Assembly: GCF_900110535.1 (NCBI RefSeq)
Contig: NZ_FOJA01000001.1
Span: 310,001-374,000 of the forward strand
Direction: 5' to 3'
Length of the DNA: 64,000 nt
From: Halobacterium jilantaiense
Lineage (GTDB): Archaea; Halobacteriota; Halobacteria; Halobacteriales; Halobacteriaceae
Below are positions 1-64,000 of the stretch, one piece after another; within the stretch, counting starts at the first letter, position 1; the number at the start of each line of letters is the position of its first letter. The notes under the pieces were generated by a model. That model was not told where the DNA came from. It worked only from the letters and a program-made list of their open reading frames with translations, and did no database searches. Made by a program: the position numbers and the translations under genes.

Positions 1-907
1 TCGGGAGGTCGATTTGAGGGAAAATCACGTACATCTCCTCTAATTCTCTGGCGTACTGGAGTTCGTCCTCTGAGATCAGTTTTTCGTGGGTTCGTTCACC
101 CGGTCGGGCCCCGATGATCTCGCGCTCAATCTCACCAGGTTCGTAGCCTGCTCGGGGCGCGTATTCCGCTATCATGGCATCTGCAAGAGTTCCAACGCGG
201 ATTCCCGGCATCTTCAGTACGAACACTTCTCCCCCTCGCATGCGCTCCTGTGCTCGGAAGACCAACTCGACGGCTTTCTCCGTCGGCATGATGAACCTCG
301 TCATCTCGGGGTCGGTAACTGTGACGGGGCCACCGTCCTCGATCTGTTCCATGAACACCGGAATCACTGACCCGCTGGAACCGAGGACGTTCCCGAACCT
401 GACGCACGCGAAAGACGTGTTCCGTTCCCCCTTGTACGTGTTTGCGGCGGTAACGAGTCGTTCGGACAGTAGTTTCGTTGCCCCCATCACAGAGGCCGGA
501 TTGGAGGCTTTATCGGTGCTTACTGCGACGAACGAGTCGACCGACTCTTCGAGGGCTGCGCGGATGAGGTTCTGCGTGCCCTGAACGTTCGTTTGAACCG
601 TTTCGAACGGATTGTATTCGTTCAACTCAACATGTTTTAACGCCGCGGCGTGAAACACAACATCAATATCCTCAATGGCCATCTTGAGGCGGTTTCTGTC
701 CCGGATGTCCCCCAATAAAAACCGGAGACGGTTGTCCGTATGTTCCTGCTTGAGAGCGAACAGTGCCTCCTCGTCGGTATCGAGGACCCTCACCGTCTCA
801 GCCTCGGTCTCCAACAGCTTCGAGACGATCTTTGACCCGATAGATCCACAACCGCCGGTGACGAGCACCTGATTTCCGGCGAGTGAACGATTGGTAGTCT
901 CGCTCAT
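1..907 (-). CDS. Nucleotide-sugar 4,6-dehydratase, PseB/CapD family (3' end cut by window edge)
   Basis: Short-chain dehydrogenase-fold enzyme expected to dehydrate a UDP- or GDP-N-acetylhexosamine at C4/C6, the first step towards bacillosamine-, pseudaminic- or legionaminic-type sugars. About 302 residues are visible. The NAD-binding motif TGGCGSIG is at residues 17-24. Further in are the substrate-loop motifs AALKHVEL and RFGNVLGSSGSV, and PEMTRFIMPTEKAVEL near residue 215. The catalytic tyrosine position reads MGATK, so Met replaces Tyr of YxxxK, as is known for PseB/FlaA1-type dehydratases. The gene starts divergently from neuB, and its C-terminus lies beyond position 1. Whether the product feeds a pseudaminic-like or a legionaminic-like route cannot be settled from sequence; the neighbouring NeuC favours the latter. 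Confidence 0.85.
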   Translation of the reverse strand, partial: MSETTNRSLAGNQVLVTGGCGSIGSKIVSKLLETEAETVRVLDTDEEALFALKQEHTDNRLRFLLGDIRDRNRLKMAIEDIDVVFHAAALKHVELNEYNPFETVQTNVQGTQNLIRAALEESVDSFVAVSTDKASNPASVMGATKLLSERLVTAANTYKGERNTSFACVRFGNVLGSSGSVIPVFMEQIEDGGPVTVTDPEMTRFIMPTEKAVELVFRAQERMRGGEVFVLKMPGIRVGTLADAMIAEYAPRAGYEPGEIEREIIGARPGERTHEKLISEDELQYARELEEMYVIFPQIDLP

Positions 908-979
908 TGGTTTATACGCGGGTTAACACACTCGAAGGCTGTTATAGTGTTCGAATCGGCGTCCTGTTCGCGTGAACAG

Positions 980-988
980 ACTAATTAC
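980..988 (+). promoter_or_regulatory. TATA-like promoter element of neuB
   Basis: The AT-rich stretch actaattac is centred 27 bases before the ATG at 1011. That is the spacing expected for a leaderless archaeal transcript, and it supports 1011 over the upstream GTG at 972. A second AT-rich stretch (about 934-943) could serve the divergent dehydratase gene. Confidence 0.5.
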
Positions 989-1010
989 ATGTGACGGTGT
1001 TACTTACTGT

Positions 1011-2054
1011 ATGGAAATCGGGGATTGGTCTTCAGAATCAGACTCGGCCTACTTCATCGCCGAGGCTGGCGTCAACCACAACGGTGACTTGTCTCTCGCA
1101 CGCAGATTGGTAGACGCAGCGGCGGATGCGGGTGCAGACGCCGTGAAGTTCCAAACGTTTCGGGCAGACGAAATCGTCACAGATTCCGCCCCCACTGCCG
1201 AATACCAAGAGGACGCAACTGAAGGACAGAGCCAACACGAACTGCTCGCGGATTTAGAGTTAGACACGGAAGCGCACGAGTCTCTGATGAAGTATTGCGG
1301 AGAACGAGGCATCGAATTTCTCTCCACGCCGTTCGGGTTCGAGACTGCCTCGTTCCTGGAATCACTCGAAGTCGGCGCCTACAAGGTCGGTTCTGGCGAT
1401 CTGACGAATCATCCACTCCTCCGGCAAATCGCGTCCTACGGACGACCGATGATTGTCAGCACTGGCATGAGCTCGATTGACGAGGTCCGGAGTGCGTTTC
1501 AGACGATTAAAGACGTAAACCCAGACGTTCCAGTTGCCCTGCTCCACTGTGTCTCGGCGTACCCGACACCATTAGCGGAGGTGAACCTCAGAGCGATCGA
1601 TACGCTAGCCGACGAATTCGGAGTACCGATTGGGTTCTCCGACCACACAACTGCGGTTGAGATGCCGGCACTCTCGGTCACCGCAGGTGCACGCATCGTG
1701 GAGAAGCACTTCACTCTGGACCGGGCGCTCTCTGGCCCCGACCAAACAACATCACTCGAACCCGACGAGCTGACTCGTGCTGTGAGCTTAGTTCGTGATG
1801 CGACTGACGTACTTGGTGATGGCACCAAACAGCCGACACCTGCAGAGGAGGAGACGCGGAACGTCTCGCGAAAAGGCTTGTTCGCAGCGAACCGACTGGA
1901 GGCGGGGGACAGAATTACGAAATCAGACGTAGCGATTAAACGGCCACCGACGGGACTTCCGCCGACAGAGTTTGAGTGGGTAGTCGGACGCAGGCTCGTG
2001 AAACCAGCTTCTCCAGACGACCCGCTCACCGGAGCACATTTCGGGAAGCAATGA
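1011..2054 (+). CDS. neuB: N-acetylneuraminate / nonulosonate synthase (NeuB family)
   Basis: Condenses phosphoenolpyruvate with an N-acetylmannosamine-type hexose to make a nine-carbon sialic-acid-like sugar in the cytoplasm. The 347-residue protein has the NeuB TIM barrel, with FIAEAGVNHNGD near residue 15, KFQTF, STPFG, KVGSGD, STGMSS, LHCVSAYPTP and GFSDHT. A C-terminal antifreeze-like SAF domain begins around residue 285 (RKGLFAANRLEAGDRI). The ATG at 1011 is chosen because family homology begins right after it and a TATA-like box sits 27 bases upstream. The stop overlaps the neuC start by four bases (ATGA), so the pair is translationally coupled. The exact acceptor (ManNAc or a 2,4-diacetamido-6-deoxymannose) is not visible; the adjacent dehydratase favours the latter. 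Confidence 0.93.
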   Translation: MEIGDWSSESDSAYFIAEAGVNHNGDLSLARRLVDAAADAGADAVKFQTFRADEIVTDSAPTAEYQEDATEGQSQHELLADLELDTEAHESLMKYCGERGIEFLSTPFGFETASFLESLEVGAYKVGSGDLTNHPLLRQIASYGRPMIVSTGMSSIDEVRSAFQTIKDVNPDVPVALLHCVSAYPTPLAEVNLRAIDTLADEFGVPIGFSDHTTAVEMPALSVTAGARIVEKHFTLDRALSGPDQTTSLEPDELTRAVSLVRDATDVLGDGTKQPTPAEEETRNVSRKGLFAANRLEAGDRITKSDVAIKRPPTGLPPTEFEWVVGRRLVKPASPDDPLTGAHFGKQ

Positions 2055-3211
2055 GTGAGAATCAACGTCGCATAGCGGTCGTCACGGGAACGCGTGCAGA
2101 ATATGGTCTGCTGAGGTCGTCGATGCAGGCCATCCGGGACCACGCCGACCTCGAGTTACAGGTGGTCGCCACGGGCATGCACCTATCGGACCGCTACGGT
2201 TCCACCATCGACGAGATACGAGCTGACGGCTTCGAGGTGAATGCAACGCCGAGAATGCTCGTTGAGGGAGATACCGGTGCCGCGATGGCGAAATCGCTCG
2301 GTGTCGGCGTGCAAGCGTTCGTCGACACATTCGAATTATTGGACCCCGACATCGTGTTGGTGTTGGGCGACCGAGACGAACCACTAGCCGCTGCACTGGC
2401 AAGTGCTCACATGAACACGCCCGTCGCCCATATTCACGGTGGTGACGCGGCGAAAGGTGCGACCATCGACGAGAGTATTCGGCACGCCCTCACGAAATTT
2501 TCCCACTTGCACTTCCCCGCCTCGAAAGCGAGCGCCACCCGAATTGAGCGGCTAGGTGAGGAGCCGTGGCGTGTAACAACCGTTGGGGCGCCAGGATTAG
2601 ACCGGATAACCGATGATCGGTACGAAGACCCAGAGGCACTCGCAAAGGGGTACGGATTAGACACCGAACAGTCCACGATTCTGGTCGTCCAGCATCCACT
2701 CACCCGCGCTCCGGGAGATGCCGGTCGACAGATGCGTCAGACGCTGCAGGCAATCCAATCTTTCGACGCACAGCTCATATTCATTCACCCGAACTCCGAC
2801 GCGGGTAGAGCAGACATAGTCTCTGAAATCGAGTCAGTCGAGGACCAGGAGAACGTGTGGGTGTTCGAAAACTTGCCGCGGTGTGAATATCTCGCTCTTC
2901 TAGACTTGGCGGATGTCCTGGTTGGAAATTCCAGTTCGGGAATCATCGAAGCACCGTCTCTCGGTTTACCTGTCGTCGACGTCGGCCCGAGGCAAGCCGA
3001 AAGAGAACGTGCGGAGAACACGGTCTCCTGCAAACACGACGAGAAAGCAATTCGAGATGCGGTTGCCAACGCGTTGGATGAATCGGCGCAGGCGCGTGCA
3101 GAGCGGACTTCGAACCCGTACGACTACGGCGGTGCGGGAGACACTATCGCTGACCGACTCTCCTCAGTCGAACTAGGTGCTCGTCTACTTGAGAAACAGA
3201 TAACATACTGA
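2051..3211 (+). CDS. neuC: UDP-N-acetylglucosamine 2-epimerase, hydrolysing (NeuC/LegG type)
   Basis: Epimerises and hydrolyses a UDP-N-acetylhexosamine to give the free manno-configured sugar that NeuB uses. The 386-residue protein starts at the ATG at 2051, where the epimerase motif IAVVTGTRAEYGLL begins. Later motifs are LVLGDRDEPLAAA, HIHGGDAAKG with the SIRHALTKFSHLHF segment, and the GT-B C-terminal motif VGNSSSGIIEAPSLGLPVVD. Length and motifs fit the hydrolysing branch rather than the non-hydrolysing WecB branch. It overlaps neuB by four bases and converges with the neuD-like gene, with one base between their stop codons. Confidence 0.92.
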   Translation: MSENQRRIAVVTGTRAEYGLLRSSMQAIRDHADLELQVVATGMHLSDRYGSTIDEIRADGFEVNATPRMLVEGDTGAAMAKSLGVGVQAFVDTFELLDPDIVLVLGDRDEPLAAALASAHMNTPVAHIHGGDAAKGATIDESIRHALTKFSHLHFPASKASATRIERLGEEPWRVTTVGAPGLDRITDDRYEDPEALAKGYGLDTEQSTILVVQHPLTRAPGDAGRQMRQTLQAIQSFDAQLIFIHPNSDAGRADIVSEIESVEDQENVWVFENLPRCEYLALLDLADVLVGNSSSGIIEAPSLGLPVVDVGPRQAERERAENTVSCKHDEKAIRDAVANALDESAQARAERTSNPYDYGGAGDTIADRLSSVELGARLLEKQITY

Positions 3212-3212
3212 T

Positions 3213-3824
3213 TCAACTAATCGGGCGCGCAGGTACTCCAACGACTGTCTCGCCAGGTGCCACGTCGTCAGTGACGACCGCACCAGCCCCGACAACTGCG
3301 TTCTCTCCGACTGTTCGTTGCTTCAATACCGTCGCGTTCGGACCGATGTACGCCTTCTCTCCGACGGTGACGTTCCCAGCAAGTGTGGCGCCCGGCGTAA
3401 CGACAGCACCTTCACTGATGACCACGTCGTGCGAAATGTTCACGCAACTATCCACGAGAGAGTGATCTCCAAGCTTTGCCCCGGGTCCAAGATAGCACTG
3501 GCCATTAACGTAAACTCCTTCGCCGACAGAAACGGACGCTGCAGTCGTCGTGTCGCGGTCTACTAGCGAAAAAAACCCCCATCCTTCTTCCTCGGCGTTC
3601 TCAACGAGCCCCGCCCGTGTCTCCGTGTTCGCTCCATAGCCGATAATGAGCGTTCCATCACTGCGGACCCCACTCATGCTGCCGAGGACCGGGATACCAG
3701 CGACGACATCCCCGTGTAGCGATTCATCGTCGTCGATGAAGGCGATGTCCTCCAATCCTGTAGTTCGTCTGATAGAGTCCAGAATCGTTCGACCAAGTTC
3801 ACCCGCGCAGTAAATTACTTTCAT
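3213..3824 (-). CDS. neuD: NeuD-like sugar O-/N-acyltransferase
   Basis: A 203-residue acyltransferase of the NeuD/PglD family. An N-terminal Rossmann-like half (VIYCAGELGRTILD, AFIDDDESLHG) is followed by a left-handed beta-helix of hexapeptide repeats from about residue 85 (VGEGVYVNGQCYLGPGAKLG, GEKAYIGPNATVLK). A histidine in VDSCVNISHDVVI matches the usual catalytic position. It probably acetylates either the 4-amino sugar precursor or the finished nonulosonate. It is the last gene of the minus-strand operon, 34 bases beyond the SDR gene. Confidence 0.82.
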   Translation of the reverse strand: MKVIYCAGELGRTILDSIRRTTGLEDIAFIDDDESLHGDVVAGIPVLGSMSGVRSDGTLIIGYGANTETRAGLVENAEEEGWGFFSLVDRDTTTAASVSVGEGVYVNGQCYLGPGAKLGDHSLVDSCVNISHDVVISEGAVVTPGATLAGNVTVGEKAYIGPNATVLKQRTVGENAVVGAGAVVTDDVAPGETVVGVPARPIS

Positions 3825-3858
3825 CGCTCAATACTTTCGGATTGAAATTTTAACTCGT

Positions 3859-4635
3859 TCACTGTATGCTAAACCCCCCATCTACGACGATATTTTGTCC
3901 GGTGACGTACGAGGCAGCATCAGACACTAAGTAGAGGATTGTGTTCGCCACGTCTTCTGGTTCCGCCATCCGTCCAAGGGGTGTGCGTTCCTCGTAGTTT
4001 CTGACGAATCGTTCCTTTTGATCGTTGAACACACCGCCAGGACTGACTGTGTTCGCTCGAATACCATGGTCGCCGAGGTATGAGGCGAGATATCGGGTGA
4101 GGTTGATTACGCCGCCTTTGATTCCCGCGTATTCGACGGGGGTAGTCATATCTGTTCCGTCATACACTGAGAAGTCGGGTGCACGAACGCCGTAAATCGA
4201 ACCGAGGTTCACGATGCATCCTCCTGCATCTCGTTCGATCATCTCTTTCGCGACATGATGGCAGGTGGCATAATACCCGCCAAGGTGCATTGAGAGGTTC
4301 TCGTTCCACTCACGCAACGTCACGTCCTCAAACTGCTGGCCGTACGTTTCCGTCCGTGGGTACGCACAGTTTACGAGTGCGTCGATACCCTCGAAATCTG
4401 CGTCCACTTCGTGCACAAGATTCTTTATTGAGTCCTCGTCGGTTATGTCGAGATGCCGAAATTCAGCCCAGTCTCCGAGACGCTCTTCTACAGCCGTACC
4501 ACGCCCCCGGTTGTTATCCGCGACAATCACGTTCGCACCGTATTCTCCGAGCACAGCACACGTCTCCGCGCCAAGCAAGCCGGCACCTCCAGTGACGATT
4601 GCTGTCTGCCCGTTCAGGGTGAAGCGGTCACACAT
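3859..4635 (-). CDS. Short-chain dehydrogenase/reductase of the nonulosonate operon
   Basis: Classical SDR of 258 residues. It has the cofactor motif TGGAGLLGAET near the N-terminus, NCAYPRT in place of the common NNAG, and a C-terminus of YVTGQNIVVDGGF typical of the FabG group. The active-site region reads VNLGSIYGV, then YAGIKGGVINLT, so the YxxxK motif is present as YAGIK. The ATG at 4635 is used because SDR homology begins there. It overlaps the upstream neuA end by eight bases. In the Campylobacter ptm (legionaminic acid) locus an SDR called PtmA occupies a similar place; the same role here is an inference. Confidence 0.82.
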   Translation of the reverse strand: MCDRFTLNGQTAIVTGGAGLLGAETCAVLGEYGANVIVADNNRGRGTAVEERLGDWAEFRHLDITDEDSIKNLVHEVDADFEGIDALVNCAYPRTETYGQQFEDVTLREWNENLSMHLGGYYATCHHVAKEMIERDAGGCIVNLGSIYGVRAPDFSVYDGTDMTTPVEYAGIKGGVINLTRYLASYLGDHGIRANTVSPGGVFNDQKERFVRNYEERTPLGRMAEPEDVANTILYLVSDAASYVTGQNIVVDGGFSIQ

Positions 4636-5329
4636 CCTTGCACTCCATGAGGAATTCGACGAAACGTAAGTCAAGTGGTGTATCGATATCAACAGACCGT
4701 TCCCGCGGCATTATTGACACTTTTGTGCGTTCTCCGTGAACGGTGTCTGTACGCACTAAGAAGTCGCGTTCGTAAACGTATACGGACGCGTTCATCGCGT
4801 ACACAGGGGGAGCTTCCTGACGCCGAATTACGTCGTCCGGTAGTTCCTTAGAGAGGTGGGCGTAGTCATCTTCGTCGAGTTCCACCAAGTTGAAGTACGG
4901 ATTCTTGTCCGCATCGGTCACCGTGTACGCGTTTGAAACACTGTCTTCGAGGGCCACCTGAAAACAATCCTCGATATCCGTAACATCCCGAAGTGGTGCA
5001 GTCGCGTCGATGTCAACGATGTAGTCGTACTCTTTTCTTTCTCGCTTTTCTGTCTCCGTAAGTGCGTGTTGGATGACCGGGACTTTTGCAGCTTCGTCCG
5101 TTGAAAGCTTCTCGGGCCGGAGAAACGGTGCAGAAGCGCCATATTCATTGGCGATGGTTCGAATCTCGTCGTCATCAGTAGAAACAACGACTTCGTTAGC
5201 ACGGTCCCATGCGAGGGCCTGTTCGATAGAATGAGCAATTAAGGGTTTTCCACCAACCTCGCGGATGTTTTTCCGCGGGACGCCTTTAGATCCACTGCGA
5301 GCGCAGATAGTGCAGAGTACGTCTGTCAT
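4628..5329 (-). CDS. neuA: CMP-nonulosonate (acylneuraminate) cytidylyltransferase
   Basis: Activates the nine-carbon sugar with CTP to the CMP-linked donor used by glycosyltransferases. The 233-residue protein has the N-terminal CTP-binding motif CARSGSKGVPRKNIREVGG, VVSTDDDEI, and the metal- and substrate-binding DYIVDIDATAPLRDVTDIED region. The C-terminal half keeps the family pattern (NASVYVYERDFL). The start overlaps the stop of the Gfo/Idh gene by ATGA. The length is usual for NeuA/LegF enzymes. Sequence alone does not separate sialic from legionaminic or pseudaminic acid specificity. Confidence 0.92.
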   Translation of the reverse strand: MTDVLCTICARSGSKGVPRKNIREVGGKPLIAHSIEQALAWDRANEVVVSTDDDEIRTIANEYGASAPFLRPEKLSTDEAAKVPVIQHALTETEKRERKEYDYIVDIDATAPLRDVTDIEDCFQVALEDSVSNAYTVTDADKNPYFNLVELDEDDYAHLSKELPDDVIRRQEAPPVYAMNASVYVYERDFLVRTDTVHGERTKVSIMPRERSVDIDTPLDLRFVEFLMECKDV

Positions 5330-6267
5330 CTGTGACTTGACTTCGCCTTGAGTGCCAAGTTCAATACCTCTTTTCCTTCCTGTACATCGTTGAACGTCGA
5401 TTTACGTTGGTCAACCGATTTGAAGAAGTGGTTCAGTTGCCGGCGAAATATCTCGTCTCTCTCGTAGTTGAAGGATTCTTTCTTACCTCCATCTCGGCCT
5501 TCTACCGTTACTGTCTGTTCGATGAAGTCCGCAGTCACGACGCCCTCATCGAAAACCACCTCAAGTGTTCGCCGAGGGACCGGCCGACAATAGTCTACAT
5601 GAATTGAACCGAGGACTTGGTTGGAACGAAGTGTCATCAGGGCAGTGTCCTCGGAGTCTATTTTTAGCGAACTAACTCGTCCGACCCGGCCACAAATTTC
5701 GTCAAAGGGACCAAACAACCAGTGAGTGTAGTCAATTTCGTGGATTAAATCCAGAACCGCTCCACCCCCAGCGTCTGGGTCGGCGCTGTACGACTCACGA
5801 TAATCTTGGTTTGGACGCCAATCCGGAAGGTACGAACCGGAGTACGCCTCAAAAGATAGGACACTGCCCAACTCTTTGTTGGCGATGAGCTCGTTGACAA
5901 AGTCGAGAATTGGCGTAAACCGAAGTTGGCACCCAACCATCGTTACTAAATCCCGTTCCACCGCCAGAGAGCAGAGTTCGTCAACCCCTTCGCGGTCGTT
6001 CGATAGCGGTTTCTCGATGAATATATCACACCCCGCACGGGCACACCTAATTGCGGTTTTGACGTGAAGGTGAGTCGGGTTAGTTATGAAAGCTACATCT
6101 GGATCTAAATCGAGAACCTCATCAATATCGTCGAACTCGTTGACTCCATCGATATCCCCTACTACAGAGCGGCGGTACGCGACGATGTCCGTTACTTCTT
6201 GATGCTCTCTGAGGAGACGAAGATGACGGCGTCCGATAGATCCCACGCCCGCTACGAGCACTCGCAT
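5326..6267 (-). CDS. Gfo/Idh/MocA family oxidoreductase
   Basis: A 313-residue NAD(P)-dependent sugar oxidoreductase. The Rossmann motif VLVAGVGSIGRRHLRLL is at the start, and the family EKP motif appears in FIEKPLSNDREGVD. The C-terminal GFO_IDH domain includes GGGAVLDLIHEIDYTHWLFG. The ATG at 6267 lies one base past the glmS stop codon; longer frames upstream are inside glmS and are not needed. Enzymes of this family often sit in nonulosonate loci and oxidise or reduce a sugar nucleotide. The substrate here is unknown. Confidence 0.85.
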   Translation of the reverse strand: MRVLVAGVGSIGRRHLRLLREHQEVTDIVAYRRSVVGDIDGVNEFDDIDEVLDLDPDVAFITNPTHLHVKTAIRCARAGCDIFIEKPLSNDREGVDELCSLAVERDLVTMVGCQLRFTPILDFVNELIANKELGSVLSFEAYSGSYLPDWRPNQDYRESYSADPDAGGGAVLDLIHEIDYTHWLFGPFDEICGRVGRVSSLKIDSEDTALMTLRSNQVLGSIHVDYCRPVPRRTLEVVFDEGVVTADFIEQTVTVEGRDGGKKESFNYERDEIFRRQLNHFFKSVDQRKSTFNDVQEGKEVLNLALKAKSSHR

Positions 6268-6268
6268 G

Positions 6269-8071
6269 TTACTCCACCGTGACGCTCTTCGCCAAGTTAC
6301 GCGGTTTGTCGATGTCCCGTCCCAGCGTGTCCGCAACATGGTACGCGAACAACTGGAGGTAGACATTCGCAACTAGCGGCTCCAGTTCACCTAACTCTGG
6401 GACAGCAAAGCCAACATCGAGGTACGATTCAGCAGCGTCTATTGAGGAAATTCCGACAACAGGTGCGCCCCGCGACTGGACCTCTTTGACGTTGTTGAGC
6501 GTCTCTTGCGGGTTCGCACCGTCGGTTAGTGTGGCGAGCACTGGGGTATCCTCGGTTACCAGAGCAAGCGTCCCGTGTTTCAGTTCACCGCCAGCGAAGC
6601 CCTCGGCGTGCACGTAGCTAATCTCCTTGAGCTTGAGTGCGCCCTCCAGAGAGACTGGCATGCCGAGGCGGCGACCGATGAAGAAAAATGCCTCACTGTC
6701 CGCCAACTCGCTCGCCGTCTCTCGGACACGGTCGGCGTCGTCCAGCGCTTGCTGGACCGCCCCGGGGAGCCCTCTGACGTTATGCAAGAGTGTGCTCGCC
6801 CGGTCCCCTGCAAGTGCTCCGCGCTCAAGCCCGATTGCGACCGTCAACATCGAGAGAGTCGTAACCTGCGCGGCGAACGTCTTCGTCGCAGCCACGCCAA
6901 TCTCTGGACCCGCCCTGATGTAGACGACGTCATTCGCCTCGCGGGCGGCCGTGCTGCCAACCGTGTTCGTCACGGCAAGCGTGCGTGCACCGGCCGCGTC
7001 GGCCTTTCGCATCGCTCTCAGCGTATCTGCAGTCTCGCCGCTCTGCGTGACGGCAACGACGAGCGTCCGCCACGGGTCACGGCCGCCCGTGAACTCGTAC
7101 TCGCTCGCGACTTCGACTGAACACCGGACATCGGCGTACTCTTCGAGGAGCCGTCTCGCGTAGAGCCCCGCGTGATACGACGTCCCACAGGCGACAATCT
7201 GGATCTCTTCCAGGCTCTTCAGGTAGTTCTCGGGGAGGTCGAGGTCGAGGTCCACAGTTCCGCGCGCGACGTCCAGTCGCCCCGAAATCGTCTGTCGGAG
7301 CGCCTGGGGCTGCTCGTGGATCTCTTTCAGCATGTAGTGATCGTAGCCCGCCTTCCCAGCGCTATCAGCCTCCCAGTCGACCGTCCGCGTCTCTCTGGTC
7401 ACCTGCTCGCCACCGTTGCGAACATCGACGCTGTCTCTCGTCACTGCGGCGACGTCGCCGTCCTCCAAGAAGACCACGTCCTGAGTGTGCTCAAGGAACG
7501 CAGTGACGTCGCTGGCCACGAAGTTCCGGGTCGGCGAGACGCCCACGACGAGCGGGCTGTCCTTTCGCGCGACCACAATACCGTCGTATCCGACGGCGGT
7601 GACCGCGAGTGCGAAGCTCCCGTCAAGTTGATTCACGACGTCTTCGACGGCCGCAATTAGATTCTCGTCGTCGTAGCGTTCTTCGAGCAAGTGCGGGACA
7701 ACCTCCGTGTCGGTCTCACTGAGAAACTCGTGGCCGTCCTCGACGAGGGCCGCCTTCAGGGCCTCATAGTTGTCGATGATACCGTTGTGGACGACAGCGA
7801 TGTCACCTGAGCAGGCCGTGTGCGGGTGGGCGTTCGCGTCAGTCGGCTTCCCGTGCGTGCTCCAGCGGGTGTGACCGACGCCGACCGAGGCATCGTGGTT
7901 GTCCGGCAGCGTCAGATCGTCGATTTCACCCGAACTCTTGAACACGTCGATGTCGCCGTCGAGCAAGGCCACACCCGCGGAGTCGTAGCCGCGGTACTCG
8001 AGGTTCTTCAGGCCGCTCGCGACCACTGGAAGCGCCTCATTGTCGCCTGCGTATCCGACGATTCCACACAT
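6269..8071 (-). CDS. glmS: Glutamine-fructose-6-phosphate aminotransferase (isomerizing)
   Basis: Makes glucosamine-6-phosphate from fructose-6-phosphate and glutamine. The 600-residue enzyme begins MCGIVGYAG, so Cys2 is the glutaminase nucleophile. The glutaminase motif VGHTRWSTHGKP follows. Two SIS isomerase domains follow (ACGTSYHAGLYARRLLEEYA near residue 295; FIGRRLGMPVSLEGALKLKE near residue 460). It ends with the conserved KPRNLAKSVTVE tail. It lies inside the nonulosonate operon, two bases after the upstream nucleotidyltransferase. It may therefore be a dedicated copy supplying amino sugar to this pathway, comparable to PtmF in Campylobacter; that parallel is inference. Confidence 0.95.
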   Translation of the reverse strand: MCGIVGYAGDNEALPVVASGLKNLEYRGYDSAGVALLDGDIDVFKSSGEIDDLTLPDNHDASVGVGHTRWSTHGKPTDANAHPHTACSGDIAVVHNGIIDNYEALKAALVEDGHEFLSETDTEVVPHLLEERYDDENLIAAVEDVVNQLDGSFALAVTAVGYDGIVVARKDSPLVVGVSPTRNFVASDVTAFLEHTQDVVFLEDGDVAAVTRDSVDVRNGGEQVTRETRTVDWEADSAGKAGYDHYMLKEIHEQPQALRQTISGRLDVARGTVDLDLDLPENYLKSLEEIQIVACGTSYHAGLYARRLLEEYADVRCSVEVASEYEFTGGRDPWRTLVVAVTQSGETADTLRAMRKADAAGARTLAVTNTVGSTAAREANDVVYIRAGPEIGVAATKTFAAQVTTLSMLTVAIGLERGALAGDRASTLLHNVRGLPGAVQQALDDADRVRETASELADSEAFFFIGRRLGMPVSLEGALKLKEISYVHAEGFAGGELKHGTLALVTEDTPVLATLTDGANPQETLNNVKEVQSRGAPVVGISSIDAAESYLDVGFAVPELGELEPLVANVYLQLFAYHVADTLGRDIDKPRNLAKSVTVE

Positions 8072-8073
8072 CG

Positions 8074-9222
8074 TTATCCCCTCCGCACCTCCGCACCGGA
8101 CGGCACCCGATCACTGACTGAAACGCTAGAGGCGACCCTCGCGTGATTCCCGACCACGGTACCGGGGTCTAGCACGACGCCGCCGCCGAGCACGGCGTTG
8201 TCCCCGATAACCCCGCCGAGTCTGACGTCTCGATGGACTTCGTCCTCGACGACTACGCGAGCGTTACCCCCTACGACAGTCGAGTTCGGCCCGATAGTGG
8301 CATTCTCGCCGACGATGCAGTCTTTGACGACGGTTCCTGCCTCGATAGTTGCGTCTGGCAGGACAACGGCGTTCGAGACGACGGCGTTCGGGCCAACCGA
8401 GACGTTCTCGCCGAGTGCGACTCTGGGCTGAACAGTCGCGCTCTCGGCGACTTGCGCCGAATCCGCGGCCACAGATTGATTCGGAATGCGCTCGCCGGTC
8501 GCCCGCTCGCCCACTTGCGACACCACGGCCGCGTTCACCGACAGGAGGTCCCAAAGGTAGGAGATGTCCAGCCAGTAGTCGCCATAGCGGACAGCTCCGA
8601 CGCCACCGTCTCGCGCCATTGTGTCGAGCGTGCTGGTCAACTCGAGCTCGCCGGACGGTGACGTTTCTGTGTCGCGAATCTCGTCGAAGATGCCCTGCTC
8701 GAATCCGTACACGCCGGCGTTGATGACGTCCGAGCGAGATCCGCCGACCCCGGGCTTTTCGTAAATCGCATGGACCAGATCGCCATCCAACTCCACGACG
8801 CCGTAGTTCCGTGCGTTGTCCACTCGCGTGACACTGACCACTGGAGACTCACCAGTACGGACGCGGTCTACGACAACAGAAACGAGCGAATCGTCGATGA
8901 CTCGGTCGCCGTTCAGCACGACGAATGAATCCGACACGAACTCCTCGGCCTGTAGGACTGCGTGGCCGGTCCCGAGCTGCGTGTCTTGGACAGCGTACTC
9001 GATTTCCACACCCCAGTCGTCACCGTCTCCGAAGTGCGTCTGAATGCGATTTCGCTCGTAGCCGACCACGAAGACTATTTCTTGGATTCCCGCGTCGACG
9101 ACCGCTTCCAAGACGTGTTCAAGCACCGGCCGATTCCCGACCGGGAGCATCGGCTTCGGTCTGCGCTCGGTCAACGGACGGAGTCGATTCCCCTCACCTG
9201 CTGCGAGTATTACTGCCTTCAT
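8074..9222 (-). CDS. Sugar-phosphate nucleotidyltransferase with hexapeptide C-terminus (GlmU-like, copy 1)
   Basis: A 382-residue protein with an N-terminal nucleotidyltransferase domain (AVILAAGEGNRLRPLT, LNGDRVIDDSL, INAGVYGFEQ) and a C-terminal left-handed beta-helix from about residue 265 (PRVALGENVSVGPNAVVSNA). It probably couples a sugar-1-phosphate, plausibly GlcN- or GlcNAc-1-P, to a nucleotide, and the hexapeptide part may add acetyl groups. The start overlaps the preceding gene's stop (ATGA). It is a tandem paralogue of the next gene upstream in the operon, so one of the two may have a different nucleotide or sugar preference. Confidence 0.83.
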   Translation of the reverse strand: MKAVILAAGEGNRLRPLTERRPKPMLPVGNRPVLEHVLEAVVDAGIQEIVFVVGYERNRIQTHFGDGDDWGVEIEYAVQDTQLGTGHAVLQAEEFVSDSFVVLNGDRVIDDSLVSVVVDRVRTGESPVVSVTRVDNARNYGVVELDGDLVHAIYEKPGVGGSRSDVINAGVYGFEQGIFDEIRDTETSPSGELELTSTLDTMARDGGVGAVRYGDYWLDISYLWDLLSVNAAVVSQVGERATGERIPNQSVAADSAQVAESATVQPRVALGENVSVGPNAVVSNAVVLPDATIEAGTVVKDCIVGENATIGPNSTVVGGNARVVVEDEVHRDVRLGGVIGDNAVLGGGVVLDPGTVVGNHARVASSVSVSDRVPSGAEVRRG

Positions 9223-10415
9223 TCGTTGTCATCCTCCATGATTGTCTCCCCTGGCGTCGTTGTTGCACCGCGGGCCAGTTTCACGCCTGCATTTAGGCTC
9301 GTGTTAATACCAGTCTTTACGTCGTCGCCACACACCACGCCGAGTTTCCGCCGGCCGGTGTCGACCGACGAACCCTTGACGCGCATCCGGATGTTCGCGT
9401 CGTCGTGCCGGAGGTTCGCTACTTTGGTCCCGGCACCGAAGTTCACTCCCGCCCCTAGAACACTGTCACCCACGTACGAGAGGTGGCCGACAGTCGCTTC
9501 CGGGAACAGCACCGAGTTCTTGACCTCCACCGCGTTCCCGACCCGGCTGTCCTCGCCGAGCACTGTCGCCCCACGAACGTAGGCGTTCGGACCGACGTCG
9601 GCACCGGCCTTCACGACGACCGGGCCCTCGATGTACGTCCCGTCACGGACGCGCGCTCCCTCCTCGACGACCACTGGGCCTTCCAGAGTCACTCTGTCCT
9701 CAACGATCCCCTCGATCGACTGGCCGAGCTCTGAGAGCAACCGTTCGGTCGCTTCGATGATCTCCCAGGGGCGACCGACATCGAGCCACGTTCCGTCGTG
9801 TTCTACGACAGATACCGTCTCTCCCCACTCCAAGAGAGTCGTGACAGCATCTGTCACTTCGTACTCGCCACGCTCACTCTCGTCCACGGCGTCGATAGCC
9901 TCGAAGATTGCCGGCTCAAAGGCGTAGAGGCCGAGATTTGCTAGTGAGCTCGGTGGATTATCAGGCTTCTCTACAAGGCCCGACAACGCTTCGTCGTCGA
10001 CCGACACCACGCCGTAATTCGAGGGGTCGTCGACTGGCATCGTCGCCACTGCGTGGCCGCTTGAGGTCGCTAACTTCGAGACCAGCGACTGGTCGACGAC
10101 GACGTCGCCGTTCAACACCAGAAACTGTCCGTTTATTTCCTCCCTCACGCACGCTATCGCGTGTGCAGTCCCCCGCTGCTCGCGCTGCTCGACGTAGGAG
10201 ACGGGTGTATCGCCGAACTCGCTCCCGATTCGTGACTGCACGTTTTCTGCACCGTACCCAACGACGAGGACGAACTCGTCGACGACATCGCTGCTCGCGT
10301 CCATGACGTGCTCCACAAGTGGCCGGCCAGCCACTGGAACGAGCGGTTTCGGTCGCGTCACTGTCAGTGGTCGGAGCCGCGTCCCTTCGCCCGCCGCGAG
10401 AACAACCGCTTTCAC
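9219..10415 (-). CDS. glmU: Bifunctional-type sugar-1-phosphate nucleotidyltransferase/acetyltransferase (GlmU-like, copy 2)
   Basis: A 398-residue protein with the nucleotidyltransferase signature AVVLAAGEGTRLRPLTVT and YVEQREQRGTAHAI, the metal-site stretch LNGDVVVDQSL, and a long hexapeptide-repeat C-terminus. That C-terminus includes GAGVNFGAGTKVANLRHDDA, which resembles the archaeal GlmU acetyl-CoA site. The GTG at 10415 is chosen because homology starts there and it overlaps the upstream stop as GTGA. It most likely makes UDP-GlcNAc from GlcN-1-P, the entry substrate for the 4,6-dehydratase and NeuC. Assignment of glmU to this copy rather than copy 1 is moderately sure. Confidence 0.82.
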   Translation of the reverse strand: MKAVVLAAGEGTRLRPLTVTRPKPLVPVAGRPLVEHVMDASSDVVDEFVLVVGYGAENVQSRIGSEFGDTPVSYVEQREQRGTAHAIACVREEINGQFLVLNGDVVVDQSLVSKLATSSGHAVATMPVDDPSNYGVVSVDDEALSGLVEKPDNPPSSLANLGLYAFEPAIFEAIDAVDESERGEYEVTDAVTTLLEWGETVSVVEHDGTWLDVGRPWEIIEATERLLSELGQSIEGIVEDRVTLEGPVVVEEGARVRDGTYIEGPVVVKAGADVGPNAYVRGATVLGEDSRVGNAVEVKNSVLFPEATVGHLSYVGDSVLGAGVNFGAGTKVANLRHDDANIRMRVKGSSVDTGRRKLGVVCGDDVKTGINTSLNAGVKLARGATTTPGETIMEDDNE

Positions 10416-11131
10416 GCCTCGGCCTCCTGCAACCGACGCTCTGCTTCGTCCCTGTCCTCCGGATACCCAATGTCGATCCGCCAACCGTCCATCGGAATTG
10501 CGTCGATGGTCCGACCACTCTTGATGAGCAGATCCACCGCGTCGGAGAGTTCGTACTCGCCCCGGTCAGACGGCTGAACTAGTTTGCAGGCGTGGAAAAT
10601 CGCAGGTGAGAACGTGTAGAAACCAGTCATCACGAGGTTGCTCGGCGGGTCGTCGGGCTTCTCCACCACTTCCTCTATCTCACCGTAGTCGTTCGTGTCA
10701 CAGACGCCGTATCGGCTCGCTTCCTCCCAGTCGACTTCCTCGACGAGGAACGCCGCGTCTGCCCGCGCCTCCTGTTGTCGGCTGACTACGTCCTCGAGGT
10801 TCGCCTGAAAGATATTGTCCCCGAGCATCAGCATGAAGTCGTCGTCGACGTGCTCTTCGGCCTTGAGGAGCGCATCAGCGAGTCCCTTCTGCTCGCGCTG
10901 GTGAGCGTACGTGATGGGCGCTCCCTCGAACTCGTCGCCGTAGTGGCTGATGATGTTCTGCTTCCGGTACCCCACAATGACGACGAGCTTTTCAGCACCG
11001 AGTTCGACGAGTTGTTCGAAGCAGTGGGTGAGAATGGGTTTCCCTGCTACTTCGACCATACCCTTCGGTTTATTTTCTGTGAGAGGGCGGAGACGAGTCC
11101 CCTCGCCTGCAGCGAGTACGACTGCTTGCAT
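10412..11131 (-). CDS. Glucose-1-phosphate uridylyl/thymidylyltransferase-like protein (AglF type)
   Basis: A 239-residue single-domain nucleotidyltransferase beginning MQAVVLAAGEGTRLRPLTEN, with KPKGMVEVAGKPIL, a LMLGDNIF metal-binding segment and VVEKPDDPPS. It lacks a hexapeptide domain, unlike the two genes after it. Haloarchaeal AglF proteins of this architecture make UDP-glucose for N-glycosylation, so a similar role is plausible. It is the first gene of the eight-gene minus-strand operon, with a TATA-like box 26-27 bases ahead of its ATG. The gene after it starts inside its stop codon (GTGA). Confidence 0.82.
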   Translation of the reverse strand: MQAVVLAAGEGTRLRPLTENKPKGMVEVAGKPILTHCFEQLVELGAEKLVVIVGYRKQNIISHYGDEFEGAPITYAHQREQKGLADALLKAEEHVDDDFMLMLGDNIFQANLEDVVSRQQEARADAAFLVEEVDWEEASRYGVCDTNDYGEIEEVVEKPDDPPSNLVMTGFYTFSPAIFHACKLVQPSDRGEYELSDAVDLLIKSGRTIDAIPMDGWRIDIGYPEDRDEAERRLQEAEA

Positions 11132-11153
11132 AAACCGCGGTTACAGACGAACG

Positions 11154-11161
11154 GTTAAATA
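11154..11161 (-). promoter_or_regulatory. TATA-like promoter element of the nonulosonate operon
   Basis: On the minus strand the sequence TATTTAAC is centred 26-27 bases before the ATG at 11131, as expected for a leaderless haloarchaeal promoter. No other obvious promoter is seen within the following tightly packed genes, so it probably drives all eight. Confidence 0.6.
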
Positions 11162-11402
11162 CGTTCGTACGCCGATTCGATAGTGTTGTCGGCCGAATTA
11201 GCGGTATCCCGTGGTCCTGACGGAGTACTTCACCACCGTTCTGAGCAGTCGTATCAGGTTCCCTGTTCTATTCTCTATCTGGTCCGTTGGGGCTATCTCC
11301 GTCCGAAGACTCTCTCCACGGTGGGGGAGACGCTTCTGGGTTGCGCAGTTCGAAACTCCCCGTACATCTCCACGAGAACTGCCGGAACCAATAGGCTCTG
11401 CA
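11162..11402. other. Intergenic, no gene recognised
   Basis: This stretch upstream of the nonulosonate operon promoter has no reading frame with protein-like composition and no RNA gene that I recognise. Base composition resembles the neighbouring island rather than the GC-rich core. Confidence 0.4.
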
Positions 11403-11770
11403 TTATGCTCTCAGCAGTCGCTCAATACCACCTAGGTAGGGCTGGAGGCGGTTATCTTCGACGGATAGGCACATGTCCACAGAAGGCCACCAACGAGATG
11501 TTCGGACTGCTAGTTCCAAGACAAGTTGGTGGCCCCCCTCCCAGACCGCGTGCTCGATATCGGTAGTGAGGACTACAGATGGTGGGTCAGCAGAGGCCTT
11601 GTACTCTCTTTCCTGAACCCAGAATCGTGTAGTCGCTTACGCGTCGTGGGGGGAGGGGGACGACTTCGTACGCGTCGTCGTAGTGGTCCTGCCACACCAT
11701 CTGGCGGATACCACACGTCAAGAGTTCCACGAACCCCTGGCTAGCAGGAGCGGGAATAGTCAAACAGCTG
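11403..11770 (-). pseudogene. Frame-broken coding remnant downstream of the flippase
   Basis: Two adjoining minus-strand frames look protein-like but lack a joint start. The first runs in frame after the flippase stop and includes GFVELLTCGIRQMVWQDHYD followed by DAYEVVPLP, reaching about 11640. The second is open for 78 codons (11636 to the stop at 11403) and includes FWVQEREYKASADPPSVV and VDMCLSVEDNRLQPYLGG. The junction falls in a C-rich run (gtggggggaggggg on the plus strand), a likely indel site. I do not recognise the family. It could be the tail of a decayed glycan or transposition gene; coding character is a judgement by eye. Confidence 0.35.
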
Positions 11771-11772
11771 GT

Positions 11773-13200
11773 CTACTTCGATACAATGGAGGGGAGCTGG
11801 AACGGGAGGTTATCCGCCACAGTCGTACGGAACTCTTCGGAGAGAACGAGTAACGAAGCGAAGTAGACTGCGGCACCAATCCCGACGAGGACGACGACTA
11901 CGGGGAGTGAGTCGGCAGTATTGAATCGGCCGATGATCACGACAGTAGCCATAATTCCAGCTGACAGACACTGCTTTCCAACCTCGGAGAAGGGAATACT
12001 CACGTTGATTACCTGCTTCGCAAAGTAGTAACCCAAAATTAGGCCAATGCCAGCTGACATCATTGTCGCTGCTGCTGCTCCATACCAGCCGAATTGCCAC
12101 GTCAGGATAACGTTCAGTGTGAGGTTTACGACGATGAAGATGACGTTGATGTAGAAGGTTAAGTCCGGATAATTTAGCGCATTAATCGTGGAGAGGAATT
12201 GGCCCATATATCCGTACAAGAGCCGGGCGAAGGTAAGAACGAGGAGGATGTAGTAACCAACGTCGAAATCGGGACCGTAGATAGTGAGAACGATGTCGCC
12301 GAGGAGGGCGGCCCCGACCAATCCGGGAATGATGAAAAGCCCAGAATACGCAAGACTGACTTGAAGCAGTCCAGCAATCTCGTCAACCGTCCCCTCATCG
12401 GACGAAATTTTGCTCATCTCGGGAAATAGCGTTTTCGAGATCGAAGCGCCGAAAATTGCGAACAGCGAAGCCAGGTTCCACGCCACTTCGTAGACGGCGA
12501 TGAGGCTGTTGGAGACGAACACAGCGAGAATGATAGTGTCCATCGAGAGGAACGTCCGCCCCTTGACTGAGCTGAGCCAAGAGAACTGCGCGTATGATTT
12601 CAGCCGATAGAATTCGTGCCGAGACGGGAGTCTATCTGGAATGGAGACGAAGTACATGCCGATGATGGATCCCACGATAGCACCGACAATGTATCCAGCA
12701 AACGCACCAGCAATACCGAAGCCAGAGAGAACGAGTGCGACCTGAACGATACTACGACTCGTCCATTCGATGGGCGAGAGGACACTCGTGACGTGAACGA
12801 GGTGTTGTCCATCGAGAACGTTTCGTACGAACCCGAGTCCGAGCCGAACTGCGAGCATCAGGATGAGTATCCAGGTGGCGTCGAGGCCCATGAAGGCGTT
12901 CAGGTAGGGTCGCGCAATCCAGAGGAAGACAGCCACCACAGCGTACAGGCCGAGCTGCGCCAATGCTCCGGAAACGACGTAATTTCCATCGTCTGACTCG
13001 CTGACCCGCTTCCGAACAGCCTGCGGAAGGCCGAGTGTTCCAGCAATAGCAACCCAGGAAAGGACCGACAACACGACCACGTAGGCCCCGTACTGCTCCT
13101 GGCCGAGAGTCCGTGTCAGGAAGATGGTCGCGACGAATCCGGAGAACGACATAACGAGGTTCGACAGGAAGTTGACCATCGAGGTACGACCGTATCTCAT
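11773..13200 (-). CDS. Oligosaccharide flippase / polysaccharide biosynthesis membrane protein (Wzx, MOP superfamily)
   Basis: A 475-residue multi-pass membrane protein with about 12-14 hydrophobic segments. The N-terminus MRYGRTSMVNFLSNLVMSF leads into FSGFVATIFLTRTLGQEQYG, typical of RfbX/Wzx flippases. The ATG at 13200 starts at this conserved motif; the longer upstream frame lies across the divergent aglJ gene and is ignored. It is expected to move a lipid-linked glycan, possibly carrying the nonulosonate, across the membrane. AT-richer base composition than aglJ suggests it belongs with the island to its left. Confidence 0.9.
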   Translation of the reverse strand: MRYGRTSMVNFLSNLVMSFSGFVATIFLTRTLGQEQYGAYVVVLSVLSWVAIAGTLGLPQAVRKRVSESDDGNYVVSGALAQLGLYAVVAVFLWIARPYLNAFMGLDATWILILMLAVRLGLGFVRNVLDGQHLVHVTSVLSPIEWTSRSIVQVALVLSGFGIAGAFAGYIVGAIVGSIIGMYFVSIPDRLPSRHEFYRLKSYAQFSWLSSVKGRTFLSMDTIILAVFVSNSLIAVYEVAWNLASLFAIFGASISKTLFPEMSKISSDEGTVDEIAGLLQVSLAYSGLFIIPGLVGAALLGDIVLTIYGPDFDVGYYILLVLTFARLLYGYMGQFLSTINALNYPDLTFYINVIFIVVNLTLNVILTWQFGWYGAAAATMMSAGIGLILGYYFAKQVINVSIPFSEVGKQCLSAGIMATVVIIGRFNTADSLPVVVVLVGIGAAVYFASLLVLSEEFRTTVADNLPFQLPSIVSK

Positions 13201-13315
13201 TGATAGCTCACAGCGTGTTCGTGAGTAGCCGCTTTCTGGTCGACCACGTATCAATACCTCGTTTCCTCGCAGTCGAAGAAAACGCTTTTGCGCTCCCCCC
13301 GTCCACCCAATCCCA

Positions 13316-14236
13316 ATGAGCGAGTACGAGGACGTGTGTGCGCTCGTTCCGACGCGGAACGAGGCGGCGACCATCGCCGACGTCGTGGATGGCCTGTACG
13401 ACGTCGGTATCGGCCACGTCCTCGTCGTGGATGGGAACTCCAGAGACGACACGCCCCAGATCGCCGAGGCGCACGGCGCAGAGGTCGTCCAGCAGACGGG
13501 CGACGGGAAGGGGCAGGCGGTCCGACAGGGCGTCGAACGAATCGACGAATCCTACATTCTCCTCCTGGACGGTGACGGGACGAACCCGCCGGAGCAAGCC
13601 CCGCGTCTCCTCGGCCCGCTGGTCGGCGGGGACGCCGAGCACGTCGTCGGCGACCGGACGGCGGACATGCAGCCGGGTGCGATGTCGGGGCTCAACCAGT
13701 TCGGCAATCGACTCATCAACCGCGCCTTCCGGCGCATCCACGGCGAGGACTACGGCGACATTCTCTCGGGGTATCGGGCGTTCACGGCCGAGTCGTTCGA
13801 CCGGATGTTCCTCTCGGCGGAGGGGTTCGGCATCGAGACGGAGATGGCCGTGGAGTGCGCGCGCCACGAGATTCCGGTCGAGGTCGTCCCGACGACGTAC
13901 CGCCCGCGCCCCGAGGGGTCGGAGACGAACCTCCACCCGATATCGGACGGCGCGCGCATCATCGTCACGCTGTACAGTCTGGCGAAGACGTCGAATCCCC
14001 TGTTCTACTTCGGGAGCATTGGCGCGGGATTCGGTGCGGTCGGTACCGCGCTCGCCGTCTGGATCGGCTACGAGTGGTTCGGCCGGGGTATCTCCCACGA
14101 GGCGCTCACAGTGGTCGCGGGCGTCGTGTTGCTGCTGGGCGTCCAGCTACTCATCTTCGGGGTGCTTTCGGATCTGGTGGTGACGCTGCATCGCGAGCAG
14201 ACCCGCCGTATCGAGCGCCTGAACGAAGAGGACTGA
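13316..14236 (+). CDS. aglJ: Dolichyl-phosphate hexosyltransferase, S-layer N-glycosylation (AglJ)
   Basis: GT-A family 2 glycosyltransferase of 306 residues that adds the first hexose to dolichol phosphate in haloarchaeal protein N-glycosylation. Visible motifs are VCALVPTRNEAATIADVVDG, VLVVDGNSRDDTPQIA, LLLDGDGTNPP (the DxD-like metal site) and LSGYRAFTAESF. Two C-terminal transmembrane segments follow (about residues 225-245 and 258-280), characteristic of AglJ. It diverges from the flippase with 115 bases between, and sits near aglM as in other haloarchaea. Confidence 0.9.
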   Translation: MSEYEDVCALVPTRNEAATIADVVDGLYDVGIGHVLVVDGNSRDDTPQIAEAHGAEVVQQTGDGKGQAVRQGVERIDESYILLLDGDGTNPPEQAPRLLGPLVGGDAEHVVGDRTADMQPGAMSGLNQFGNRLINRAFRRIHGEDYGDILSGYRAFTAESFDRMFLSAEGFGIETEMAVECARHEIPVEVVPTTYRPRPEGSETNLHPISDGARIIVTLYSLAKTSNPLFYFGSIGAGFGAVGTALAVWIGYEWFGRGISHEALTVVAGVVLLLGVQLLIFGVLSDLVVTLHREQTRRIERLNEED

Positions 14237-14253
14237 CGGAGAGCCAGGTGGCG

Positions 14254-14934
14254 CTACGAGAGGAAGGAGGTCGCGCTTTTCAGCCAGAGTTTCGGGGCTC
14301 GCCGGCGGGTGCCGTCGGTGGCGGCTTCGAGCTTCCGCGTGGCGTCCGTCATGATGCCTTCTCCGTGGCCGGAGAGGATGCGGTCCGGCGTGAACTGCCG
14401 GAGGGCGTCCGGCGGTGAGACCCGGAGCATCGGGTGGACGCCGACACGCTCGCGGTCGGTTCGGAAGTAGTCGACGGTGCCGACGAGGTCGCCGACGACG
14501 AGGGTTTCGCCGTCGTAGAGCGCGGCTTCGTCCCAGATGGGCCAGTCGACAGTGCGGACCACTCGGAAGTCGCTGCCGGGGAGCGTGTCGCCGAGGGGCT
14601 GTGTCGGTGCGTCCATCCCGGGGTCGACGAACGACGGGACGAAGACGGGGACGTCGTGGCGGTCGGCGACTGCTTTGGCGTCCCGGGCGTGGCGGTCCAT
14701 CAACACGACGACGCCGCGGACGTCACCGAGGTCGTCGAGGAGGTCGTCGACGCCCTCGCCGTCCACGGGGTCGACGACCCAGACGTCGTCTTCGTCGCCG
14801 TCCTCGCTTGGCACTGCCACGGCGTGGCTCGCGCGCTGCATTCCTTCCTCGGGGTACGCGATCCAGCCGACGCCGCGGTCGAATCGGTCGATGACTCGGA
14901 TGTCGGTCGCCCGGCCGGACTGCTTCATGGGCAT
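14254..14934 (-). CDS. Haloarchaeal MBL-fold-like hypothetical protein lacking the metal motif
   Basis: A 226-residue acidic cytoplasmic protein. The order of strands (VWVVDPVDGEGVDDLLDD, GVVVLMDRHARDAKAVAD, LYDGETLVVGDLVGTVDYF, RILSGHGEGIM) resembles a metallo-beta-lactamase fold, but the HxHxDH motif is replaced by DRHARD. It may thus be a non-catalytic or altered member. A TTTTAAG box 26 bases upstream fits a leaderless start at 14934; an ATG two codons later (14928) is also possible. It converges with aglJ. Confidence 0.75.
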   Translation of the reverse strand: MPMKQSGRATDIRVIDRFDRGVGWIAYPEEGMQRASHAVAVPSEDGDEDDVWVVDPVDGEGVDDLLDDLGDVRGVVVLMDRHARDAKAVADRHDVPVFVPSFVDPGMDAPTQPLGDTLPGSDFRVVRTVDWPIWDEAALYDGETLVVGDLVGTVDYFRTDRERVGVHPMLRVSPPDALRQFTPDRILSGHGEGIMTDATRKLEAATDGTRRRAPKLWLKSATSFLS

Positions 14935-15002
14935 ACACCCGATAGTGGGACCACGAACTTAAAACGGGCTACGCCTATGGTCGTTGCCGCCTTCTGTCCG
15001 GT

Positions 15003-15707
15003 ATGCTCTCGTCGCTCTCCGAACTCGCCCTCGAAGTCCACCACCTGGAACCGGCGGCCGACTGGTACGAGACCCACCTCGGGCTGGACGGGGTCCGCAG
15101 CGACCACGAGGCACGCTACCGGGTGGGAGAGACCGCGCTCGTCCTCCGGGAGCCGTCGACTGTCCCGCGCGGCGGCCTGCATGTCCACTACGCGCTGGCG
15201 ACGCCCGAGGACCGATACGGGGAGTGGCTCGCCGACCTGCAGCGGGAGTTCGACGTGGTGGAGTTCGACTTCGGGAGCGCGCGCAGCCTCTACGTCGACG
15301 ACCCGGACGACCACTGCGTCGAAATCGGGACCGGCGGGCGGGACGGCGACGCTCCCCTGACGGGGGTCTTCGAGGTCGCACTGGAGGTCGAGGACCTGGC
15401 GCGCGCCGAGGCGTGCTACGAGGCGCTGGGCTTCGATGTCGTGGACCGCGGGGAGGGCCGCGAGCGAACGCGGCTCGCCGGCCCGATGGCGCTGGAGCTC
15501 TGGGAGCCCCAGCGCGGCATCGCGGACGCCCGGGGCGGCGTCCACGCCGACCTCCGGTTCGAGACGCCGGACCCCGACGCGGCCGTCGACGCCGTCGCTG
15601 ACCGGGCGTGCAGCGTCGAGACGGTCGGTGGCGACGGAGCCAGCGGACCGGAAGCGCGCCGCGTCCGCGACCCGGACGGGCACTACCTGACGTTCCACGC
15701 GGAGTAG
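15003..15707 (+). CDS. VOC (glyoxalase/dioxygenase-like) family protein with two VOC domains
   Basis: A 234-residue protein made of two related vicinal-oxygen-chelate modules. The first runs roughly from residue 4 to 115 (LALEVHHLEPAADWYETHLG, ending YVDDPDDHCVEIG). The second runs from 122 to 233 (FEVALEVEDLARAEACYEAL, ending RDPDGHYLTFHAE). The terminal HxxxF/E segments could carry metal ligands. Substrate is unknown. It stands alone on the plus strand between divergent and co-directional short genes. Confidence 0.82.
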   Translation: MLSSLSELALEVHHLEPAADWYETHLGLDGVRSDHEARYRVGETALVLREPSTVPRGGLHVHYALATPEDRYGEWLADLQREFDVVEFDFGSARSLYVDDPDDHCVEIGTGGRDGDAPLTGVFEVALEVEDLARAEACYEALGFDVVDRGEGRERTRLAGPMALELWEPQRGIADARGGVHADLRFETPDPDAAVDAVADRACSVETVGGDGASGPEARRVRDPDGHYLTFHAE

Positions 15708-15764
15708 GCGCGAGCGCGCGCCGGAGCCGATGGGTTGTAGGACCCCGGCCATCATGGGGCGGAC

Positions 15765-16115
15765 ATGGATTACACAGTCGTCGGCGCAGGTGCCGGGGTC
15801 GCCGTCCTGCTGCTCGTCGTCGTCGTGCTGGTGCGGCGGCGGTCGTCGGGGGCACGCCAGTCGAAGCGCGCACACGACGCCGCCCAGAAGCGCGAGCCGC
15901 CCGTGGCGCTCGGTGAGACCTACGAGTTCGGCGTGACCGAGTTCGCGGACCACCACTCCGGGGACCGGGTGGCCGTCGGGAAGGTCGAGGGGTTCGTCGT
16001 CTTCACGGAGGACGTTCCGACGCGAGTCTCCGAGGGCGACGTCATCCGCGCGACGGTCACGTCGTTCAATCGGGACGAGACGTCCGCAGACGCCATCTTC
16101 GAGGGCACGGCGTAG
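15765..16115 (+). CDS. Membrane-anchored TRAM-domain protein
   Basis: A 116-residue protein. The N-terminal hydrophobic helix (about residues 5-25) ends in an arginine cluster (VRRRSSGARQ), a signal-anchor pattern. The rest matches a TRAM beta-barrel (EPPVALGETYEFGVTEFADH, VGKVEGFVVFTEDVP, GDVIRATVTSFNRDETSADA), a fold that binds RNA in many archaeal proteins. It probably tethers an RNA-binding module at the cytoplasmic face of the membrane. Small stand-alone TRAM proteins are common in haloarchaea. Confidence 0.82.
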   Translation: MDYTVVGAGAGVAVLLLVVVVLVRRRSSGARQSKRAHDAAQKREPPVALGETYEFGVTEFADHHSGDRVAVGKVEGFVVFTEDVPTRVSEGDVIRATVTSFNRDETSADAIFEGTA

Positions 16116-16190
16116 CTCTCGCGGGCCGTTCGGGAGTGACGAACGACATTTGTAGGGTCCCGGTCTACTCGGAGGCAAGGTGACTTCCCT

Positions 16191-17492
16191 GTGCGCGTGA
16201 GCATCGTCGGCAGCGGCTACGTCGGCACGACAATCGCGGCGTGTTTCGCCGAGCTCGGCCACGAGGTTGTGAACGTGGACGTCGACGAGGACTTGGTGGC
16301 GACTATCAACGACGGCGAGGCCCCGATCCACGAGCCGGGGCTCGAAGAACGCATCGCCGCGCACGCCGGCGGTCGGCTGCGCGCGACCACCGACTACGAC
16401 GAGGTGCGGGAGACGGACGTGACGTTCCTCGCGCTCCCGACGCCGTCCCGCGAGGACGGCAGCATCGACACGTCAATCATGGAGTCCGGCTCGGAGTCCC
16501 TCGGGGAAGCGCTCGCCGGGAAGGACGACCACACAGTCGTCGTCAAGAGCACTGTCGTCCCCGGGACGACCGAAGATGTCGTCGAGCCCGCGCTCGAACG
16601 CGGCGGGTTCGACGGCGCGACGCTCGCGATGAACCCGGAGTTCCTCCGGATGGGGTCGGCCGTCGAGGACTTCCTCGACCCCGACAAGGTCGTGTTCGGC
16701 GCGCGCACTGAGGGCGACGACACCGACGGCGAGGCGGCCTACGAGGTGCTCCGCGAGGTGTACGCACCACTGCTGGACGAGGCACCCGACGCGGCCGTCG
16801 TCGAGACCGGGCTTCGGGAGGCCGAGATGATAAAGTACGCGAACAACGCCTTCCTCGCGTCGAAGGTCAGTCTCGTCAACGACCTCGGGAACGTCTGCAA
16901 GGAGTTCGGCGTCGACGCCTACGAGGTCGCAGACGCCATCGCCCACGACGACCGAATCAGCGGCCGGTTCCTGCGCTCGGGCGTCGGCTGGGGCGGCAGC
17001 TGCTTCCCGAAAGACGTCGCCGCCATCACGGCCGCGGCGAAGGCCGAGGGCTACGACCCGGCGATGCTGGAGGCGGCCGTCGAGGTCAACGACGGGCAGC
17101 CCGAACGCCTCCTGTCGCTGCTGGACGACCACGTGGACGTGTCCGGCGAGCGCGTCGCCGTGCTCGGGCTGTCGTTCAAGCCGGGGACCGACGACATCCG
17201 GGGCACGCGAGCGATTCCGGTCATCGACGGCCTCCAGGAGCGCGGCGCGGACGTCGTCGCCTACGACCCGGTGGCGGCGGAGAAGATGGCCGAGAAACGT
17301 CCGGACGTCGCGTACGCCGACAGCGCACGCGACGCACTCGACGGCGCGTCCGGTGCGGTCGTCGTCACTGACTGGGACGAGTTCGCGGCGCTCGACGACG
17401 AGTTCGAGGCGATGGCCGAACGCGTCGTCGTCGACGGGCGGCGCATCGTCGAGCCGCGGGACGGCCTCACCTACGAAGGCCTCACCTGGTAA
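16191..17492 (+). CDS. aglM: UDP-glucose 6-dehydrogenase (AglM)
   Basis: Oxidises UDP-glucose to UDP-glucuronate with NAD, supplying uronic acid residues for N-linked glycans. The 433-residue enzyme starts at a GTG with [20 protein letters not shown]. It has [13 protein letters not shown], the central [19 protein letters not shown] helix and the active-site [12 protein letters not shown] with the catalytic Cys. The C-terminal domain has [19 protein letters not shown]. The length and all three UDPG/MGDP dehydrogenase domains are intact. It lies near aglJ, as in other haloarchaea. Confidence 0.92.
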
Positions 17493-17528
17493 CGGGAGTC
17501 GACTGCTCGCGGCAGCACTCGGCGGTGG

Positions 17529-17822
17529 TCACAGCCGCCCGGCGTCGACGTCGACGCCGGGCGGTGCGACAACGAGGAATTCCCGGAAGTGGACGAGCGA
17601 CCCGCCGGCGTCCTTCACGTCGCCCGCGAACCCGGCAGCGAGTTCGTTCAGGTCGCCCTCGACGGCGAGGAAGAGCACGCACCCGCGCTGAATCTCGTCC
17701 AGCCACTCCGAGTCGGACGTGTCGCCGTCCAGTACGCCGAGTGTGACGCCGCCCTCGAAGTCGTCGGGGATGTCGATCTCCTCCTCGGCGCGCCGCAGGT
17801 CGAGGTTGAAGCCGTCGCTCAT
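17529..17822 (-). CDS. Conserved haloarchaeal small protein (DUF5779-like)
   Basis: A 97-residue acidic protein. The start at 17822 (MSDGFNLDLRRAEEEIDIPD) is preferred because the extended frame upstream covers the divergent 17899 gene. Other recognisable segments are GVTLGVLDGDTSDSEWLDEI, LFLAVEGDLNELAAGFAGDV and VHFREFLVVAPPGVDVD. I recall this pattern as the haloarchaeal DUF5779 family; function is unknown. It converges with aglM. Confidence 0.75.
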   Translation of the reverse strand: MSDGFNLDLRRAEEEIDIPDDFEGGVTLGVLDGDTSDSEWLDEIQRGCVLFLAVEGDLNELAAGFAGDVKDAGGSLVHFREFLVVAPPGVDVDAGRL

Positions 17823-17898
17823 GTCCGGGTGTGGGCGCTTCGCCGGCAAAAACCTTCCCGCCCCCGCGCTTATGCCGTCCGGTAGCGTAGCGTCTCGT

Positions 17899-18045
17899 AT
17901 GCCGAAGATCATGCTCAGCGAGGAGACGGTCGAACGGCTCGACGGCCTCCGGACCGACGACGAGTCCTACGACGAGCTCGTCGCGGAGCTGTTGAACATC
18001 TACGAGGCCGAGGAACTCACGATGTTCCGGTCCGGCGACGGCTGA
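17899..18045 (+). CDS. Small haloarchaeal antitoxin-like protein (DUF7557-like)
   Basis: A 48-residue protein beginning MPKIMLSEETVERLDGLR and continuing DESYDELVAELLNIYEAEEL. The short strand then helix-helix layout is that of a ribbon-helix-helix or DUF217-like antitoxin. No toxin partner is visible next to it. It is divergent from the DUF5779-like gene with 76 bases between the starts. Function unproven. Confidence 0.7.
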   Translation: MPKIMLSEETVERLDGLRTDDESYDELVAELLNIYEAEELTMFRSGDG

Positions 18046-18087
18046 GAACGCACCGGCGACGCTGCCCGAGACCGGCGGTCGGCGCGG

Positions 18088-18534
18088 CTACGACTCGCCG
18101 GCAGCGGCGCGCCGGACTTCTTCGAAGCGGCCCTCCTCCTCGAGGAACGCCTGCAGTTCGTCGGCGTAGGCCTGGGCGAGCTCCTGTGATTCGTCCGCCA
18201 GCTCCTCGTGGTCGTCGTCGTCACCGCCGATGCCGAGCGCGTCCTTGATACCGCCGACGACGCCGCTGCCGCCCGAGGAGTCGCCGCCGGGCCCCATCCC
18301 GCCCATCTGCTGGTCGACGTTGTCCATCTCCGGCAGCACGTGCTCCAGGCTGGACGTGTTCGCGACGATGCGGGCCGCCTCGGGGTCGTCGGCGTCCTCG
18401 AACTCGAACTCGACGGCGGTCATCACGAGTCCCCACTGGGGCCGGGAGAGTCCCGACGCCTGCACGCGGTCCGCGAACTGCTGGTCGACGCTCATTCGCG
18501 CGCCGACGATGAGGTCCTGCCATCCGTCAGTCAT
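18088..18534 (-). CDS. Conserved haloarchaeal protein (DUF5799-like)
   Basis: A 148-residue soluble acidic protein starting MTDGWQDLIVGARMSVDQQF at the ATG at 18534. The N-terminal half (SRPQWGLVMTAVEFEFEDAD, then TSSLEHVLPEMDNVDQQMGG) is conserved-looking. A glycine/serine linker and an acidic helical tail (EELADESQELAQAYADELQA) follow. I recall it as the DUF5799 family of haloarchaea. No function is known to me. Confidence 0.75.
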   Translation of the reverse strand: MTDGWQDLIVGARMSVDQQFADRVQASGLSRPQWGLVMTAVEFEFEDADDPEAARIVANTSSLEHVLPEMDNVDQQMGGMGPGGDSSGGSGVVGGIKDALGIGGDDDDHEELADESQELAQAYADELQAFLEEEGRFEEVRRAAAGES

Positions 18535-18616
18535 ACCCACGGCTACGCGGGGCGCTGGCTTGTATGCTGCGACCAAAGAACAGTGTGTGTCTGGGCCGCT
18601 GCGGGCCCGTGTCCCG

Positions 18617-19012
18617 TTAGAACGCGCCGGTCTCGCCGGAAATCTCGGCGTGAAGGGCCTCGCGGAGCGCGCTGTGGACGTGGCAGATGTCCTCGGCGCG
18701 GTCGACGACTGCGTCGAACTCGTCGTCGTCGAGGTCGGCTTCCACGAGCAGGTGGAAGCGGATGGCGGTGAGGTCGTCGTCGTCGTCGAGGTCACCCTCC
18801 ACGTCGATGTCGATGCGGCCGAGGTCGTCGAAGCCCTCCTGCTGGCCGCCGACGCGGAACGCCGGGATGAAACAGGACGCGTAGTCCGCGAGCAGCGTCG
18901 CGTTCGGGTTCGGACCGTCCTCGTCCGTGGCGTCGATGGTCAGTTCGAAGTCCCCGACGCGGGACCGCGTGGTGTAGCCTTCCTCGGATGTGCTGGTAAC
19001 TTCGATGGTCAT
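18617..19012 (-). CDS. OsmC family protein
   Basis: A 131-residue protein of the OsmC/Ohr fold (MTIEVTSTSEEGYTTRSRVG, DGPNPNATLLADYASCFIPA, VHSALREALHAEIS). The motif LLADYASCFIPAFR carries one Cys at the position of the first catalytic cysteine of OsmC peroxidases. A second matching Cys may be the one in EDICHVHS. It may detoxify organic peroxides. The ATG at 19012 is used because homology begins there. Confidence 0.85.
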   Translation of the reverse strand: MTIEVTSTSEEGYTTRSRVGDFELTIDATDEDGPNPNATLLADYASCFIPAFRVGGQQEGFDDLGRIDIDVEGDLDDDDDLTAIRFHLLVEADLDDDEFDAVVDRAEDICHVHSALREALHAEISGETGAF

Positions 19013-19186
19013 TGCGTCCGGATAGTCGCCCGCCCGCGGTGTAAGCGTTGTTCTTCCGGTGGGGTTATTTCGAGTGCCGTCACCGGCAAATGGAATCGGT
19101 CCGACTGTCTGATTCCTCACGGCCTCGGCGTCCATCGCCACCAGCGTGGGCTGTGCAACTCCGACGGTTCAGAGACCTGACTGTAT

Positions 19187-19585
19187 TCAGGCTCCGGGAG
19201 AACGCTGGTGCTCCACTGGTCTGTCTCTCCGTACGCGATGTACGTAGGCCGCGACAAGGATGGCAACGAGACCGACGGTACCGAGAACACGAGCAGCAGG
19301 GAGTGTAACCACTGGTGGAACAGCTCTCTGACTGAGGAACGCGTCAGTCACCGCCCCGAGCACGCTGAGGGAGAGGACACCGGTCCACAACCCCATAATT
19401 GCGTATCCGAGCTCGTCGAGATTGGCAGTCGTTACTGCGTGCCCGAGAAGCACTGCACCGGTACAGACTGGCACGAAGAGGAGGGGTCGAACGGGGTCCA
19501 CCACGAAGATACCAGCACCGAGAGAGACTGCCGTGAAGTACACGGAAGCCGTGACGACGAGCCGGAGCGAGCGGAGGCCAGCCAT
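19187..19585 (-). CDS. Four-helix integral membrane protein, function unknown
   Basis: A 132-residue hydrophobic protein with about four transmembrane segments (near residues 8-28, 31-52, 60-82, 98-117), a short arginine-rich cytoplasmic tail (HRVRRDRPVEHQ) and no motif I recognise. It neighbours another small membrane protein and a Tat lipoprotein on the same strand. Confidence 0.6.
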   Translation of the reverse strand: MAGLRSLRLVVTASVYFTAVSLGAGIFVVDPVRPLLFVPVCTGAVLLGHAVTTANLDELGYAIMGLWTGVLSLSVLGAVTDAFLSQRAVPPVVTLPAARVLGTVGLVAILVAAYVHRVRRDRPVEHQRSPGA

Positions 19586-19715
19586 ACGTGGTCATCAGTC
19601 CCACGAGTCCGTAATCATATCCCAGACTGAGCCACTCAGACGGAACGAGCGAGTGATGCGCCGTGCCAAGGAATCGGGATTTTCCGAGGGGAGATTCGCA
19701 GAGGCGACGCTGAAC

Positions 19716-19874
19716 TCACTCGCCGGGACGGAGCGCGCCGACGACGCCCACCGCTAATCCAATCAGCATGATTCCGAACTCAAAGTCCATCGGGAGTGAG
19801 CTACTGCTAACGAGAATGAATCCACCGAACAATACGAGCAGAATCCCCAGTTCAACTTCGATTTGTTTATTCAT
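19716..19874 (-). CDS. Small two-helix membrane protein (52 residues)
   Basis: A short frame from ATG 19874 to TGA at 19716 encodes MNKQIEVELGILLVLFGGF, then two hydrophobic segments joined by SSSSLPMDFE and a tail ending LRPGE. Its plan (two helices, charged ends) is the same as the 59-residue protein at 30474-30653, suggesting a family of tiny haloarchaeal membrane proteins. The 141 bases between it and the lipoprotein gene show no other gene. Confidence 0.6.
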   Translation of the reverse strand: MNKQIEVELGILLVLFGGFILVSSSSLPMDFEFGIMLIGLAVGVVGALRPGE

Positions 19875-20010
19875 AGAACTATTGCGTTCTTGATTTAGGA
19901 TAGTGCTTGGGGGTTGCGACCGCTGTTTGTCCTCGTTCGGTCGCCGTGGCTGGTACCAAGAGCGGCGAACCCAGATATTCGGCGTTCTACAGACGTGCTG
20001 AACGGACGTT

Positions 20011-20559
20011 TCACCGCTGGCTGTTTTCCGTGTAGTACGATATCAGGTCGTTTGCCGAGCTGTATCTGTACTGCTGGGTGTTCTCCCCGGAAGAGCCGTA
20101 GTAGTGTGTCACCAGCTCCCCGGACGCCGGATGGACGCCCGCGACAACGGCTCCGCTTCGACCTTCTGTGGCGTACGGGAGACACCGGCGGGCATTCCCT
20201 TCGGCGAGCGCGGTCTCCATTTTCCCGCCAGCGTCGGGGCCAACGAAAACGAGTAGCGACCCGCCACAGACGGCGTCGACGAGCTTCCTGTCCCTCGACG
20301 ATGTCTCAGCGGCCACGAGCACGAGCGTGGCGTCCGCTAGCTCGTCGACGGTGTTTGCATCTGGTTCCAGTGAGAGTGGGAACCCCTCGCCGACGAATGC
20401 GGGCTCAGAGCGAGTCTCGACTTTGGAATTGCGTTCACTCGGCGCTTCAGTGGTGGGCTCGGCTCCCGCTGGCGAGGAGGGAATCAGTCCGGCACAACCG
20501 GACAGCGAGACGCTCGCGCCAACGGCAGCGAGGACCGTTCGACGGGTAGTGTGGCGCAT
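20011..20559 (-). CDS. Tat-exported lipoprotein, function unknown
   Basis: A 182-residue secreted protein. The N-terminus MRHTTRRTVLAAVGASVSLS has the twin-arginine motif and runs into the lipobox LSGCAG, so it is probably lipid-anchored outside the membrane. The mature part contains ELADATLVLVAAETSSRDRK and GGSLLVFVGPDAGGK, which resemble a small alpha/beta domain. The ATG at 20559 directly precedes the Tat motif; an ATG six codons earlier is possible. Confidence 0.7.
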   Translation of the reverse strand: MRHTTRRTVLAAVGASVSLSGCAGLIPSSPAGAEPTTEAPSERNSKVETRSEPAFVGEGFPLSLEPDANTVDELADATLVLVAAETSSRDRKLVDAVCGGSLLVFVGPDAGGKMETALAEGNARRCLPYATEGRSGAVVAGVHPASGELVTHYYGSSGENTQQYRYSSANDLISYYTENSQR

Positions 20560-20709
20560 GTTCCGACGCAGAATCAATAGGTTAAAATAACGGCTGGTTC
20601 CGGTAGCGAAGCTAGACGGGACCGTGAGCCTGTACCCTGCTAGAATCGGCGCTGCGACTGGCTCGATGCTCGAAAGCCGGAATTCGCTACTCGGCCTGTG
20701 TTCTCGGTG

Positions 20710-21432
20710 CTATCGCGCGTCCGAGAGGTCGACCGTCTCGTCGCCGTCGAGGACGCGGACGTCGGCCTGACTGCCGGTGGCCGCCACTTCGCGCTCGAAG
20801 TCCTCGATGTCGACCTCGATTGGCGGGAAGGTGTCGTAGTGCATCGGGAACGCGACGTCGACGTCGAGCCAGTCGACAGCGACGGCGGCCTGCATCGGCC
20901 CCATGGTGAAGTGGTCACCGACCGGGACCGCGGCGGCGTCCGGTTCGAGGAAGGTCGCGGTGACGTCCCGCATCTCGGTCTGGAGGCTGGTGTCGCCGGC
21001 GTGGTAGAACGTCGTCGAGTCCTCGTCGGCGACCTGCGTCGGCTTGGTGTCCGAGACGACGTAGCCGGCGGGCGTCCCAGCGGAGTGCTCGTAGCCGGTG
21101 TCCAGGCCGTTGGTGTGGTCCGCGCGCACCATCGTGACGAACGCGTCGCCGAGTTCGACGGTGCCGCCGAGGTTCATGCCGGTGGTGTCCTCGACGCCGT
21201 ACTCGTCGGCGACGTAGCCCGTGAGTTCGGGTGTGCCGACCGTGTGAACGTCGGCGAACGCACCGACGTGCGCGATGTGGTCCGCGTGGCCGTGCGTGAG
21301 CAGGACGTGGTCGGGGTCGAGCTCCTCGGGGTCCGTGTCCGTGTGCGGATTGTCGAAGAACGGGTCGATGAGGAAGTCCGTCTCGCCGACCGTTACGCCC
21401 CACGTCGAGTGACCGTACCAGGTGAGTTCCAT
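20710..21432 (-). CDS. Metal-dependent hydrolase, UPF0173 MBL-fold family
   Basis: A 240-residue metallo-beta-lactamase-fold hydrolase of the UPF0173 group. It starts [20 protein letters not shown], has the metal motif [10 protein letters not shown] near residue 48, a further metal histidine in HTNG, the Asp ligand in FYHAGDTSL, and a terminal His in [11 protein letters not shown]. All zinc ligands look intact. Its substrate is not known. A TATA-like box and a 17-base inverted repeat lie just upstream. Confidence 0.88.
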
Positions 21433-21442
21433 GCCGATTCAC

Positions 21443-21459
21443 TGTTCTCCTGAAGAACA
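21443..21459. promoter_or_regulatory. Inverted repeat between TATA box and start of the MBL hydrolase gene
   Basis: TGTTCT and AGAACA are perfect inverted arms separated by five bases (ctcctga-side). The repeat sits just downstream of the AAAAG/TTTTAAG TATA-like element (21459-21466) and 11 bases before the ATG at 21432. A protein bound here would block initiation, so it reads as a repressor operator. The regulator is unknown. Confidence 0.45.
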
Positions 21460-21531
21460 CTTAAAAGGTGGCGGCGGGGTCGGCTGGACCGCTTCCCACA
21501 CCGTTACGTGCGGGGACGGAGACGTTCCAGT

Positions 21532-22515
21532 ATGGACACGCGACCACTCGGCTCGACCGGCTTCGACGTGACCGAGGTCGGCCTGGGCACGTGGGAGATC
21601 GGCGGCGAATGGGGCGAGGTCGGCGAGGACGAAGCCAAGCACGCCGTCCGCGCCGCGCTCGACGCGGGCGTGAACGTCCTCGACACGGCGGACGTCTACG
21701 GCGACGGCCGCAGCGAACGCCTCATCAGCGAGGTCCTCTCTGAGCCCGACGAGGACCCCGTGGTCGCCACGAAGGCGGGTCGCCGACTCGACCCGCACGA
21801 CGCCGACCGGTACAACCGAGAGAATCTCGAACAGTTCGTCGACCGCTCTCGCGAGAATCTCGGCGTGGACAGCCTCGACCTGCTCCAGTTGCACTGTCCG
21901 CCGACGGACGTCTACTACCAGCCCGAGACGTTCGACGCGCTCGCCGACCTGAAGGCAGCGGGCAAACTCGACCACTACGGTGTGAGCGTCGAACGCGTCG
22001 AGGAGGGGATGAAGGCAATGGAGTACCCGGGCGTGGAGACCGTCCAGATAATCTTCAATCCGTTCCGCCAGCGGCCCGCCGAGGCGTTCCTCGACGCCGC
22101 CTACCGGAACGACGTGGGCGTCATCGTACGCGTCCCACTGGCCTCCGGCCTGCTCACGGGGAACATCGACGCGGACGCGGAGTTCCCGGAGAACGACCAC
22201 CGGAACTTCAACCGCGACGGCGATGCCTTCGACGTCGGTGAGACGTTCGCTGGTGTCCCCCTCGACGACGGCGTGCGGGCCGTCGAGGCGCTGCGCGAGC
22301 ACGTCCCCGACCACCTCACGATGGCGCAGTTCGCGCTCCGCTGGATTCTCGACTTCGACGCCGTCTCCACGGTCATCCCGGGGTCGACGACACCCGAGCA
22401 CATCGAGAGCAACGTCGCCGCCTCCAACGCCGCACCGCTCACCCACCAGACCCACGGCGCAGTCCGGGACGTCTACGAGCTCACTGTCGAGGAGCACGTC
22501 CACCAGCGCTGGTAA
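21532..22515 (+). CDS. Aldo/keto reductase family protein
   Basis: A 327-residue NAD(P)H-dependent TIM-barrel oxidoreductase. Recognisable are the start RPLGSTGFDVTEVGLGTWEI, the active-site Asp/Tyr segment LDTADVYGDGRSERLI, KAGRRLDPHDADRYNRENLE, LDLLQLHCPP and the C-terminal cofactor segment VSTVIPGSTTPEHIESN. The ATG at 21532 is chosen at the start of homology. The substrate is unknown. It is followed at 61 bases by a fumarylacetoacetase-type gene. Confidence 0.9.
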   Translation: MDTRPLGSTGFDVTEVGLGTWEIGGEWGEVGEDEAKHAVRAALDAGVNVLDTADVYGDGRSERLISEVLSEPDEDPVVATKAGRRLDPHDADRYNRENLEQFVDRSRENLGVDSLDLLQLHCPPTDVYYQPETFDALADLKAAGKLDHYGVSVERVEEGMKAMEYPGVETVQIIFNPFRQRPAEAFLDAAYRNDVGVIVRVPLASGLLTGNIDADAEFPENDHRNFNRDGDAFDVGETFAGVPLDDGVRAVEALREHVPDHLTMAQFALRWILDFDAVSTVIPGSTTPEHIESNVAASNAAPLTHQTHGAVRDVYELTVEEHVHQRW

Positions 22516-22576
22516 CACGCCCGAGCGGGCTGCCGCTCCCGGAACCCTCAAGCGGCCACCGGGGGAATCGGCGGTC

Positions 22577-23311
22577 ATGCACCAGATGCGCTTCAGAGAC
22601 CCCGCCGGTGCCGTCCGGACGGGCGAGTACGACGAGGAGTCCGACGCCGTCACCGCGGCCGGCCGCACCTACGATGTCGACGACGTAGACGTGCTGCCGC
22701 CCTGCGAGCCGTCGAAGGTCGTCTGCGTCGGCCGGAACTACGTCAAGCACGCCGACGAGCGCGACGAGGATGTCCCCGACCGCCCGCTGCTGTTCCTGAA
22801 GCCGCCGAACGCCGTCGCCGGCCACGGCGACACCACACCGCTGCCGGCGGACCGGTACGTCGAGCACGAGGCCGAACTCGCCGTCGTCGTCGGCGAGCAG
22901 GCCCGGAACCTCGACGAGGCGGATGCGCTGGACGCCGTTGCGGGCTACACGGTCGCCAACGACGTGTCGAACCGCACCGATCAGGACCGCGAGCAGAACT
23001 GGGTGCGCGGCAAGGCCTTCGACGGGGCGTGCCCGCTGGGACCGGTGCTGGCGACGCCCGATGAGGTGCCCGAGGACGCCGCCGTCGAACTCCGCGTGAA
23101 CGGCGAGACGCGGCAGTCGTCGTCCACTGAGCACTTTGTTTTCGATGTTCCCGCACTGCTGGCCGAGATTACGGGGTACCTGACGCTCGAACCCGGTGAC
23201 GTGGTGCTCACGGGGACGCCCGAGGGCGTTGACGAACTCACCGACGGCGACAGCGTGACGGTCGAAGTCGAGGGCGTCGGGACGCTCGAACACACTGTCG
23301 AGCGCGCCTGA
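22577..23311 (+). CDS. Fumarylacetoacetate hydrolase family protein
   Basis: A 244-residue FAH-fold enzyme that may hydrolyse or hydrate acylpyruvate-like compounds, or decarboxylate oxaloacetate. Family signatures are VCVGRNYVKHADE, PLLFLKPPNAVAGHGD, the metal-binding VEHEAELAVVVGE, GYTVANDVSNRTDQ, KAFDGACPLGP and GDVVLTGTPEGV. All acidic metal ligands are present. The ATG at 22577 begins the conserved N-terminus. Confidence 0.88.
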   Translation: MHQMRFRDPAGAVRTGEYDEESDAVTAAGRTYDVDDVDVLPPCEPSKVVCVGRNYVKHADERDEDVPDRPLLFLKPPNAVAGHGDTTPLPADRYVEHEAELAVVVGEQARNLDEADALDAVAGYTVANDVSNRTDQDREQNWVRGKAFDGACPLGPVLATPDEVPEDAAVELRVNGETRQSSSTEHFVFDVPALLAEITGYLTLEPGDVVLTGTPEGVDELTDGDSVTVEVEGVGTLEHTVERA

Positions 23312-23345
23312 GTCCGGGCTTTCGCTGCGAACGCAACCCTGAAGT

Positions 23346-23359
23346 TTAGGCTCGCCTAA
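23346..23359. promoter_or_regulatory. DtxR/SirR-type metal-repressor box (perfect palindrome)
   Basis: TTAGGCTCGCCTAA is a perfect 14-base inverted repeat that matches the style of DtxR/IdeR-family iron boxes, which haloarchaea also use with Idr regulators. It lies 11 bases ahead of the ATG at 23371 and covers the place where the TATA box and transcription start should be, so bound repressor would silence the two-gene operon. Seen directly; the regulator is inferred. Confidence 0.6.
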
Positions 23360-23370
23360 GCCGCGGGTAG

Positions 23371-23889
23371 ATGGAGCTGACGCGCCGCGACGTGCTGGCC
23401 GCGCTCGCCGCCGGTGGTGCGGCCGCTGGTGCCGGTGTCTCGCTGTCCAGTGGCCCCGGCGAGGGCCCGGTCGGCGACCACGAGATCGACACGCTCGTCG
23501 CCGTCGCCCGCGTCGTCTACCCGACCGAGGTCGCCGGCGTCGAGTCGTTCGTCCGACAGTACAGCGTCGAGCGCGCCCGCGACCGACCCGAGTACGCAGC
23601 GGGCGTGGCGGACGCCGTCGCCGTCCTCGACGAGTACAGTCGGACGTGGTCTGACGCCGACTTCGCCGACCTCGACACCGAGCGCGCGGACCGCACGCTC
23701 TCGGGGTTCGAGGTCGACACTGCCGACCCCGACCCGGACGGCAGTGACCGCGAGCGCGTCCGGTACTACCTCGTGAACGAACTGCTGTACGCGCTGTTCT
23801 CGACGCCGACCGGCGGCAGACTGGCGGGCATCGAGAACCCGCAGGGCCACCCCGGCGGCAGCGCCTCCTACCAGCGGGGGCCCGAATGA
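23371..23889 (+). CDS. Gluconate 2-dehydrogenase subunit 3 family protein (Tat-exported)
   Basis: A 172-residue small subunit of a membrane-associated flavin dehydrogenase. It begins MELTRRDVLAALAAGGAAAG, a twin-arginine signal, and has IDTLVAVARVVYPTEVAGVE, RVRYYLVNELLYALFSTPTG and a C-terminal NPQGHPGGSASYQRGPE, typical of the gluconate_2-dh3 family. The GMC flavoprotein starts in its stop codon (ATGA). Presumably the small subunit carries the flavin subunit to the outer face by Tat co-export. A metal-repressor-type box precedes it. Confidence 0.85.
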   Translation: MELTRRDVLAALAAGGAAAGAGVSLSSGPGEGPVGDHEIDTLVAVARVVYPTEVAGVESFVRQYSVERARDRPEYAAGVADAVAVLDEYSRTWSDADFADLDTERADRTLSGFEVDTADPDPDGSDRERVRYYLVNELLYALFSTPTGGRLAGIENPQGHPGGSASYQRGPE

Positions 23890-25484
23890 ACCGCCAGCCC
23901 TCGGAGCGCGTCGACGTCTGCATCGTCGGTGCGGGCCCCGCCGGCGGACTGATGGCGCACAGGCTCGCCAGCCGCGGCCACGACGTGGTCGTGCTGGAAG
24001 CGGGCCCGCGGTTCGACGCCGACCGCGACGACCGCGAGCGTCGGATGGAGCGCTCGATTCGGCCCGCCCACGGCCCGAACTCGGTGTGGGGGATGGGCGG
24101 CGACCGCGACGCTTACGCGTCGACCGGCGAGCGTCACTACCCCCTGAACGCGGCCCGCGTGAAGGGCGTCGGCGGGTCGACGCTCCACTGGCAGGGGATG
24201 GTGATGCGGCTCCACGAGCGGGACTTCCGGCTCGAATCGGCGGCCGGCGTCGGTTCGGATTGGCCCATCGGCTACGGGGACCTGCAGTCCTACTACGCCG
24301 ACGCCGAAGACGAACTCGGGGTGGCGGGGGCCAGCGACAACCCCTTCGCGCCGCCCCGCGAGCAGCCCCACCCGCAGCCGGCGTTCGAGCCGAGCTACTC
24401 CGACTCGCTGTTCGCCGACGCCTGCGAGGACCTCGGAATTTCGACGCACTCCGTGCCGAACGCCAGGCTGTCTGCGGGCCGCGAGGACCGCAGCGCGTGC
24501 GTCGGCTACGGCACCTGCCAGCCGGTCTGTCCGTCGGGCGCGAAGTACGACGCGACGATCCACGTCGAGCGCGCCGAGGACGCCGGGGCGCGAGTCCTCG
24601 ACCGAGCGCCCGTGCAGCGCCTCGTTCACGGCGACGCGGGTGACCGCGTGACGGCTGCCGTCTACGCCACGCCGGACGGCGACGAGCACCGCCAGGAAGC
24701 CCGCGAGTTCGTGCTCGCGGCGGGCGGCGTGGAGAACCCCCGGCTGCTCCTGCTCTCGGAGAGCGAGCAGTACCCCGACGGCCTCGCGAACTCCTCGGGA
24801 CTCGTGGGGCGGTTCTTCCACGACCACCTGTTCGCGGGCGTCGGCGGCACACTCGACGAGCCGACCCGCCAGAACCACGTGGGCTTCAACACGACCGAGA
24901 GCCACCAGTTCTACGACCAGCCGGCGGACGGCTCGCGCGGAGCCATCAAACTGGAGTTCCTGAACTACGCCGGCCCGAGCCCCGTCGAGATGGCGCTCGG
25001 TGGCGAGGACTGGGGGGACGCGATGCTCGACCGGATTCGGGACGACTACGGAACGCACGTCGCAGTCGGCGCGCTCGTCGAGCAGCAGCCCCGGGCGGAG
25101 AACCGGGTTCGGCTCCACCCCGAGCGCACCGACGACCACGGCAACCCCGTGCCGGACGTGGTGTGGTCGCTGTCCGACTACGAGCGGCGGGCCATCGAGC
25201 GCGCGAACGAGATTCAGCGTTCGATTCTCGGCGAACTCGGCGCGGACGTCGAGTGGACCGTCGGCCCCGAGAACACGGGCCCGGCGTACCACCACATGGG
25301 CACGACCCGGATGGGCGACGACCCCGAGTCGAGCGTGGTGGACGCAGAGCTCCGGACCCACGACCTCGGGAACCTCACCGTCGCGTCGTCGAGTGTCTTC
25401 CCGACGGGCGGCGCGATGAACCCGACGCTCACCATCGCGGCGCTCGCGCTGAAGGCCGCCGACCACGTCGACGACCGGCTCTGA
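23886..25484 (+). CDS. GMC family oxidoreductase (flavin subunit of a sugar/alcohol dehydrogenase)
   Basis: A 532-residue FAD enzyme. It has the dinucleotide motif CIVGAGPAGGLMAHRLASRG at the start, VGGSTLHWQGMVMR, a possible cluster-binding CVGYGTCQPVCPSGAKYDAT, GGVENPRLLLLS, the active-site HHMGTTRMGDDP and a C-terminal FPTGGAMNPTLTIAALALKA. No signal peptide is seen; the partner subunit at 23371 carries the Tat signal. The substrate is probably a sugar or polyol, but sequence does not settle it. Confidence 0.9.
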   Translation: MNRQPSERVDVCIVGAGPAGGLMAHRLASRGHDVVVLEAGPRFDADRDDRERRMERSIRPAHGPNSVWGMGGDRDAYASTGERHYPLNAARVKGVGGSTLHWQGMVMRLHERDFRLESAAGVGSDWPIGYGDLQSYYADAEDELGVAGASDNPFAPPREQPHPQPAFEPSYSDSLFADACEDLGISTHSVPNARLSAGREDRSACVGYGTCQPVCPSGAKYDATIHVERAEDAGARVLDRAPVQRLVHGDAGDRVTAAVYATPDGDEHRQEAREFVLAAGGVENPRLLLLSESEQYPDGLANSSGLVGRFFHDHLFAGVGGTLDEPTRQNHVGFNTTESHQFYDQPADGSRGAIKLEFLNYAGPSPVEMALGGEDWGDAMLDRIRDDYGTHVAVGALVEQQPRAENRVRLHPERTDDHGNPVPDVVWSLSDYERRAIERANEIQRSILGELGADVEWTVGPENTGPAYHHMGTTRMGDDPESSVVDAELRTHDLGNLTVASSSVFPTGGAMNPTLTIAALALKAADHVDDRL

Positions 25485-25501
25485 GTGGGACCCGCGGCAG
25501 C

Positions 25502-25936
25502 TCAGAACTGGAGGTGGCTCGTCGAACTCGAGCCGTCGTCGTCCCCGTCGTCGTTCGGGAGGCCGTCGTAGAGGTACCGGACGTCGTCGTCGACAAGGTA
25601 CACCTGCCCGTCCTCGACGTCGACGTCCACCGAGGGCAGCGTCGTGTCCGCGGCGTCCCCGTTGTCGCAGTGCCCCGAACACGTGTCGAACATCGACCCG
25701 TGTTTCGGGCAGACGACACCGCCCTCGCGCGTAACGGCACCGACGTCCTCACGGTAGAGTCGCTGTGCCTCGTGCGTGCAGCGGTTCACCCATGCCTGCA
25801 CTGGCGGCCGGTCGTCGTCCTCGCAGGGCACGAGGAAGTAGCTCGCCGTGTCGTCGTGTTCGTCCCGCACGGTGAACGCCCACGCGCCCTCCTCGGTGAC
25901 GGTGTCGACACTCGTCAGTCGGTAGCGGTCGGCCAT
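25502..25936 (-). CDS. Rieske [2Fe-2S] ferredoxin-type protein
   Basis: A 144-residue cytoplasmic protein with the two Rieske cluster motifs: CTH near residue 70 (VNRCTHEAQRLY) and CPKHG near residue 94 (GVVCPKHGSMFDTCSGHC). The following CSGHC adds extra Cys/His not needed for the cluster. It probably transfers electrons to an oxygenase or reductase; no partner is adjacent except the convergent GMC gene. Confidence 0.88.
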   Translation of the reverse strand: MADRYRLTSVDTVTEEGAWAFTVRDEHDDTASYFLVPCEDDDRPPVQAWVNRCTHEAQRLYREDVGAVTREGGVVCPKHGSMFDTCSGHCDNGDAADTTLPSVDVDVEDGQVYLVDDDVRYLYDGLPNDDGDDDGSSSTSHLQF

Positions 25937-25975
25937 AGGAGAAGCGAGTGCGCGCCTGTCAGTTAGTCCTCCCGC

Positions 25976-26401
25976 TCAGAGCGCCAGCGAGACGAGGTAG
26001 CCGGCGTCCAGCAGGAGCGCGACGGCGAGCACCGCACCGCCGTAGAGGAACGTCGTCGCGTCGTCGCCGGACTCGATGCGGCTGCCGGCGACCTCCGTGA
26101 TGCCCGTGAGCAGGAACCAGAGCACGACCATGCCGAGGACGGCGTGCCCGCGGCCCGAGCCGGTCAGAACGCCGCTGTCGGTGTACCCGCCGAGCGTGAG
26201 CATGTAGCCGCCCGTCAGGACGAGCAGGACCGCGGAGGCCCGGGAGACGTTGCGGAGCGTGCCCGCGATGGACTCCCGAACGCTCGTGGAGACGTTCGCG
26301 GCGATACCGGGCACCGTGAGCGCAGCGAACAGCACGCTGCCGGTGAGGAGCCCGGCGAACACCATGTGCGTCGCGTAGACTGCTGTCTCGATGACTGTCA
26401 T
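25976..26401 (-). CDS. Haloarchaeal membrane protein, four helices
   Basis: A 141-residue hydrophobic protein starting MTVIETAVYATHMVFAGLLT with about four transmembrane segments (near residues 5-30, 48-68, 82-100, 115-137). Conserved-looking short loops include VRESIAGTLRNVSRASA and SGRGHAVLGMVVLWFLLTG. It resembles small CopD- or transporter-like haloarchaeal proteins but no functional motif is certain. The ATG at 26401 is taken because the seven upstream codons add no homology-like sequence. Confidence 0.65.
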   Translation of the reverse strand: MTVIETAVYATHMVFAGLLTGSVLFAALTVPGIAANVSTSVRESIAGTLRNVSRASAVLLVLTGGYMLTLGGYTDSGVLTGSGRGHAVLGMVVLWFLLTGITEVAGSRIESGDDATTFLYGGAVLAVALLLDAGYLVSLAL

Positions 26402-26447
26402 GTGCTGGCCGAGGGACGGCACGCTCCTAAAAGCGGTGATGGCGGAA

Positions 26448-26867
26448 TCACGACACTCGGTACGCGGCGTTCAGCGAGACCAGCGCGCGGAGGCCGACGA
26501 CCCAGGAGACCGCTATCGCCGCCAGCATCTCGGGCGTCGGACTGAGACTCTCGACTGTCCCCGCCACCACGCCTCCGACGACGAGCCCGGTGGCCGTGCC
26601 GGCAGCAACTCCGAGCGCAGCGGCATTCGCGTGCCGGACGACCTGCGTACTCCGCTCGACCTCGTCGGCGAACTGCTCGAAGTCGAACCGCTCGGGCGCG
26701 GATCGCAGCCCGACTCGCAGCGCGTACGTCGGCGCGACCGCGCTGGCGAAGACGACGACCGTCTTCGGGGGGATTCCGCTTGCGACCGCCTTCGCGGCCG
26801 TTCCGAGAGCGACACCGACGACCCAGAGCACTGCGATACTCCCGAGCAGTTCCAGCCGCGCTCGCAT
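26448..26867 (-). CDS. Membrane protein of unknown function
   Basis: A 139-residue protein with an N-terminal helix (LLGSIAVLWVVGVALGTAAK), a polar middle (APERFDFEQFADEVERSTQV) and two further glycine-rich helices. I do not recognise a family. The start at 26867 has a CTATATTT box about 29 bases upstream, fitting a leaderless transcript, and it diverges from hisC. Confidence 0.65.
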   Translation of the reverse strand: MRARLELLGSIAVLWVVGVALGTAAKAVASGIPPKTVVVFASAVAPTYALRVGLRSAPERFDFEQFADEVERSTQVVRHANAAALGVAAGTATGLVVGGVVAGTVESLSPTPEMLAAIAVSWVVGLRALVSLNAAYRVS

Positions 26868-26892
26868 CGTACAGACGTGTCGGACTGGGGGG

Positions 26893-26900
26893 AAATATAG
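26893..26900 (-). promoter_or_regulatory. TATA-like box of the 26867 membrane protein gene
   Basis: CTATATTT on the minus strand is centred 29 bases ahead of the ATG at 26867. About 40 bases further on, CTTAAG at 26939-26944 lies 27 bases before the hisC ATG on the other strand, so this is a compact divergent promoter region. Confidence 0.5.
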
Positions 26901-26968
26901 CTTCACACCGCGGCCGCCCGTCATCCCGTGAAGGCACGCTTAAGGCCCGTCCGCCACTCCCCTCGGAC

Positions 26969-28045
26969 ATGGAACTACGGGACCTCTCCGACCACGTCGA
27001 GTACCGGGCGGGTCGGGGCATCGAGGAAGTCGCGCGCGAACTCGGGCGCGACCCCTCGGACTTCGTGAAGCTCTCGTCGAACGAGAACCCCCACGGCCCG
27101 AGCCCGAAGGCGGCGGTCGCAATCCGGGAGGCCGCGACGGAGGTCCACCGCTACCCGAAAGCCGTCCACGCGGACCTGACGGCCGCGCTCGCCGAGCAGT
27201 GGGGCGTCACCGACGAACAGGTCTGGCTGGCGAACGGCGGCGACGGCGCGCTGGACTACCTCGCGCGAGCCACCCTCGACCCGGACGACGAGGTGCTCGT
27301 CCCCACGCCGGGGTTCACGTACTATGGTATGAGCGCGCGCTTCCACCACGGCAGGGTGTCGGAGTACGCCGTCGAAGAGGGGGGTGATGGCTTCGAGATG
27401 ACGCCCGAGGCCGTCCTCGACGCGTACGACGGCGAGCGCGTCGTCTACCTCACGAGCCCGCACAATCCGACGGGCGCTCGGTTCACGCTCGACGAAGTCG
27501 AGACGGTCGCCGACGAGACCGACGAGGACACGCTCGTGGTCGTCGACGAGGCCTACGGCGAGTTCGCGGACGCGCCCTCCGCCGTCTCGCTGCTGGACGA
27601 GCGCGATGACGTCGCCGTCCTCCGGACGTTCTCGAAGGCGTACGGGCTGGCCGGCACCCGGCTCGGCTACGCGGTCGTCCCCGGGTCGTGGGGCGACGCG
27701 TACGCTCGCGTGCAGACGCCGTTCGCGGCGAGCGTGGTCGCCTGCGAGGCCGGGCTCGCCGCACTGGGCGACGACGAGCACGTGGCGAAGACGACCGAGA
27801 GCGTCGAGTGGGGCCGCGAGTACATCCACGATGAACTCGACGCCCGCACCTACGAGAGCCACGGGAACTTCGTGCTCGCGAACGTCGGCGACGCGGCGAG
27901 CGTCACCGAGGCGGCGAAACGCGATGGCGTCCTGATTCGGGACTGCACGAGCTTCGGGCTGCCCGAACACGTCCGCGTCACGGTCGGCACCCGCGCGGAG
28001 ACGGATCGCGCCGTCGACACGCTGAACGAGGTGCTGGGCGAGTGA
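26969..28045 (+). CDS. hisC: Histidinol-phosphate aminotransferase
   Basis: PLP enzyme of histidine synthesis, 358 residues, fold type I aminotransferase. It has KLSSNENPHGPSPKAAVAIR, GGDGALDYLARATLDPDD, YLTSPHNPTGARF, VVVDEAYGEFAD and the PLP lysine in RTFSKAYGLAGTRLGY. The C-terminus FVLANVGDA, LIRDCTSFGLPEHVRVTVGT fits HisC. A CTTAAG TATA-like box sits 27 bases upstream. The AK6-type kinase starts in its stop codon (GTGA), so the genes are co-translated. No other his genes are in the window, which is normal for haloarchaea. Confidence 0.93.
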   Translation: MELRDLSDHVEYRAGRGIEEVARELGRDPSDFVKLSSNENPHGPSPKAAVAIREAATEVHRYPKAVHADLTAALAEQWGVTDEQVWLANGGDGALDYLARATLDPDDEVLVPTPGFTYYGMSARFHHGRVSEYAVEEGGDGFEMTPEAVLDAYDGERVVYLTSPHNPTGARFTLDEVETVADETDEDTLVVVDEAYGEFADAPSAVSLLDERDDVAVLRTFSKAYGLAGTRLGYAVVPGSWGDAYARVQTPFAASVVACEAGLAALGDDEHVAKTTESVEWGREYIHDELDARTYESHGNFVLANVGDAASVTEAAKRDGVLIRDCTSFGLPEHVRVTVGTRAETDRAVDTLNEVLGE

Positions 28046-28551
28046 GAGTCGCGGTCACGGGCACCCCGGGCACCGGGAAGACGACCGCCACAGAGCTACT
28101 CGACACCGACCTCGATGTCGAACACCTCAACGACCTGGTCGCCTCGGAGGGCCTCTACAACGAGGTCGACGACGCCCGGGGCAGCAAGGTCGTGGACGTC
28201 GACGCCGCCCGTGCGTACTTCGAAGGGCGCGACGACCTGCTCGTGGAGTCCCACCTCGCACACCACCTCGACGACCTGGACCGCGTGGTCGTGTTGCGGT
28301 GCGAGCCCGGCGAACTGGACGACCGGCTCCAGGACCGCGGCGAACCACCCGAGAAAGCGGGCGAGAACGCCGAGAGCGAGGCGCTCGACGTCATCCTCTC
28401 GGAGGCCGTCCGCGACCACGGCCGGGAGACGGTGTACGAGATAGACACGACCGGCCGCGACCCGGAGGCGGTCGCGAGCGACGTGCAGGCCGTCTTGGAC
28501 GGCGACCGGGACCCGTCGGCCGGCGACGTGGACTTCACCGACTACCTATGA
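28042..28551 (+). CDS. Adenylate kinase family protein (AK6/Fap7-like)
   Basis: A 169-residue P-loop kinase with VAVTGTPGTGKTTATELLD at the N-terminus, LLVESHLAHHLDDLDRVVVL and the lid region CEPGELDDRLQDRGEPPEKA. Archaeal members of this family are related to Fap7, which assists small ribosomal subunit maturation, besides having adenylate kinase activity. It starts with GTG overlapping hisC and ends overlapping the next gene (ATGA). Confidence 0.88.
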   Translation: MRVAVTGTPGTGKTTATELLDTDLDVEHLNDLVASEGLYNEVDDARGSKVVDVDAARAYFEGRDDLLVESHLAHHLDDLDRVVVLRCEPGELDDRLQDRGEPPEKAGENAESEALDVILSEAVRDHGRETVYEIDTTGRDPEAVASDVQAVLDGDRDPSAGDVDFTDYL

Positions 28552-29147
28552 CACTCGACCAGTACCGGGACATCGCCGACCGACTGCTCGCGCCCTGGGT
28601 GCGCGCCGCGAAGGCCGTCGGCGCGACGCCGAACGCCGTGAGCGTCGTCGCGTTCGGGCTCGCAGTCGGGGCGGGTGCCGCGTTCTGGGTGGCGACGCCG
28701 CTGGCGTACGCCGGTGGCGCGCTGCTGGTGTTCCTGAACGGCTGGCTGGACCTGCTGGACGGCGCGCTCGCCCGGGAACTCGGCACGGAATCGGAGGCCG
28801 GGGACATGCTCGACCACGTCCTCGACCGGTACGCCGACGTGGTCGTGGTGTCGGGGCTCGCCGCGGGCCTCGACCAGTTCGGGCTCGGGCTGGCGGCCGT
28901 CACGGGCGTGCTGCTCACCTCCTACCTCGGCACGCAGGCGCAGGCAGTCGGCCTCGACAGGGTGTACGGCGGGCTGCTCGGGCGCGCGGACCGCCTCGCG
29001 CTCGTCGGCGCGACGACCGCCGTGACCGCGCTCGTCCCGACCGTCGCGGGCTACTCGCCGGTGGCGGCGCTGCTGGTCGTGTTCGCGGTCGTCGGCCACC
29101 TCACGGCGGTCCAGCGGTTCGTCTCGGCGTGGCGGCAGCTCGCCTGA
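28548..29147 (+). CDS. CDP-alcohol phosphatidyltransferase family protein
   Basis: A 199-residue integral membrane enzyme with about six helices. It carries the complete catalytic motif D-x2-D-G-x2-A-R-x8-G-x3-D-x3-D as DLLDGALARE followed by GDMLDHVLDR. It attaches a polar alcohol such as glycerol phosphate, serine or inositol phosphate to CDP-archaeol. In haloarchaea a copy in the hisC - AK6 neighbourhood is common. Head-group specificity is not evident from the sequence. Confidence 0.88.
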   Translation: MTLDQYRDIADRLLAPWVRAAKAVGATPNAVSVVAFGLAVGAGAAFWVATPLAYAGGALLVFLNGWLDLLDGALARELGTESEAGDMLDHVLDRYADVVVVSGLAAGLDQFGLGLAAVTGVLLTSYLGTQAQAVGLDRVYGGLLGRADRLALVGATTAVTALVPTVAGYSPVAALLVVFAVVGHLTAVQRFVSAWRQLA

Positions 29148-29188
29148 CGGGCGTGCATTTTAAGCGTCGGCCACGGCTACCCTTCTCC

Positions 29189-29728
29189 ATGGCCCAGTGC
29201 GAGATGTGTGGCAAGGAGGTCTCGAACCCGAAGACCGTGAAGGTCGAGGGAGCAGAGATCGACGTCTGCGACGACTGTGCCGACTTCGGCACGGAAGTCA
29301 AGACGGACTCGTCCTCGTCCACCAGCACGAAGTACTCGACGTCCTCGTCCAGCCAGTCCTCCGGGTCCTCCGGTAGCTCGCAGTCCTCCGGAGGGTCCTC
29401 GGGCGGCCGACGACGCCGGGACATGTTCGACGAGATGGAGGAACTGGCCGGCGACTACGACGACCGGCTGCGGAACGCCCGCGAGCAGGAGGGGCTGAGC
29501 CAGGAGGAGCTCGCCGACGAACTCAACGAGAAGGCCAGCGTCATCCGGAAGCTGGAGCGCGGCGACAGCCTCCCGAGCGACGACGTGCGGGAGAAGCTGG
29601 AGAACCACCTCGGCATCTCGCTCACCGAGAGCGGCGACGCGGACGCCGACGAGGACTGGTCGTCGAGCGGCGGCAGCGCCGGCCTAACGCTCGGCGACAA
29701 GGTCCGGCGCAAGGGCGACGACGGCTGA
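29189..29728 (+). CDS. Multiprotein bridging factor 1-like transcription factor
   Basis: A 179-residue archaeal MBF1-type regulator. The N-terminal zinc ribbon is CEMCGKEVSNP plus CDDCADFG. A serine-rich linker spans residues 43-72. The XRE-type HTH follows (RLRNAREQEGLSQEELADEL, SVIRKLERGDSLPSDD, EKLENHLGISL), and the C-terminus is LTLGDKVRRKGDDG. It is thought to bridge TBP and specific regulators. TTTTAAG at 29158-29164 is 28 bases before the ATG, supporting this start. Confidence 0.9.
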   Translation: MAQCEMCGKEVSNPKTVKVEGAEIDVCDDCADFGTEVKTDSSSSTSTKYSTSSSSQSSGSSGSSQSSGGSSGGRRRRDMFDEMEELAGDYDDRLRNAREQEGLSQEELADELNEKASVIRKLERGDSLPSDDVREKLENHLGISLTESGDADADEDWSSSGGSAGLTLGDKVRRKGDDG

Positions 29729-29782
29729 GCGCGGACCGACGCGATAGCTACCTTTTTGCCGCGTGCGATCCCCGAAACGCCT

Positions 29783-30430
29783 GTGTTCGTACTCGTCAAT
29801 CTGAAGGCGTACCCCTGTGACCCGGTCGCGGTCGCCGAGGCCGCAGCGGACGTCGCCGGCGACACCGAGGCGACGGTCGCGGTCGCCCCGCAGGCCGCCG
29901 ACCTCGCGCGGGTCGCCGACACCGGCGTCACCACGTACGCACAGCACGTCAGCCCGAACGGCCACGGCAGCCACACCGGCAGCACGCTCGCCGAGTCCGT
30001 CGCCGACAACGGTGCCGTCGGCACGCTCCTGAACCACTCCGAGGCCCGCCGGAAGCTCGCGGACATCGACGGCAGCCTCGACGCAGCGGCGCGCGCCGAC
30101 CTCGACACGGTCGTCTGCGCGAACAACCCCGAGCAGGTGGCGGCCGCCGCGGCGCTCGGCCCGGACGCCGTCGCCGTCGAGCCGCCGGAGCTCATCGGCA
30201 CCGGGACACCGGTCTCGCAGGCCGACCCGGACGTCGTGGAGGACGCTGTCGACGCCGCGGCGGCCGTCGACCCGAGCGTCGACGTCTACTGCGGTGCCGG
30301 CATCAGCACGGGCGATGACGTCGTCGCCGCAGAGGAACTGGGCGCGAGCGGCGTCCTGCTCGCGTCGGGCGTCGCGAAAGCCGACGACCCGCGCACGGCG
30401 CTCGAAGACCTCGTCGCGCCGCTGGACTGA
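29783..30430 (+). CDS. tpiA: Triosephosphate isomerase (archaeal type)
   Basis: Interconverts dihydroxyacetone phosphate and glyceraldehyde-3-phosphate. The 215-residue protein has the short archaeal form: [10 protein letters not shown] with the catalytic Asn and Lys, [15 protein letters not shown] with the catalytic His, [11 protein letters not shown] with the catalytic Glu, and the phosphate loop [11 protein letters not shown]. The GTG at 29783 is preferred over a TTG nine codons upstream because the family starts at this strand. Confidence 0.92.
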
Positions 30431-30473
30431 GAACAGTCACAACGCCGAAGTGCGGTCGCAGCGACCCACCGGT

Positions 30474-30653
30474 ATGGCCGCCAGAGATGCGACTCTATTC
30501 GGTATCGCTCTGATACTCGCTGCCGGGTTCTTCATGGTGAACGACCTGATTCAACGAGGCAATCCGACGTCGCTCTCTGTCTACGGCGTGCTCGGCGGGC
30601 TCGTCGTCTCGTTCCTCGGGGCAGTGGCGGGCCTCCCCGAGGAACCGAGCTGA
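30474..30653 (+). CDS. Small two-helix membrane protein (59 residues)
   Basis: Starts MAARDATLFGIALILAAGFF, has a short polar loop (QRGNPTSLS) and a second helix (GVLGGLVVSFLGAVAG), ending PEEPS. Same layout as the 52-residue protein at 19716-19874. No functional motif. It lies 43 bases after tpiA on the same strand. Confidence 0.65.
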   Translation: MAARDATLFGIALILAAGFFMVNDLIQRGNPTSLSVYGVLGGLVVSFLGAVAGLPEEPS

Positions 30654-30729
30654 GAGCACACTGCTTGTGACTACGGCCAGTGACCGCACTGTCGGCATCG
30701 ATGGCGGGGTCACGAGATCAGTTCGAGAA

Positions 30730-31005
30730 TCAGGCGGGTTCGATGACGTAGTGGCCCTCAGTTTGCTCGCGAAGCACGCTGTCCTCCCGCAGTTTGACGA
30801 TGTGGCCCGTGGGCTGCTGTTCGGTCTCGTGGTCGGCCGTCGTGCGCACGAGGTGGCCGACAATCTGTGCGCTCGGCGGGGCCTGGGCCGCGCCGCAGTC
30901 GTAGATGGTCAGCAGTTCACCGCCGTCCAGCGCCTCGTAGACCACGACGTGGGCGTGGCGGGCCAGCGTCCAGGTGTCTTCGCCCGCGCTCGGGAGCTTG
31001 TTCAC
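30730..31005 (-). CDS. Conserved haloarchaeal small protein, function unknown
   Basis: A 91-residue soluble protein beginning MNKLPSAGEDTWTLARHAHV, with VVYEALDGGELLTIYDCGAA and GHLVRTTADHETEQQPTGHI. The sequence looks well ordered and coding, but I cannot name the family with confidence. It follows dinB on the minus strand by 30 bases and may be co-transcribed with it. Confidence 0.65.
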   Translation of the reverse strand: MNKLPSAGEDTWTLARHAHVVVYEALDGGELLTIYDCGAAQAPPSAQIVGHLVRTTADHETEQQPTGHIVKLREDSVLREQTEGHYVIEPA

Positions 31006-31035
31006 ACCGCTGGCTACGCCCGCCCAGACAAAAGC

Positions 31036-32220
31036 CTACTCGAACTCGCCGAGACTCGCCTGCCCCTCGCGCTCGTCGTCACGGCTCCAGTCGCGGTCGC
31101 CCTCGTCGGCGTCGCCGTCCTCGCCTCCGGTCGACGGCTCGTCGCCGCCGAACCCGGTGAGGCTGGTCTGGTCGCGCTCGGAGAAGTCCAGATTCGAGAC
31201 GCGGACGCCGACCTTCCGGACGGCCTCGTCCGCGAACTCGTCGAGGAGGCCCTGTGACACGTCGTGAACGAGGTCCGGGTCGTCGACGGGTCCGGGCAGC
31301 GACTCGGCGCGCGTGTGGACGTCGTAGGGGGGCGTGACGACTTTCACGCCGATGGTGCGGTAGAAGGCGTTCTTGCGGCTGGCGCGGTCGGCGACCGCCT
31401 CGCCGAGCGCGGCGGCCTGCTCGCGGACCGCGTCGAAGTCCTGGGTGGCACCGTCGAAGGAGGACTCCCGGGAGAGGCTCTTCGGGTCGCCCCGTGGCTC
31501 GACCGGTCGGTCGTCCTCGCCGCGGGCGCGCCGGCGGAGCTCCCGGCCGCGGTCGCCGAACTCGGCTTCGAGCTCGTAGGGGTCGGCGTCGGCAAGGTCG
31601 CCGGCCGTCTCGATGTCGAGCGCGCGGAGTTCCCTCGCGCGGACGGGACCGACGCCGTGGACGTCCGCGATGTCGATGGGCGCGAGGAACTTCCGGACCT
31701 CCTCGGGCTGGACGACGACGAGGCCGTCGGGCTTGTCGTAGTCGCTCGCGAGCTTCGCCGTGCTCATGTCGGGGGCGACGCCGACGCTCGCGGGGACGCC
31801 GACCTCCCGCGAGATGCGCTGTTTGACGTGGCGGCCGAACCCCTCGGCGACCTCCCACGCGGTCCGCTCGGTGACATCCAGGTAGGCCTCGTCGATGCTC
31901 ACCTCCCGGACGGTGTCCCCGAGTTCGTACAGAATCTCCTTGACCTCGCTCGCCACGTTCTGGTAGTAGTCGATGTCGACCGGCCGGTAGTAGCCCGCCT
32001 CGGGGTTGTCGGGGTCGTTGGCCTTCCGGGGGAGCCGGTCGAGGGCGGCCGAGATGGCTTGCGCGCTCTCCACGCCGTACTCCCGGGCCTCGTAGCTCGC
32101 GGTGGCGACCGCGCCGACGGTCTTGCCCGCCTCGTAGCCCATGCCGACGACGAGCGGCTCGCCCGCGAGCTCGGGTTCGCGGCGGCGCTCGCAGGACGCG
32201 TAGAAGCAGTCCATGTCCAC
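31036..32220 (-). CDS. dinB: DNA polymerase IV, Y family (DinB), with unclear start
   Basis: Translesion DNA polymerase. From the GTG at 32220 it has 394 residues: VDMDCFYASCERRREPEL, then GYEAGKTVGAVATASYEARE, the palm motif VSIDEAYLDVT, the thumb hairpin-helix-hairpin region (DIADVHGVGPVRARELRALD), the little-finger domain and a C-terminal PCNA-box-like QASLGEFE. Homology clearly extends further upstream: the in-frame codons before 32220 read EERIVLH, the first beta strand of the family. No ATG, GTG or TTG occurs between there and the in-frame stop at 32292-32290; only CTG codons at 32277 and 32283. Either an unusual start or an indel is present. Confidence 0.88.
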   Translation of the reverse strand: MDMDCFYASCERRREPELAGEPLVVGMGYEAGKTVGAVATASYEAREYGVESAQAISAALDRLPRKANDPDNPEAGYYRPVDIDYYQNVASEVKEILYELGDTVREVSIDEAYLDVTERTAWEVAEGFGRHVKQRISREVGVPASVGVAPDMSTAKLASDYDKPDGLVVVQPEEVRKFLAPIDIADVHGVGPVRARELRALDIETAGDLADADPYELEAEFGDRGRELRRRARGEDDRPVEPRGDPKSLSRESSFDGATQDFDAVREQAAALGEAVADRASRKNAFYRTIGVKVVTPPYDVHTRAESLPGPVDDPDLVHDVSQGLLDEFADEAVRKVGVRVSNLDFSERDQTSLTGFGGDEPSTGGEDGDADEGDRDWSRDDEREGQASLGEFE

Positions 32221-32494
32221 GTGGAGGACGATGCGCTCCTCGCGTGTCGAACTCGCGTCCTGCGTGTACTCGTCCAGCGTCAGCGCCTCTCACCCCGGCT
32301 CCGGTCACCCGAGCCCGGTCCACTGCGCGTTCCGGCCACTGTCCGAGCGCTCGAACGGCTGCCCGCAGTGTGCGTCGCAGCGGTCACGTGACGCGGAGAG
32401 GTTCGGCCCACACCGAAAAGACGTTGACGACCGTGCTCGCGGTGGCCGGGCCGACACCAGAACTGGTTACTGCCGGCACCAGCTACGCCCACGC

Positions 32495-32632
32495 ATGGGT
32501 CGACTCCGACAACTCGGCTTCCTGCTCGGCATCGCCAGCATCGCCTACGTTCTCAAGAAGGGACTGGACGACACTGTAGACCACTCCGACCCCGTTGCGC
32601 CGGCCGACGCCGGCACGACCGGCGAAGCGTAG
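32495..32632 (+). CDS. Small single-helix membrane protein (45 residues)
   Basis: Begins MGRLRQLGFLLGIASIAYVL, one hydrophobic helix followed by KKGLDDTVDHSDPVAPADAG. Positive N-terminus and acidic tail fit an N-in small membrane protein. It is divergent from dinB and precedes rtcB by 135 bases. Short length limits certainty. Confidence 0.55.
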   Translation: MGRLRQLGFLLGIASIAYVLKKGLDDTVDHSDPVAPADAGTTGEA

Positions 32633-32767
32633 CTCTGGCGTCGCGGACGGACCACGGCCACCGACGTTAATTTCTGTCACACGACGCGAGTGTTCAAGTT
32701 CCAGTAGCCCGTCGCAGTACCTGTAGTCGCGTCCGCACTGCGGGCGACGACCCCAGTTGGTGAGACG

Positions 32768-34219
32768 ATGCCCGAAGACACAATCACGATCGACGGAGAG
32801 TACGCGACAGTCGAAATCAAGGCGACGAACGTCGACGAGGCCACGCTCGACCAGGTCGAGTCGATCGCCGACCACGAGGCGTTCCGGAACGACATCCGCG
32901 TGATGCCCGACGCGCACGCTGGCGCTGGTGCCGTCATCGGGTTCACGATGCCGCTCGGCGAGCGCATCTGCCCGAACACGGTCGGCGTCGACATCGGCTG
33001 CGGGATGACCGCGTTCGACCTCGGCGAGCAGCCACACGACCGGCTCCAGGACGACCCGGCAGCCGTAGACCGGGCCATCCGGGAGCGGGTGCCCCTCGGC
33101 GCGGACACGTTCGGGGACGTCGACGAAGCCGTCGACTTCCACATGATAGACGACTTCCCGTGGGACGAGTGCGAGCGGAAGGTGCGCCAGCTCACCGAGC
33201 ACAACGACGTCGGCATCAGCGTCGACGCGGAGTTCGGCGGCGAGTACTTCACCGACCTCTGCGAGCGAGTCGGGTACAGCCAGCGGCGGGCCATCAACTC
33301 CGTCGGGACGCTCGGCGGCGGCAACCACTTCGTGGAGGTCGCGCGCAGCGAGGAGACCGGCCACTACTGGGTCGTCGTCCACAGCGGCTCGCGCGGCATC
33401 GGGCTGACCATCGCCCAGTACTGGCAGGACCGGGCGACGGAGCTCTGTGACGACCGCGCCGACCGCGCTCGCGAGGCGCTGGCGGAGGTCCCCGAGTTCG
33501 CGTACAAGTTCGACCTCGACTCGGTCTCGGACGCGACGCTCGTCACGTGGCTGCTCGGCGGCCGGGGCGAGGACTGGAAGGCAACCGACGAGATTCGGAC
33601 GCGACTCAACGGCGAGGAAATCAGTGACCTCGTGGACGACCTCCGCGACATCGGGCGGATGGTCGAGGCCGCCGGCGACGACGACGGCGACGACCTCGAC
33701 TACCTCTCCGGGGCGGCCCGCGAGGGGTACCTCCGCGACATGGTGTTCGCGCAGACGTACGCGGCGGTGTCTCGGCGTCGGATGGCCGAGGCCGTCGCCG
33801 ACGTGCTGGACGCCGAGGTGCTGGACAGCGTCGTGTCGACGCACAACTACGTCGACTTCGAGGACCTCGTGATTCGGAAGGGCGCGACGCGCGTCCACGA
33901 GGGCGAGCGCGGGGTCATCCCGTTCAACATGCGGGACGGAGCCGTCCTCGTCCGAGGGCTCGGCAACGAGGACTGGCACCGGAGCGCGCCACACGGCGCG
34001 GGTCGCCGGGGGAGCCGCCGGTGGGCGTTCGACGAGTTCGACGTGAAGACGTTCCGCGAGGAGATGCGGGACGTGTACTCGTCGAGCGTGACCGAGGCGA
34101 CGCTCGACGAGGCTCCGATGGCGTACAAGGACACCGACGGCATCCTGTCCGCGCTGGAGGCGACGGCGACCGTCGAGGAGACGCTGACGCCGGTGCTGAA
34201 CGTGAAAGCCGAGGAGTAG
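32768..34219 (+). CDS. rtcB: RtcB family RNA ligase
   Basis: A 483-residue RNA-splicing ligase family protein that joins 2',3'-cyclic phosphate and 5'-OH ends using GTP and Mn2+. Metal and nucleotide motifs are present: MPDAHAGAGAVIGFTMP, VGVDIGCGM (metal Cys), TLGGGNHFVEV, WVVVHSGSRGIGL, THNYVDFE and SAPHGAGRRGSRR, whose His should be guanylylated. The last motif and the end (PMAYKDTDGIL) resemble the bacterial-type RtcB subfamily rather than the intein-linked archaeal tRNA ligase. It could therefore be a second RtcB with another RNA target; that is inference. Confidence 0.9.
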   Translation: MPEDTITIDGEYATVEIKATNVDEATLDQVESIADHEAFRNDIRVMPDAHAGAGAVIGFTMPLGERICPNTVGVDIGCGMTAFDLGEQPHDRLQDDPAAVDRAIRERVPLGADTFGDVDEAVDFHMIDDFPWDECERKVRQLTEHNDVGISVDAEFGGEYFTDLCERVGYSQRRAINSVGTLGGGNHFVEVARSEETGHYWVVVHSGSRGIGLTIAQYWQDRATELCDDRADRAREALAEVPEFAYKFDLDSVSDATLVTWLLGGRGEDWKATDEIRTRLNGEEISDLVDDLRDIGRMVEAAGDDDGDDLDYLSGAAREGYLRDMVFAQTYAAVSRRRMAEAVADVLDAEVLDSVVSTHNYVDFEDLVIRKGATRVHEGERGVIPFNMRDGAVLVRGLGNEDWHRSAPHGAGRRGSRRWAFDEFDVKTFREEMRDVYSSSVTEATLDEAPMAYKDTDGILSALEATATVEETLTPVLNVKAEE

Positions 34220-34237
34220 TCTGGCGGCCGGTCGCGG

Positions 34238-35014
34238 TCAGTGCAGGTCGCCTTCGACGTCGGTCTCGTCCTCGCGTGCGAGTTCGAGCGCGTGCTTGGC
34301 TCCCATGCCGGCGTCGTGGGGTGACGCGCCCGTTCCGACACCCACCCGGAGGTCGACGCCGGCGGTCTCGCGCACGTGTTCGACGGCCTCGGCGTAGTCG
34401 TCCTCGGAGAGACCGGGGCAGACGGCGATGATGTTGTCGCCGCCGACGAAGAACGACAGCGAGTCGTGGGCGACGTGCATGTGCTTCATGAGTTCGGCGT
34501 ACCCCTGCTCGATGTGGATGAACGAGGAGAACGCGTCCAGTTCGTCGGTGTACTTGCCCGTGGCGTCGACGACGTCGAAGTGCGCGATCTGGACGTCGTC
34601 GTCGCTGCGCTCGGACTCGGGGACCGGCTGGCCGAGCAGGAGTTCGCTGCGGTCGGCGTCTTGGGCGCTGCCCTCGTCTTGGATGGCCGCGGTGGCTTCG
34701 ACGAGCGCGTCTGCGGGGGTGGCTCCCGTCCCGATGGAGAGGCTGACGGTGACGGGGTAGCGGTTCCGAATCGACTCCTGGATGCGGGCGTGGTCTTCGA
34801 GGTCGAGGCCGTTCGTGACCGCGACCATGTTGTCGAAGCGCGTGAAGAAGGTGTAGCCGTCACGCATCCCGATGGCCTGCGAGAGGTCGGCGTACAGCCG
34901 CGACTGGAGCGTCTGGAGGTCGACTTCCCGCCGGGGGGACGGCGTCACGGTCCACGGTCCGTAGTTGTCGAGTTGGACGAGAGTGACCTGCGTGTTCGTC
35001 ACGATACCGGACAC
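34238..35014 (-). CDS. gch3: GTP cyclohydrolase III
   Basis: Archaeal enzyme converting GTP to the formylaminopyrimidine nucleotide FAPy, feeding flavin and F420 synthesis. The 258-residue protein has two related halves. The first contains VTLVQLDNYGPWTVTPSPRR and LSIGTGATPADAL; the second contains LSFFVGGDNIIAVCPGLSED (the metal-binding GGDN) and LRVGVGTGASPHDAGMGAKH. It starts with GTG at 35014, with a GATATATC TATA-like element about 20 bases upstream. It converges with rtcB. Confidence 0.92.
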   Translation of the reverse strand: MSGIVTNTQVTLVQLDNYGPWTVTPSPRREVDLQTLQSRLYADLSQAIGMRDGYTFFTRFDNMVAVTNGLDLEDHARIQESIRNRYPVTVSLSIGTGATPADALVEATAAIQDEGSAQDADRSELLLGQPVPESERSDDDVQIAHFDVVDATGKYTDELDAFSSFIHIEQGYAELMKHMHVAHDSLSFFVGGDNIIAVCPGLSEDDYAEAVEHVRETAGVDLRVGVGTGASPHDAGMGAKHALELAREDETDVEGDLH

Positions 35015-35275
35015 TCACCGCGCGCCGGATATATCGGTTTTGGATTGCGTTCCATATTTGGGTACGTGGGGTGGAGACCGAGACCTGTTCCTCACCGGTG
35101 CCGATCTCCACGTGCGCGTCGAACGCCAGCTGGGGTTACGCCCCGGCTGTCGGCCGGTTTCCGACCGGGTCCAGACACGCCCCGTCAAAACCTAACATGG
35201 TTGCGGCCCTCGTGGATGGTATGCGACCACTCAGCCGCGCACTCGCGTCGTCCGACACGCTCCCGGGGTGGACTG

Positions 35276-36668
35276 ATGACTGACGACCGTCGGCACACCC
35301 GCCGCCAGGTCCTCCGCGCGGGGTTCGCCCTCGGCGCGGGCAGCGCGCTCGCAGGCTGCCTGACACTCGACACCGGCTTCGGGTCGTCCGACCAGCCCAG
35401 CCGAACGACGACCGTCCGGGACGGCGGGACGACGCCGACGGGTAGTCGAAGCGAGACGCCCGACGCCGTCGGCACCGAGTTCGTCGCCGGCGGCTTCGCG
35501 AACCCGCTCGGCGTCGAGTTCGCACCAGGCGACACGGGGACGCCGTACGTCGTCGACCAGCCCGGCGTCGTGTACGCAGTCGGTCGCGACGGCGTCCGCG
35601 AGGAGCCGTTCCTCGACGTGCGCGACCGGCTGGTCGACCTCTCGGGCTACGAGGAGCGCGGCCTGCTCGGCCTCGCCTTCCACCCCGACTTCGAGGCCGA
35701 CAGACGCGTCTTCGCGCGATACAGCGCGCCAGCGACCGCCGACACGCCGCCGAACTACAGCCACCGCTTCGTCCTGTCGTCGTTCCGAGTCACCGAAGGC
35801 AGCGCCGACCCCGACAGCGAGACACGCCTCCTGGAACTCCCACAGCCTCAGGCGAACCACAACGCCGGGAGCGTCGCCTTCGGTCCGGACGGCTTCCTCC
35901 ACGTCGGCACCGGCGACGGCGGCGGCGCGAACGACGTCGGGACCGGCCACGTCGCGGACTGGTACGACGCTACCGACGGCGGGAACGGCCAAGACGTCAC
36001 GGAGAACCTCCTGGGGAGTGTTCTCCGCATCGACGTCGACACCGACGGCGACCAGCCCTACGGCATTCCCGAGGACAACCCACTCGTCGGCCGGCCGGGG
36101 CTCGACGAGCAGTACGCCTGGGGGTTCCGGAACCCCTGGCGGTTCTCGTTCACCGACGGCGACCTCTTCGTCGCGGACGTCGGTCAGAACCGCTTCGAGG
36201 AGGTGAGCGTCGTCGAGGCCGGCGGAAACTACGGCTGGAACGTCCGGGAGGGCACCCACTGCTTCGACCCGGAGACACCCGGGTCGCCCCCCGACGACTG
36301 CCCCACAGAGACAGCCGACGGCGACCCGCTCCGCGACCCCATCGTCGAGTACGCCCACGACGGGGACGACCTCTCCGGCGTCTCGGTCATCGGCGGCTAC
36401 CGCTACACCGGCGACGCGCTCCCGGGGCTCGCCGGCGCATACGTCTTCCGGCGACTGGCAGGCCGACGGCCGCCTCTTCCTCGCACGACCGGACGACGGC
36501 CTCTGGGAGACCGAGACGGTCGACCTCGCGGGCAGCGACACCGGCTTGGGCCAGTACCTGCTCGCGTTCGGCCGGGACGCCGACGACGAACTGTACGTCG
36601 CCACCACCGACTCCGGGACGCCGACGGGGCAGTCGGGTGCGGTGCACCGACTCGTCTCGACCGCGTGA
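35276..36668 (+). pseudogene. PQQ-dependent sugar dehydrogenase-like lipoprotein, frameshifted near the C-terminus
   Basis: Encodes a six-bladed propeller dehydrogenase of the soluble glucose/aldose dehydrogenase (GSDH, YliI-like) family. It starts MTDDRRHTRRQVLRAGFALG, a Tat signal running into the lipobox LAGCLTL. Family motifs follow: GLLGLAFHPDFEADRRVFAR, QANHNAGSVAFGPDGFLHVG, YAWGFRNPWRFSFTDGDLFV and GGNYGWNVREGTHCF. At 36446-36451 (ttccgg) the frame shifts. Reading on with one base fewer gives FGDWQADGRLFLARPDDGLW, then LLAFGRDADDELYVATTDSG and a stop at 36668. Without the correction the frame runs into the next gene. Either a recent mutation or a sequencing indel is the cause. Confidence 0.8.
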
Positions 36669-36733
36669 CGGGTCGTCCCGGCAACCCGGTCCGGGTACCG
36701 AACACCAAAGACGACGGGCTTCCAGCACAGTCC

Positions 36734-36946
36734 ATGGACCGCGACGTCACCACGAGAGACCGCATCTGGGCGTCGGTACTGCGGCACGCTCAGCGAGACG
36801 ACCCGCTCTCTATCTCGAACGTCCGCAACGACATCCACTTCGACCACCGCCCTAGCGACGAGGAAGTGCGGCGCGTCCTCGAAGCCGCCAGCGAAATCGG
36901 CACGGTCGAACGGACGCCGTCCGGGCACTGGGCGTTCACCAACTAG
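36734..36946 (+). CDS. Small haloarchaeal protein, winged-helix-like
   Basis: A 70-residue soluble protein from the ATG at 36734: VTTRDRIWASVLRHAQRDDP, then VRNDIHFDHRPSDEEVRRVL and GTVERTPSGHWAFTN. Two helices followed by a beta hairpin suggest a degenerate winged-helix unit. No family name is certain. Because of the upstream frameshift the dehydrogenase frame reads through into this gene. Confidence 0.65.
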   Translation: MDRDVTTRDRIWASVLRHAQRDDPLSISNVRNDIHFDHRPSDEEVRRVLEAASEIGTVERTPSGHWAFTN

Positions 36947-37051
36947 CGCAGTCGCAGCGGCCACTGGAAAGCGTCAGTACGACGCGCCGGAAACCGACGC
37001 TGGACCGGGCTGTGTCTGTCGAGTCCGAAAAACGACAGAGGAGAGGGACCG

Positions 37052-37645
37052 TTACAGATTGACGGCGTTCTTGTCCTTGAGGGACTCGGGAACGTTCGCC
37101 CAGTAGGACGTTTTCGAGCCGTACTGGGTGGTCAGCGTGAGCTGGACCTCCTCGCCGGCCTTCAGCCCGTCCTCCGTGATGTCGTAGGAACTCATGACGA
37201 CTTTGACGCGGTCGGACTGGTCGACGAGCACGGGGTTGTTGTTGCCCTTGATCTGCTCGGTCGTGAAGTTCTCAGCGTTGGCCGCACTGCTGTTGTAGAC
37301 GAGGGTGGTGGCGGTGTCCGGGCCGATCCACTGGATGGTGGACTTGCTGAGGTTGATGTTGTCGGCACCTGCAGCCTGCCGAACCGTCAGGTTCACGTAG
37401 TCGACGACCTCGCTCGAGAGCGCGGAGTCGTTGACGTTGCCGTAGGCGGAGACGACGTCGATGCGGTTAGAGACCTGTGCACTGGCTTCCTCGCCCGTGG
37501 CTGCGCCTTTGGACTGGAGGAAGCCGGCCGTGTTGATGAGGACGCCGGCGGCGATCGCTGCGACCAGCACCATCGCGATGAACACGATGAGCGTGCCGAT
37601 CCCGACCTGACCGCGCTCGTCCTCGTCGTTGATGAATTCGAACAT
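37052..37645 (-). CDS. Archaellin (archaeal flagellin)
   Basis: A 197-residue filament subunit. The class III signal peptide is [11 protein letters not shown], with PibD cleavage expected after Arg11 before [20 protein letters not shown]. The hydrophobic helix and the following [20 protein letters not shown] are classic archaellin. Five N-glycosylation sequons are visible (Asn 72, 85, 98, 118, 126). The ATG at 37645 is chosen at the signal peptide; an in-frame ATG 20 codons upstream would spoil it. No other archaellum (fla/arl) or chemotaxis gene is near, so it is a solitary copy. Confidence 0.92.
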
Positions 37646-37812
37646 GTGCGTAGTGCCCGCGCGGATACCGACGCGAGTACTCGACTGGAGTCGCAGGGCA
37701 CTCATAAACGTTCGCTCCGATTATCTGGCGTGAAAACCACGGTATGGCGGGCGCTCGGGTCAGACACTACCATCGCGGTGTCTCCCGCGCTCGTTCTTCT
37801 CAGAGTTCCGGT

Positions 37813-38172
37813 TCAGACGCCGGGGACGCCCACCGCATCGAACGTCGAGAGGCCGAGGAACGCGAGCGCGTAGAGCACGACGAGGACGGTGAGCCAGGCG
37901 ACGAACGCGATGAGGACGGCGCTCCCCCAGCCGCCGGGATACCGGGAGTTGATGACGGCGACGTACGCGAGCAACACCAGCAACGGTCCGAGCAGCGGAA
38001 TCCAGCCCAACAGGAAGCCGACGACTGCCCAGATGATGGCACCGAGCAGCGCCGTCACGATGGCGTACGTGTAGTCCTCGCGGTCGGTGACGACCCGCGC
38101 GCCGACGTAGATGCCGAGCGCGCCGACCAGGAGGCTGACGACGAAGACGACCAGAGAGTCGAGGAGCGCCAT
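37813..38172 (-). CDS. Haloarchaeal membrane protein, four helices
   Basis: A 119-residue very hydrophobic protein from the ATG at 38172 (MALLDSLVVFVVSLLVGALG). About four transmembrane segments, with VVTDREDYTYAIVTALLGAI and INSRYPGGWGSAVLIAFVAW between. No catalytic motif. It sits upstream of the archaellin on the same strand but is separated by 167 bases, so shared function is not implied. Confidence 0.7.
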   Translation of the reverse strand: MALLDSLVVFVVSLLVGALGIYVGARVVTDREDYTYAIVTALLGAIIWAVVGFLLGWIPLLGPLLVLLAYVAVINSRYPGGWGSAVLIAFVAWLTVLVVLYALAFLGLSTFDAVGVPGV

Positions 38173-38241
38173 ACCGGCTACCGTCGACGGACGCACTGAT
38201 TGTTAGTTCCGCGTTTCGCGACCCGCCGGTGGGATCCCGGG

Positions 38242-38538
38242 TCAGTCCGAGTCCGGGTCGTCGTCGGCTGCCGGCGGTCGGCTGGACAGCTCGCCGAATC
38301 GCCGGCGTGCACGCCCGGAGCGCCGCTCGGACTCGTCGGGGTCGTACGACACCGCAGCTACCCGGCCGTCCTCGACCTCGACGCGCAGGACGGCGTCCAC
38401 GCTGCGGCCGGCTTCGGGTAGCCGAGCCCTATCCAGCGCGCGCTCGCCGACTGTCTCGCCGTCGACTTCCAGCAGCACGACCGCCAGATCCCCCTCGAAG
38501 CGGTCCACGACGCCCGTGTAGGTTCCGTCTGCCGGCAT
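38242..38538 (-). CDS. DUF3006 family protein
   Basis: A 98-residue protein starting MPADGTYTGVVDRFEGDLAV, then VLLEVDGETVGERALDRARL and the charged tail ESERRSGRARRRFGELSSRP. This is the small beta-barrel DUF3006 pattern, often paired with MBL hydrolases of the ComEC/Rec2 type. Its ATG shares one base with the stop codon of the MBL gene (TGATG), so it is coupled to it. Confidence 0.85.
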   Translation of the reverse strand: MPADGTYTGVVDRFEGDLAVVLLEVDGETVGERALDRARLPEAGRSVDAVLRVEVEDGRVAAVSYDPDESERRSGRARRRFGELSSRPPAADDDPDSD

Positions 38539-39959
38539 CAGTACGCCTCCCGGGTCACAGTCGACCCGTCGTCGTCCTGCACCGTAACGATGTCCCCAGC
38601 GTTGTTCCACACCGCGCGGTCCAGTCCCCAGTAGACCGCCGTCCGTGTGTCCGTTCCGGTGCCCGTGTACAGCGTCACGCGCTCGCCGGGTCCGAGTTCG
38701 AGCCCGGTCGGGAACACGTACTCGTGGCCGGCCTTGTCGGTGACAGTCCACCCGCCGAGGTTCAGTGGCTCCGCGCCGTCGTTCTCGAAGACGACGTACT
38801 CGCCGTTCGGGTTCTCGTTGTCGTCGCCGGGTGCGTCTTCGTGGACGTCCACGACCGAGAGCGAACCGTCCATCTGCTCGGTGGTGGTCGGCGGCACGTC
38901 CGCCACCGGCCCCGCCACCGGAATCACGGCCCGGACCGCGAGGTCGTCCGCCGGTTCGGCGTCGCTCGGGGCTCCGTCTCGGAGGGCCAGCGGGCCCGTC
39001 GGCGCGTCGCGCTGTGTCGCGACGGTGACGGCGGACCCGTTACTGGTCACGCGCACCGCGCCGTGGGTGGCCGTCCAGTACGTCCGAACGCCGCGCTCGG
39101 CGAGCCGCGAGAGCACCGCCTCGTGGGGGTGGCCGTACTGGGAGTCGTACGCGCTGGAGACGACGGCGACCCGCGGCGTCGCGGCGTCGAGGAACGTCGC
39201 GCCCGAACTCGACGCGCTGCCGTGGTGGCCCGCGCTCAGCACGGTCGCGTTCAGTCCGTCGCCGTACTCGTCGACGAGGAACGCTTCGCTTTCGTCTTCG
39301 CCGTCGCCCGGCAGCAACAGCGTCGTGTTCCCGAACCCGAGTCGGAGGACGACGCTGTTCTCGTTGCGGTCGCCGCCCGCGAGGTGGCGGCGCGGCGGCG
39401 CGAGCACTTCGATGTCGACGCCGGCCATCGGAATCGGGTCGCCGGCGCGCGTCTCGTACAGGGGCACGTCGTGGGCTTCGACGGCGTCGAGGTAGTTATC
39501 GTAGGTCTGGGATGACGCCGTGATGCCGGGGTCGTAGACGGCACCGACGCCCTCGCTCTCGGTCTCGAAGTGTTCGATGACCGCGGCGTGGCCGCCGATG
39601 TGGTCGGCGTCGGCGTGACTCGTCACGAGGTAGTCGAGGCGCTCCACGCCCCGGGCGTCGAGGTACGCGAGGACGTCCTCGCCGTCGTCGCGCCAGTCCC
39701 CCGAGTCCATGAGCATCGTCTCGCCCGTCGGACCCTCGACGAAGACACTCGACCCCTGGCCGACGTCGAGAAAGTGGACAGACAGCGTGCCGTTCGGCGA
39801 GTCGACGGTTGGCTGGCTCCCCGACGCGGACTGGGAATCGGGCGGTGCGTCGGTCTGCTCGCTCGGCGCGACGGCCCCGTCGCTGACCGCGCCCGTACAC
39901 CCCGCGAGGGCGACGAGGGCGACCACACCGAGAACGACGATGACTCGACGCCGGTCCAT
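38538..39959 (-). CDS. Secreted MBL-fold hydrolase (ComEC/Rec2-like) with lamin-tail domain
   Basis: A 473-residue lipoprotein: MDRRRVIVVLGVVALVALAG then the lipobox Cys. The MBL domain (about residues 55-310) has LSVHFLDVGQGSSVFVEGPT, the metal motif TSHADADHIGGHAA, LLLPGDGEDESEAFL and VLSAGHHGSASSSG. A C-terminal lamin-tail domain (about 370-470) has GEYVVFENDGAEPLNLGGWT and LGPGERVTLYTGTGTDTRTA. Related proteins are thought to be extracellular nucleases or competence-linked hydrolases; the substrate here is inferred. It is divergent from leuA. Confidence 0.88.
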   Translation of the reverse strand: MDRRRVIVVLGVVALVALAGCTGAVSDGAVAPSEQTDAPPDSQSASGSQPTVDSPNGTLSVHFLDVGQGSSVFVEGPTGETMLMDSGDWRDDGEDVLAYLDARGVERLDYLVTSHADADHIGGHAAVIEHFETESEGVGAVYDPGITASSQTYDNYLDAVEAHDVPLYETRAGDPIPMAGVDIEVLAPPRRHLAGGDRNENSVVLRLGFGNTTLLLPGDGEDESEAFLVDEYGDGLNATVLSAGHHGSASSSGATFLDAATPRVAVVSSAYDSQYGHPHEAVLSRLAERGVRTYWTATHGAVRVTSNGSAVTVATQRDAPTGPLALRDGAPSDAEPADDLAVRAVIPVAGPVADVPPTTTEQMDGSLSVVDVHEDAPGDDNENPNGEYVVFENDGAEPLNLGGWTVTDKAGHEYVFPTGLELGPGERVTLYTGTGTDTRTAVYWGLDRAVWNNAGDIVTVQDDDGSTVTREAY

Positions 39960-40124
39960 GTGTTATTCCAACACTCCCCGCGCGAATAGGTGTTCTGGGC
40001 GCACTCGCGTCCGATTCTCGGGCGAGCAGGCCGCAGTCGCGGCACCAACGAGAGGGTGCGTCCTTTGGCAACGTCTGCCAGCGGGGGAAGACGTAAGTGC
40101 AACCGCGGACTGGGGAGCGATACG

Positions 40125-41346
<1,222 letters not shown>

Positions 41347-41412
41347 CGCCGGCCGGCAAGCCTTGCGCCACCAGTCACATCTATACGTGGCCGCGCGATA
41401 GCGGGGTGTACG

Positions 41413-41490
41413 ATGCAGTCTCACACCGCACGCTCGGCCGTTCTCGCGGGCAGCGGTGTGGCTGTCGGACTCGGTATTGTAGGGGCGTAA
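41413..41490 (+). CDS. Putative leader peptide upstream of ilvB (25 residues)
   Basis: A tiny frame from ATG 41413 to TAA at 41488-41490. The last 16 residues (AVLAGSGVAVGLGIVG and a final Ala) contain four Val, two Leu and one Ile, the end products of the operon that follows. The stop codon lies in the loop of a hairpin (41479-41499). A CTATAC element at 41391-41396 lies 19 bases upstream, closer than the usual spacing for a leaderless start. It could be an attenuator peptide, or a small membrane peptide, or non-coding. Confidence 0.4.
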   Translation: MQSHTARSAVLAGSGVAVGLGIVGA

Positions 41491-41499
41491 GCTCCCTAC
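41479..41499 (+). promoter_or_regulatory. Hairpin overlapping the leader-peptide stop, upstream of ilvB
   Basis: GTAGGGG and CTCCCTAC-side bases form a seven-pair stem (six Watson-Crick, one G-U) around a seven-base loop that contains the leader stop codon TAA. It lies 115 bases before the ilvB ATG. The arrangement suits ribosome-dependent control of the downstream operon; no T-run follows, so a terminator is not evident. Confidence 0.4.
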
Positions 41500-41563
41500 C
41501 TACACTTCTCACCGACCCGACCGGTACCGAATTTCCAGACCGATAGCCACCGCAGCATCCGCA

Positions 41564-41617
41564 ATGACACACGCAGCAGACACCCGAGACACGACAGCGA
41601 CCGAGGGGTATCGATGA
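41564..41617 (+). CDS. Mini-ORF (17 residues) overlapping the ilvB start
   Basis: ATG 41564 opens a 17-codon frame (MTHAADTRDTTATEGYR) whose TGA overlaps the ilvB ATG as ATGA. Ribosomes finishing it could restart on ilvB. It is Thr/Ala rich rather than Val/Leu rich. Nothing else shows it is translated. Confidence 0.25.
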   Translation: MTHAADTRDTTATEGYR

Positions 41618-43488
41618 CAGACCACGGCGCAGTGCCGGAGTTCGACGACGCGGACGCGCCGGGCGAACCGACGCCCGACGCGGACGCGCCGACTCCCGAG
41701 GGGGAGACGAACGACGGCCGCGACCCGGAGCGGGAGGACAGCACCGACGAGACGACACCGACCGGCGCTGACGCGGTCGTCGCCGCGCTCGAAGCAGCCG
41801 GTGCAGAGACGGTGTTCGGCGTGCAGGGCGGCGCTATCATGCCGGTCTACGACGCGCTGTACGACGCCGACGACGTGTCCCACGTGACGATGGCCCACGA
41901 GCAGGGCGCGGCCCACGCCGCGGACGCGTACGGCGCAGTCACGGGCGAGCCGGGCGTCTGCATGGCGACCTCGGGGCCCGGCGCGACGAACCTCGTGACT
42001 GGCATCGCGGACGCCGACATGGACTCCGAGCCGGTCGTCGCGCTCACCGGGCAGGTCCCTTCCGATTTGGTCGGCAACGACGCGTTCCAGGAGACGGACA
42101 CGGTCGGCGTCACGACCCCCATCACGAAGTCCAACACGTTCGCGTCGAGCGCCGACGAGGTCGGCGAGGACGTGTCGACGGCGTTCGCGCTGGCGGCCAG
42201 CGGTCGACAGGGGCCGACCCTCGTCGACCTCCCGAAAGACGTGACGACCGACGAGACGGACGCCGAACCGACCGAGCCGACGGTTCCCGGCACCGTCTCG
42301 GTCCCTGAGCGAGCCGACGAGGCCGCAGTCGACGCCGCCGCAGCTACCATCGCTGCCGCCGACCGACCCGTGATTCTCGCGGGCGGCGGCGTCGTGAAGG
42401 GCGACGCCACAGACGAACTGCGGGCGTTCGCGAAAGACCACGAGATTCCGGTGGCGACGACGATGCCCGGCATCGGCGCGTTCCCGGAAGACCACGACCT
42501 CGCACTGGAGATGGCGGGGATGCACGGCACCGGGTACGCGAACATGGCGACGACGATGACCGACTGCCTGCTGGCGGTCGGCACCAGATTCGACGACCGG
42601 CTGACCGGCGGCGTCGACTCGTTCGCGCCGGAGGCGACCGTCGTCCACGTCGACATCGACCCGGCAGAGATTTCGAAGAACGTCGAGGCCGACCACCCGC
42701 TGGTCGGGGACGCTGGTACCGTCCTCGACCAGCTCGCGGCCGCGATGGACGGCTCGCCGGACACGGACGAGTGGTTGTCGCAGTGTCGCGACTGGCAGAC
42801 GGAGTACCCGATGGACTACGCGGTGCCCGCGGCCGATACCGACGACGGCGCGCCCGACGCGTCGGCGTTCCCCGACGACGAGCCGGTGAAACCGCAGTTC
42901 GTCGTCGAGGCCGTCGACGCCGCGACCGACGACGACACCGTCGTCACGACCGGCGTCGGCCAGCACCAGATGTGGGCCTGCCAGTACTGGACGTACACCG
43001 AGCCCCGGACGTGGGTGTCGAGCCACGGCCTCGGCGCGATGGGGTACGGACTGCCGTCCGCCATCGGCGCACGGCTGGCCGCAGACGACGACCAGTCCGT
43101 CGTCTGCTTCGACGGCGACGGCTCGTTCCTGATGACGTGTCAGGAACTCGTCGTCGCGGCCCGCGAGAACCTCGACATCACCGTCTTCGTGCTGAACAAC
43201 GAGGCCATCGGGATGGTCAAGCAGTGGCAGGACGCCTTCTTCGACGGCCGGCGGATGGCCTCGGAGTACCCCTGGGTGCCGGAGTTCGACGCGCTCGCCG
43301 AGGCGTTCGGTGCCGACGGCTTCCGCATCGAGCGCTACGACGACGTCGCTGACACCGTCGGGGCGGCGCTCGCCACCGACGGACCGGCGGTCGTGGACGT
43401 CTACATCGACCCGACCGAGGAGGTCTACCCGATGGTCCCGTCTGGCGGCGACAACGGCCAGTTCGCGCTCTCGGAGGCCCACCTATGA
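41614..43488 (+). CDS. ilvB: Acetolactate synthase, large subunit
   Basis: ThDP- and FAD-dependent first enzyme of valine/isoleucine synthesis. The 624-residue protein has an acidic extension of about 45 residues, then GADAVVAALEAAGAETVFGV, the catalytic Glu in MAHEQGAAHAADAYG, ATSGPGATNLVTGIADADMD, QVPSDLVGNDAFQETDTVGV, and the ThDP-binding GDGSFLMTCQELVVAAREN with FVLNNEAIGMV. Full length with all three domains. The small subunit starts in its stop codon (ATGA). Confidence 0.95.
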   Translation: MTDHGAVPEFDDADAPGEPTPDADAPTPEGETNDGRDPEREDSTDETTPTGADAVVAALEAAGAETVFGVQGGAIMPVYDALYDADDVSHVTMAHEQGAAHAADAYGAVTGEPGVCMATSGPGATNLVTGIADADMDSEPVVALTGQVPSDLVGNDAFQETDTVGVTTPITKSNTFASSADEVGEDVSTAFALAASGRQGPTLVDLPKDVTTDETDAEPTEPTVPGTVSVPERADEAAVDAAAATIAAADRPVILAGGGVVKGDATDELRAFAKDHEIPVATTMPGIGAFPEDHDLALEMAGMHGTGYANMATTMTDCLLAVGTRFDDRLTGGVDSFAPEATVVHVDIDPAEISKNVEADHPLVGDAGTVLDQLAAAMDGSPDTDEWLSQCRDWQTEYPMDYAVPAADTDDGAPDASAFPDDEPVKPQFVVEAVDAATDDDTVVTTGVGQHQMWACQYWTYTEPRTWVSSHGLGAMGYGLPSAIGARLAADDDQSVVCFDGDGSFLMTCQELVVAARENLDITVFVLNNEAIGMVKQWQDAFFDGRRMASEYPWVPEFDALAEAFGADGFRIERYDDVADTVGAALATDGPAVVDVYIDPTEEVYPMVPSGGDNGQFALSEAHL

Positions 43489-44111
43489 GCGGCCGGAACG
43501 AACAGCGGGGGCTCCCGGGTCCCGCGCCCGAGGACCGCCAGCGGCCGCGGGGCCGGCGGACGGCCCAGGGCGTCCGCGTCGACCCGGAGGCGGAAGCCGA
43601 GCATCCGGCGCGGCGCACGGTCATCTCCGCGCTCGTCGAACACGAGCCGGGCGTGCTGGCGCGGGTCTCCGGGCTGTTCAGCCGCCGGCAGTTCAACATC
43701 GAGTCGCTGACCGTGGCGGACACGCAGAACGACGACTGGGCGCGCATCACCGTCGTCGTGGAGGAGCCGGACCCGGGCATCGACCAGGTCGAGAAGCAGC
43801 TCGCGAAGGTCGTCCCCGTCATCCACGTCCGGGAACTCGAAGCCGACGCGCTCGCCCGCGAACTCGTCGTCGTGAAAGTGGACGCCGACCGCCCGGAGGC
43901 GGTCCACGCAATCACCGAGATGTACGGCGGGACCACCCTCGACGCCGGCCCGCGGACGGTGACGGTCGAACTCACCGGTGACGAACAGAAAATCGACGAC
44001 GCCATCGACGCGTTCCGCCAGTTCGGTATCCGCGAGATCGCCCGCACCGGCCAGACGGCACTGGCCCGTGGCGAGACGAAAACAGCAGTCGTTCCAGACC
44101 ACCTCAAATGA
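43485..44111 (+). CDS. ilvN: Acetolactate synthase, regulatory small subunit
   Basis: A 208-residue subunit that stimulates IlvB and gives valine feedback. After a charged N-terminal extension of about 40 residues it shows the ACT domain start [40 protein letters not shown] and the second domain [20 protein letters not shown]. It overlaps ilvB and ilvC by four bases each, so synthesis of the three proteins is coupled. Confidence 0.93.
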
Positions 44112-45184
44112 CAGAGACAGACAGCAGTCCGAGCGGAGACGAGCAGTTCACGCAACCAGTGTACCACGAGTCCGACGCGGACCGACGACACGTCGACGAC
44201 AAGACGGTCGCCGTCCTCGGCTACGGCAGTCAGGGGCACGCGCACGCCCAGAACCTCGCCGACAGCGACGTCGACGTGGTCGTCGGCCTGCGGGAGACCT
44301 CCGACTCCCGGAGGGCGGCCGAAGCCGACGGGCTGCGCGTAGCGACCCCAGTCGAGGCAGCCAGCGAGGCCGACGTCGTCTCCGTGCTCGTGCCGGACAC
44401 CGTGCAGCCGGACGTGTTCGACGCCATCGAGCCCGAACTCGACGCGGGCGACACGCTCCAGTTCGCGCACGGGTTCAACGTCCACTACGGCCAGATAGAG
44501 CCGCCGGAGCGCGTCGACGTGACGATGATTGCGCCGAAGTCTCCCGGCCACCTCGTCCGCCGGAACTACGAGGCAGGCGAGGGCACGCCCGCGCTGCTGG
44601 CGGTCTACCAGAACGCCACCGGCGAGGCGCGGCAGGAGGCCCTAGCGTACGCCGACGCCATCGGCTGCGCGCGTGCTGGCGTCGTGGAGACGACGTTCCG
44701 CGAGGAGACCGAGACCGACCTGTTCGGCGAGCAGGCCGTGCTCTGTGGCGGCGTCGCCGAACTCACGAAGGCGGGCTACGAGACGCTCGTGGACGCCGGG
44801 TACAGCCCCGAGATGGCGTACTTCGAGTGTCTGAACGAGCTCAAACTCATCGTGGACCTGATGTACGAGGGCGGTATCGGCGCGATGTGGGATTCGGTCT
44901 CCGACACGGCCGAGTACGGCGGGCTGACGCGCGGCGACGCGGTCGTCGACGAGTCGGTCCGCGAGAACATGGAGGAAGTCCTCGAAGAGGTCCAGAACGG
45001 CGCGTTCGCGACCGAGTGGGTCGCGGAGAATCAGGCCGGCCGGCCGTCGTACAAGCAGCGCCGCAAAGCGGAGCAGGAACACGACATCGAGGACGTCGGG
45101 GAGCGGCTCCGCAGCCTGTTCGCGTGGGCCGACGAGACCGCGTCCGAGGCCGAGCGGGAGCCGGAGGTGTCCGCCGATGACTGA
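44108..45184 (+). CDS. ilvC: Ketol-acid reductoisomerase
   Basis: NADPH- and Mg-dependent isomerisation and reduction of acetolactate and acetohydroxybutyrate. The 358-residue class I enzyme has [40 protein letters not shown], the metal site [40 protein letters not shown] and [14 protein letters not shown]. An acidic C-terminal extension ([13 protein letters not shown]) is typical of halophiles. It overlaps the next small gene by eight bases. Confidence 0.95.
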
Positions 45185-45488
45185 GCGCACGATGCGGTCG
45201 GTCAGCCAGCGCAACCCCGCCGACCCCGACCACGCCGTCGGCACGGTGTTCCGACGCGGGCCGGCGGTCGTCGCGGACGGCGGCGAGCGCGGCGCGGCCG
45301 CGACCCAGCGCCCCGACGGCGGCGACGAGGACGCCGACGGCGACCCGAAGATGAAGGACGTCGACCAGACGCCGCCGGACGAGGACGCGAGCGCGAACCG
45401 CGTCTGGGAGCGCGGCGGCGAACCGCCCGCCGGCGACGATGAGACCGCCGCCGACGGCGACGAGGACGACTCCGTAGACGATGAGTGA
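45177..45488 (+). CDS. Acidic protein between ilvC and leuC, function unknown
   Basis: A 103-residue protein. The N-terminal third is ordered ([31 protein letters not shown]). The rest is an Asp/Glu/Gly/Pro-rich disordered tail containing [15 protein letters not shown] and ANRVWERGG. It overlaps ilvC by eight bases and leuC by eight bases. A hypothetical gene at this position is, from memory, also present in other haloarchaeal ilv-leu clusters, which argues for a role with these enzymes. I cannot assign one. An alternative ATG lies five codons into the gene, at 45192. Confidence 0.75.
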
Positions 45489-46905
45489 GGGGACGCTGTA
45501 CGACCACGTCTGGGACCGCCACGCGGTCACCGAACTGCCGACGGGCCAGACCCAGCTGTTCGTCGGGCTCCACCTCGTCCACGAGGTGACGAGCCCGCAG
45601 GCGTTCGGGACGCTGCGGGAGCGCGGGCTGGACGTGGCGTACCCGGAGCGGACCCACGCGACCGTCGACCACATCGTCCCGACCGCCGACCAGTCCCGGC
45701 CGTACAGCGACGACGCCGCCGAGGAGATGATGGCGGAACTGGAGGCGAACGTCGGCGAGGCCGGCATCGACTTCGACGACCCGACGACCGGCCGGCAGGG
45801 CATCGTTCACGTGGTCGGGCCGGAACAGGGGCTCACCCAGCCCGGGATGACCATCGTCTGCGGTGACTCCCACACGGCCACCCACGGCGCGTTCGGCGCG
45901 CTGGCGTTCGGTATCGGCACCTCCCAGATTCGGGACGTGCTGGCGACTGGCTGCGTCGCGATGGAGAAGAAACAGGTCCGCCGCATCGAGGTCACCGGCG
46001 AACTGGGCGACGGCGTCACGCCCAAGGACGTCATTCTGACCGTCATCCGGAAGCTGGGCACCGACGGCGGCGTCGGCTACGTCTACGAGTACGGCGGCGA
46101 GGCCGTCGAGGCGATGGACATGGCGGGCCGGATGAGCATCTGCAACATGAGCATCGAGGGCGGCGCTCGCGCGGGATACGTGAACCCAGACGGGACCACC
46201 TACGAGTACCTGCGGGCCCGCGACGCAGTCCCCCAGGGCGACGCCTTCGAGGAACTGCGGGCGTACTGGGAGTCGGTCGCCAGCGACCCGAACGCCGAGT
46301 ACGACGATGTTGTCACCGTCGACGGCAACGCCCTCGAACCGGTCGTGACCTGGGGGACGACGCCGGGGCAGGGCGTCGGCATCTCGGAGGAGATTCCCGC
46401 ACCCGAGGACCTCCCGGCGGACAAACGGGAGTCCGCGCGCAGTGCCCAGAAACACATGGGCGTCGAACCGGGCGACACGATGGCGGGCTACCCAATCGAC
46501 GTGGCGTTCCTCGGGAGTTGTACGAACGCCCGGCTCCCGGACCTCCGCGAGGCCGCCGACGTGGTCGCCGGCCGCGAGGTCCACGACGATGTCCGGGCGA
46601 TGGTCGTTCCCGGCAGCCAGCGCGTGAAGGCCGCCGCCGAAGCGGAGGGTCTCGACGAGGTGTTCACCGAGGCGGGCTTCGACTGGCGGGGCGCGGGCTG
46701 CTCGATGTGCCTCGGCATGAACGAGGACCAGCTGGTCGGCGACGAGCGCTGCGCTTCCTCGTCGAACCGCAACTTCGTCGGCCGACAGGGCTCGAAGGAC
46801 GGCCGAACGGTCCTGATGAGTCCCCCGATGGTCGCCGCCGCGGCCGTCGAGGGGGAAGTAACCGACGTGCGCGAACTGGAGGCGGTCAGGGAGGTGCGAG
46901 CGTGA
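45481..46905 (+). CDS. leuC: 3-isopropylmalate dehydratase, large subunit
   Basis: Aconitase-family [4Fe-4S] enzyme isomerising 2- to 3-isopropylmalate with LeuD. The 474-residue protein has [60 protein letters not shown], and the cluster cysteines in [20 protein letters not shown] and [20 protein letters not shown], followed by [12 protein letters not shown]. leuD starts inside its stop codon (GTGA). Confidence 0.95.
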
Positions 46906-47588
46906 GCCCGAACGCCGGGGGTGACGCGACGAGCAGCTCCGGTCCGGCTGATACGGTCCGCCGAGTCACCGGCACGGGCGTTCCAGTCCGGGGGAACGAC
47001 GTGGACACGGACGAAATCATCCCGGCGCGCTTCCTCAAGGTCGTCACGTTCGACGGCCTCGGGCAGTTCGCGTTCTTCGACGAGCGGTTCGACAGCGCGA
47101 CTCCGGAGGAGTCGCGAGACGGAGACGGCGGAGCCGTCAGAGCAGACGAGCCGCTGGACCACCCGTTCAACGCCGAGTGCTTCCGAGGGGCGTCCGTGCT
47201 CGCCGTGAACGCGAACTTCGGCTGTGGCTCGTCACGCGAGCACGCGCCGCAGGCGCTGATGCGGTGGGGCATCGACGCAATCGTGGGCGAGTCGTTCGCC
47301 GAGATCTTCGCGGGGAACTGCCTCGCACTCGGCATCCCCACGGTCACGGCCTCGCAGGAAGACGTCGAGGCGCTCCAGGACTACGTCGACGAGCACCCCG
47401 ACGCCGAAATCGAAGTAGACGTCGCCGCCGAGGAGGTCCGCTACGGCGACACTACCATCGACGCCTCGGTGGACGACGCTCAGCGGCGGGCGCTCGTCGA
47501 CGGCGTCTGGGACACCACCGCGCTGATGGCCGCGAACGCCGACAGCGTCGAAGCGACCGCTGCCAGCCTCCCCTACACCGATGACTGA
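46902..47588 (+). CDS. leuD: 3-isopropylmalate dehydratase, small subunit
   Basis: A 228-residue partner of LeuC. After about 20 variable residues come the swivelling-domain motifs [60 protein letters not shown]. Between FDERFD and HPFNAECF, where homologues normally have a few residues, there is a loop (about residues 65-80, [19 protein letters not shown]) encoded by two adjacent palindromes. The GTG start at 46902 overlaps leuC. The C-terminus overlaps leuB by eight bases. Confidence 0.93.
47097..47138. repeat. Paired palindromes inserted in frame within leuD
   Basis: Two hairpins stand side by side: arms GCGACTCC / GGAGTCGC (47097-47115) and arms GACGGC / GCCGTC (47124-47138), each around a GGA loop. 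They encode a surface-loop-like, Glu/Asp/Ser/Gly-rich insertion. A comparable two-hairpin unit lies in the DUF4212 gene at 62529-62574. Confidence 0.55.
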
Positions 47589-48549
47589 GGAAATTGCGGT
47601 TGTTCCCGGGGACGGCATCGGTCGCGAGGTCACACCGGTCGCCGTCGACGTGCTGGACGCCGTCGGCGACTTCGAGTTCGTCCACGCCGAGGCGGGCGAC
47701 GAGGTCGCCGACGAGCAGGGGACGCCGCTCCCGGCGGAGACTCGGGAGGCGGTCGAGACGGCGGACGCGACGCTGTTCGGCGCGGCGGGCGAGACGGCCG
47801 CGGACGTCATCCTCCCGCTGCGGGCGGCCGTCGACTCCTTCGTGAACGTCCGGCCCGCGCGGACGTACCCCGGCGTGGACGCGGTCCAGCCGGAGACGGA
47901 CCTCGTCTTCCTCCGGGAGAACACGGAGGGCGTCTACGCCGGCCACGAGGCCGAACTCGCGGACGGCGTGACGACCTGCACGCGCGTCGTCACCGAGGAG
48001 GCGAGCCGACGGCTCGCGGAGTACGCCTGCGAGTACGCGCCCGAGGGGTTCACCGTCGCGCACAAGGCGAACGTGATGCGCGTGACGGACGGCCTCTTCC
48101 GCGAGACTGTCGAGAACGTGGCGGCCGAGCACGGCGTCGAGACGGACGCGGCGCTGATGGACGCGCTCGCCATGCACCTCGTGGAGAATCCGGCGGACTA
48201 CGACGTAGTCGTCTGCCCGAACCTCGCCGGGGACGTGCTCTCGGACCTCGCGGCGGGGCTCGTCGGCGGCCTCGGTCTGCTGCCGTCCGCGAACATCGGC
48301 CCGGAGCGCGGCGTCTTCGAGCCCGTCCACGGCACCGCGCCGGACATCGCGGGCGACGGCGTCGCGAACCCCGCAGCCGCCGTGCTGTCGGCGGCGATGC
48401 TCTTGGAGTTCCTCGGCCACGACGCCGCTGGCGAGCGCGTCCGCAGCGCGGTCGAGGACGTACTGGAAGACGGGCCGACGACGCCCGACCTCGGTGGCGA
48501 GGCGACAACCCGCGCGGTCGGCGACGCCATCCGGGAGGTGGTCCGATGA
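47581..48549 (+). CDS. leuB: 3-isopropylmalate dehydrogenase
   Basis: NAD-dependent oxidative decarboxylation in leucine synthesis. The 322-residue protein of the isocitrate/isopropylmalate dehydrogenase family has [72 protein letters not shown], the metal site [20 protein letters not shown] and [20 protein letters not shown]. It ends 67 bases before ilvD on the same strand. Confidence 0.93.
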
Positions 48550-48616
48550 CGGGGCGCTCGCTGGCAGCGACTGCGCGGTCCGCGACATTTACCGCTGCGC
48601 GGTGCGAGGTGGCACC

Positions 48617-50329
48617 ATGACCGGACAGAAGGACCCGGACCTGCCGAGCGCGGACGTGACCGAGGGGCCCGAGCGCGCCCCGCACCGCGCGATGTTCCGC
48701 GCGATGGGCTACGACGACGCCGACTTCTCCTCGCCGATGGTCGGGGTCGCGAACCCCGCCGCCGACATCACGCCCTGCAACGTCCACCTCGACGACGTGG
48801 CCGAGTCGGCCGTCGACGGCGTCGAGGCCGGCGACGGGATGCCAATCGAGTTCGGCACAATCACCATCTCGGACGCCATCTCGATGGGGACCGAGGGGAT
48901 GCGGGCCTCCCTCGTCTCCCGAGAGGTCATCGCCGACTCCGTCGAGCTCGTGGCGTTCGGCGAGCGCATGGACGCGCTCGTCACAGTCGCGGGCTGCGAC
49001 AAGAACCTCCCCGGGATGATGATGGCCGCCATCCGCACCGACCTCCCGTCGGTGTTCCTCTACGGCGGCTCCATCATGCCCGGCGAACACGACGGCCGCG
49101 AGATAACCGTCCAGAACGTCTTCGAGGGCGTCGGAGCCGTCGCCTCCGGTGACATGACCGAGGACGAACTCGAGTCGATGGAGCGCGACGCCTGCCCCGG
49201 CGCGGGCGCTTGCGGCGGGATGTTCACCGCGAACACGATGGCGTCCATCTCGGAAGCCATCGGACTCGCACCGCTCGGCTCTGCGAGCCCGCCCGCAGAG
49301 AGCAATGGCCGGTACGATGTCGCCGAGCGCGCCGGCCGTCTCGCGGCGGAGTGCGTCCGCGAGGACCGCCGACCTTCGGATATCCTCACCAGAGAGAGCT
49401 TCGAGAACGCCATCGCCGTCCAGGTCGCGCTCGGCGGCTCGACGAACGCCGTGCTGCACCTGCTCGCGCTCGCCGCCGAGGCGGGCGTCGACCTCGACGT
49501 CGAGGACTTCAACGACATCAGCGACCGCACCCCGAAGATTGCGAACCTCCAGCCCGGCGGCACGCGCGTCATGAACGACCTCCACGAGGTCGGCGGCGTT
49601 CCGGTCGTCCTCGCGCGCCTGCTCGACGCCGGCCTGATTCACGGCGACGCGATGACCGTGACCGGCCGCACTATCACCGAGGAACTCGAACACCTCGGTG
49701 AAGACGGCAGCGTGGACGGTGACGTGGACTTCCTCCGCCCGGTCGACGACCCGTTCCACGAGACCGGCGCAATCACCGTCCTCACCGGGAATCTCGCGCC
49801 AGACGGCGCAGTTCTCAAAGTCACCGGCAAAGACGAGACCCAGCACACCGGCCCGGCCCGCGTCTTCGAATCCGAAGAGGACGCCATGGCGTACGTCCAG
49901 GATGGCCACATCGAGTCCGGCGACGTCATCGCCATTCGGAACGAGGGCCCGAGGGGCGGCCCCGGGATGCGCGAGATGCTAGGGGTCACTGCCGCCGTCG
50001 TCGGCCAGGGCCACGAGGACGACGTCGCGCTGCTGACCGACGGGCGGTTCTCGGGTGCCACTCGCGGCCCCATGGTCGGCCACGTCGCGCCCGAAGCCGC
50101 GGTCGGCGGCCCGATCGCGCTCCTCGAAGACGGCGACGAAGTGACCGTCGACGTCCCCAACCGAGAGCTCTCAGTGGCAGTCCCCGACGACGAGCTCGCG
50201 GCCCGCCGTGAGGACTGGAGCGAACCCGACCCCCGTTACGACGCCGGCGTCCTCCGGAAGTACGGCGACCTCTTCGCCTCGGCCGCCGACGGTGCGGTCA
50301 CCGACCCCGGCGCGAAACGCGACCCCTGA
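48617..50329 (+). CDS. ilvD: Dihydroxy-acid dehydratase
   Basis: Fe-S dehydratase giving the 2-oxo acid precursors of valine and isoleucine. The 570-residue enzyme has MVGVANPAADITPCNVHLDD, the cluster cysteines in TVAGCDKNLPGMMMAAIRTD and CPGAGACGGMFTANTMASIS, VALGGSTNAVLHLLALAAEA, and RNEGPRGGPGMREML near the C-terminus. The ATG at 48617 is taken where homology starts. It is the last gene of the ilv/leu cluster and is followed by a hairpin and T-run. Confidence 0.95.
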   Translation: MTGQKDPDLPSADVTEGPERAPHRAMFRAMGYDDADFSSPMVGVANPAADITPCNVHLDDVAESAVDGVEAGDGMPIEFGTITISDAISMGTEGMRASLVSREVIADSVELVAFGERMDALVTVAGCDKNLPGMMMAAIRTDLPSVFLYGGSIMPGEHDGREITVQNVFEGVGAVASGDMTEDELESMERDACPGAGACGGMFTANTMASISEAIGLAPLGSASPPAESNGRYDVAERAGRLAAECVREDRRPSDILTRESFENAIAVQVALGGSTNAVLHLLALAAEAGVDLDVEDFNDISDRTPKIANLQPGGTRVMNDLHEVGGVPVVLARLLDAGLIHGDAMTVTGRTITEELEHLGEDGSVDGDVDFLRPVDDPFHETGAITVLTGNLAPDGAVLKVTGKDETQHTGPARVFESEEDAMAYVQDGHIESGDVIAIRNEGPRGGPGMREMLGVTAAVVGQGHEDDVALLTDGRFSGATRGPMVGHVAPEAAVGGPIALLEDGDEVTVDVPNRELSVAVPDDELAARREDWSEPDPRYDAGVLRKYGDLFASAADGAVTDPGAKRDP

Positions 50330-50332
50330 CCC

Positions 50333-50357
50333 GGTGAAAACCACCTGGCACTTTTTT
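50333..50357 (+). terminator. Hairpin plus T-run after ilvD
   Basis: GGTG and CACC flank AAAAC, followed six bases later by TTTTTT (50352-50357). T-runs terminate archaeal RNA polymerase, and this is directly downstream of the ilvD stop, so it probably ends the ilv/leu transcript. It also lies 26 bases before the next gene's start, so it could alternatively include that gene's promoter. Confidence 0.5.
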
Positions 50358-50382
50358 CAAGCTGCTGTGAGTACCTCCAGAT

Positions 50383-50727
50383 ATGGAGGTCCGCGTACCC
50401 CCGTTCCGGGACGCCGCCGGGCCAGCACTCCGGTCACTCGCGGCCTACGACCGCGAGGACGTCGAACTCGTGTACGAACGCGACGACGTCTCCACCAAAG
50501 ACCGCGTCGTCGACGACATCCACGAGGAACTCATCCTCAACGACATCGGCATCGGCCGCCTCGAACAGCTCTTCCGGGTCGCCAAGTGGCACTGCACGAT
50601 GCACCGCTTCGAGCACGCCATCTGCATCCACCACGCCACCGGCGACTACAAGGGCATCCTCGTGAGCGTCGACACCGACGCCGGCGTGGACCTGGAAGCC
50701 GTCGCCAAGGCCTGCGACCACGTCTGA
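50383..50727 (+). CDS. Conserved haloarchaeal protein, function unknown
   Basis: A 114-residue soluble protein: MEVRVPPFRDAAGPALRSLA, LVYERDDVSTKDRVVDDIHE, GIGRLEQLFRVAKWHCTMHR, FEHAICIHHATGDYKGILVS. The pattern resembles haloarchaeal DUF7522-like proteins, though I am not certain of the name. His/Cys-rich centre (WHCTMHRFEH) could bind metal. It precedes the convergent tRNA-Trp gene. Confidence 0.7.
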   Translation: MEVRVPPFRDAAGPALRSLAAYDREDVELVYERDDVSTKDRVVDDIHEELILNDIGIGRLEQLFRVAKWHCTMHRFEHAICIHHATGDYKGILVSVDTDAGVDLEAVAKACDHV

Positions 50728-50779
50728 ACGGGACCACCGCGCGACGCACGCGTCGCTCCGTGATGTAATCTTGAAGAAG

Positions 50780-50956
50780 TGGGGCCGGAGGGATTTGAAC
50801 CCCCGATCGACTGATATCTCCGGTGCGCCTCGGAACTCCAGAGGGTCGTCAACGCGGCGCGGTGATCAGCCTGCCGCTCGGTATACCAGTCTGGAGTGTC
50901 GTCCCGGGCGCGTGGCCTCTGGAGTCAGTCGCCATCCCTGGCTTGGCCACAGCCCC
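50780..50956 (-). tRNA. tRNA-Trp (CCA) with a 103-base intron
   Basis: The minus strand folds as a tRNA. Acceptor arms are GGGGCTG and CGGCCCC, the D stem is GCCA/TGGC, the anticodon stem is ACTGA/TCAGT with loop CTCCAGA reading anticodon CCA, and the T arm is GGGGG-TTCAAAT-CCCTC. The 5' exon is 50956-50919 (38 bases), the intron 50918-50816 (103 bases), the 3' exon 50815-50780 (36 bases). Position and length match the long intron known in Haloferax tRNA-Trp. That intron acts as a box C/D guide RNA for methylating its own exons. Here the intron contains CTGA and TTGACGA elements and a CTCTGGAGT stretch complementary to the anticodon-loop region. Confidence 0.95.
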
Positions 50957-51042
50957 TCGCGTTCCATCGTTAGGCGATTTTCTTCAAGAGCGTTTCGGTT
51001 CGGGGGCCGGGAGTGAAGTCGATAGGGGCCGAAGCCGTCGCC

Positions 51043-51369
51043 GTGATTGTACGCGTGTGGCGGGGCTGGACCGAGGAATCGGACGCCGACGAGTACGAGT
51101 CGTTCGCGACGGAGACGGTGTTTCCGGACGCTGGAGCCGAGATTCCGGGGCTGGCGGACTGGGAGGTGCTCCGGCGGGAGGACGGTTCGCGGGTGGAGTT
51201 CGTGACTGTCGCACGCTTCGAGTCGTGGGCGGCTGTCGAGGCGTTCGCGGGCCCAGACTACGAACAGGCTCACGTTCCCGACCGGGCCGAGGAACTGCTC
51301 GCGGACTACGAGGAGGCGGTGCGACACTACGAGAGTCGGGGCGGGAGCCGCGACGGTGCGTTCGGGTAG
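51043..51369 (+). CDS. Antibiotic biosynthesis monooxygenase-like (ABM/dimeric alpha-beta barrel) protein
   Basis: A 108-residue protein starting with GTG at 51043: IVRVWRGWTEESDADEYESF, then DWEVLRREDGSRVEFVTVAR and FESWAAVEAFAGPDYEQAHV with the final PDRAEELLADYEEAVRHYES. The pattern of a dimeric ferredoxin-like barrel is clear (WxxxxAVxAFAG, A...P). Such proteins may be small monooxygenases or stress proteins. A GTG ten codons upstream (51013) is possible. Confidence 0.75.
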   Translation: MIVRVWRGWTEESDADEYESFATETVFPDAGAEIPGLADWEVLRREDGSRVEFVTVARFESWAAVEAFAGPDYEQAHVPDRAEELLADYEEAVRHYESRGGSRDGAFG

Positions 51370-51406
51370 CGATTGGATTTTCCGGGCTGAGAGCAAACGA
51401 CCGAGC

Positions 51407-51613
51407 ATGACGGAGTACCCGATAGTCGTGCGGGAGCTCGGCGGGGAGAACCGGCTGGGCGTCGAGGAGGCCGACGAGTTCGAGGGCGACCTGCGTGACG
51501 TGGTCGTGGAGGGCTACGAGCGCGTGGACGTCGAGAGCTGCGAGGACGGCGAGGTCGTCGGAACGGTCGTCGCTGCGTCGGAGACCGAAATCGAGGACGT
51601 CCGCTGGCAGTAA
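51407..51613 (+). CDS. Small acidic haloarchaeal protein, function unknown
   Basis: A 68-residue protein starting MTEYPIVVRELGGENRLGVE and ending EDGEVVGTVVAASETEIEDV. It looks like an all-beta small domain and is strongly acidic. No family name recognised. It lies 37 bases after the ABM-like gene, probably in one transcript. Confidence 0.6.
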   Translation: MTEYPIVVRELGGENRLGVEEADEFEGDLRDVVVEGYERVDVESCEDGEVVGTVVAASETEIEDVRWQ

Positions 51614-51635
51614 CGAGTCTGTCAGTAGTCCGTCG

Positions 51636-51860
51636 TCAGGCGTCGCGTTCGCTCCAGTCGCAGTCCTGGCACTTGTAGCCAGTGACGAATTCGGTGACCG
51701 AGGGCATGTAGCCGACGGAGATGACGTCGCTGCCGCAGTCGGGGCAGTCGCGGTCCGTGTCCTCGATGGGTTCGGCGTCCATGACGGACTCGCCTTCGAC
51801 GAGTTCTGCGAGTTTCTTCGGGGTGACCATGCGGCCCTGCACGACCCGGTTGTCAGCCAT
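51636..51860 (-). CDS. Zinc-ribbon haloarchaeal protein (DUF5795-like)
   Basis: A 74-residue protein: MADNRVVQGRMVTPKKLAEL, then a zinc ribbon CPDCGSDVISVGYMPSV followed by YKCQDCDWSERDA. The four cysteines are in CxxC pairs. I recall this as the haloarchaeal DUF5795 family. Function unknown; zinc binding is inferred from the spacing. Confidence 0.8.
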   Translation of the reverse strand: MADNRVVQGRMVTPKKLAELVEGESVMDAEPIEDTDRDCPDCGSDVISVGYMPSVTEFVTGYKCQDCDWSERDA

Positions 51861-51916
51861 ACCGGAGCCTCGTCTCGGGGACGGGAAAGCCTGTCGTCGC
51901 GGGAGAACTGCCGTCG

Positions 51917-52852
51917 CTACAGCCAGGGGGCGCGCTCCTCTGCGGCGTCCTCGCCGGGGTAGCCGTAGGCGGCCTCGTCGGGGTCCGTGCCGTTACCGCC
52001 GTCGGTCGCGGCCGGCGTGTTCGGCTGCGGGTCGGGGCCGTCGTCCGCGTCGACGGTGACGTCGTCGGGGTGGCTGGAGCCGGTGGCGTCGTCTCCGTGG
52101 TCGTCGCTGGCGGCGTCAGCGTCTCCTGCTTGGTCGGGGTCGAACGCGAGCACGCCGGCGACGGCGAACACCATCAGCGGTGCCTGCGAGGGGACGAGGT
52201 GGAACACCGACAGCGCGAGCGTGGCGAGCGCGACAGCGGAGCCGAACCGGAACCGGTCGATGTCGACGACGCCGCGCAGGATTGGGGCGAGCGCGACGAC
52301 GCCGAGCGCGAACGTGACGGCGACGCCGGCTGCGGCGACGGCGTGCAACAGCAGGCTGACGTCGTAGTTGGTGACGAGCGCTGCGCCGTCGGGGCGGATG
52401 CTCGCGAGGAAGCCCAGACCGATGATGACACCCGGCGAGGGGAGGTACTCGCCGATGGTGGCGCTGGCGGTCTTCGCGGCGATGGCGAGGATGACCAGCG
52501 CGGCGAACCGCTCGAAGGTCGGGATGTCGAGGACGGTCGCGACGGTGGGCGCGAGCGCCGCTTCGACGGTGGCGATGACGATGAGGGGGAGCCCGACGAG
52601 CAGGACGCTGGTCGCCTGCTGGCGGCGGCTGCCACCCATCTCGGCGAGGATGACGGCGAGGGTCGCGCTCCCGCCGAAGACGAGCAGGCCGACCTGAAGG
52701 ACGCCGGCCCAGGTGTCGAGCTGGCCGGCGAGCACGAGGGCGGCGAAGATGCCGTCGACGAGCGGCAGCAGCATGACGGTGGCCAGGAGCTTCGTAGCGC
52801 CGCCCACCTGCTGCTCGAGGCGGAGCGCGACGGGGTGACGTGAGCTACTCAT
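51917..52852 (-). CDS. Haloarchaeal integral membrane protein (DUF5794-like)
   Basis: A 311-residue protein with about seven hydrophobic segments in the first 225 residues (LLATVMLLPLVDGIFAALVL, VLLVGLPLIVIATVEAALAP, EYLPSPGVIIGLGFLASIRP). A long acidic, low-complexity cytoplasmic tail follows (about 80 residues, ending EEERAPWL-like). I recall it as DUF5794 of haloarchaea; no function is known to me. It neighbours the DUF5795-like zinc ribbon on the same strand. Confidence 0.8.
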   Translation of the reverse strand: MSSSRHPVALRLEQQVGGATKLLATVMLLPLVDGIFAALVLAGQLDTWAGVLQVGLLVFGGSATLAVILAEMGGSRRQQATSVLLVGLPLIVIATVEAALAPTVATVLDIPTFERFAALVILAIAAKTASATIGEYLPSPGVIIGLGFLASIRPDGAALVTNYDVSLLLHAVAAAGVAVTFALGVVALAPILRGVVDIDRFRFGSAVALATLALSVFHLVPSQAPLMVFAVAGVLAFDPDQAGDADAASDDHGDDATGSSHPDDVTVDADDGPDPQPNTPAATDGGNGTDPDEAAYGYPGEDAAEERAPWL

Positions 52853-53362
52853 GTACTACGGGGCCAACGCGGGTGACGGGGTCTGGTCGGAGCGGCGATA
52901 CGCGTCGTGGAGCGTATTGTGTCCGAGCCAGCGTGTAAATCGGGCCACCAGTCCAAGCATAAATTTCGGTACGGATGGGGCGAGCGTCGTCTGGTCGCCT
53001 GCCGTACGCGTCGTCTGCGGACTGGTGGAGTCCATACACGCAACGACAACGGTTGGAAGTATAAAGATTGTGTGACAAGCGACCACAAATGGTGTCGGAA
53101 CGACGCCCTACTTTAAGTACTGGGTTTGGGATTGTCGGGGAGTTTTGCCGTTCGGCGATAAATCGGTGGTAATTTCGACGGCTGTGCGGCCCGAGGGGCG
53201 GAAGGCGGCTGTCGATTGGACGCGCGTTGGGCCCCGAGGCCACACCGGTGTCGAACCCCAAGTGAATGCACGACCGTGATTGTCTCGCTGTCCCACAGTT
53301 CCGAATCGGTCACGTTCGCCCAATCTCGCAACGTTTTTGGAAGCCGGGCAACACCGATTGAC
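52853..53362. other. Long intergenic region upstream of guaB with nested inverted repeats
   Basis: No convincing gene is seen in these 510 bases. CCACCAGTCC (52945-52954) pairs with GGACTGGTGG (53019-53028), enclosing GTACGG (52969-52974) and CCGTAC (53002-53007). GGACT (53019-53023) can instead pair with AGTCC (53029-53033). Two AT-rich boxes follow (ATAAAG at 53061, TTTAAG at 53112). A structured leader, a small RNA or just divergent promoters are possible. Frames covering this region have no recognisable protein character. Confidence 0.45.
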
Positions 53363-54862
53363 ATGGCGAACGATTCCTCGACGGACGGCCGATTCTCCGA
53401 GAAGCTCCGCGTACCGGAAGCGCTGACGTTCGACGACGTGCTGCTGCGGCCCGCAGAGAGCCGGGTCGAGCCCGACGAGGCCGACGTGGCGACGCGCGTC
53501 TCCACGAACGTCGAACTCGAAGTCCCCGTCCTCTCGGCGGCGATGGACACCGTCACCGAGTCCGACCTCGCCATCGCGATGGCGCGCGAGGGCGGCCTCG
53601 GCGTCCTCCACCAGAACATGGACACCGAGACGGTCGTCACCGAAGTCGAGCGCGTCAAGCACGCCGACGAGCTCGTCATCGGCCGCGAGAACGTCGTCAC
53701 CGCCGACCCCGACCAGACGGTCGACGAGGTCGACGCGATGATGAACCGCGCCGACGTCTCCGGCGCACCCGTCGTCGACGACGACGACACGGTGCTCGGT
53801 ATCATCTCCGGCACCGACATCCGCCCCTACATCGAGGTCGGCGAGTCCGACGCCGTCCGCGAGGCGATGACCGACGAAGTCATCACCGCGCCCGAGGACG
53901 TCACCGCTCGTGACGCGCTCGAACTCATGTACGAGCACAAAATCGAGCGCGTGCCCATCGTGGACGGCGACGACCACCTCGTCGGGCTCGTCACGATGCA
54001 GGGCATCCTCGCGCGGCGCGAACACGGCAACGCTGCCCGCGACGACGACGGCCGCCTCCGCGTCGGCGTCGCGGTCGGTCCGTTCGAGACCGAGCGCGCG
54101 ACCGCCGTCGACGAGGCCGGCGCTGACGTCGTCTTCATCGACTGCGCGCACGCCCACAACATGAACGTCATCGACTCCGCGCGCGACATCACGGCGTCTG
54201 TCGACGCGGACGTCGTCGTCGGGAACGTCGGCACCCGTGAGGCCGCAGAGGCCGTCGTCGACTTCGCGGACGGCATCAAGGTCGGCATCGGCCCGGGCTC
54301 TATCTGCACGACCCGGGTCGTCACCGGTGCCGGTATGCCCCAGATCACGGCCGTCTCAGAGGTCGCCGACGTCGCCGCGCCCGAGGGCGTCCCGGTCATC
54401 GCGGACGGCGGCATCCGGTACTCCGGCGACGCCGCGAAGGCCATCGCCGCGGGAGCCGACGCCGTGATGCTCGGGTCGTACTTCGCGGGGACCGACGAGG
54501 CCCCGGGCCGCGTCATCACGATGAACGGCAAGAAGTACAAGCAGTACCGTGGCATGGGCTCCGTCGGCGCGATGCAGTCCGGCGGCGGCGACCGCTACCT
54601 CAAGGAAGACGAGGAAGACGAGGAGTACGTGCCCGAGGGCGTCGAGGCGGCCACTCCGTACAAGGGGTCGCTGGCCTCGGAGCTCCACCAGCTCGTCGGC
54701 GGCATCCAGTCCGGGATGGGCTACGTCGGCGCGGAGACGATTCCGGCGTTCAAGCGGGACGCCGAGTTCGTCCGCGTGTCCTCGGCCGGTCAGACCGAAG
54801 GCCACCCCCACGACGTGATGATTACGGACGAAGCGCCGAACTACAGCCCGCAGAACGAGTAG
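53363..54862 (+). CDS. guaB: IMP dehydrogenase
   Basis: Converts IMP to XMP with NAD, committing to guanine nucleotides. The 499-residue enzyme has LTFDDVLLRPAESRVEPDEA, VLSAAMDTVTESDLAIAMA, and two CBS domains about residues 98-215 (VTADPDQTVDEVDAMMNRAD; VTARDALELMYEHKIERVPI). Later come GIGPGSICTTRVVTGAG with the catalytic Cys, YFAGTDEAPG, KKYKQYRGMGSVGAM and GMGYVGAETI. The ATG at 53363 is where conserved sequence begins; the frame upstream shows no homology. Confidence 0.95.
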   Translation: MANDSSTDGRFSEKLRVPEALTFDDVLLRPAESRVEPDEADVATRVSTNVELEVPVLSAAMDTVTESDLAIAMAREGGLGVLHQNMDTETVVTEVERVKHADELVIGRENVVTADPDQTVDEVDAMMNRADVSGAPVVDDDDTVLGIISGTDIRPYIEVGESDAVREAMTDEVITAPEDVTARDALELMYEHKIERVPIVDGDDHLVGLVTMQGILARREHGNAARDDDGRLRVGVAVGPFETERATAVDEAGADVVFIDCAHAHNMNVIDSARDITASVDADVVVGNVGTREAAEAVVDFADGIKVGIGPGSICTTRVVTGAGMPQITAVSEVADVAAPEGVPVIADGGIRYSGDAAKAIAAGADAVMLGSYFAGTDEAPGRVITMNGKKYKQYRGMGSVGAMQSGGGDRYLKEDEEDEEYVPEGVEAATPYKGSLASELHQLVGGIQSGMGYVGAETIPAFKRDAEFVRVSSAGQTEGHPHDVMITDEAPNYSPQNE

Positions 54863-54889
54863 CGTTCTTCGCGACTGACCGAGCAGGTG

Positions 54890-55222
54890 TCAGTCGTCGT
54901 CGCTTTCGTCGTCCGCTCTACCCGGTAGTCGCCGGACTGCCTTCAGCCACCGGTCCTTGGCCGCGTGTCCGGGGTACGCAATCGGATCGTACGCGATGTC
55001 CTCGGCCGTGCCGAGGTGTTCGCTGTCCCGGCCGGTGTGCTGTCGCCACGCGCCGACCGCGAACGAGCCCACGAGCCCCGAGATGAGGACGGCGAACGCG
55101 ACGCTGGCGGCGTCGTCGAGCGGCCACACCGCGACGGCTAACACCCCCACGAGCCCGGCTACCGAGACGGCGTAGAAGACGTACAGGAGCGAACTGCCGG
55201 ACATCTCGACTGTGCGTCGCAT
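54890..55222 (-). CDS. Membrane protein of unknown function (two or three helices)
   Basis: A 110-residue protein with hydrophobic stretches SSLLYVFYAVSVAGLVGVLA and ASVAFAVLISGLVGSFAVGA, then a soluble tail EDIAYDPIAYPGHAAKDRWL. It lies 27 bases past guaB, convergent. The tail looks conserved (PIAYPGHAAKDRWLKAVRRL) but I do not recognise a family. The ATG at 55222 is used; MSGSSLLY six codons later is an alternative. Confidence 0.65.
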   Translation of the reverse strand: MRRTVEMSGSSLLYVFYAVSVAGLVGVLAVAVWPLDDAASVAFAVLISGLVGSFAVGAWRQHTGRDSEHLGTAEDIAYDPIAYPGHAAKDRWLKAVRRLPGRADDESDDD

Positions 55223-55237
55223 CTCCGTACCGGGGAC

Positions 55238-55429
55238 TCATTCGACGGTGATACTTATGTCCTGCCTCGCCTCCGGCGATCGCTCTCCGGCACTGTGGCT
55301 GACGTGTCGTAGACCCGTCCCGGACGTCTCACAGCGCGGACTGCAGTAGCTGTTCCCCGCCGCGTTCGAATCCGCTTCCGCGCGGGACCACCGCTCGCAT
55401 TGTCGGCACTCGTAGTCTTCGAGGGGCAT
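55238..55429 (-). CDS. Small CxxC zinc-finger-like protein
   Basis: A 63-residue protein with MPLEDYECRQCERWSRAEAD, then SYCSPRCETSGTGLRHVSH. Cys pairs CRQC and CSPRC could form a zinc ribbon of the CPxCG type common among haloarchaeal small proteins. It lies 15 bases upstream of the membrane protein gene on the same strand. Short length and weak C-terminal order keep confidence moderate. Confidence 0.5.
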   Translation of the reverse strand: MPLEDYECRQCERWSRAEADSNAAGNSYCSPRCETSGTGLRHVSHSAGERSPEARQDISITVE

Positions 55430-55471
55430 AGCAAACAGTTGGGTTTCGAACTAGGCGTCCGTTTCGTCCAG

Positions 55472-55891
55472 TTAGGAGCCGTCGCCGGTGACGACGACGG
55501 GCCGGTCGGTGTTGAGGATGACCGACTGCGTCGTCGACCCGAAGATTGCCTTCCCCGCTGGCGACCGCTTCCGGCCGCCGAGGACGACGGCGTCGGCGTC
55601 GATGTCGTCGGCGACCCGGATGATGTCGTCGGTGGTGTCCCCGGAGTCGTCCCGCACCTCGACGGCGACGCCTTCGTCCTCCAAGAAGTCGCGTGCGCGA
55701 CGCACCGACTGGATGCGGTCGGCGGTCTTGAACTGCCGGTACTCCGAGGGGATGTCGTCGCTGTCGCCCGTGAACACGAACAGCAGCGTGGCCTCGACCG
55801 CCTCGCCGGCTGCGGGCATGTCGGCGACGTATCGGGCCTGGGTGAGCGCGCGGTCGACGTCGTCGTCGACCGGCACGAGTACGCGGTACAT
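55472..55891 (-). CDS. Universal stress protein family
   Basis: A 139-residue UspA-fold protein starting MYRVLVPVDDDVDRALTQAR. The C-terminal motif reads DADAVVLGGRKRSPAGKAIF followed by GSTTQSVILNTDRPVVV, close to the ATP-binding G-x2-G-x9-G-S/T pattern. ATP binding is likely. A TTTTATG box lies about 27 bases upstream of the ATG at 55891. Confidence 0.88.
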   Translation of the reverse strand: MYRVLVPVDDDVDRALTQARYVADMPAAGEAVEATLLFVFTGDSDDIPSEYRQFKTADRIQSVRRARDFLEDEGVAVEVRDDSGDTTDDIIRVADDIDADAVVLGGRKRSPAGKAIFGSTTQSVILNTDRPVVVTGDGS

Positions 55892-55956
55892 ACGCGTAGA
55901 CAGGCCGCTACGGGTCATAAAACCACGCCCCGGTTCCGGGCGCTGGACCACCGGTC

Positions 55957-56166
55957 TCAGGCGGGCCGGCGGCCCCACTCGATGTTGCTCCAGAGGCGCT
56001 CCCAGACGTAGTACAGCGCCGTCTTTCCGACTGCTGCGGAGACCCCGATTTTCGCGGCGGAGCCGAACTCGCCCGTGTAGAGGAACGCGATGGTGAACAC
56101 CATCCCGGTCGCGAACACGCGGTAGGACGCCGCCTTCACGACGGAGCGGTAGCGGGAGTCGGCCAT
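55957..56166 (-). CDS. DUF2061 family membrane protein
   Basis: A 69-residue protein: MADSRYRSVVKAASYRVFAT, GMVFTIAFLYTGEFGSAAKI and GKTALYYVWERLWSNIEWGR. This is the DUF2061 pattern with two helices and the conserved KTALYYVWERLW. Related domains are fused to sulfate-activation and transporter proteins in bacteria. It ends seven bases downstream of the RHH regulator gene and may be its co-transcribed partner. Confidence 0.85.
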   Translation of the reverse strand: MADSRYRSVVKAASYRVFATGMVFTIAFLYTGEFGSAAKIGVSAAVGKTALYYVWERLWSNIEWGRRPA

Positions 56167-56173
56167 CGGCGAC

Positions 56174-56374
56174 TCACTCCACGTAGCCCAGTTCGGCGAG
56201 CTTCCGGCCGAGTTCGCGGGCTTCCGCCTCGGTGATTTCGTCGTCGTCCTCCATCTCCCTGACCACGAGGTGTTTGACGAACTCCTTCGGGGAGGAGAAC
56301 GGCTCGTCTTCGATGTACGCCTCGACGTCGCGCACGAACTCCTTTTTCAGGGAGATGGTGGTGTAGTCGGACAC
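56174..56374 (-). CDS. Ribbon-helix-helix (CopG-like) regulator
   Basis: A 66-residue protein from a GTG at 56374: SDYTTISLKKEFVRDVEAYI with the DNA-contacting strand, then SSPKEFVKHLVVREMEDDDE and EARELGRKLAELGYVE. RHH proteins dimerise and bind short palindromes, often their own promoter; TTACATGTAA lies 36 bases upstream. A GTG at 56395 seven codons earlier is an alternative start. Confidence 0.8.
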   Translation of the reverse strand: MSDYTTISLKKEFVRDVEAYIEDEPFSSPKEFVKHLVVREMEDDDEITEAEARELGRKLAELGYVE

Positions 56375-56409
56375 AGCACGACTGTCGACGCCCACTGCAT
56401 TAATAGTTG

Positions 56410-56419
56410 TTACATGTAA
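56410..56419. promoter_or_regulatory. TTACATGTAA palindrome upstream of the RHH regulator
   Basis: A perfect ten-base palindrome within an AT-rich region (tattaa and taattaac on either side) at the promoter position of the RHH gene. It is a plausible autoregulatory operator. Not proven. Confidence 0.4.
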
Positions 56420-56443
56420 TTAACCAGCCGCGGTCCCGCCGGC

Positions 56444-57409
56444 TTACGGCGTGACGGCGAGTTTCCCGAGGAACGAGTCCTCCAGGACGGCGCGCTGCGC
56501 CTCGCCGGCCTCGTCGAGGTCGTAGGTCTCCGCGAGTTCGATGGAGAGTCGGTCCTCGGCCAGCAGGTGCGCGACGCCGCGGAGCGGCACGCGCAGGTCC
56601 GGCGTGTTAAACATGCTCATGAACTGGTAGGAGACGTCCTTCGAGCGCGCCGCGCCGTCGTTCGAGAACCCCGGGTCCGGGCTGTTCTCCCCGATGCCGA
56701 CGACCCGAGCGCCCTGCGCGGCCACGTCCGCGTCGAACTGGAGGTAGTCGTCGAGGCGGTGGTCGAGGACCGCGTCGACGCCGCCGCCCGCAGCGTCCCG
56801 GACCGCGTCCGCGAGGTCGTCGCGACCGTAGTCCAAGACCGTGTCGGCACCGAGGTCGGCGACGTGGTCGTGGTAGTCGGGCCCGGCAGTCGTGTGGACC
56901 CTCGCGCTGACGGCGTCCGCAATCTGGACGGCGGCGTGCCCGACGCCGCCGGAGCCGCCGTGGACGAGCACGTCCTCGGCCGGGTTCAGGTCGGCGTGGT
57001 CCACGAGCGCGCGCCACGCGGTCACCGCTACGACGCCCGCCGCCCCGGCCTCAGTGAAGTCAGCTCCGTCCGGCAGGTGGACGGTGCGGTCGGTCGGCAC
57101 GGTCGCGTACTCGGCGTACGCGCCCTGAGAGCCGGCGTTCCCGATGCCGGTACCGAACACCCGGTCGCCCTCCGCGAACGCCTCGACGCCGTCGCCGACC
57201 GCCGCGACCGTGCCGGCGTAGTCGACGCCCGGCGTGAACGGCAGCCCGACCGGCTCGTAGGAGCCGTCCCGGAAGTACGTGTCCACGGGGTTGACGCCAG
57301 CCGCCTCGACCGCGACGAGGACCTCACCGTCGCCCGGTTCGGGGCGTTCGACGTCCTCGACTGTCAGTACGTCCGGTCCGCCGTGCTCGTGGAGTCGGAC
57401 TGCGCGCAT
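56444..57409 (-). CDS. NADPH:quinone reductase-type zinc-less alcohol dehydrogenase (MDR family)
   Basis: A 321-residue medium-chain reductase of the quinone oxidoreductase branch: MRAVRLHEHGGPDVLTVEDV, VEAAGVNPVDTYFRDGSYEP, GVDYAGTVAAVGDGVEAFAE, and the NADP site VLVHGGSGGVGHAAVQIADA. Structural zinc cysteines are absent, as expected for this branch. It probably reduces quinones or enones. The ATG at 57409 begins the family motif; it diverges from the next gene with 132 bases between starts. Confidence 0.9.
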   Translation of the reverse strand: MRAVRLHEHGGPDVLTVEDVERPEPGDGEVLVAVEAAGVNPVDTYFRDGSYEPVGLPFTPGVDYAGTVAAVGDGVEAFAEGDRVFGTGIGNAGSQGAYAEYATVPTDRTVHLPDGADFTEAGAAGVVAVTAWRALVDHADLNPAEDVLVHGGSGGVGHAAVQIADAVSARVHTTAGPDYHDHVADLGADTVLDYGRDDLADAVRDAAGGGVDAVLDHRLDDYLQFDADVAAQGARVVGIGENSPDPGFSNDGAARSKDVSYQFMSMFNTPDLRVPLRGVAHLLAEDRLSIELAETYDLDEAGEAQRAVLEDSFLGKLAVTP

Positions 57410-57541
57410 GTGCGAGTCATCACCGTACTCGGGAATAAGCGTGGGCGTCCCTGCAGTCGTCGCCCCCGCACTCGGCGACCAGTGCCCCCGGCTGGTCGCC
57501 GCCTGCGGTACAGTTACGGGTGCCTGGGGTGAGCTTCGGGT

Positions 57542-58603
57542 ATGCGCGCGGCAGTTCTGCGGGAGTACGGGGAACCGCTGTCCGTCGAGGACGTAGCCAG
57601 ACCCGAGCCGGCAAGCCACGGCGTCGTCGTCGACGTCGCGGCCTGTGGCATCTGCCGGAGCGACTGGCACGCCTGGATGGGGCACGGCGAGTGGGCGGAC
57701 GACCGCGTCGACCCCGGCCAGATTCTCGGTCACGAGCCGGCCGGCACGGTCGCGGCGGTCAGCGAGGACGTCGACGCCCTCTCGGTCGGCGACCGCGTGG
57801 CGGTCCCGTTCAATCTCGGGGAGGGGTCGTGTCCGGCGTGCCGGCGCGGCCACGGGAACGTCTGCGAGGACGGCTACGCGCTCGGCTTCGAGCAGGCCGC
57901 ACAGGGCGCGTTCGCCGAGCAAGTCCACGTCCCGCACGCGGCGTTCAACGTCGCTCGGGTCCCGGACGGCGTCGCCCTGGACGCCGTCGCGGCGCTCGGC
58001 TGCCGGTACGCGACCGCGTTCCACGCGCTCGCCCACCGCGCCGACGTCGCCGGCGGCGACTGGGTGGCGGTCCACGGCTGCGGCGGCCTCGGCCTCGCCG
58101 CCGTCCAGATTGCGACCGCGCTCGGCGGCAGCGTCGTCGCGGTCGACGTCCGCGACGACCCCCTCGACCTCGCCGAGCAGGTCGGAGCCGTCGAGACCGT
58201 CCGGGCCGACCAGACCGACGACGTGCCGGGCGCGGTCCGGGCGCTCACGGACGGCGGCGCGCACGTCTCCGTGGACGCGCTCGGCCGCGCGGAGACCTGT
58301 CGGAACAGCGTCGACAGCCTCCGCGCCAGAGGCAAGCACGTGCAGGTCGGGCTGACAACCGAGGCCGAGCAGGGCGAAATCTCGCTGCCCGTCGACGAAA
58401 TCACGCGCTGGGATGTCTCCGTGCTCGGGTCCCGGGGGATGCCGCCGTCGCGGTACGACGAACTGCTGCGGCTGGTCGCCTCCGGTCGCCTCGACCCCGG
58501 CGCGCTCGTCACGCAGCGCGTCGGCCTCGACGACGTCTCCGGTCGGCTCGCGGCGATGACTGAGTACGAGACCAGCGGCATCGAACTCGCGACGGACGTC
58601 TGA
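57542..58603 (+). CDS. Zinc-dependent alcohol dehydrogenase family protein
   Basis: A 353-residue MDR enzyme. Catalytic zinc ligands are in CGICRSDWHAWMGH and GHEPAGTVAAVSEDVDALSV. A structural-zinc-like cluster, partly reduced, is in EGSCPACRRGHGNVCED. The cofactor motif is WVAVHGCGGLGLAAVQIATA. The C-terminal part (VTQRVGLDDVSGRLAAMTEY) is typical. It may oxidise an alcohol or sugar alcohol with NAD(P). It is divergent from the quinone reductase and followed by an aldo/keto reductase. Confidence 0.9.
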   Translation: MRAAVLREYGEPLSVEDVARPEPASHGVVVDVAACGICRSDWHAWMGHGEWADDRVDPGQILGHEPAGTVAAVSEDVDALSVGDRVAVPFNLGEGSCPACRRGHGNVCEDGYALGFEQAAQGAFAEQVHVPHAAFNVARVPDGVALDAVAALGCRYATAFHALAHRADVAGGDWVAVHGCGGLGLAAVQIATALGGSVVAVDVRDDPLDLAEQVGAVETVRADQTDDVPGAVRALTDGGAHVSVDALGRAETCRNSVDSLRARGKHVQVGLTTEAEQGEISLPVDEITRWDVSVLGSRGMPPSRYDELLRLVASGRLDPGALVTQRVGLDDVSGRLAAMTEYETSGIELATDV

Positions 58604-58673
58604 GGTGCGACCGACATGGGACTTGCCGGTTGCTGAACGCCTTTGCGTGGGTCGGGTGTACTCGGAGACGACA

Positions 58674-59684
58674 ATGAGTGACAGCGACGAGACGCCCGTG
58701 GACTTCGTGCGACTCGGGCAGACGGGCATCCAGACGAGTGAACTCCAGTTCGGGACGTGGCGCTTCGGCAAACAGACCGAATCCGGCGACATCGAAATCG
58801 GCGAGGACCGCGCCCACGACCTCCTCGACGCGTACGCCGACGCCGGCGGCCGATACATCGACACCGCGGACGTGTACGGCGGCGGCGACAGCGAGGAGTG
58901 GATCGGCGACTGGCTGTCGAACCGCGACCGCGAGCGCTACACCATCGCGTCGAAAATCTACTGGCAGATTCGGGACGGCGACCCGAACAGCCGCGGCACG
59001 AACCGGAAGACGCTCCGGAACCGCATCGACGCGCTGCTCGACCGCCTCGGCACGGACTACATCGACGTGCTGTACATCCACCGGTGGGACGACGAGACGC
59101 CGACCCGCGAGATGATGAAGACCCTGAACGGCCTCGTCGAGGACGGGAAGGTCCACTACCTCGGCGCGTCGACGTTCCGGCCGAACGCCTGGAAGGTCGC
59201 GAAAGCCAACGAACTCGCGCGCAACGAGGGCTGGGAGCCGTTCACCGTGCTCCAGCCGCGGTACAACCTCGTCGACCGCGAAATCGAGGGAGACTACCTG
59301 GAGTTCGCCCGCGAGGAGGGGCTCGCCGTGTGTCCGTGGAGTCCGCTCGGCCAGGGCTTCCTCACCGGGAAGTACGACCGCGAGGACGGCCTCACGGGGG
59401 AGTCGAAGGCCAGCGACTCCACGCGCTGGGAGGACAACTACCTCACCGAGGCGAACTTCGACGTTCACGACGAACTGGACGCCGTCGCCGACGAGGTCGA
59501 CGCGTCGCCCGCGCAGGTCGCGCTGGCGTGGCTCGTCCACCGGGACGGCGTCACCGCGCCCATCGTCGGCGCGCGCACGGTCGACCAGCTCGAAGAGAAC
59601 CTCGCCGCCGCGGCCATCGACCTCAGCGACGAGCAGGTCGACCGTCTGACGGACGCGAAAGGCGGCCCGTACGCCGGGCTGTGA
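58674..59684 (+). CDS. Aldo/keto reductase family protein
   Basis: A 336-residue oxidoreductase: FVRLGQTGIQTSELQFGTWR, RYIDTADVYGGGDSEEWIGD with the catalytic Asp and Tyr, the catalytic Lys in ASKIYWQIRDGDPNSRG, LYIHRWDDETPTREMMKTLN with the His and KVHYLGASTFRPNAWKVAKA. It ends APIVGARTVDQLEENLAAAA. All four AKR catalytic residues seem present. The ATG at 58674 is chosen at the beginning of homology. It is more bacterial-YajO-like than the 21532 gene. Confidence 0.9.
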   Translation: MSDSDETPVDFVRLGQTGIQTSELQFGTWRFGKQTESGDIEIGEDRAHDLLDAYADAGGRYIDTADVYGGGDSEEWIGDWLSNRDRERYTIASKIYWQIRDGDPNSRGTNRKTLRNRIDALLDRLGTDYIDVLYIHRWDDETPTREMMKTLNGLVEDGKVHYLGASTFRPNAWKVAKANELARNEGWEPFTVLQPRYNLVDREIEGDYLEFAREEGLAVCPWSPLGQGFLTGKYDREDGLTGESKASDSTRWEDNYLTEANFDVHDELDAVADEVDASPAQVALAWLVHRDGVTAPIVGARTVDQLEENLAAAAIDLSDEQVDRLTDAKGGPYAGL

Positions 59685-59721
59685 AGTCGCAGCGCGTCGA
59701 AGAATAGGACGGCGACCGCGG

Positions 59722-59943
59722 CTACTCGCCGCTCGATTCTCGCGCGTACTCCAGGGACGTCACGAACCCGTAGTACGCGACGACGCCGGCCGCGAGCGCG
59801 CCGTAGTAGACCACTTGGGGCGCGCCGAACCCGCGGAACAGCAGGGTGACGACGGTGACCCACGCGATGGCGAACACCATGTCGAACAGCATGCCGTCGT
59901 GGTGTTCGGCGACGTGGTCGACGACGGTATCGACGAGGCTCAT
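59722..59943 (-). CDS. Small membrane protein of the acetate-transport operon
   Basis: A 73-residue protein, MSLVDTVVDHVAEHHDGMLF, followed by two hydrophobic helices (MVFAIAWVTVVTLLFRGF; VVYYGALAAGVVAYYGFVTS) and a polar tail. It is downstream of the universal stress protein and symporter genes on the same strand. No family I can name; a similar short protein seems usual after haloarchaeal acetate symporter genes, but that is from memory. Confidence 0.65.
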   Translation of the reverse strand: MSLVDTVVDHVAEHHDGMLFDMVFAIAWVTVVTLLFRGFGAPQVVYYGALAAGVVAYYGFVTSLEYARESSGE

Positions 59944-59981
59944 CGCCGCCCTCCGCCAGTCGCCGGTGCAGTGTGTGTCAT
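59940..59981 (-). CDS. Mini-ORF (13 residues) overlapping the 59943 gene start
   Basis: ATG 59981 opens MTHTAPATGGGRR, whose TGA overlaps the downstream ATG as ATGA. It lies in the gap between the stress-protein and membrane-protein genes and could couple translation of the latter. Evidence for it as a real peptide is only the tight overlap. Confidence 0.25.
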   Translation of the reverse strand: MTHTAPATGGGRR

Positions 59982-60004
59982 TGTGTCCTGTAGCGGCTGC
60001 TCGA

Positions 60005-60469
60005 TTATTCGTCCGCCTCGTGCAGGTCGACCACGAGCACCGGGACGCGGGTGCGCCGCAGCACCTTCTCGGCGACGCTGCCGAGCACCACCCGGGAGAG
60101 CCCCGAGCGGCCGTGGCTCCCCATGACGACGAGGTCGATGTCGTTGCTCTCGACGAAGTTCCGGATGGCCCGCGACGGCGACCCGGCGGTGACGTGCTCC
60201 TCGACGGAGACGCCCCGCGCCGCCGCGGCGTCCGCGACGTAGCCGGTCGCGTCGTCGGCTTCGGCTTTGACCTCCGGCATCTCGTCGATGCGGCCCTGCC
60301 GGATGCGGTCGACCTGCTCGGTGCCGAGGGTGAGGTTGGTCGCGTCCACGTCCACGACGTAGAGCGCGTGGACGGTCGCGTCGTACTGCTCCGCGAGGTC
60401 GACCGCCTGCGCGACCGCGTTCTGGGCCGCCTCGCTGCCGTCTGTCGGAATGAGGATGTTGTCGTACAT
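60005..60469 (-). CDS. Universal stress protein (UspA family)
   Basis: A 154-residue protein starting MYDNILIPTDGSEAAQNAVA. The ATP-binding C-terminal motif reads VVMGSHGRSGLSRVVLGSVA, a full G-x2-G-x9-G-S pattern, followed by EKVLRRTRVPVLVV. It starts two bases after the symporter stop, so it is the third gene of the acetate operon and may monitor or modulate transport energy status (inference). Confidence 0.92.
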   Translation of the reverse strand: MYDNILIPTDGSEAAQNAVAQAVDLAEQYDATVHALYVVDVDATNLTLGTEQVDRIRQGRIDEMPEVKAEADDATGYVADAAAARGVSVEEHVTAGSPSRAIRNFVESNDIDLVVMGSHGRSGLSRVVLGSVAEKVLRRTRVPVLVVDLHEADE

Positions 60470-60471
60470 TG

Positions 60472-62190
60472 TCAGTCGTCTGCCGGGCTCGGACCGTCGT
60501 CACCGGTGATCGCCTCTTCCGCGGTCTGCTGCTGGCCCATCGGCTCGGGGCTGTGGCACTGCCGGACCATCTGCTTGGTCTTCTCCGGGGGTTCCGGAGT
60601 GGCGAGGGAGACGCCGATGGTGACCGCGAACACGAGCGGCACCGCGACGAGCGCCGACCCGATGGCGGGCACCCACTGCGCGAGCAGCGGCGAAATCACG
60701 CCGTCGCTGCCGGCGGCACCCGAGAGGATGCCGTACGACGGCACGACCTCGTTGATCATCGGAATCGTCCAGACGATCAGGCCGGTGGTCATGCCGGCGA
60801 GCGCGCCCTGGCGGTTCGTGTTCTCCCACCAGAGCCCGAGGAAGAACATCGGGAACAGCACGGCTCCGGCCAGCGAGAACGCGTAGGAGACGAGCGCCGC
60901 GATGGGCGCGGCGGGGTCGAGCGCGGCGAGCGTCGTGATGACCCCGAGCGCGACGATGCTGAGCCGACCGACGAGGACCTGCTGGCGCTGCGTCGCGTCC
61001 TCGTTGATGAGGTTCTTGTAGATGTCGTGGGAGATGGCCGACGACCCGGTGATGAACAGGCCGGCGGTGGTCGCGATGGCGGCCGCGATGCCGCCCGCCG
61101 CGACGAACCCGACGAACCACGTCGGGAGGTTCGAGAGCTGCGCGGCGAGCACGACGATGACGTCACCGGCCGCCGTCGTCATGCCGGGGTCGCCGTACAC
61201 GGGCCCGATTTCGCTGGCGTAGAGGTCGGTGCCGAACGCGGCGAATGCGGGCGCACTGAAGTACAGCAGACAGATGAAGCCGAGCCCCCAGACCGTCGAC
61301 CAGCGCGCCGTGCGCTCGTTCTCGACGGTGTAGAACCGGACGAGCACGTGCGGGAGTCCACAGGTCCCGACCACGAGCGAGAAGGCGGTGGCGATCCAGA
61401 GGTAGTAGCCGCCGTTCACGAACGGCTCGCTGAACTCGCGGCCGAGTTCGCTGAACAGCGCGCCGTACTCGATGTGGGGGAGCACGGTCGAGTAGCCGTT
61501 CGAGAAGCCGACGACGTAGAGGCCGGCGAGGAACGCGACGATGAGGATGACGTACTGGACGGCCATGTTCTTCGTCGCGCCGAGCATCCCGGAGAGGGTG
61601 AGGTAGCCGACCGTGATGGCCATCATCGCGACGACCATCGACTGGTAGCCCGACAGGCCGAGGAGGCCGAGGTCGCCGAAGATGTAGAGGCCGACCAGTC
61701 CCATGCCGCGGGCCTGCCCGATGGCGTACACGAACCCGATGAGGAAGGTCGTAATCGCGCCGATTGCGCGTGCGGTGTCGGAGTTGAAGCGGTCGCCGAC
61801 GAAGTCCGGCGCGGTGTACTTCCCGAACCGCCGCATCTGGGCGGCCATGAAGATGAGGAGGATGAAGTACCCCGTCGACCAGCCGACGACGAAGGAGAGG
61901 CCGTAGAACCCGGAGGTGGCGATGAGCGCCGCCATCCCGAGGTAGCTCGCGGCGGACATCCAGTTCGCGCCGATGGCCATGCCGTTCTCGACGTTCCCGA
62001 TGGAGCGCCCGGCGACCCACATGCCCTCGGTGTCGGCGACCTTGAACACGTAGCCGATGACGAGGAAGATGCCGAGCATCCCCGAGACGAGAATGGCTGG
62101 CAGCAGCTTGAACGAGACGTTCAGTCCTTCCGGGAGGATGCCGGCCTGCGCCGGAACAAGCCCGGCAGCCGCGGCGACGCCGGGGGTCAC
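60472..62190 (-). CDS. Sodium/solute symporter (acetate permease type, VC_2705 subfamily)
   Basis: A 572-residue member of the SSS family with about 13 transmembrane segments. Notable segments are SGMLGIFLVIGYVFKVADTE, AIGANWMSAASYLGMAALIA, RFGKYTAPDFVGDRF, YAIGQARGMGLVGLYIFGDL and PHVLVRFYTVENERTARWST. The DUF4212 gene immediately upstream is the usual small partner of this subfamily, and acs lies just beyond. It likely takes up acetate or a related carboxylate with Na+. It starts with GTG overlapping the DUF4212 stop (GTGA). Confidence 0.92.
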   Translation of the reverse strand: MTPGVAAAAGLVPAQAGILPEGLNVSFKLLPAILVSGMLGIFLVIGYVFKVADTEGMWVAGRSIGNVENGMAIGANWMSAASYLGMAALIATSGFYGLSFVVGWSTGYFILLIFMAAQMRRFGKYTAPDFVGDRFNSDTARAIGAITTFLIGFVYAIGQARGMGLVGLYIFGDLGLLGLSGYQSMVVAMMAITVGYLTLSGMLGATKNMAVQYVILIVAFLAGLYVVGFSNGYSTVLPHIEYGALFSELGREFSEPFVNGGYYLWIATAFSLVVGTCGLPHVLVRFYTVENERTARWSTVWGLGFICLLYFSAPAFAAFGTDLYASEIGPVYGDPGMTTAAGDVIVVLAAQLSNLPTWFVGFVAAGGIAAAIATTAGLFITGSSAISHDIYKNLINEDATQRQQVLVGRLSIVALGVITTLAALDPAAPIAALVSYAFSLAGAVLFPMFFLGLWWENTNRQGALAGMTTGLIVWTIPMINEVVPSYGILSGAAGSDGVISPLLAQWVPAIGSALVAVPLVFAVTIGVSLATPEPPEKTKQMVRQCHSPEPMGQQQTAEEAITGDDGPSPADD

Positions 62191-62633
62191 GCGCCGTCAC
62201 CTCCGTGGGTGATGCCGTACTTCTCGTCGAGTTGGTCGCGCTTCCTGGCGTACCAGAACGCGAGAATCAGTGCGCCGCCCGGCGCGCCGATGGCGACCAG
62301 GAAGTAGTGCAGCGGGAAGCCGATGACGGGCATCGTCGCCGTCATCGCGTCGGGCGCGAGCATCGTCGCCGTCACCGGGACGAAGACGACGACCGCCCAG
62401 ATGGCGAACCCCGTCCAGATGATGCGGAGGTGGTCGCGCATGAACGGCGTGCTCGGGTTCAAGAGGTTCACTTCCGAGCTGAGGTAGTCGGTGTCGGCGT
62501 GGGTCTGGCCGGCGCTCGCGACGCCGCCGTCAGACTTTAAGTCTGACGAGCCCCCGGTCGCTTCGCTCCCGGGGACGCCGTCGGCCGCAGCCGTCGGTTC
62601 GTCCGTCGAATCGTGCGTGTCGTTGTCTGTCAT
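62187..62633 (-). CDS. DUF4212 protein, small partner of the sodium/solute symporter
   Basis: A 148-residue protein. The N-terminal 55 residues are acidic and low complexity (including EATGGSSDLKSDGGVASAGQ, encoded by a palindromic element). Two transmembrane helices follow (RIIWTGFAIWAVVVFVPVTA; GFPLHYFLVAIGAPGGALIL), ending in FWYARKRDQLDEKYGI, the DUF4212 signature. It is co-transcribed with the symporter. The family is thought to help symporter assembly or function. Confidence 0.9.
   Translation of the reverse strand: MTDNDTHDSTDEPTAAADGVPGSEATGGSSDLKSDGGVASAGQTHADTDYLSSEVNLLNPSTPFMRDHLRIIWTGFAIWAVVVFVPVTATMLAPDAMTATMPVIGFPLHYFLVAIGAPGGALILAFWYARKRDQLDEKYGITHGGDGA
62529..62574. repeat. 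Paired palindromes inserted in frame in the DUF4212 gene
   Basis: A 19-base palindrome GTCAGACTTTAAGTCTGAC (62529-62547) with one central base is followed by a GC-rich hairpin with arms CCCCGG (62552-62557) and CCGGGG (62569-62574). AT-rich TTTAA in an otherwise GC-rich gene makes it stand out. It encodes about residues 20-35 of a disordered tail. The arrangement matches the two-hairpin unit in leuD. Confidence 0.6.
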
Positions 62634-62735
62634 TGTCGTTGTCGTAGTCGAGCCGCGTACGTGTCGTTTTCTGTCACGGTTCTCGCGTCCCGCAGGGTTG
62701 TCTGCGTGTCTGTGACTGCCGAGAACGAGGAGCCG

Positions 62736-64000
62736 CTACTCCTCGCCGACCTTCGCCTGGATGTCCTCGACGACGTCCGGGTTGCGGAGCGTCGACGTGT
62801 CACCCAGCTCTTCGCCGTTCGCGATGTCCTCGAGGAGCCGCCGCATGATCTTCCCGGAGCGCGTCTTCGGCAACTCCGGCGAGAACACGACCGCCTCCGG
62901 CCGCGCGATGGGGCCGATTGCGTCCTCCACGCTCTCCACGATGCGGTCGCGGAGCTCGTCGGTGCCGTCCTGACCGTCCTCGGTGAGGACGTACGCGTAG
63001 ACGGCTTCTCCTTTCACGTCGTGGTCGCCGCCGACGACGGCGGCCTCGGCGACGCCCGCCACGTCGACGATGGCGGACTCGATCTCCATCGTGCCGAGGC
63101 GGTGCCCAGAGACGTTCAGCACGTCGTCGACGCGCCCGAGCACCGTGATGTAGCCGTCGCCGTCGATTTTCGCGCCGTCCTCCGGGAAGTACACCCAGTC
63201 GTCGGGGTCGTCGCTGTCCGTGTCCGAGTACTCCGCCCAGTACTCGTTCACGAACCGCTCGTCGTTCTTGTACAGCGTCTGGAGCATCCCCGGCCACGGC
63301 TTGTCGACTGTGAGATAGCCGGCGCGGCCGGCCTCGACCTCCTCGCCGGACACGTCGACGACGCGTGCGTCGACGCCGGGCAGCGGCCGGCCCGCCGACC
63401 CGGGCTTCATCGTGGAGACGCCGGGCAGTCCGGTGACCATCATGCCGCCGGTCTCGGTCTGCCACCACGTGTCCACGATGGGCGCGGACTCGTCGCCGAT
63501 GTGCTGGTAGTACCACTTCCAGGCGCGCGGATTGATGGGCTCGCCGACCGTCCCCAGCAAGCGCAGGCTGGAGAGGTCGTGCGCCTCGGGGTACTCCGTG
63601 CCCCACTTCATGAACGCGCGAATCGCCGTGGGCGCGGTGTAGAGTTGCGTGGCCTCGTACTCCTCGACGATCTCCCAGAGCCGGTCCTTCTCGGGGTGGT
63701 CCGGCGTGCCCTCGTACATCATCGTCGTCGTACCGAGCGCCAGCGGCCCGTAGACGATGTAGGAGTGGCCGGTAATCCAGCCGATGTCGGCCGAGCAGAA
63801 GTACGTGTCCTCGGGCTTGATGTCCAGGACCGCCTGACTCGTCCAGGCCGCCCAGGAGAGGTACCCGCCCGTGGAGTGTTTCACGCCCTTCGGCTCGCCG
63901 GTCGTCCCCGACGTGTACATCAGGAACAGCATGTCCGTCGCGTCGCGCTCGACCGGCTCGACCGTCGCGCCCTCGTGGTCGGCGACGAGGTCGTCGTAGT
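62736..64000 (-). CDS. acs: Acetyl-CoA synthetase (5' part beyond the window edge)
   Basis: AMP-forming acetate activation, using ATP and CoA. About 421 C-terminal residues are visible. They contain the phosphate-binding loop LMYTSGTTGEPKG, YFCSADIGWITGHSYIVYGP, DTWWQTETGGMMVTGLPGVS, the hinge region GRVDDVLNVSGHRLG, and the acetylation-site motif LPKTRSGKIMRRLLEDIANG with the catalytic lysine. The gene reads off the right edge with no break. It lies 102 bases upstream of the DUF4212 gene on the same strand. Confidence 0.95.
   Translation of the reverse strand, partial: YDDLVADHEGATVEPVERDATDMLFLMYTSGTTGEPKGVKHSTGGYLSWAAWTSQAVLDIKPEDTYFCSADIGWITGHSYIVYGPLALGTTTMMYEGTPDHPEKDRLWEIVEEYEATQLYTAPTAIRAFMKWGTEYPEAHDLSSLRLLGTVGEPINPRAWKWYYQHIGDESAPIVDTWWQTETGGMMVTGLPGVSTMKPGSAGRPLPGVDARVVDVSGEEVEAGRAGYLTVDKPWPGMLQTLYKNDERFVNEYWAEYSDTDSDDPDDWVYFPEDGAKIDGDGYITVLGRVDDVLNVSGHRLGTMEIESAIVDVAGVAEAAVVGGDHDVKGEAVYAYVLTEDGQDGTDELRDRIVESVEDAIGPIARPEAVVFSPELPKTRSGKIMRRLLEDIANGEELGDTSTLRNPDVVEDIQAKVGEE

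Follow-up and report, generated by a model that had tools for sequence, protein, structure and literature searches.

An iron-type operator box at the promoter of a predicted Tat-exported flavoprotein dehydrogenase operon in haloarchaea

We identified a DtxR/IdeR-type operator box in front of a two-gene operon of Halobacterium jilantaiense that encodes a GMC-family flavoprotein and its small partner subunit. The same box marks iron-uptake and Fe-S genes elsewhere in the genome, and it is kept at the orthologous promoters of other haloarchaea. The reading that best accommodates these observations, to which we assign a probability of about 0.6, is that the operon encodes a surface dehydrogenase which is induced by iron starvation and serves ferric uptake.

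The operator box and the genes it marks

The stretch of DNA under study, hereafter the window, comprises 64,000 nucleotides of contig NZ_FOJA01000001.1 (positions 310,001 to 374,000). Within it, TTAGGCTCGCCTAA at positions 23346-23359 matches the 14-bp IdeR/DtxR consensus TTAGGNNNNCCTAA, a form that has been proposed from binding and structural work as the single-dimer IdeR consensus (PMC8464063). The original prediction had recognized a box in the style of DtxR and IdeR at the promoter of the subunit 3/GMC pair, and both points are borne out: the consensus is matched, the same box marks iron-uptake and Fe-S genes in the genome, and the box lies directly 5' of the subunit-3 start codon, beginning 25 nt before the ATG at 23371 and ending 11 nt short of it. 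Its description as a perfect palindrome is accurate for 12 of the 14 bases, which form two perfect 6-bp inverted repeats (TTAGGC/GCCTAA), and fails at the TC centre that they flank, which is not palindromic.

Across the 2.95 Mb genome TTAGGN4CCTAA occurs 12 times, compared with two sites for the reversed control and 0.79 expected from base composition. Nearly all 12 boxes are found at the starts of iron genes. The genome search for further copies, proposed together with the original prediction, thus returned a ferric-binding lipoprotein (SBP; 38 of the 38 PDB matches listed for it are iron-binding proteins), several Peripla_BP_2 Tat lipoproteins (siderophore-type binding proteins) and sufC, with the box 17 nt before its ATG. 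The other boxed genes are an RGP-like gene with two boxes in front, a gene for a DUF5059 lipoprotein that has a plastocyanin-like copper domain at its end, and that of a winged-helix regulator; a further box separates a Peripla_BP_2 gene from a FecCD-like permease, the family of the latter being read from its sequence. Nine gene starts were measured in the genome, and their boxes begin 17-31 nt upstream of the start codon. It was found in all 26 genomes of the family and is commoner than the reversed control in 25 of them. In our view the box very probably serves an iron regulon as its operator, a type of box and regulon that is already known. In Haloferax, the main text of an iron-starvation study states a ferR signal for all fhu operons and a rise of transporters under iron starvation (PMC11349517).

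The genome holds four matches over the PF01325 cut-off for DtxR-family regulators, and two of these genes belong to the suf region (956 and 963 kb). The original prediction had named iron or manganese as the signal; iron-type control stood, while manganese did not, the company of boxed genes being iron genes. Manganese control was set aside, since we saw no Mn transporter next to any of the 12 boxes. Two of the DtxR-family regulators resemble MntR models, with scores below the cut-offs.

Some loci deserve separate mention. One exact box (L012:1501-1514) has no clear target; a cob(I)alamin adenosyltransferase-like ORF lies on its upstream side and a small ORF on the other. At locus L005, the box at 1501-1514 precedes the winged-helix regulator (1532-2395, HVO_A0261_N/FilR1-like), which sits beside a boxed Peripla_BP_2 gene and is possibly a second-layer iron regulator. 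At locus L103 (2422-3114, 9163-9600, 9641-13806), two DtxR-family genes are found near a rubrerythrin/ferritin-like gene and sufDBC.

The operon and its predicted products

Table 1. Operator, genes and predicted functional residues of the operon (window coordinates).
Feature	Position	Strand	Remarks
DtxR/IdeR-type operator TTAGGCTCGCCTAA	23346..23359	.	Spans -25 to -12, counted from the operon's ATG; consensus TTAGGNNNNCCTAA
Gluconate_2-dh3 family small subunit (subunit 3), putative Tat hitchhiker, 172 aa	23371..23889	+	PF13618, 27.3 bits (cut-off 23.4)
Tat signal region MELTRRDVLAALAAGGAAAGAGVSLSSGPG	23371..23460	+	TIGR01409
GMC-family FAD dehydrogenase, catalytic subunit, 532 aa	23886..25484	+	PF00732, PF05199
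C205-x5-C211-x3-C215, predicted 3Fe-4S ligands	24498..24530	+	Align with Cys212, Cys218 and Cys222 of B. cepacia FAD-GDH
Predicted catalytic pair His469 (25290-25292) and Asn512 (25419-25421)	25290..25421	+	Equivalent to His476/Asn519 of B. cepacia FAD-GDH

The closest structures to the flavoprotein in the PDB are those of the catalytic subunits in Burkholderia FAD glucose dehydrogenase (8hdd/6a2u, E=1.6e-91) and in fructose dehydrogenase (about 1e-79). The enzyme is kin to dehydrogenases, and not to oxidases as had been suggested. That its segment CVGYGTCQPVC (residues 205-215) could hold a metal cluster was well anticipated: the three cysteines align with those that bind the 3Fe-4S cluster in the crystal structure of the B. 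cepacia enzyme (PMC6719666), and the C-x5-C-x3-C motif is present in 80/80 orthologues. The predicted catalytic pair H469/N512 is invariant in a 30-sequence alignment.

The subunit-3 and GMC genes overlap by 4 nt. Export of the dehydrogenase through Tat had been proposed, and the operon does carry a Tat signal, whose RRD is invariant in 14 aligned orthologues; the signal lies on subunit 3, and there is none on the flavoprotein, which has no signal peptide of its own and whose FAD-binding motif starts from about residue 8. By analogy with bacterial hitchhiker subunits, subunit 3 probably carries the flavoprotein out. A profile search of the PDB with subunit 3 gave no match, the solved hitchhiker subunit included, and its AlphaFold model (pLDDT 76.8, 14 sequences) had no Foldseek match under E 0.001 and VIA-align Z scores of up to 3.2. 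That the modelled subunit matched no solved fold is a counterpoint to our preferred reading. Some true subunit-3 genes (Halobonum, Halorientalis) escape PF13618 and were found by protein search instead. Judging from sequence, the product of the operon is very likely an exported 3Fe-4S flavoprotein dehydrogenase.

The operon and its neighbourhood contain no cytochrome c subunit, and a profile search with PF13442, one c-type family, gave no match in the genome of the window and one in the six genomes searched. Another electron acceptor can be proposed: the box-controlled DUF5059 Tat lipoprotein (813 aa), with its C-terminal plastocyanin-like copper domain, is a candidate. Its gene lies on C1 at about 1233805-1236246 (L104:4806-7247), and in Halobonum (L134) a DUF5059-plastocyanin homologue with its own box adjoins the GMC/ferric cluster. 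Directly downstream of the GMC gene in the window (25502-25936, minus strand) is a convergent, boxless gene for a Rieske-type 2Fe-2S protein; in H. salinarum DSM 3754 (L021:5147-6403) a TnpB-like ORF is inserted between these two genes, which are adjacent in the window.

The missing cytochrome subunit also bears on the possibility that the enzyme acts as a surface ferric reductase, in which sugar electrons would pass through the 3Fe-4S cluster of the flavoprotein to ferric chelates and free iron from its ligands. Ferricyanide is a classical acceptor for this class of FAD dehydrogenases. The partner transporter, being FbpABC-like, has a binding protein, matched in the PDB by iron-binding proteins, of the kind that takes Fe(III) and not Fe(II), and this counts against ferric reduction. 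In the bacterial homologue the cluster does sit at the protein surface, from where it transfers electrons to an outside partner (PMC6719666). On balance, we regard a ferric reductase as unlikely.

Conservation and relocation of the boxed operon

Our orthologue set consisted of 80 haloarchaeal loci encoding the GMC flavoprotein. The promoter box is exact in 71 of them and carries one mismatch in six (77/80 within one) and two mismatches in one; none was found at the remaining two, one of which is cut short by a contig end. The reversed control had 0 matches in 600 kb. Absence of the box from orthologous promoters, which would speak against the original prediction, was thus not what we found; the connection between box and operon, described there as unusual, is conserved across haloarchaea and is no local oddity. 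Counted from the start codon, the box mostly begins 21-27 nt upstream, immediately following a TATA-like stretch, and it is there that a repressor would be expected to sit at a leaderless archaeal promoter.

Flavoprotein genes without an adjoining subunit 3 have the box directly before them, and subunit 3 is then found elsewhere in the genome behind a boxless promoter (L024, L025, L035, L069, L071, L085). Hence the control tracks the catalytic subunit. Export at these loci would depend on a subunit outside the same control, and the displaced, boxless subunit 3 of several genomes is a further counterpoint to our preferred reading. A second exact box is located 10-150 nt after the GMC stop codon in 39 of the 80 loci (e.g., L036, L040, L044, L061). 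It mostly precedes a dolichyl-phosphate-hexose transferase gene (NF041391), so this lipid-linked sugar synthase seems to be part of the iron regulon too.

At 44/80 loci the operon lies beside or inside one cluster of ferric ABC transporter and glycosyltransferase genes, which encodes an FbpB-like permease, a ferric-binding SBP, an RGP-like protein, a dolichyl-phosphate-hexose transferase (GT2) and a PMT-type transferase. At 35/80 loci, Halobacterium among them, it is found between genes of housekeeping type, namely FAA hydrolase and HisC/adenylate kinase, and no locus combines the two contexts. The box is exact in 38 of the 44 iron-cluster loci and in 32 of the 35 housekeeping loci. In longer regions from four genera the complete cluster can be seen, and most of its transcription units are preceded by boxes. 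In the genome of the window the same cluster, minus the subunit 3-GMC pair, is located at 461-469.5 kb, and the pair occupies the housekeeping place with its box kept. According to the protein tree the context changed at least three times, two of the changes being forced by well-supported branches. Halobacterium is sister to a clade with the iron-cluster context, and the window flavoprotein, 90% identical to its H. salinarum DSM 3754 counterpart, groups with the Halobacterium sequences. Given these changes and the presence of the box in both contexts, the box remained with the operon when the latter was relocated. Clades vary in how the genes are arranged (GMC followed by RGP-SBP-permease; permease divergent from subunit 3, GT2 being downstream; PMT-type gene upstream), and it is therefore likely that the operon joined the cluster more than once. 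Transfer between lineages could be an added cause of these differences.

Other regulators use short palindromes as well, and the box might be the site of one without a metal signal, or a relic, its link to iron being coincidental. A box that is kept in 71/80 promoters, in many families and two unrelated gene contexts, that has no reversed-control sites and that is common to ferric-uptake and suf genes makes such a coincidence extremely improbable.

The genomic contexts also help to weigh the idea that the operon belongs to the regulon for energy. Iron-rich respiratory complexes would be turned down under iron shortage, and extracytoplasmic sugar oxidation would feed the remaining chain through a copper carrier, for which the box-controlled blue-copper lipoprotein is a possible acceptor. 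Halobacterium, however, is not a sugar grower, and by itself this explanation does not account for the adjacency to the ferric cluster in 44/80 loci and in several different arrangements. Precedents do exist: iron-limited Pseudomonas putida secretes 44% of its glucose uptake as gluconate, compared with 2% in replete cells (PMC4767421), a diversion that has been explained as energetically useful (PMC7768705), and the main text of the Haloferax study reports that Nuo subunits and cytochromes drop under iron starvation (PMC11349517). We find an energy substitute improbable, to much the same degree as a ferric reductase.

A possible part in iron acquisition

In our preferred reading, a surface dehydrogenase serving ferric uptake, an Fe-responsive DtxR-family repressor (FerR/Idr/TroR type) would use the box as its operator. 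The box would lie after the TATA element and ahead of the point where a leaderless or short-leader transcript begins, and the metal-loaded repressor would thereby block transcription when iron is plentiful. When iron is short, subunit 3 and the GMC protein would be made alongside the ferric (FbpABC-type) and siderophore-type transporters and the suf operon. Its signal and the example of bacterial hitchhikers suggest that subunit 3 would take the folded FAD/3Fe-4S flavoprotein through Tat and hold it at the outer membrane face. Once outside, the flavoprotein would oxidize a sugar or sugar-like alcohol to aid ferric iron acquisition. That the operon has some role in iron acquisition is, in our view, probable.

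The original prediction saw the purpose of the control in the cluster itself: the enzyme, which very likely does hold a 3Fe-4S cluster as judged from its cysteines, would be made under ample iron supply and spared under shortage. This would need control of the opposite sign to that suggested by the regulon, since the same box, at the same distance, precedes uptake genes expected to be induced by iron starvation, and a position between TATA and start suits repression, not activation. Such matching of enzyme to supply is very unlikely, and the purpose assigned to the cluster was probably wrong, because iron scarcity would lift the repression of an Fe-S enzyme that an Fe-loaded DtxR-type repressor holds off. 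A role in getting iron is therefore a better reason for the control than the cluster. It is nonetheless a counterpoint to our preferred reading that an Fe-S cofactor costs iron just when iron is short.

The chemistry can be sketched more tentatively. A hexose, possibly one that the co-clustered dolichyl-phosphate-hexose synthase and PMT-type transferase display, might be oxidized to an acid or keto sugar, which would serve the co-regulated ferric-binding protein as a weak Fe(III) ligand. In place of cytochrome c, a blue-copper carrier might accept the electrons of the 3Fe-4S cluster, and the box-controlled DUF5059-plastocyanin lipoprotein could be such a carrier. We consider these specifics possible and no likelier than that. 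More doubtful still is a complete haloarchaeal iron-acquisition module, which would be a previously undescribed one. There, an Fe-repressed RGP-like protein, dolichyl-phosphate-hexose synthase and PMT-type transferase would display or export the hexose; the Fe-repressed Tat-exported FAD/3Fe-4S dehydrogenase would make from it, by oxidation, a sugar acid or keto sugar that binds Fe(III), or would reduce Fe(III) at its expense; and the adjoining FbpABC-type transporter would import the iron, the electrons leaving through the blue-copper lipoprotein and not through cytochrome c.

We found nothing on this enzyme in the haloarchaeal iron and GMC literature, the main text of the Haloferax iron-starvation proteome (PMC11349517) names no GMC protein, and we found no literature report of the dehydrogenase as an iron-regulon member, which Leyn and Rodionov (2015), Schmid (2011) and Martinez-Pastor (2017/2024) may already list. 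Subject to such an earlier listing, an exported 3Fe-4S sugar dehydrogenase that belongs to an iron regulon and is repeatedly paired with a ferric uptake/glycosyltransferase cluster appears to be new in the literature found. Iron-uptake routes are poorly understood in many haloarchaea, the model Halobacterium salinarum included. The operator and the repeated physical link tie an orphan exported redox enzyme and glycosyltransferases to ferric uptake, and they turn a GMC oxidoreductase of unknown role into a question that is testable in genetically tractable strains. They point to an unrecognized enzymatic step in haloarchaeal iron acquisition. If true, this would be an unusual case of a biosensor-class dehydrogenase working in iron supply, without a cytochrome.

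Compared with the DET-type FAD-GDH of Burkholderia cepacia (6a2u, 8grj, 8hdd) and fructose dehydrogenase (7w2j), the flavoprotein has the same GMC fold family over its whole length, with the predicted 3Fe-4S ligands, the His/Asn pair and a Tat-signal partner subunit in common. It differs from these bacterial enzymes in being haloarchaeal, in having no cytochrome c subunit nearby and in its control by an iron-type box; moreover, subunit 3 has no detectable similarity to the solved bacterial hitchhiker subunit. Gluconate 2-dehydrogenase complexes likewise combine a small Gluconate_2-dh3 subunit with a GMC partner, although here the small-subunit match is weak and the cytochrome subunit is absent. 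The transporter that is neighbouring or co-boxed resembles FbpABC/HitABC in its ferric-binding-protein-like SBP, its fused two-domain permease and its PotA/ferric-type ATPase, whereas we know of no sugar dehydrogenase or glycosyltransferases in the bacterial operons. Finally, the same TTAGGNNNNCCTAA of the IdeR/DtxR operator and the haloarchaeal FerR/Idr/TroR iron regulon stands at ferric/siderophore-type transporter and suf promoters; the literature we found describes uptake genes as members of that regulon, and here a dehydrogenase operon carries the box as well.
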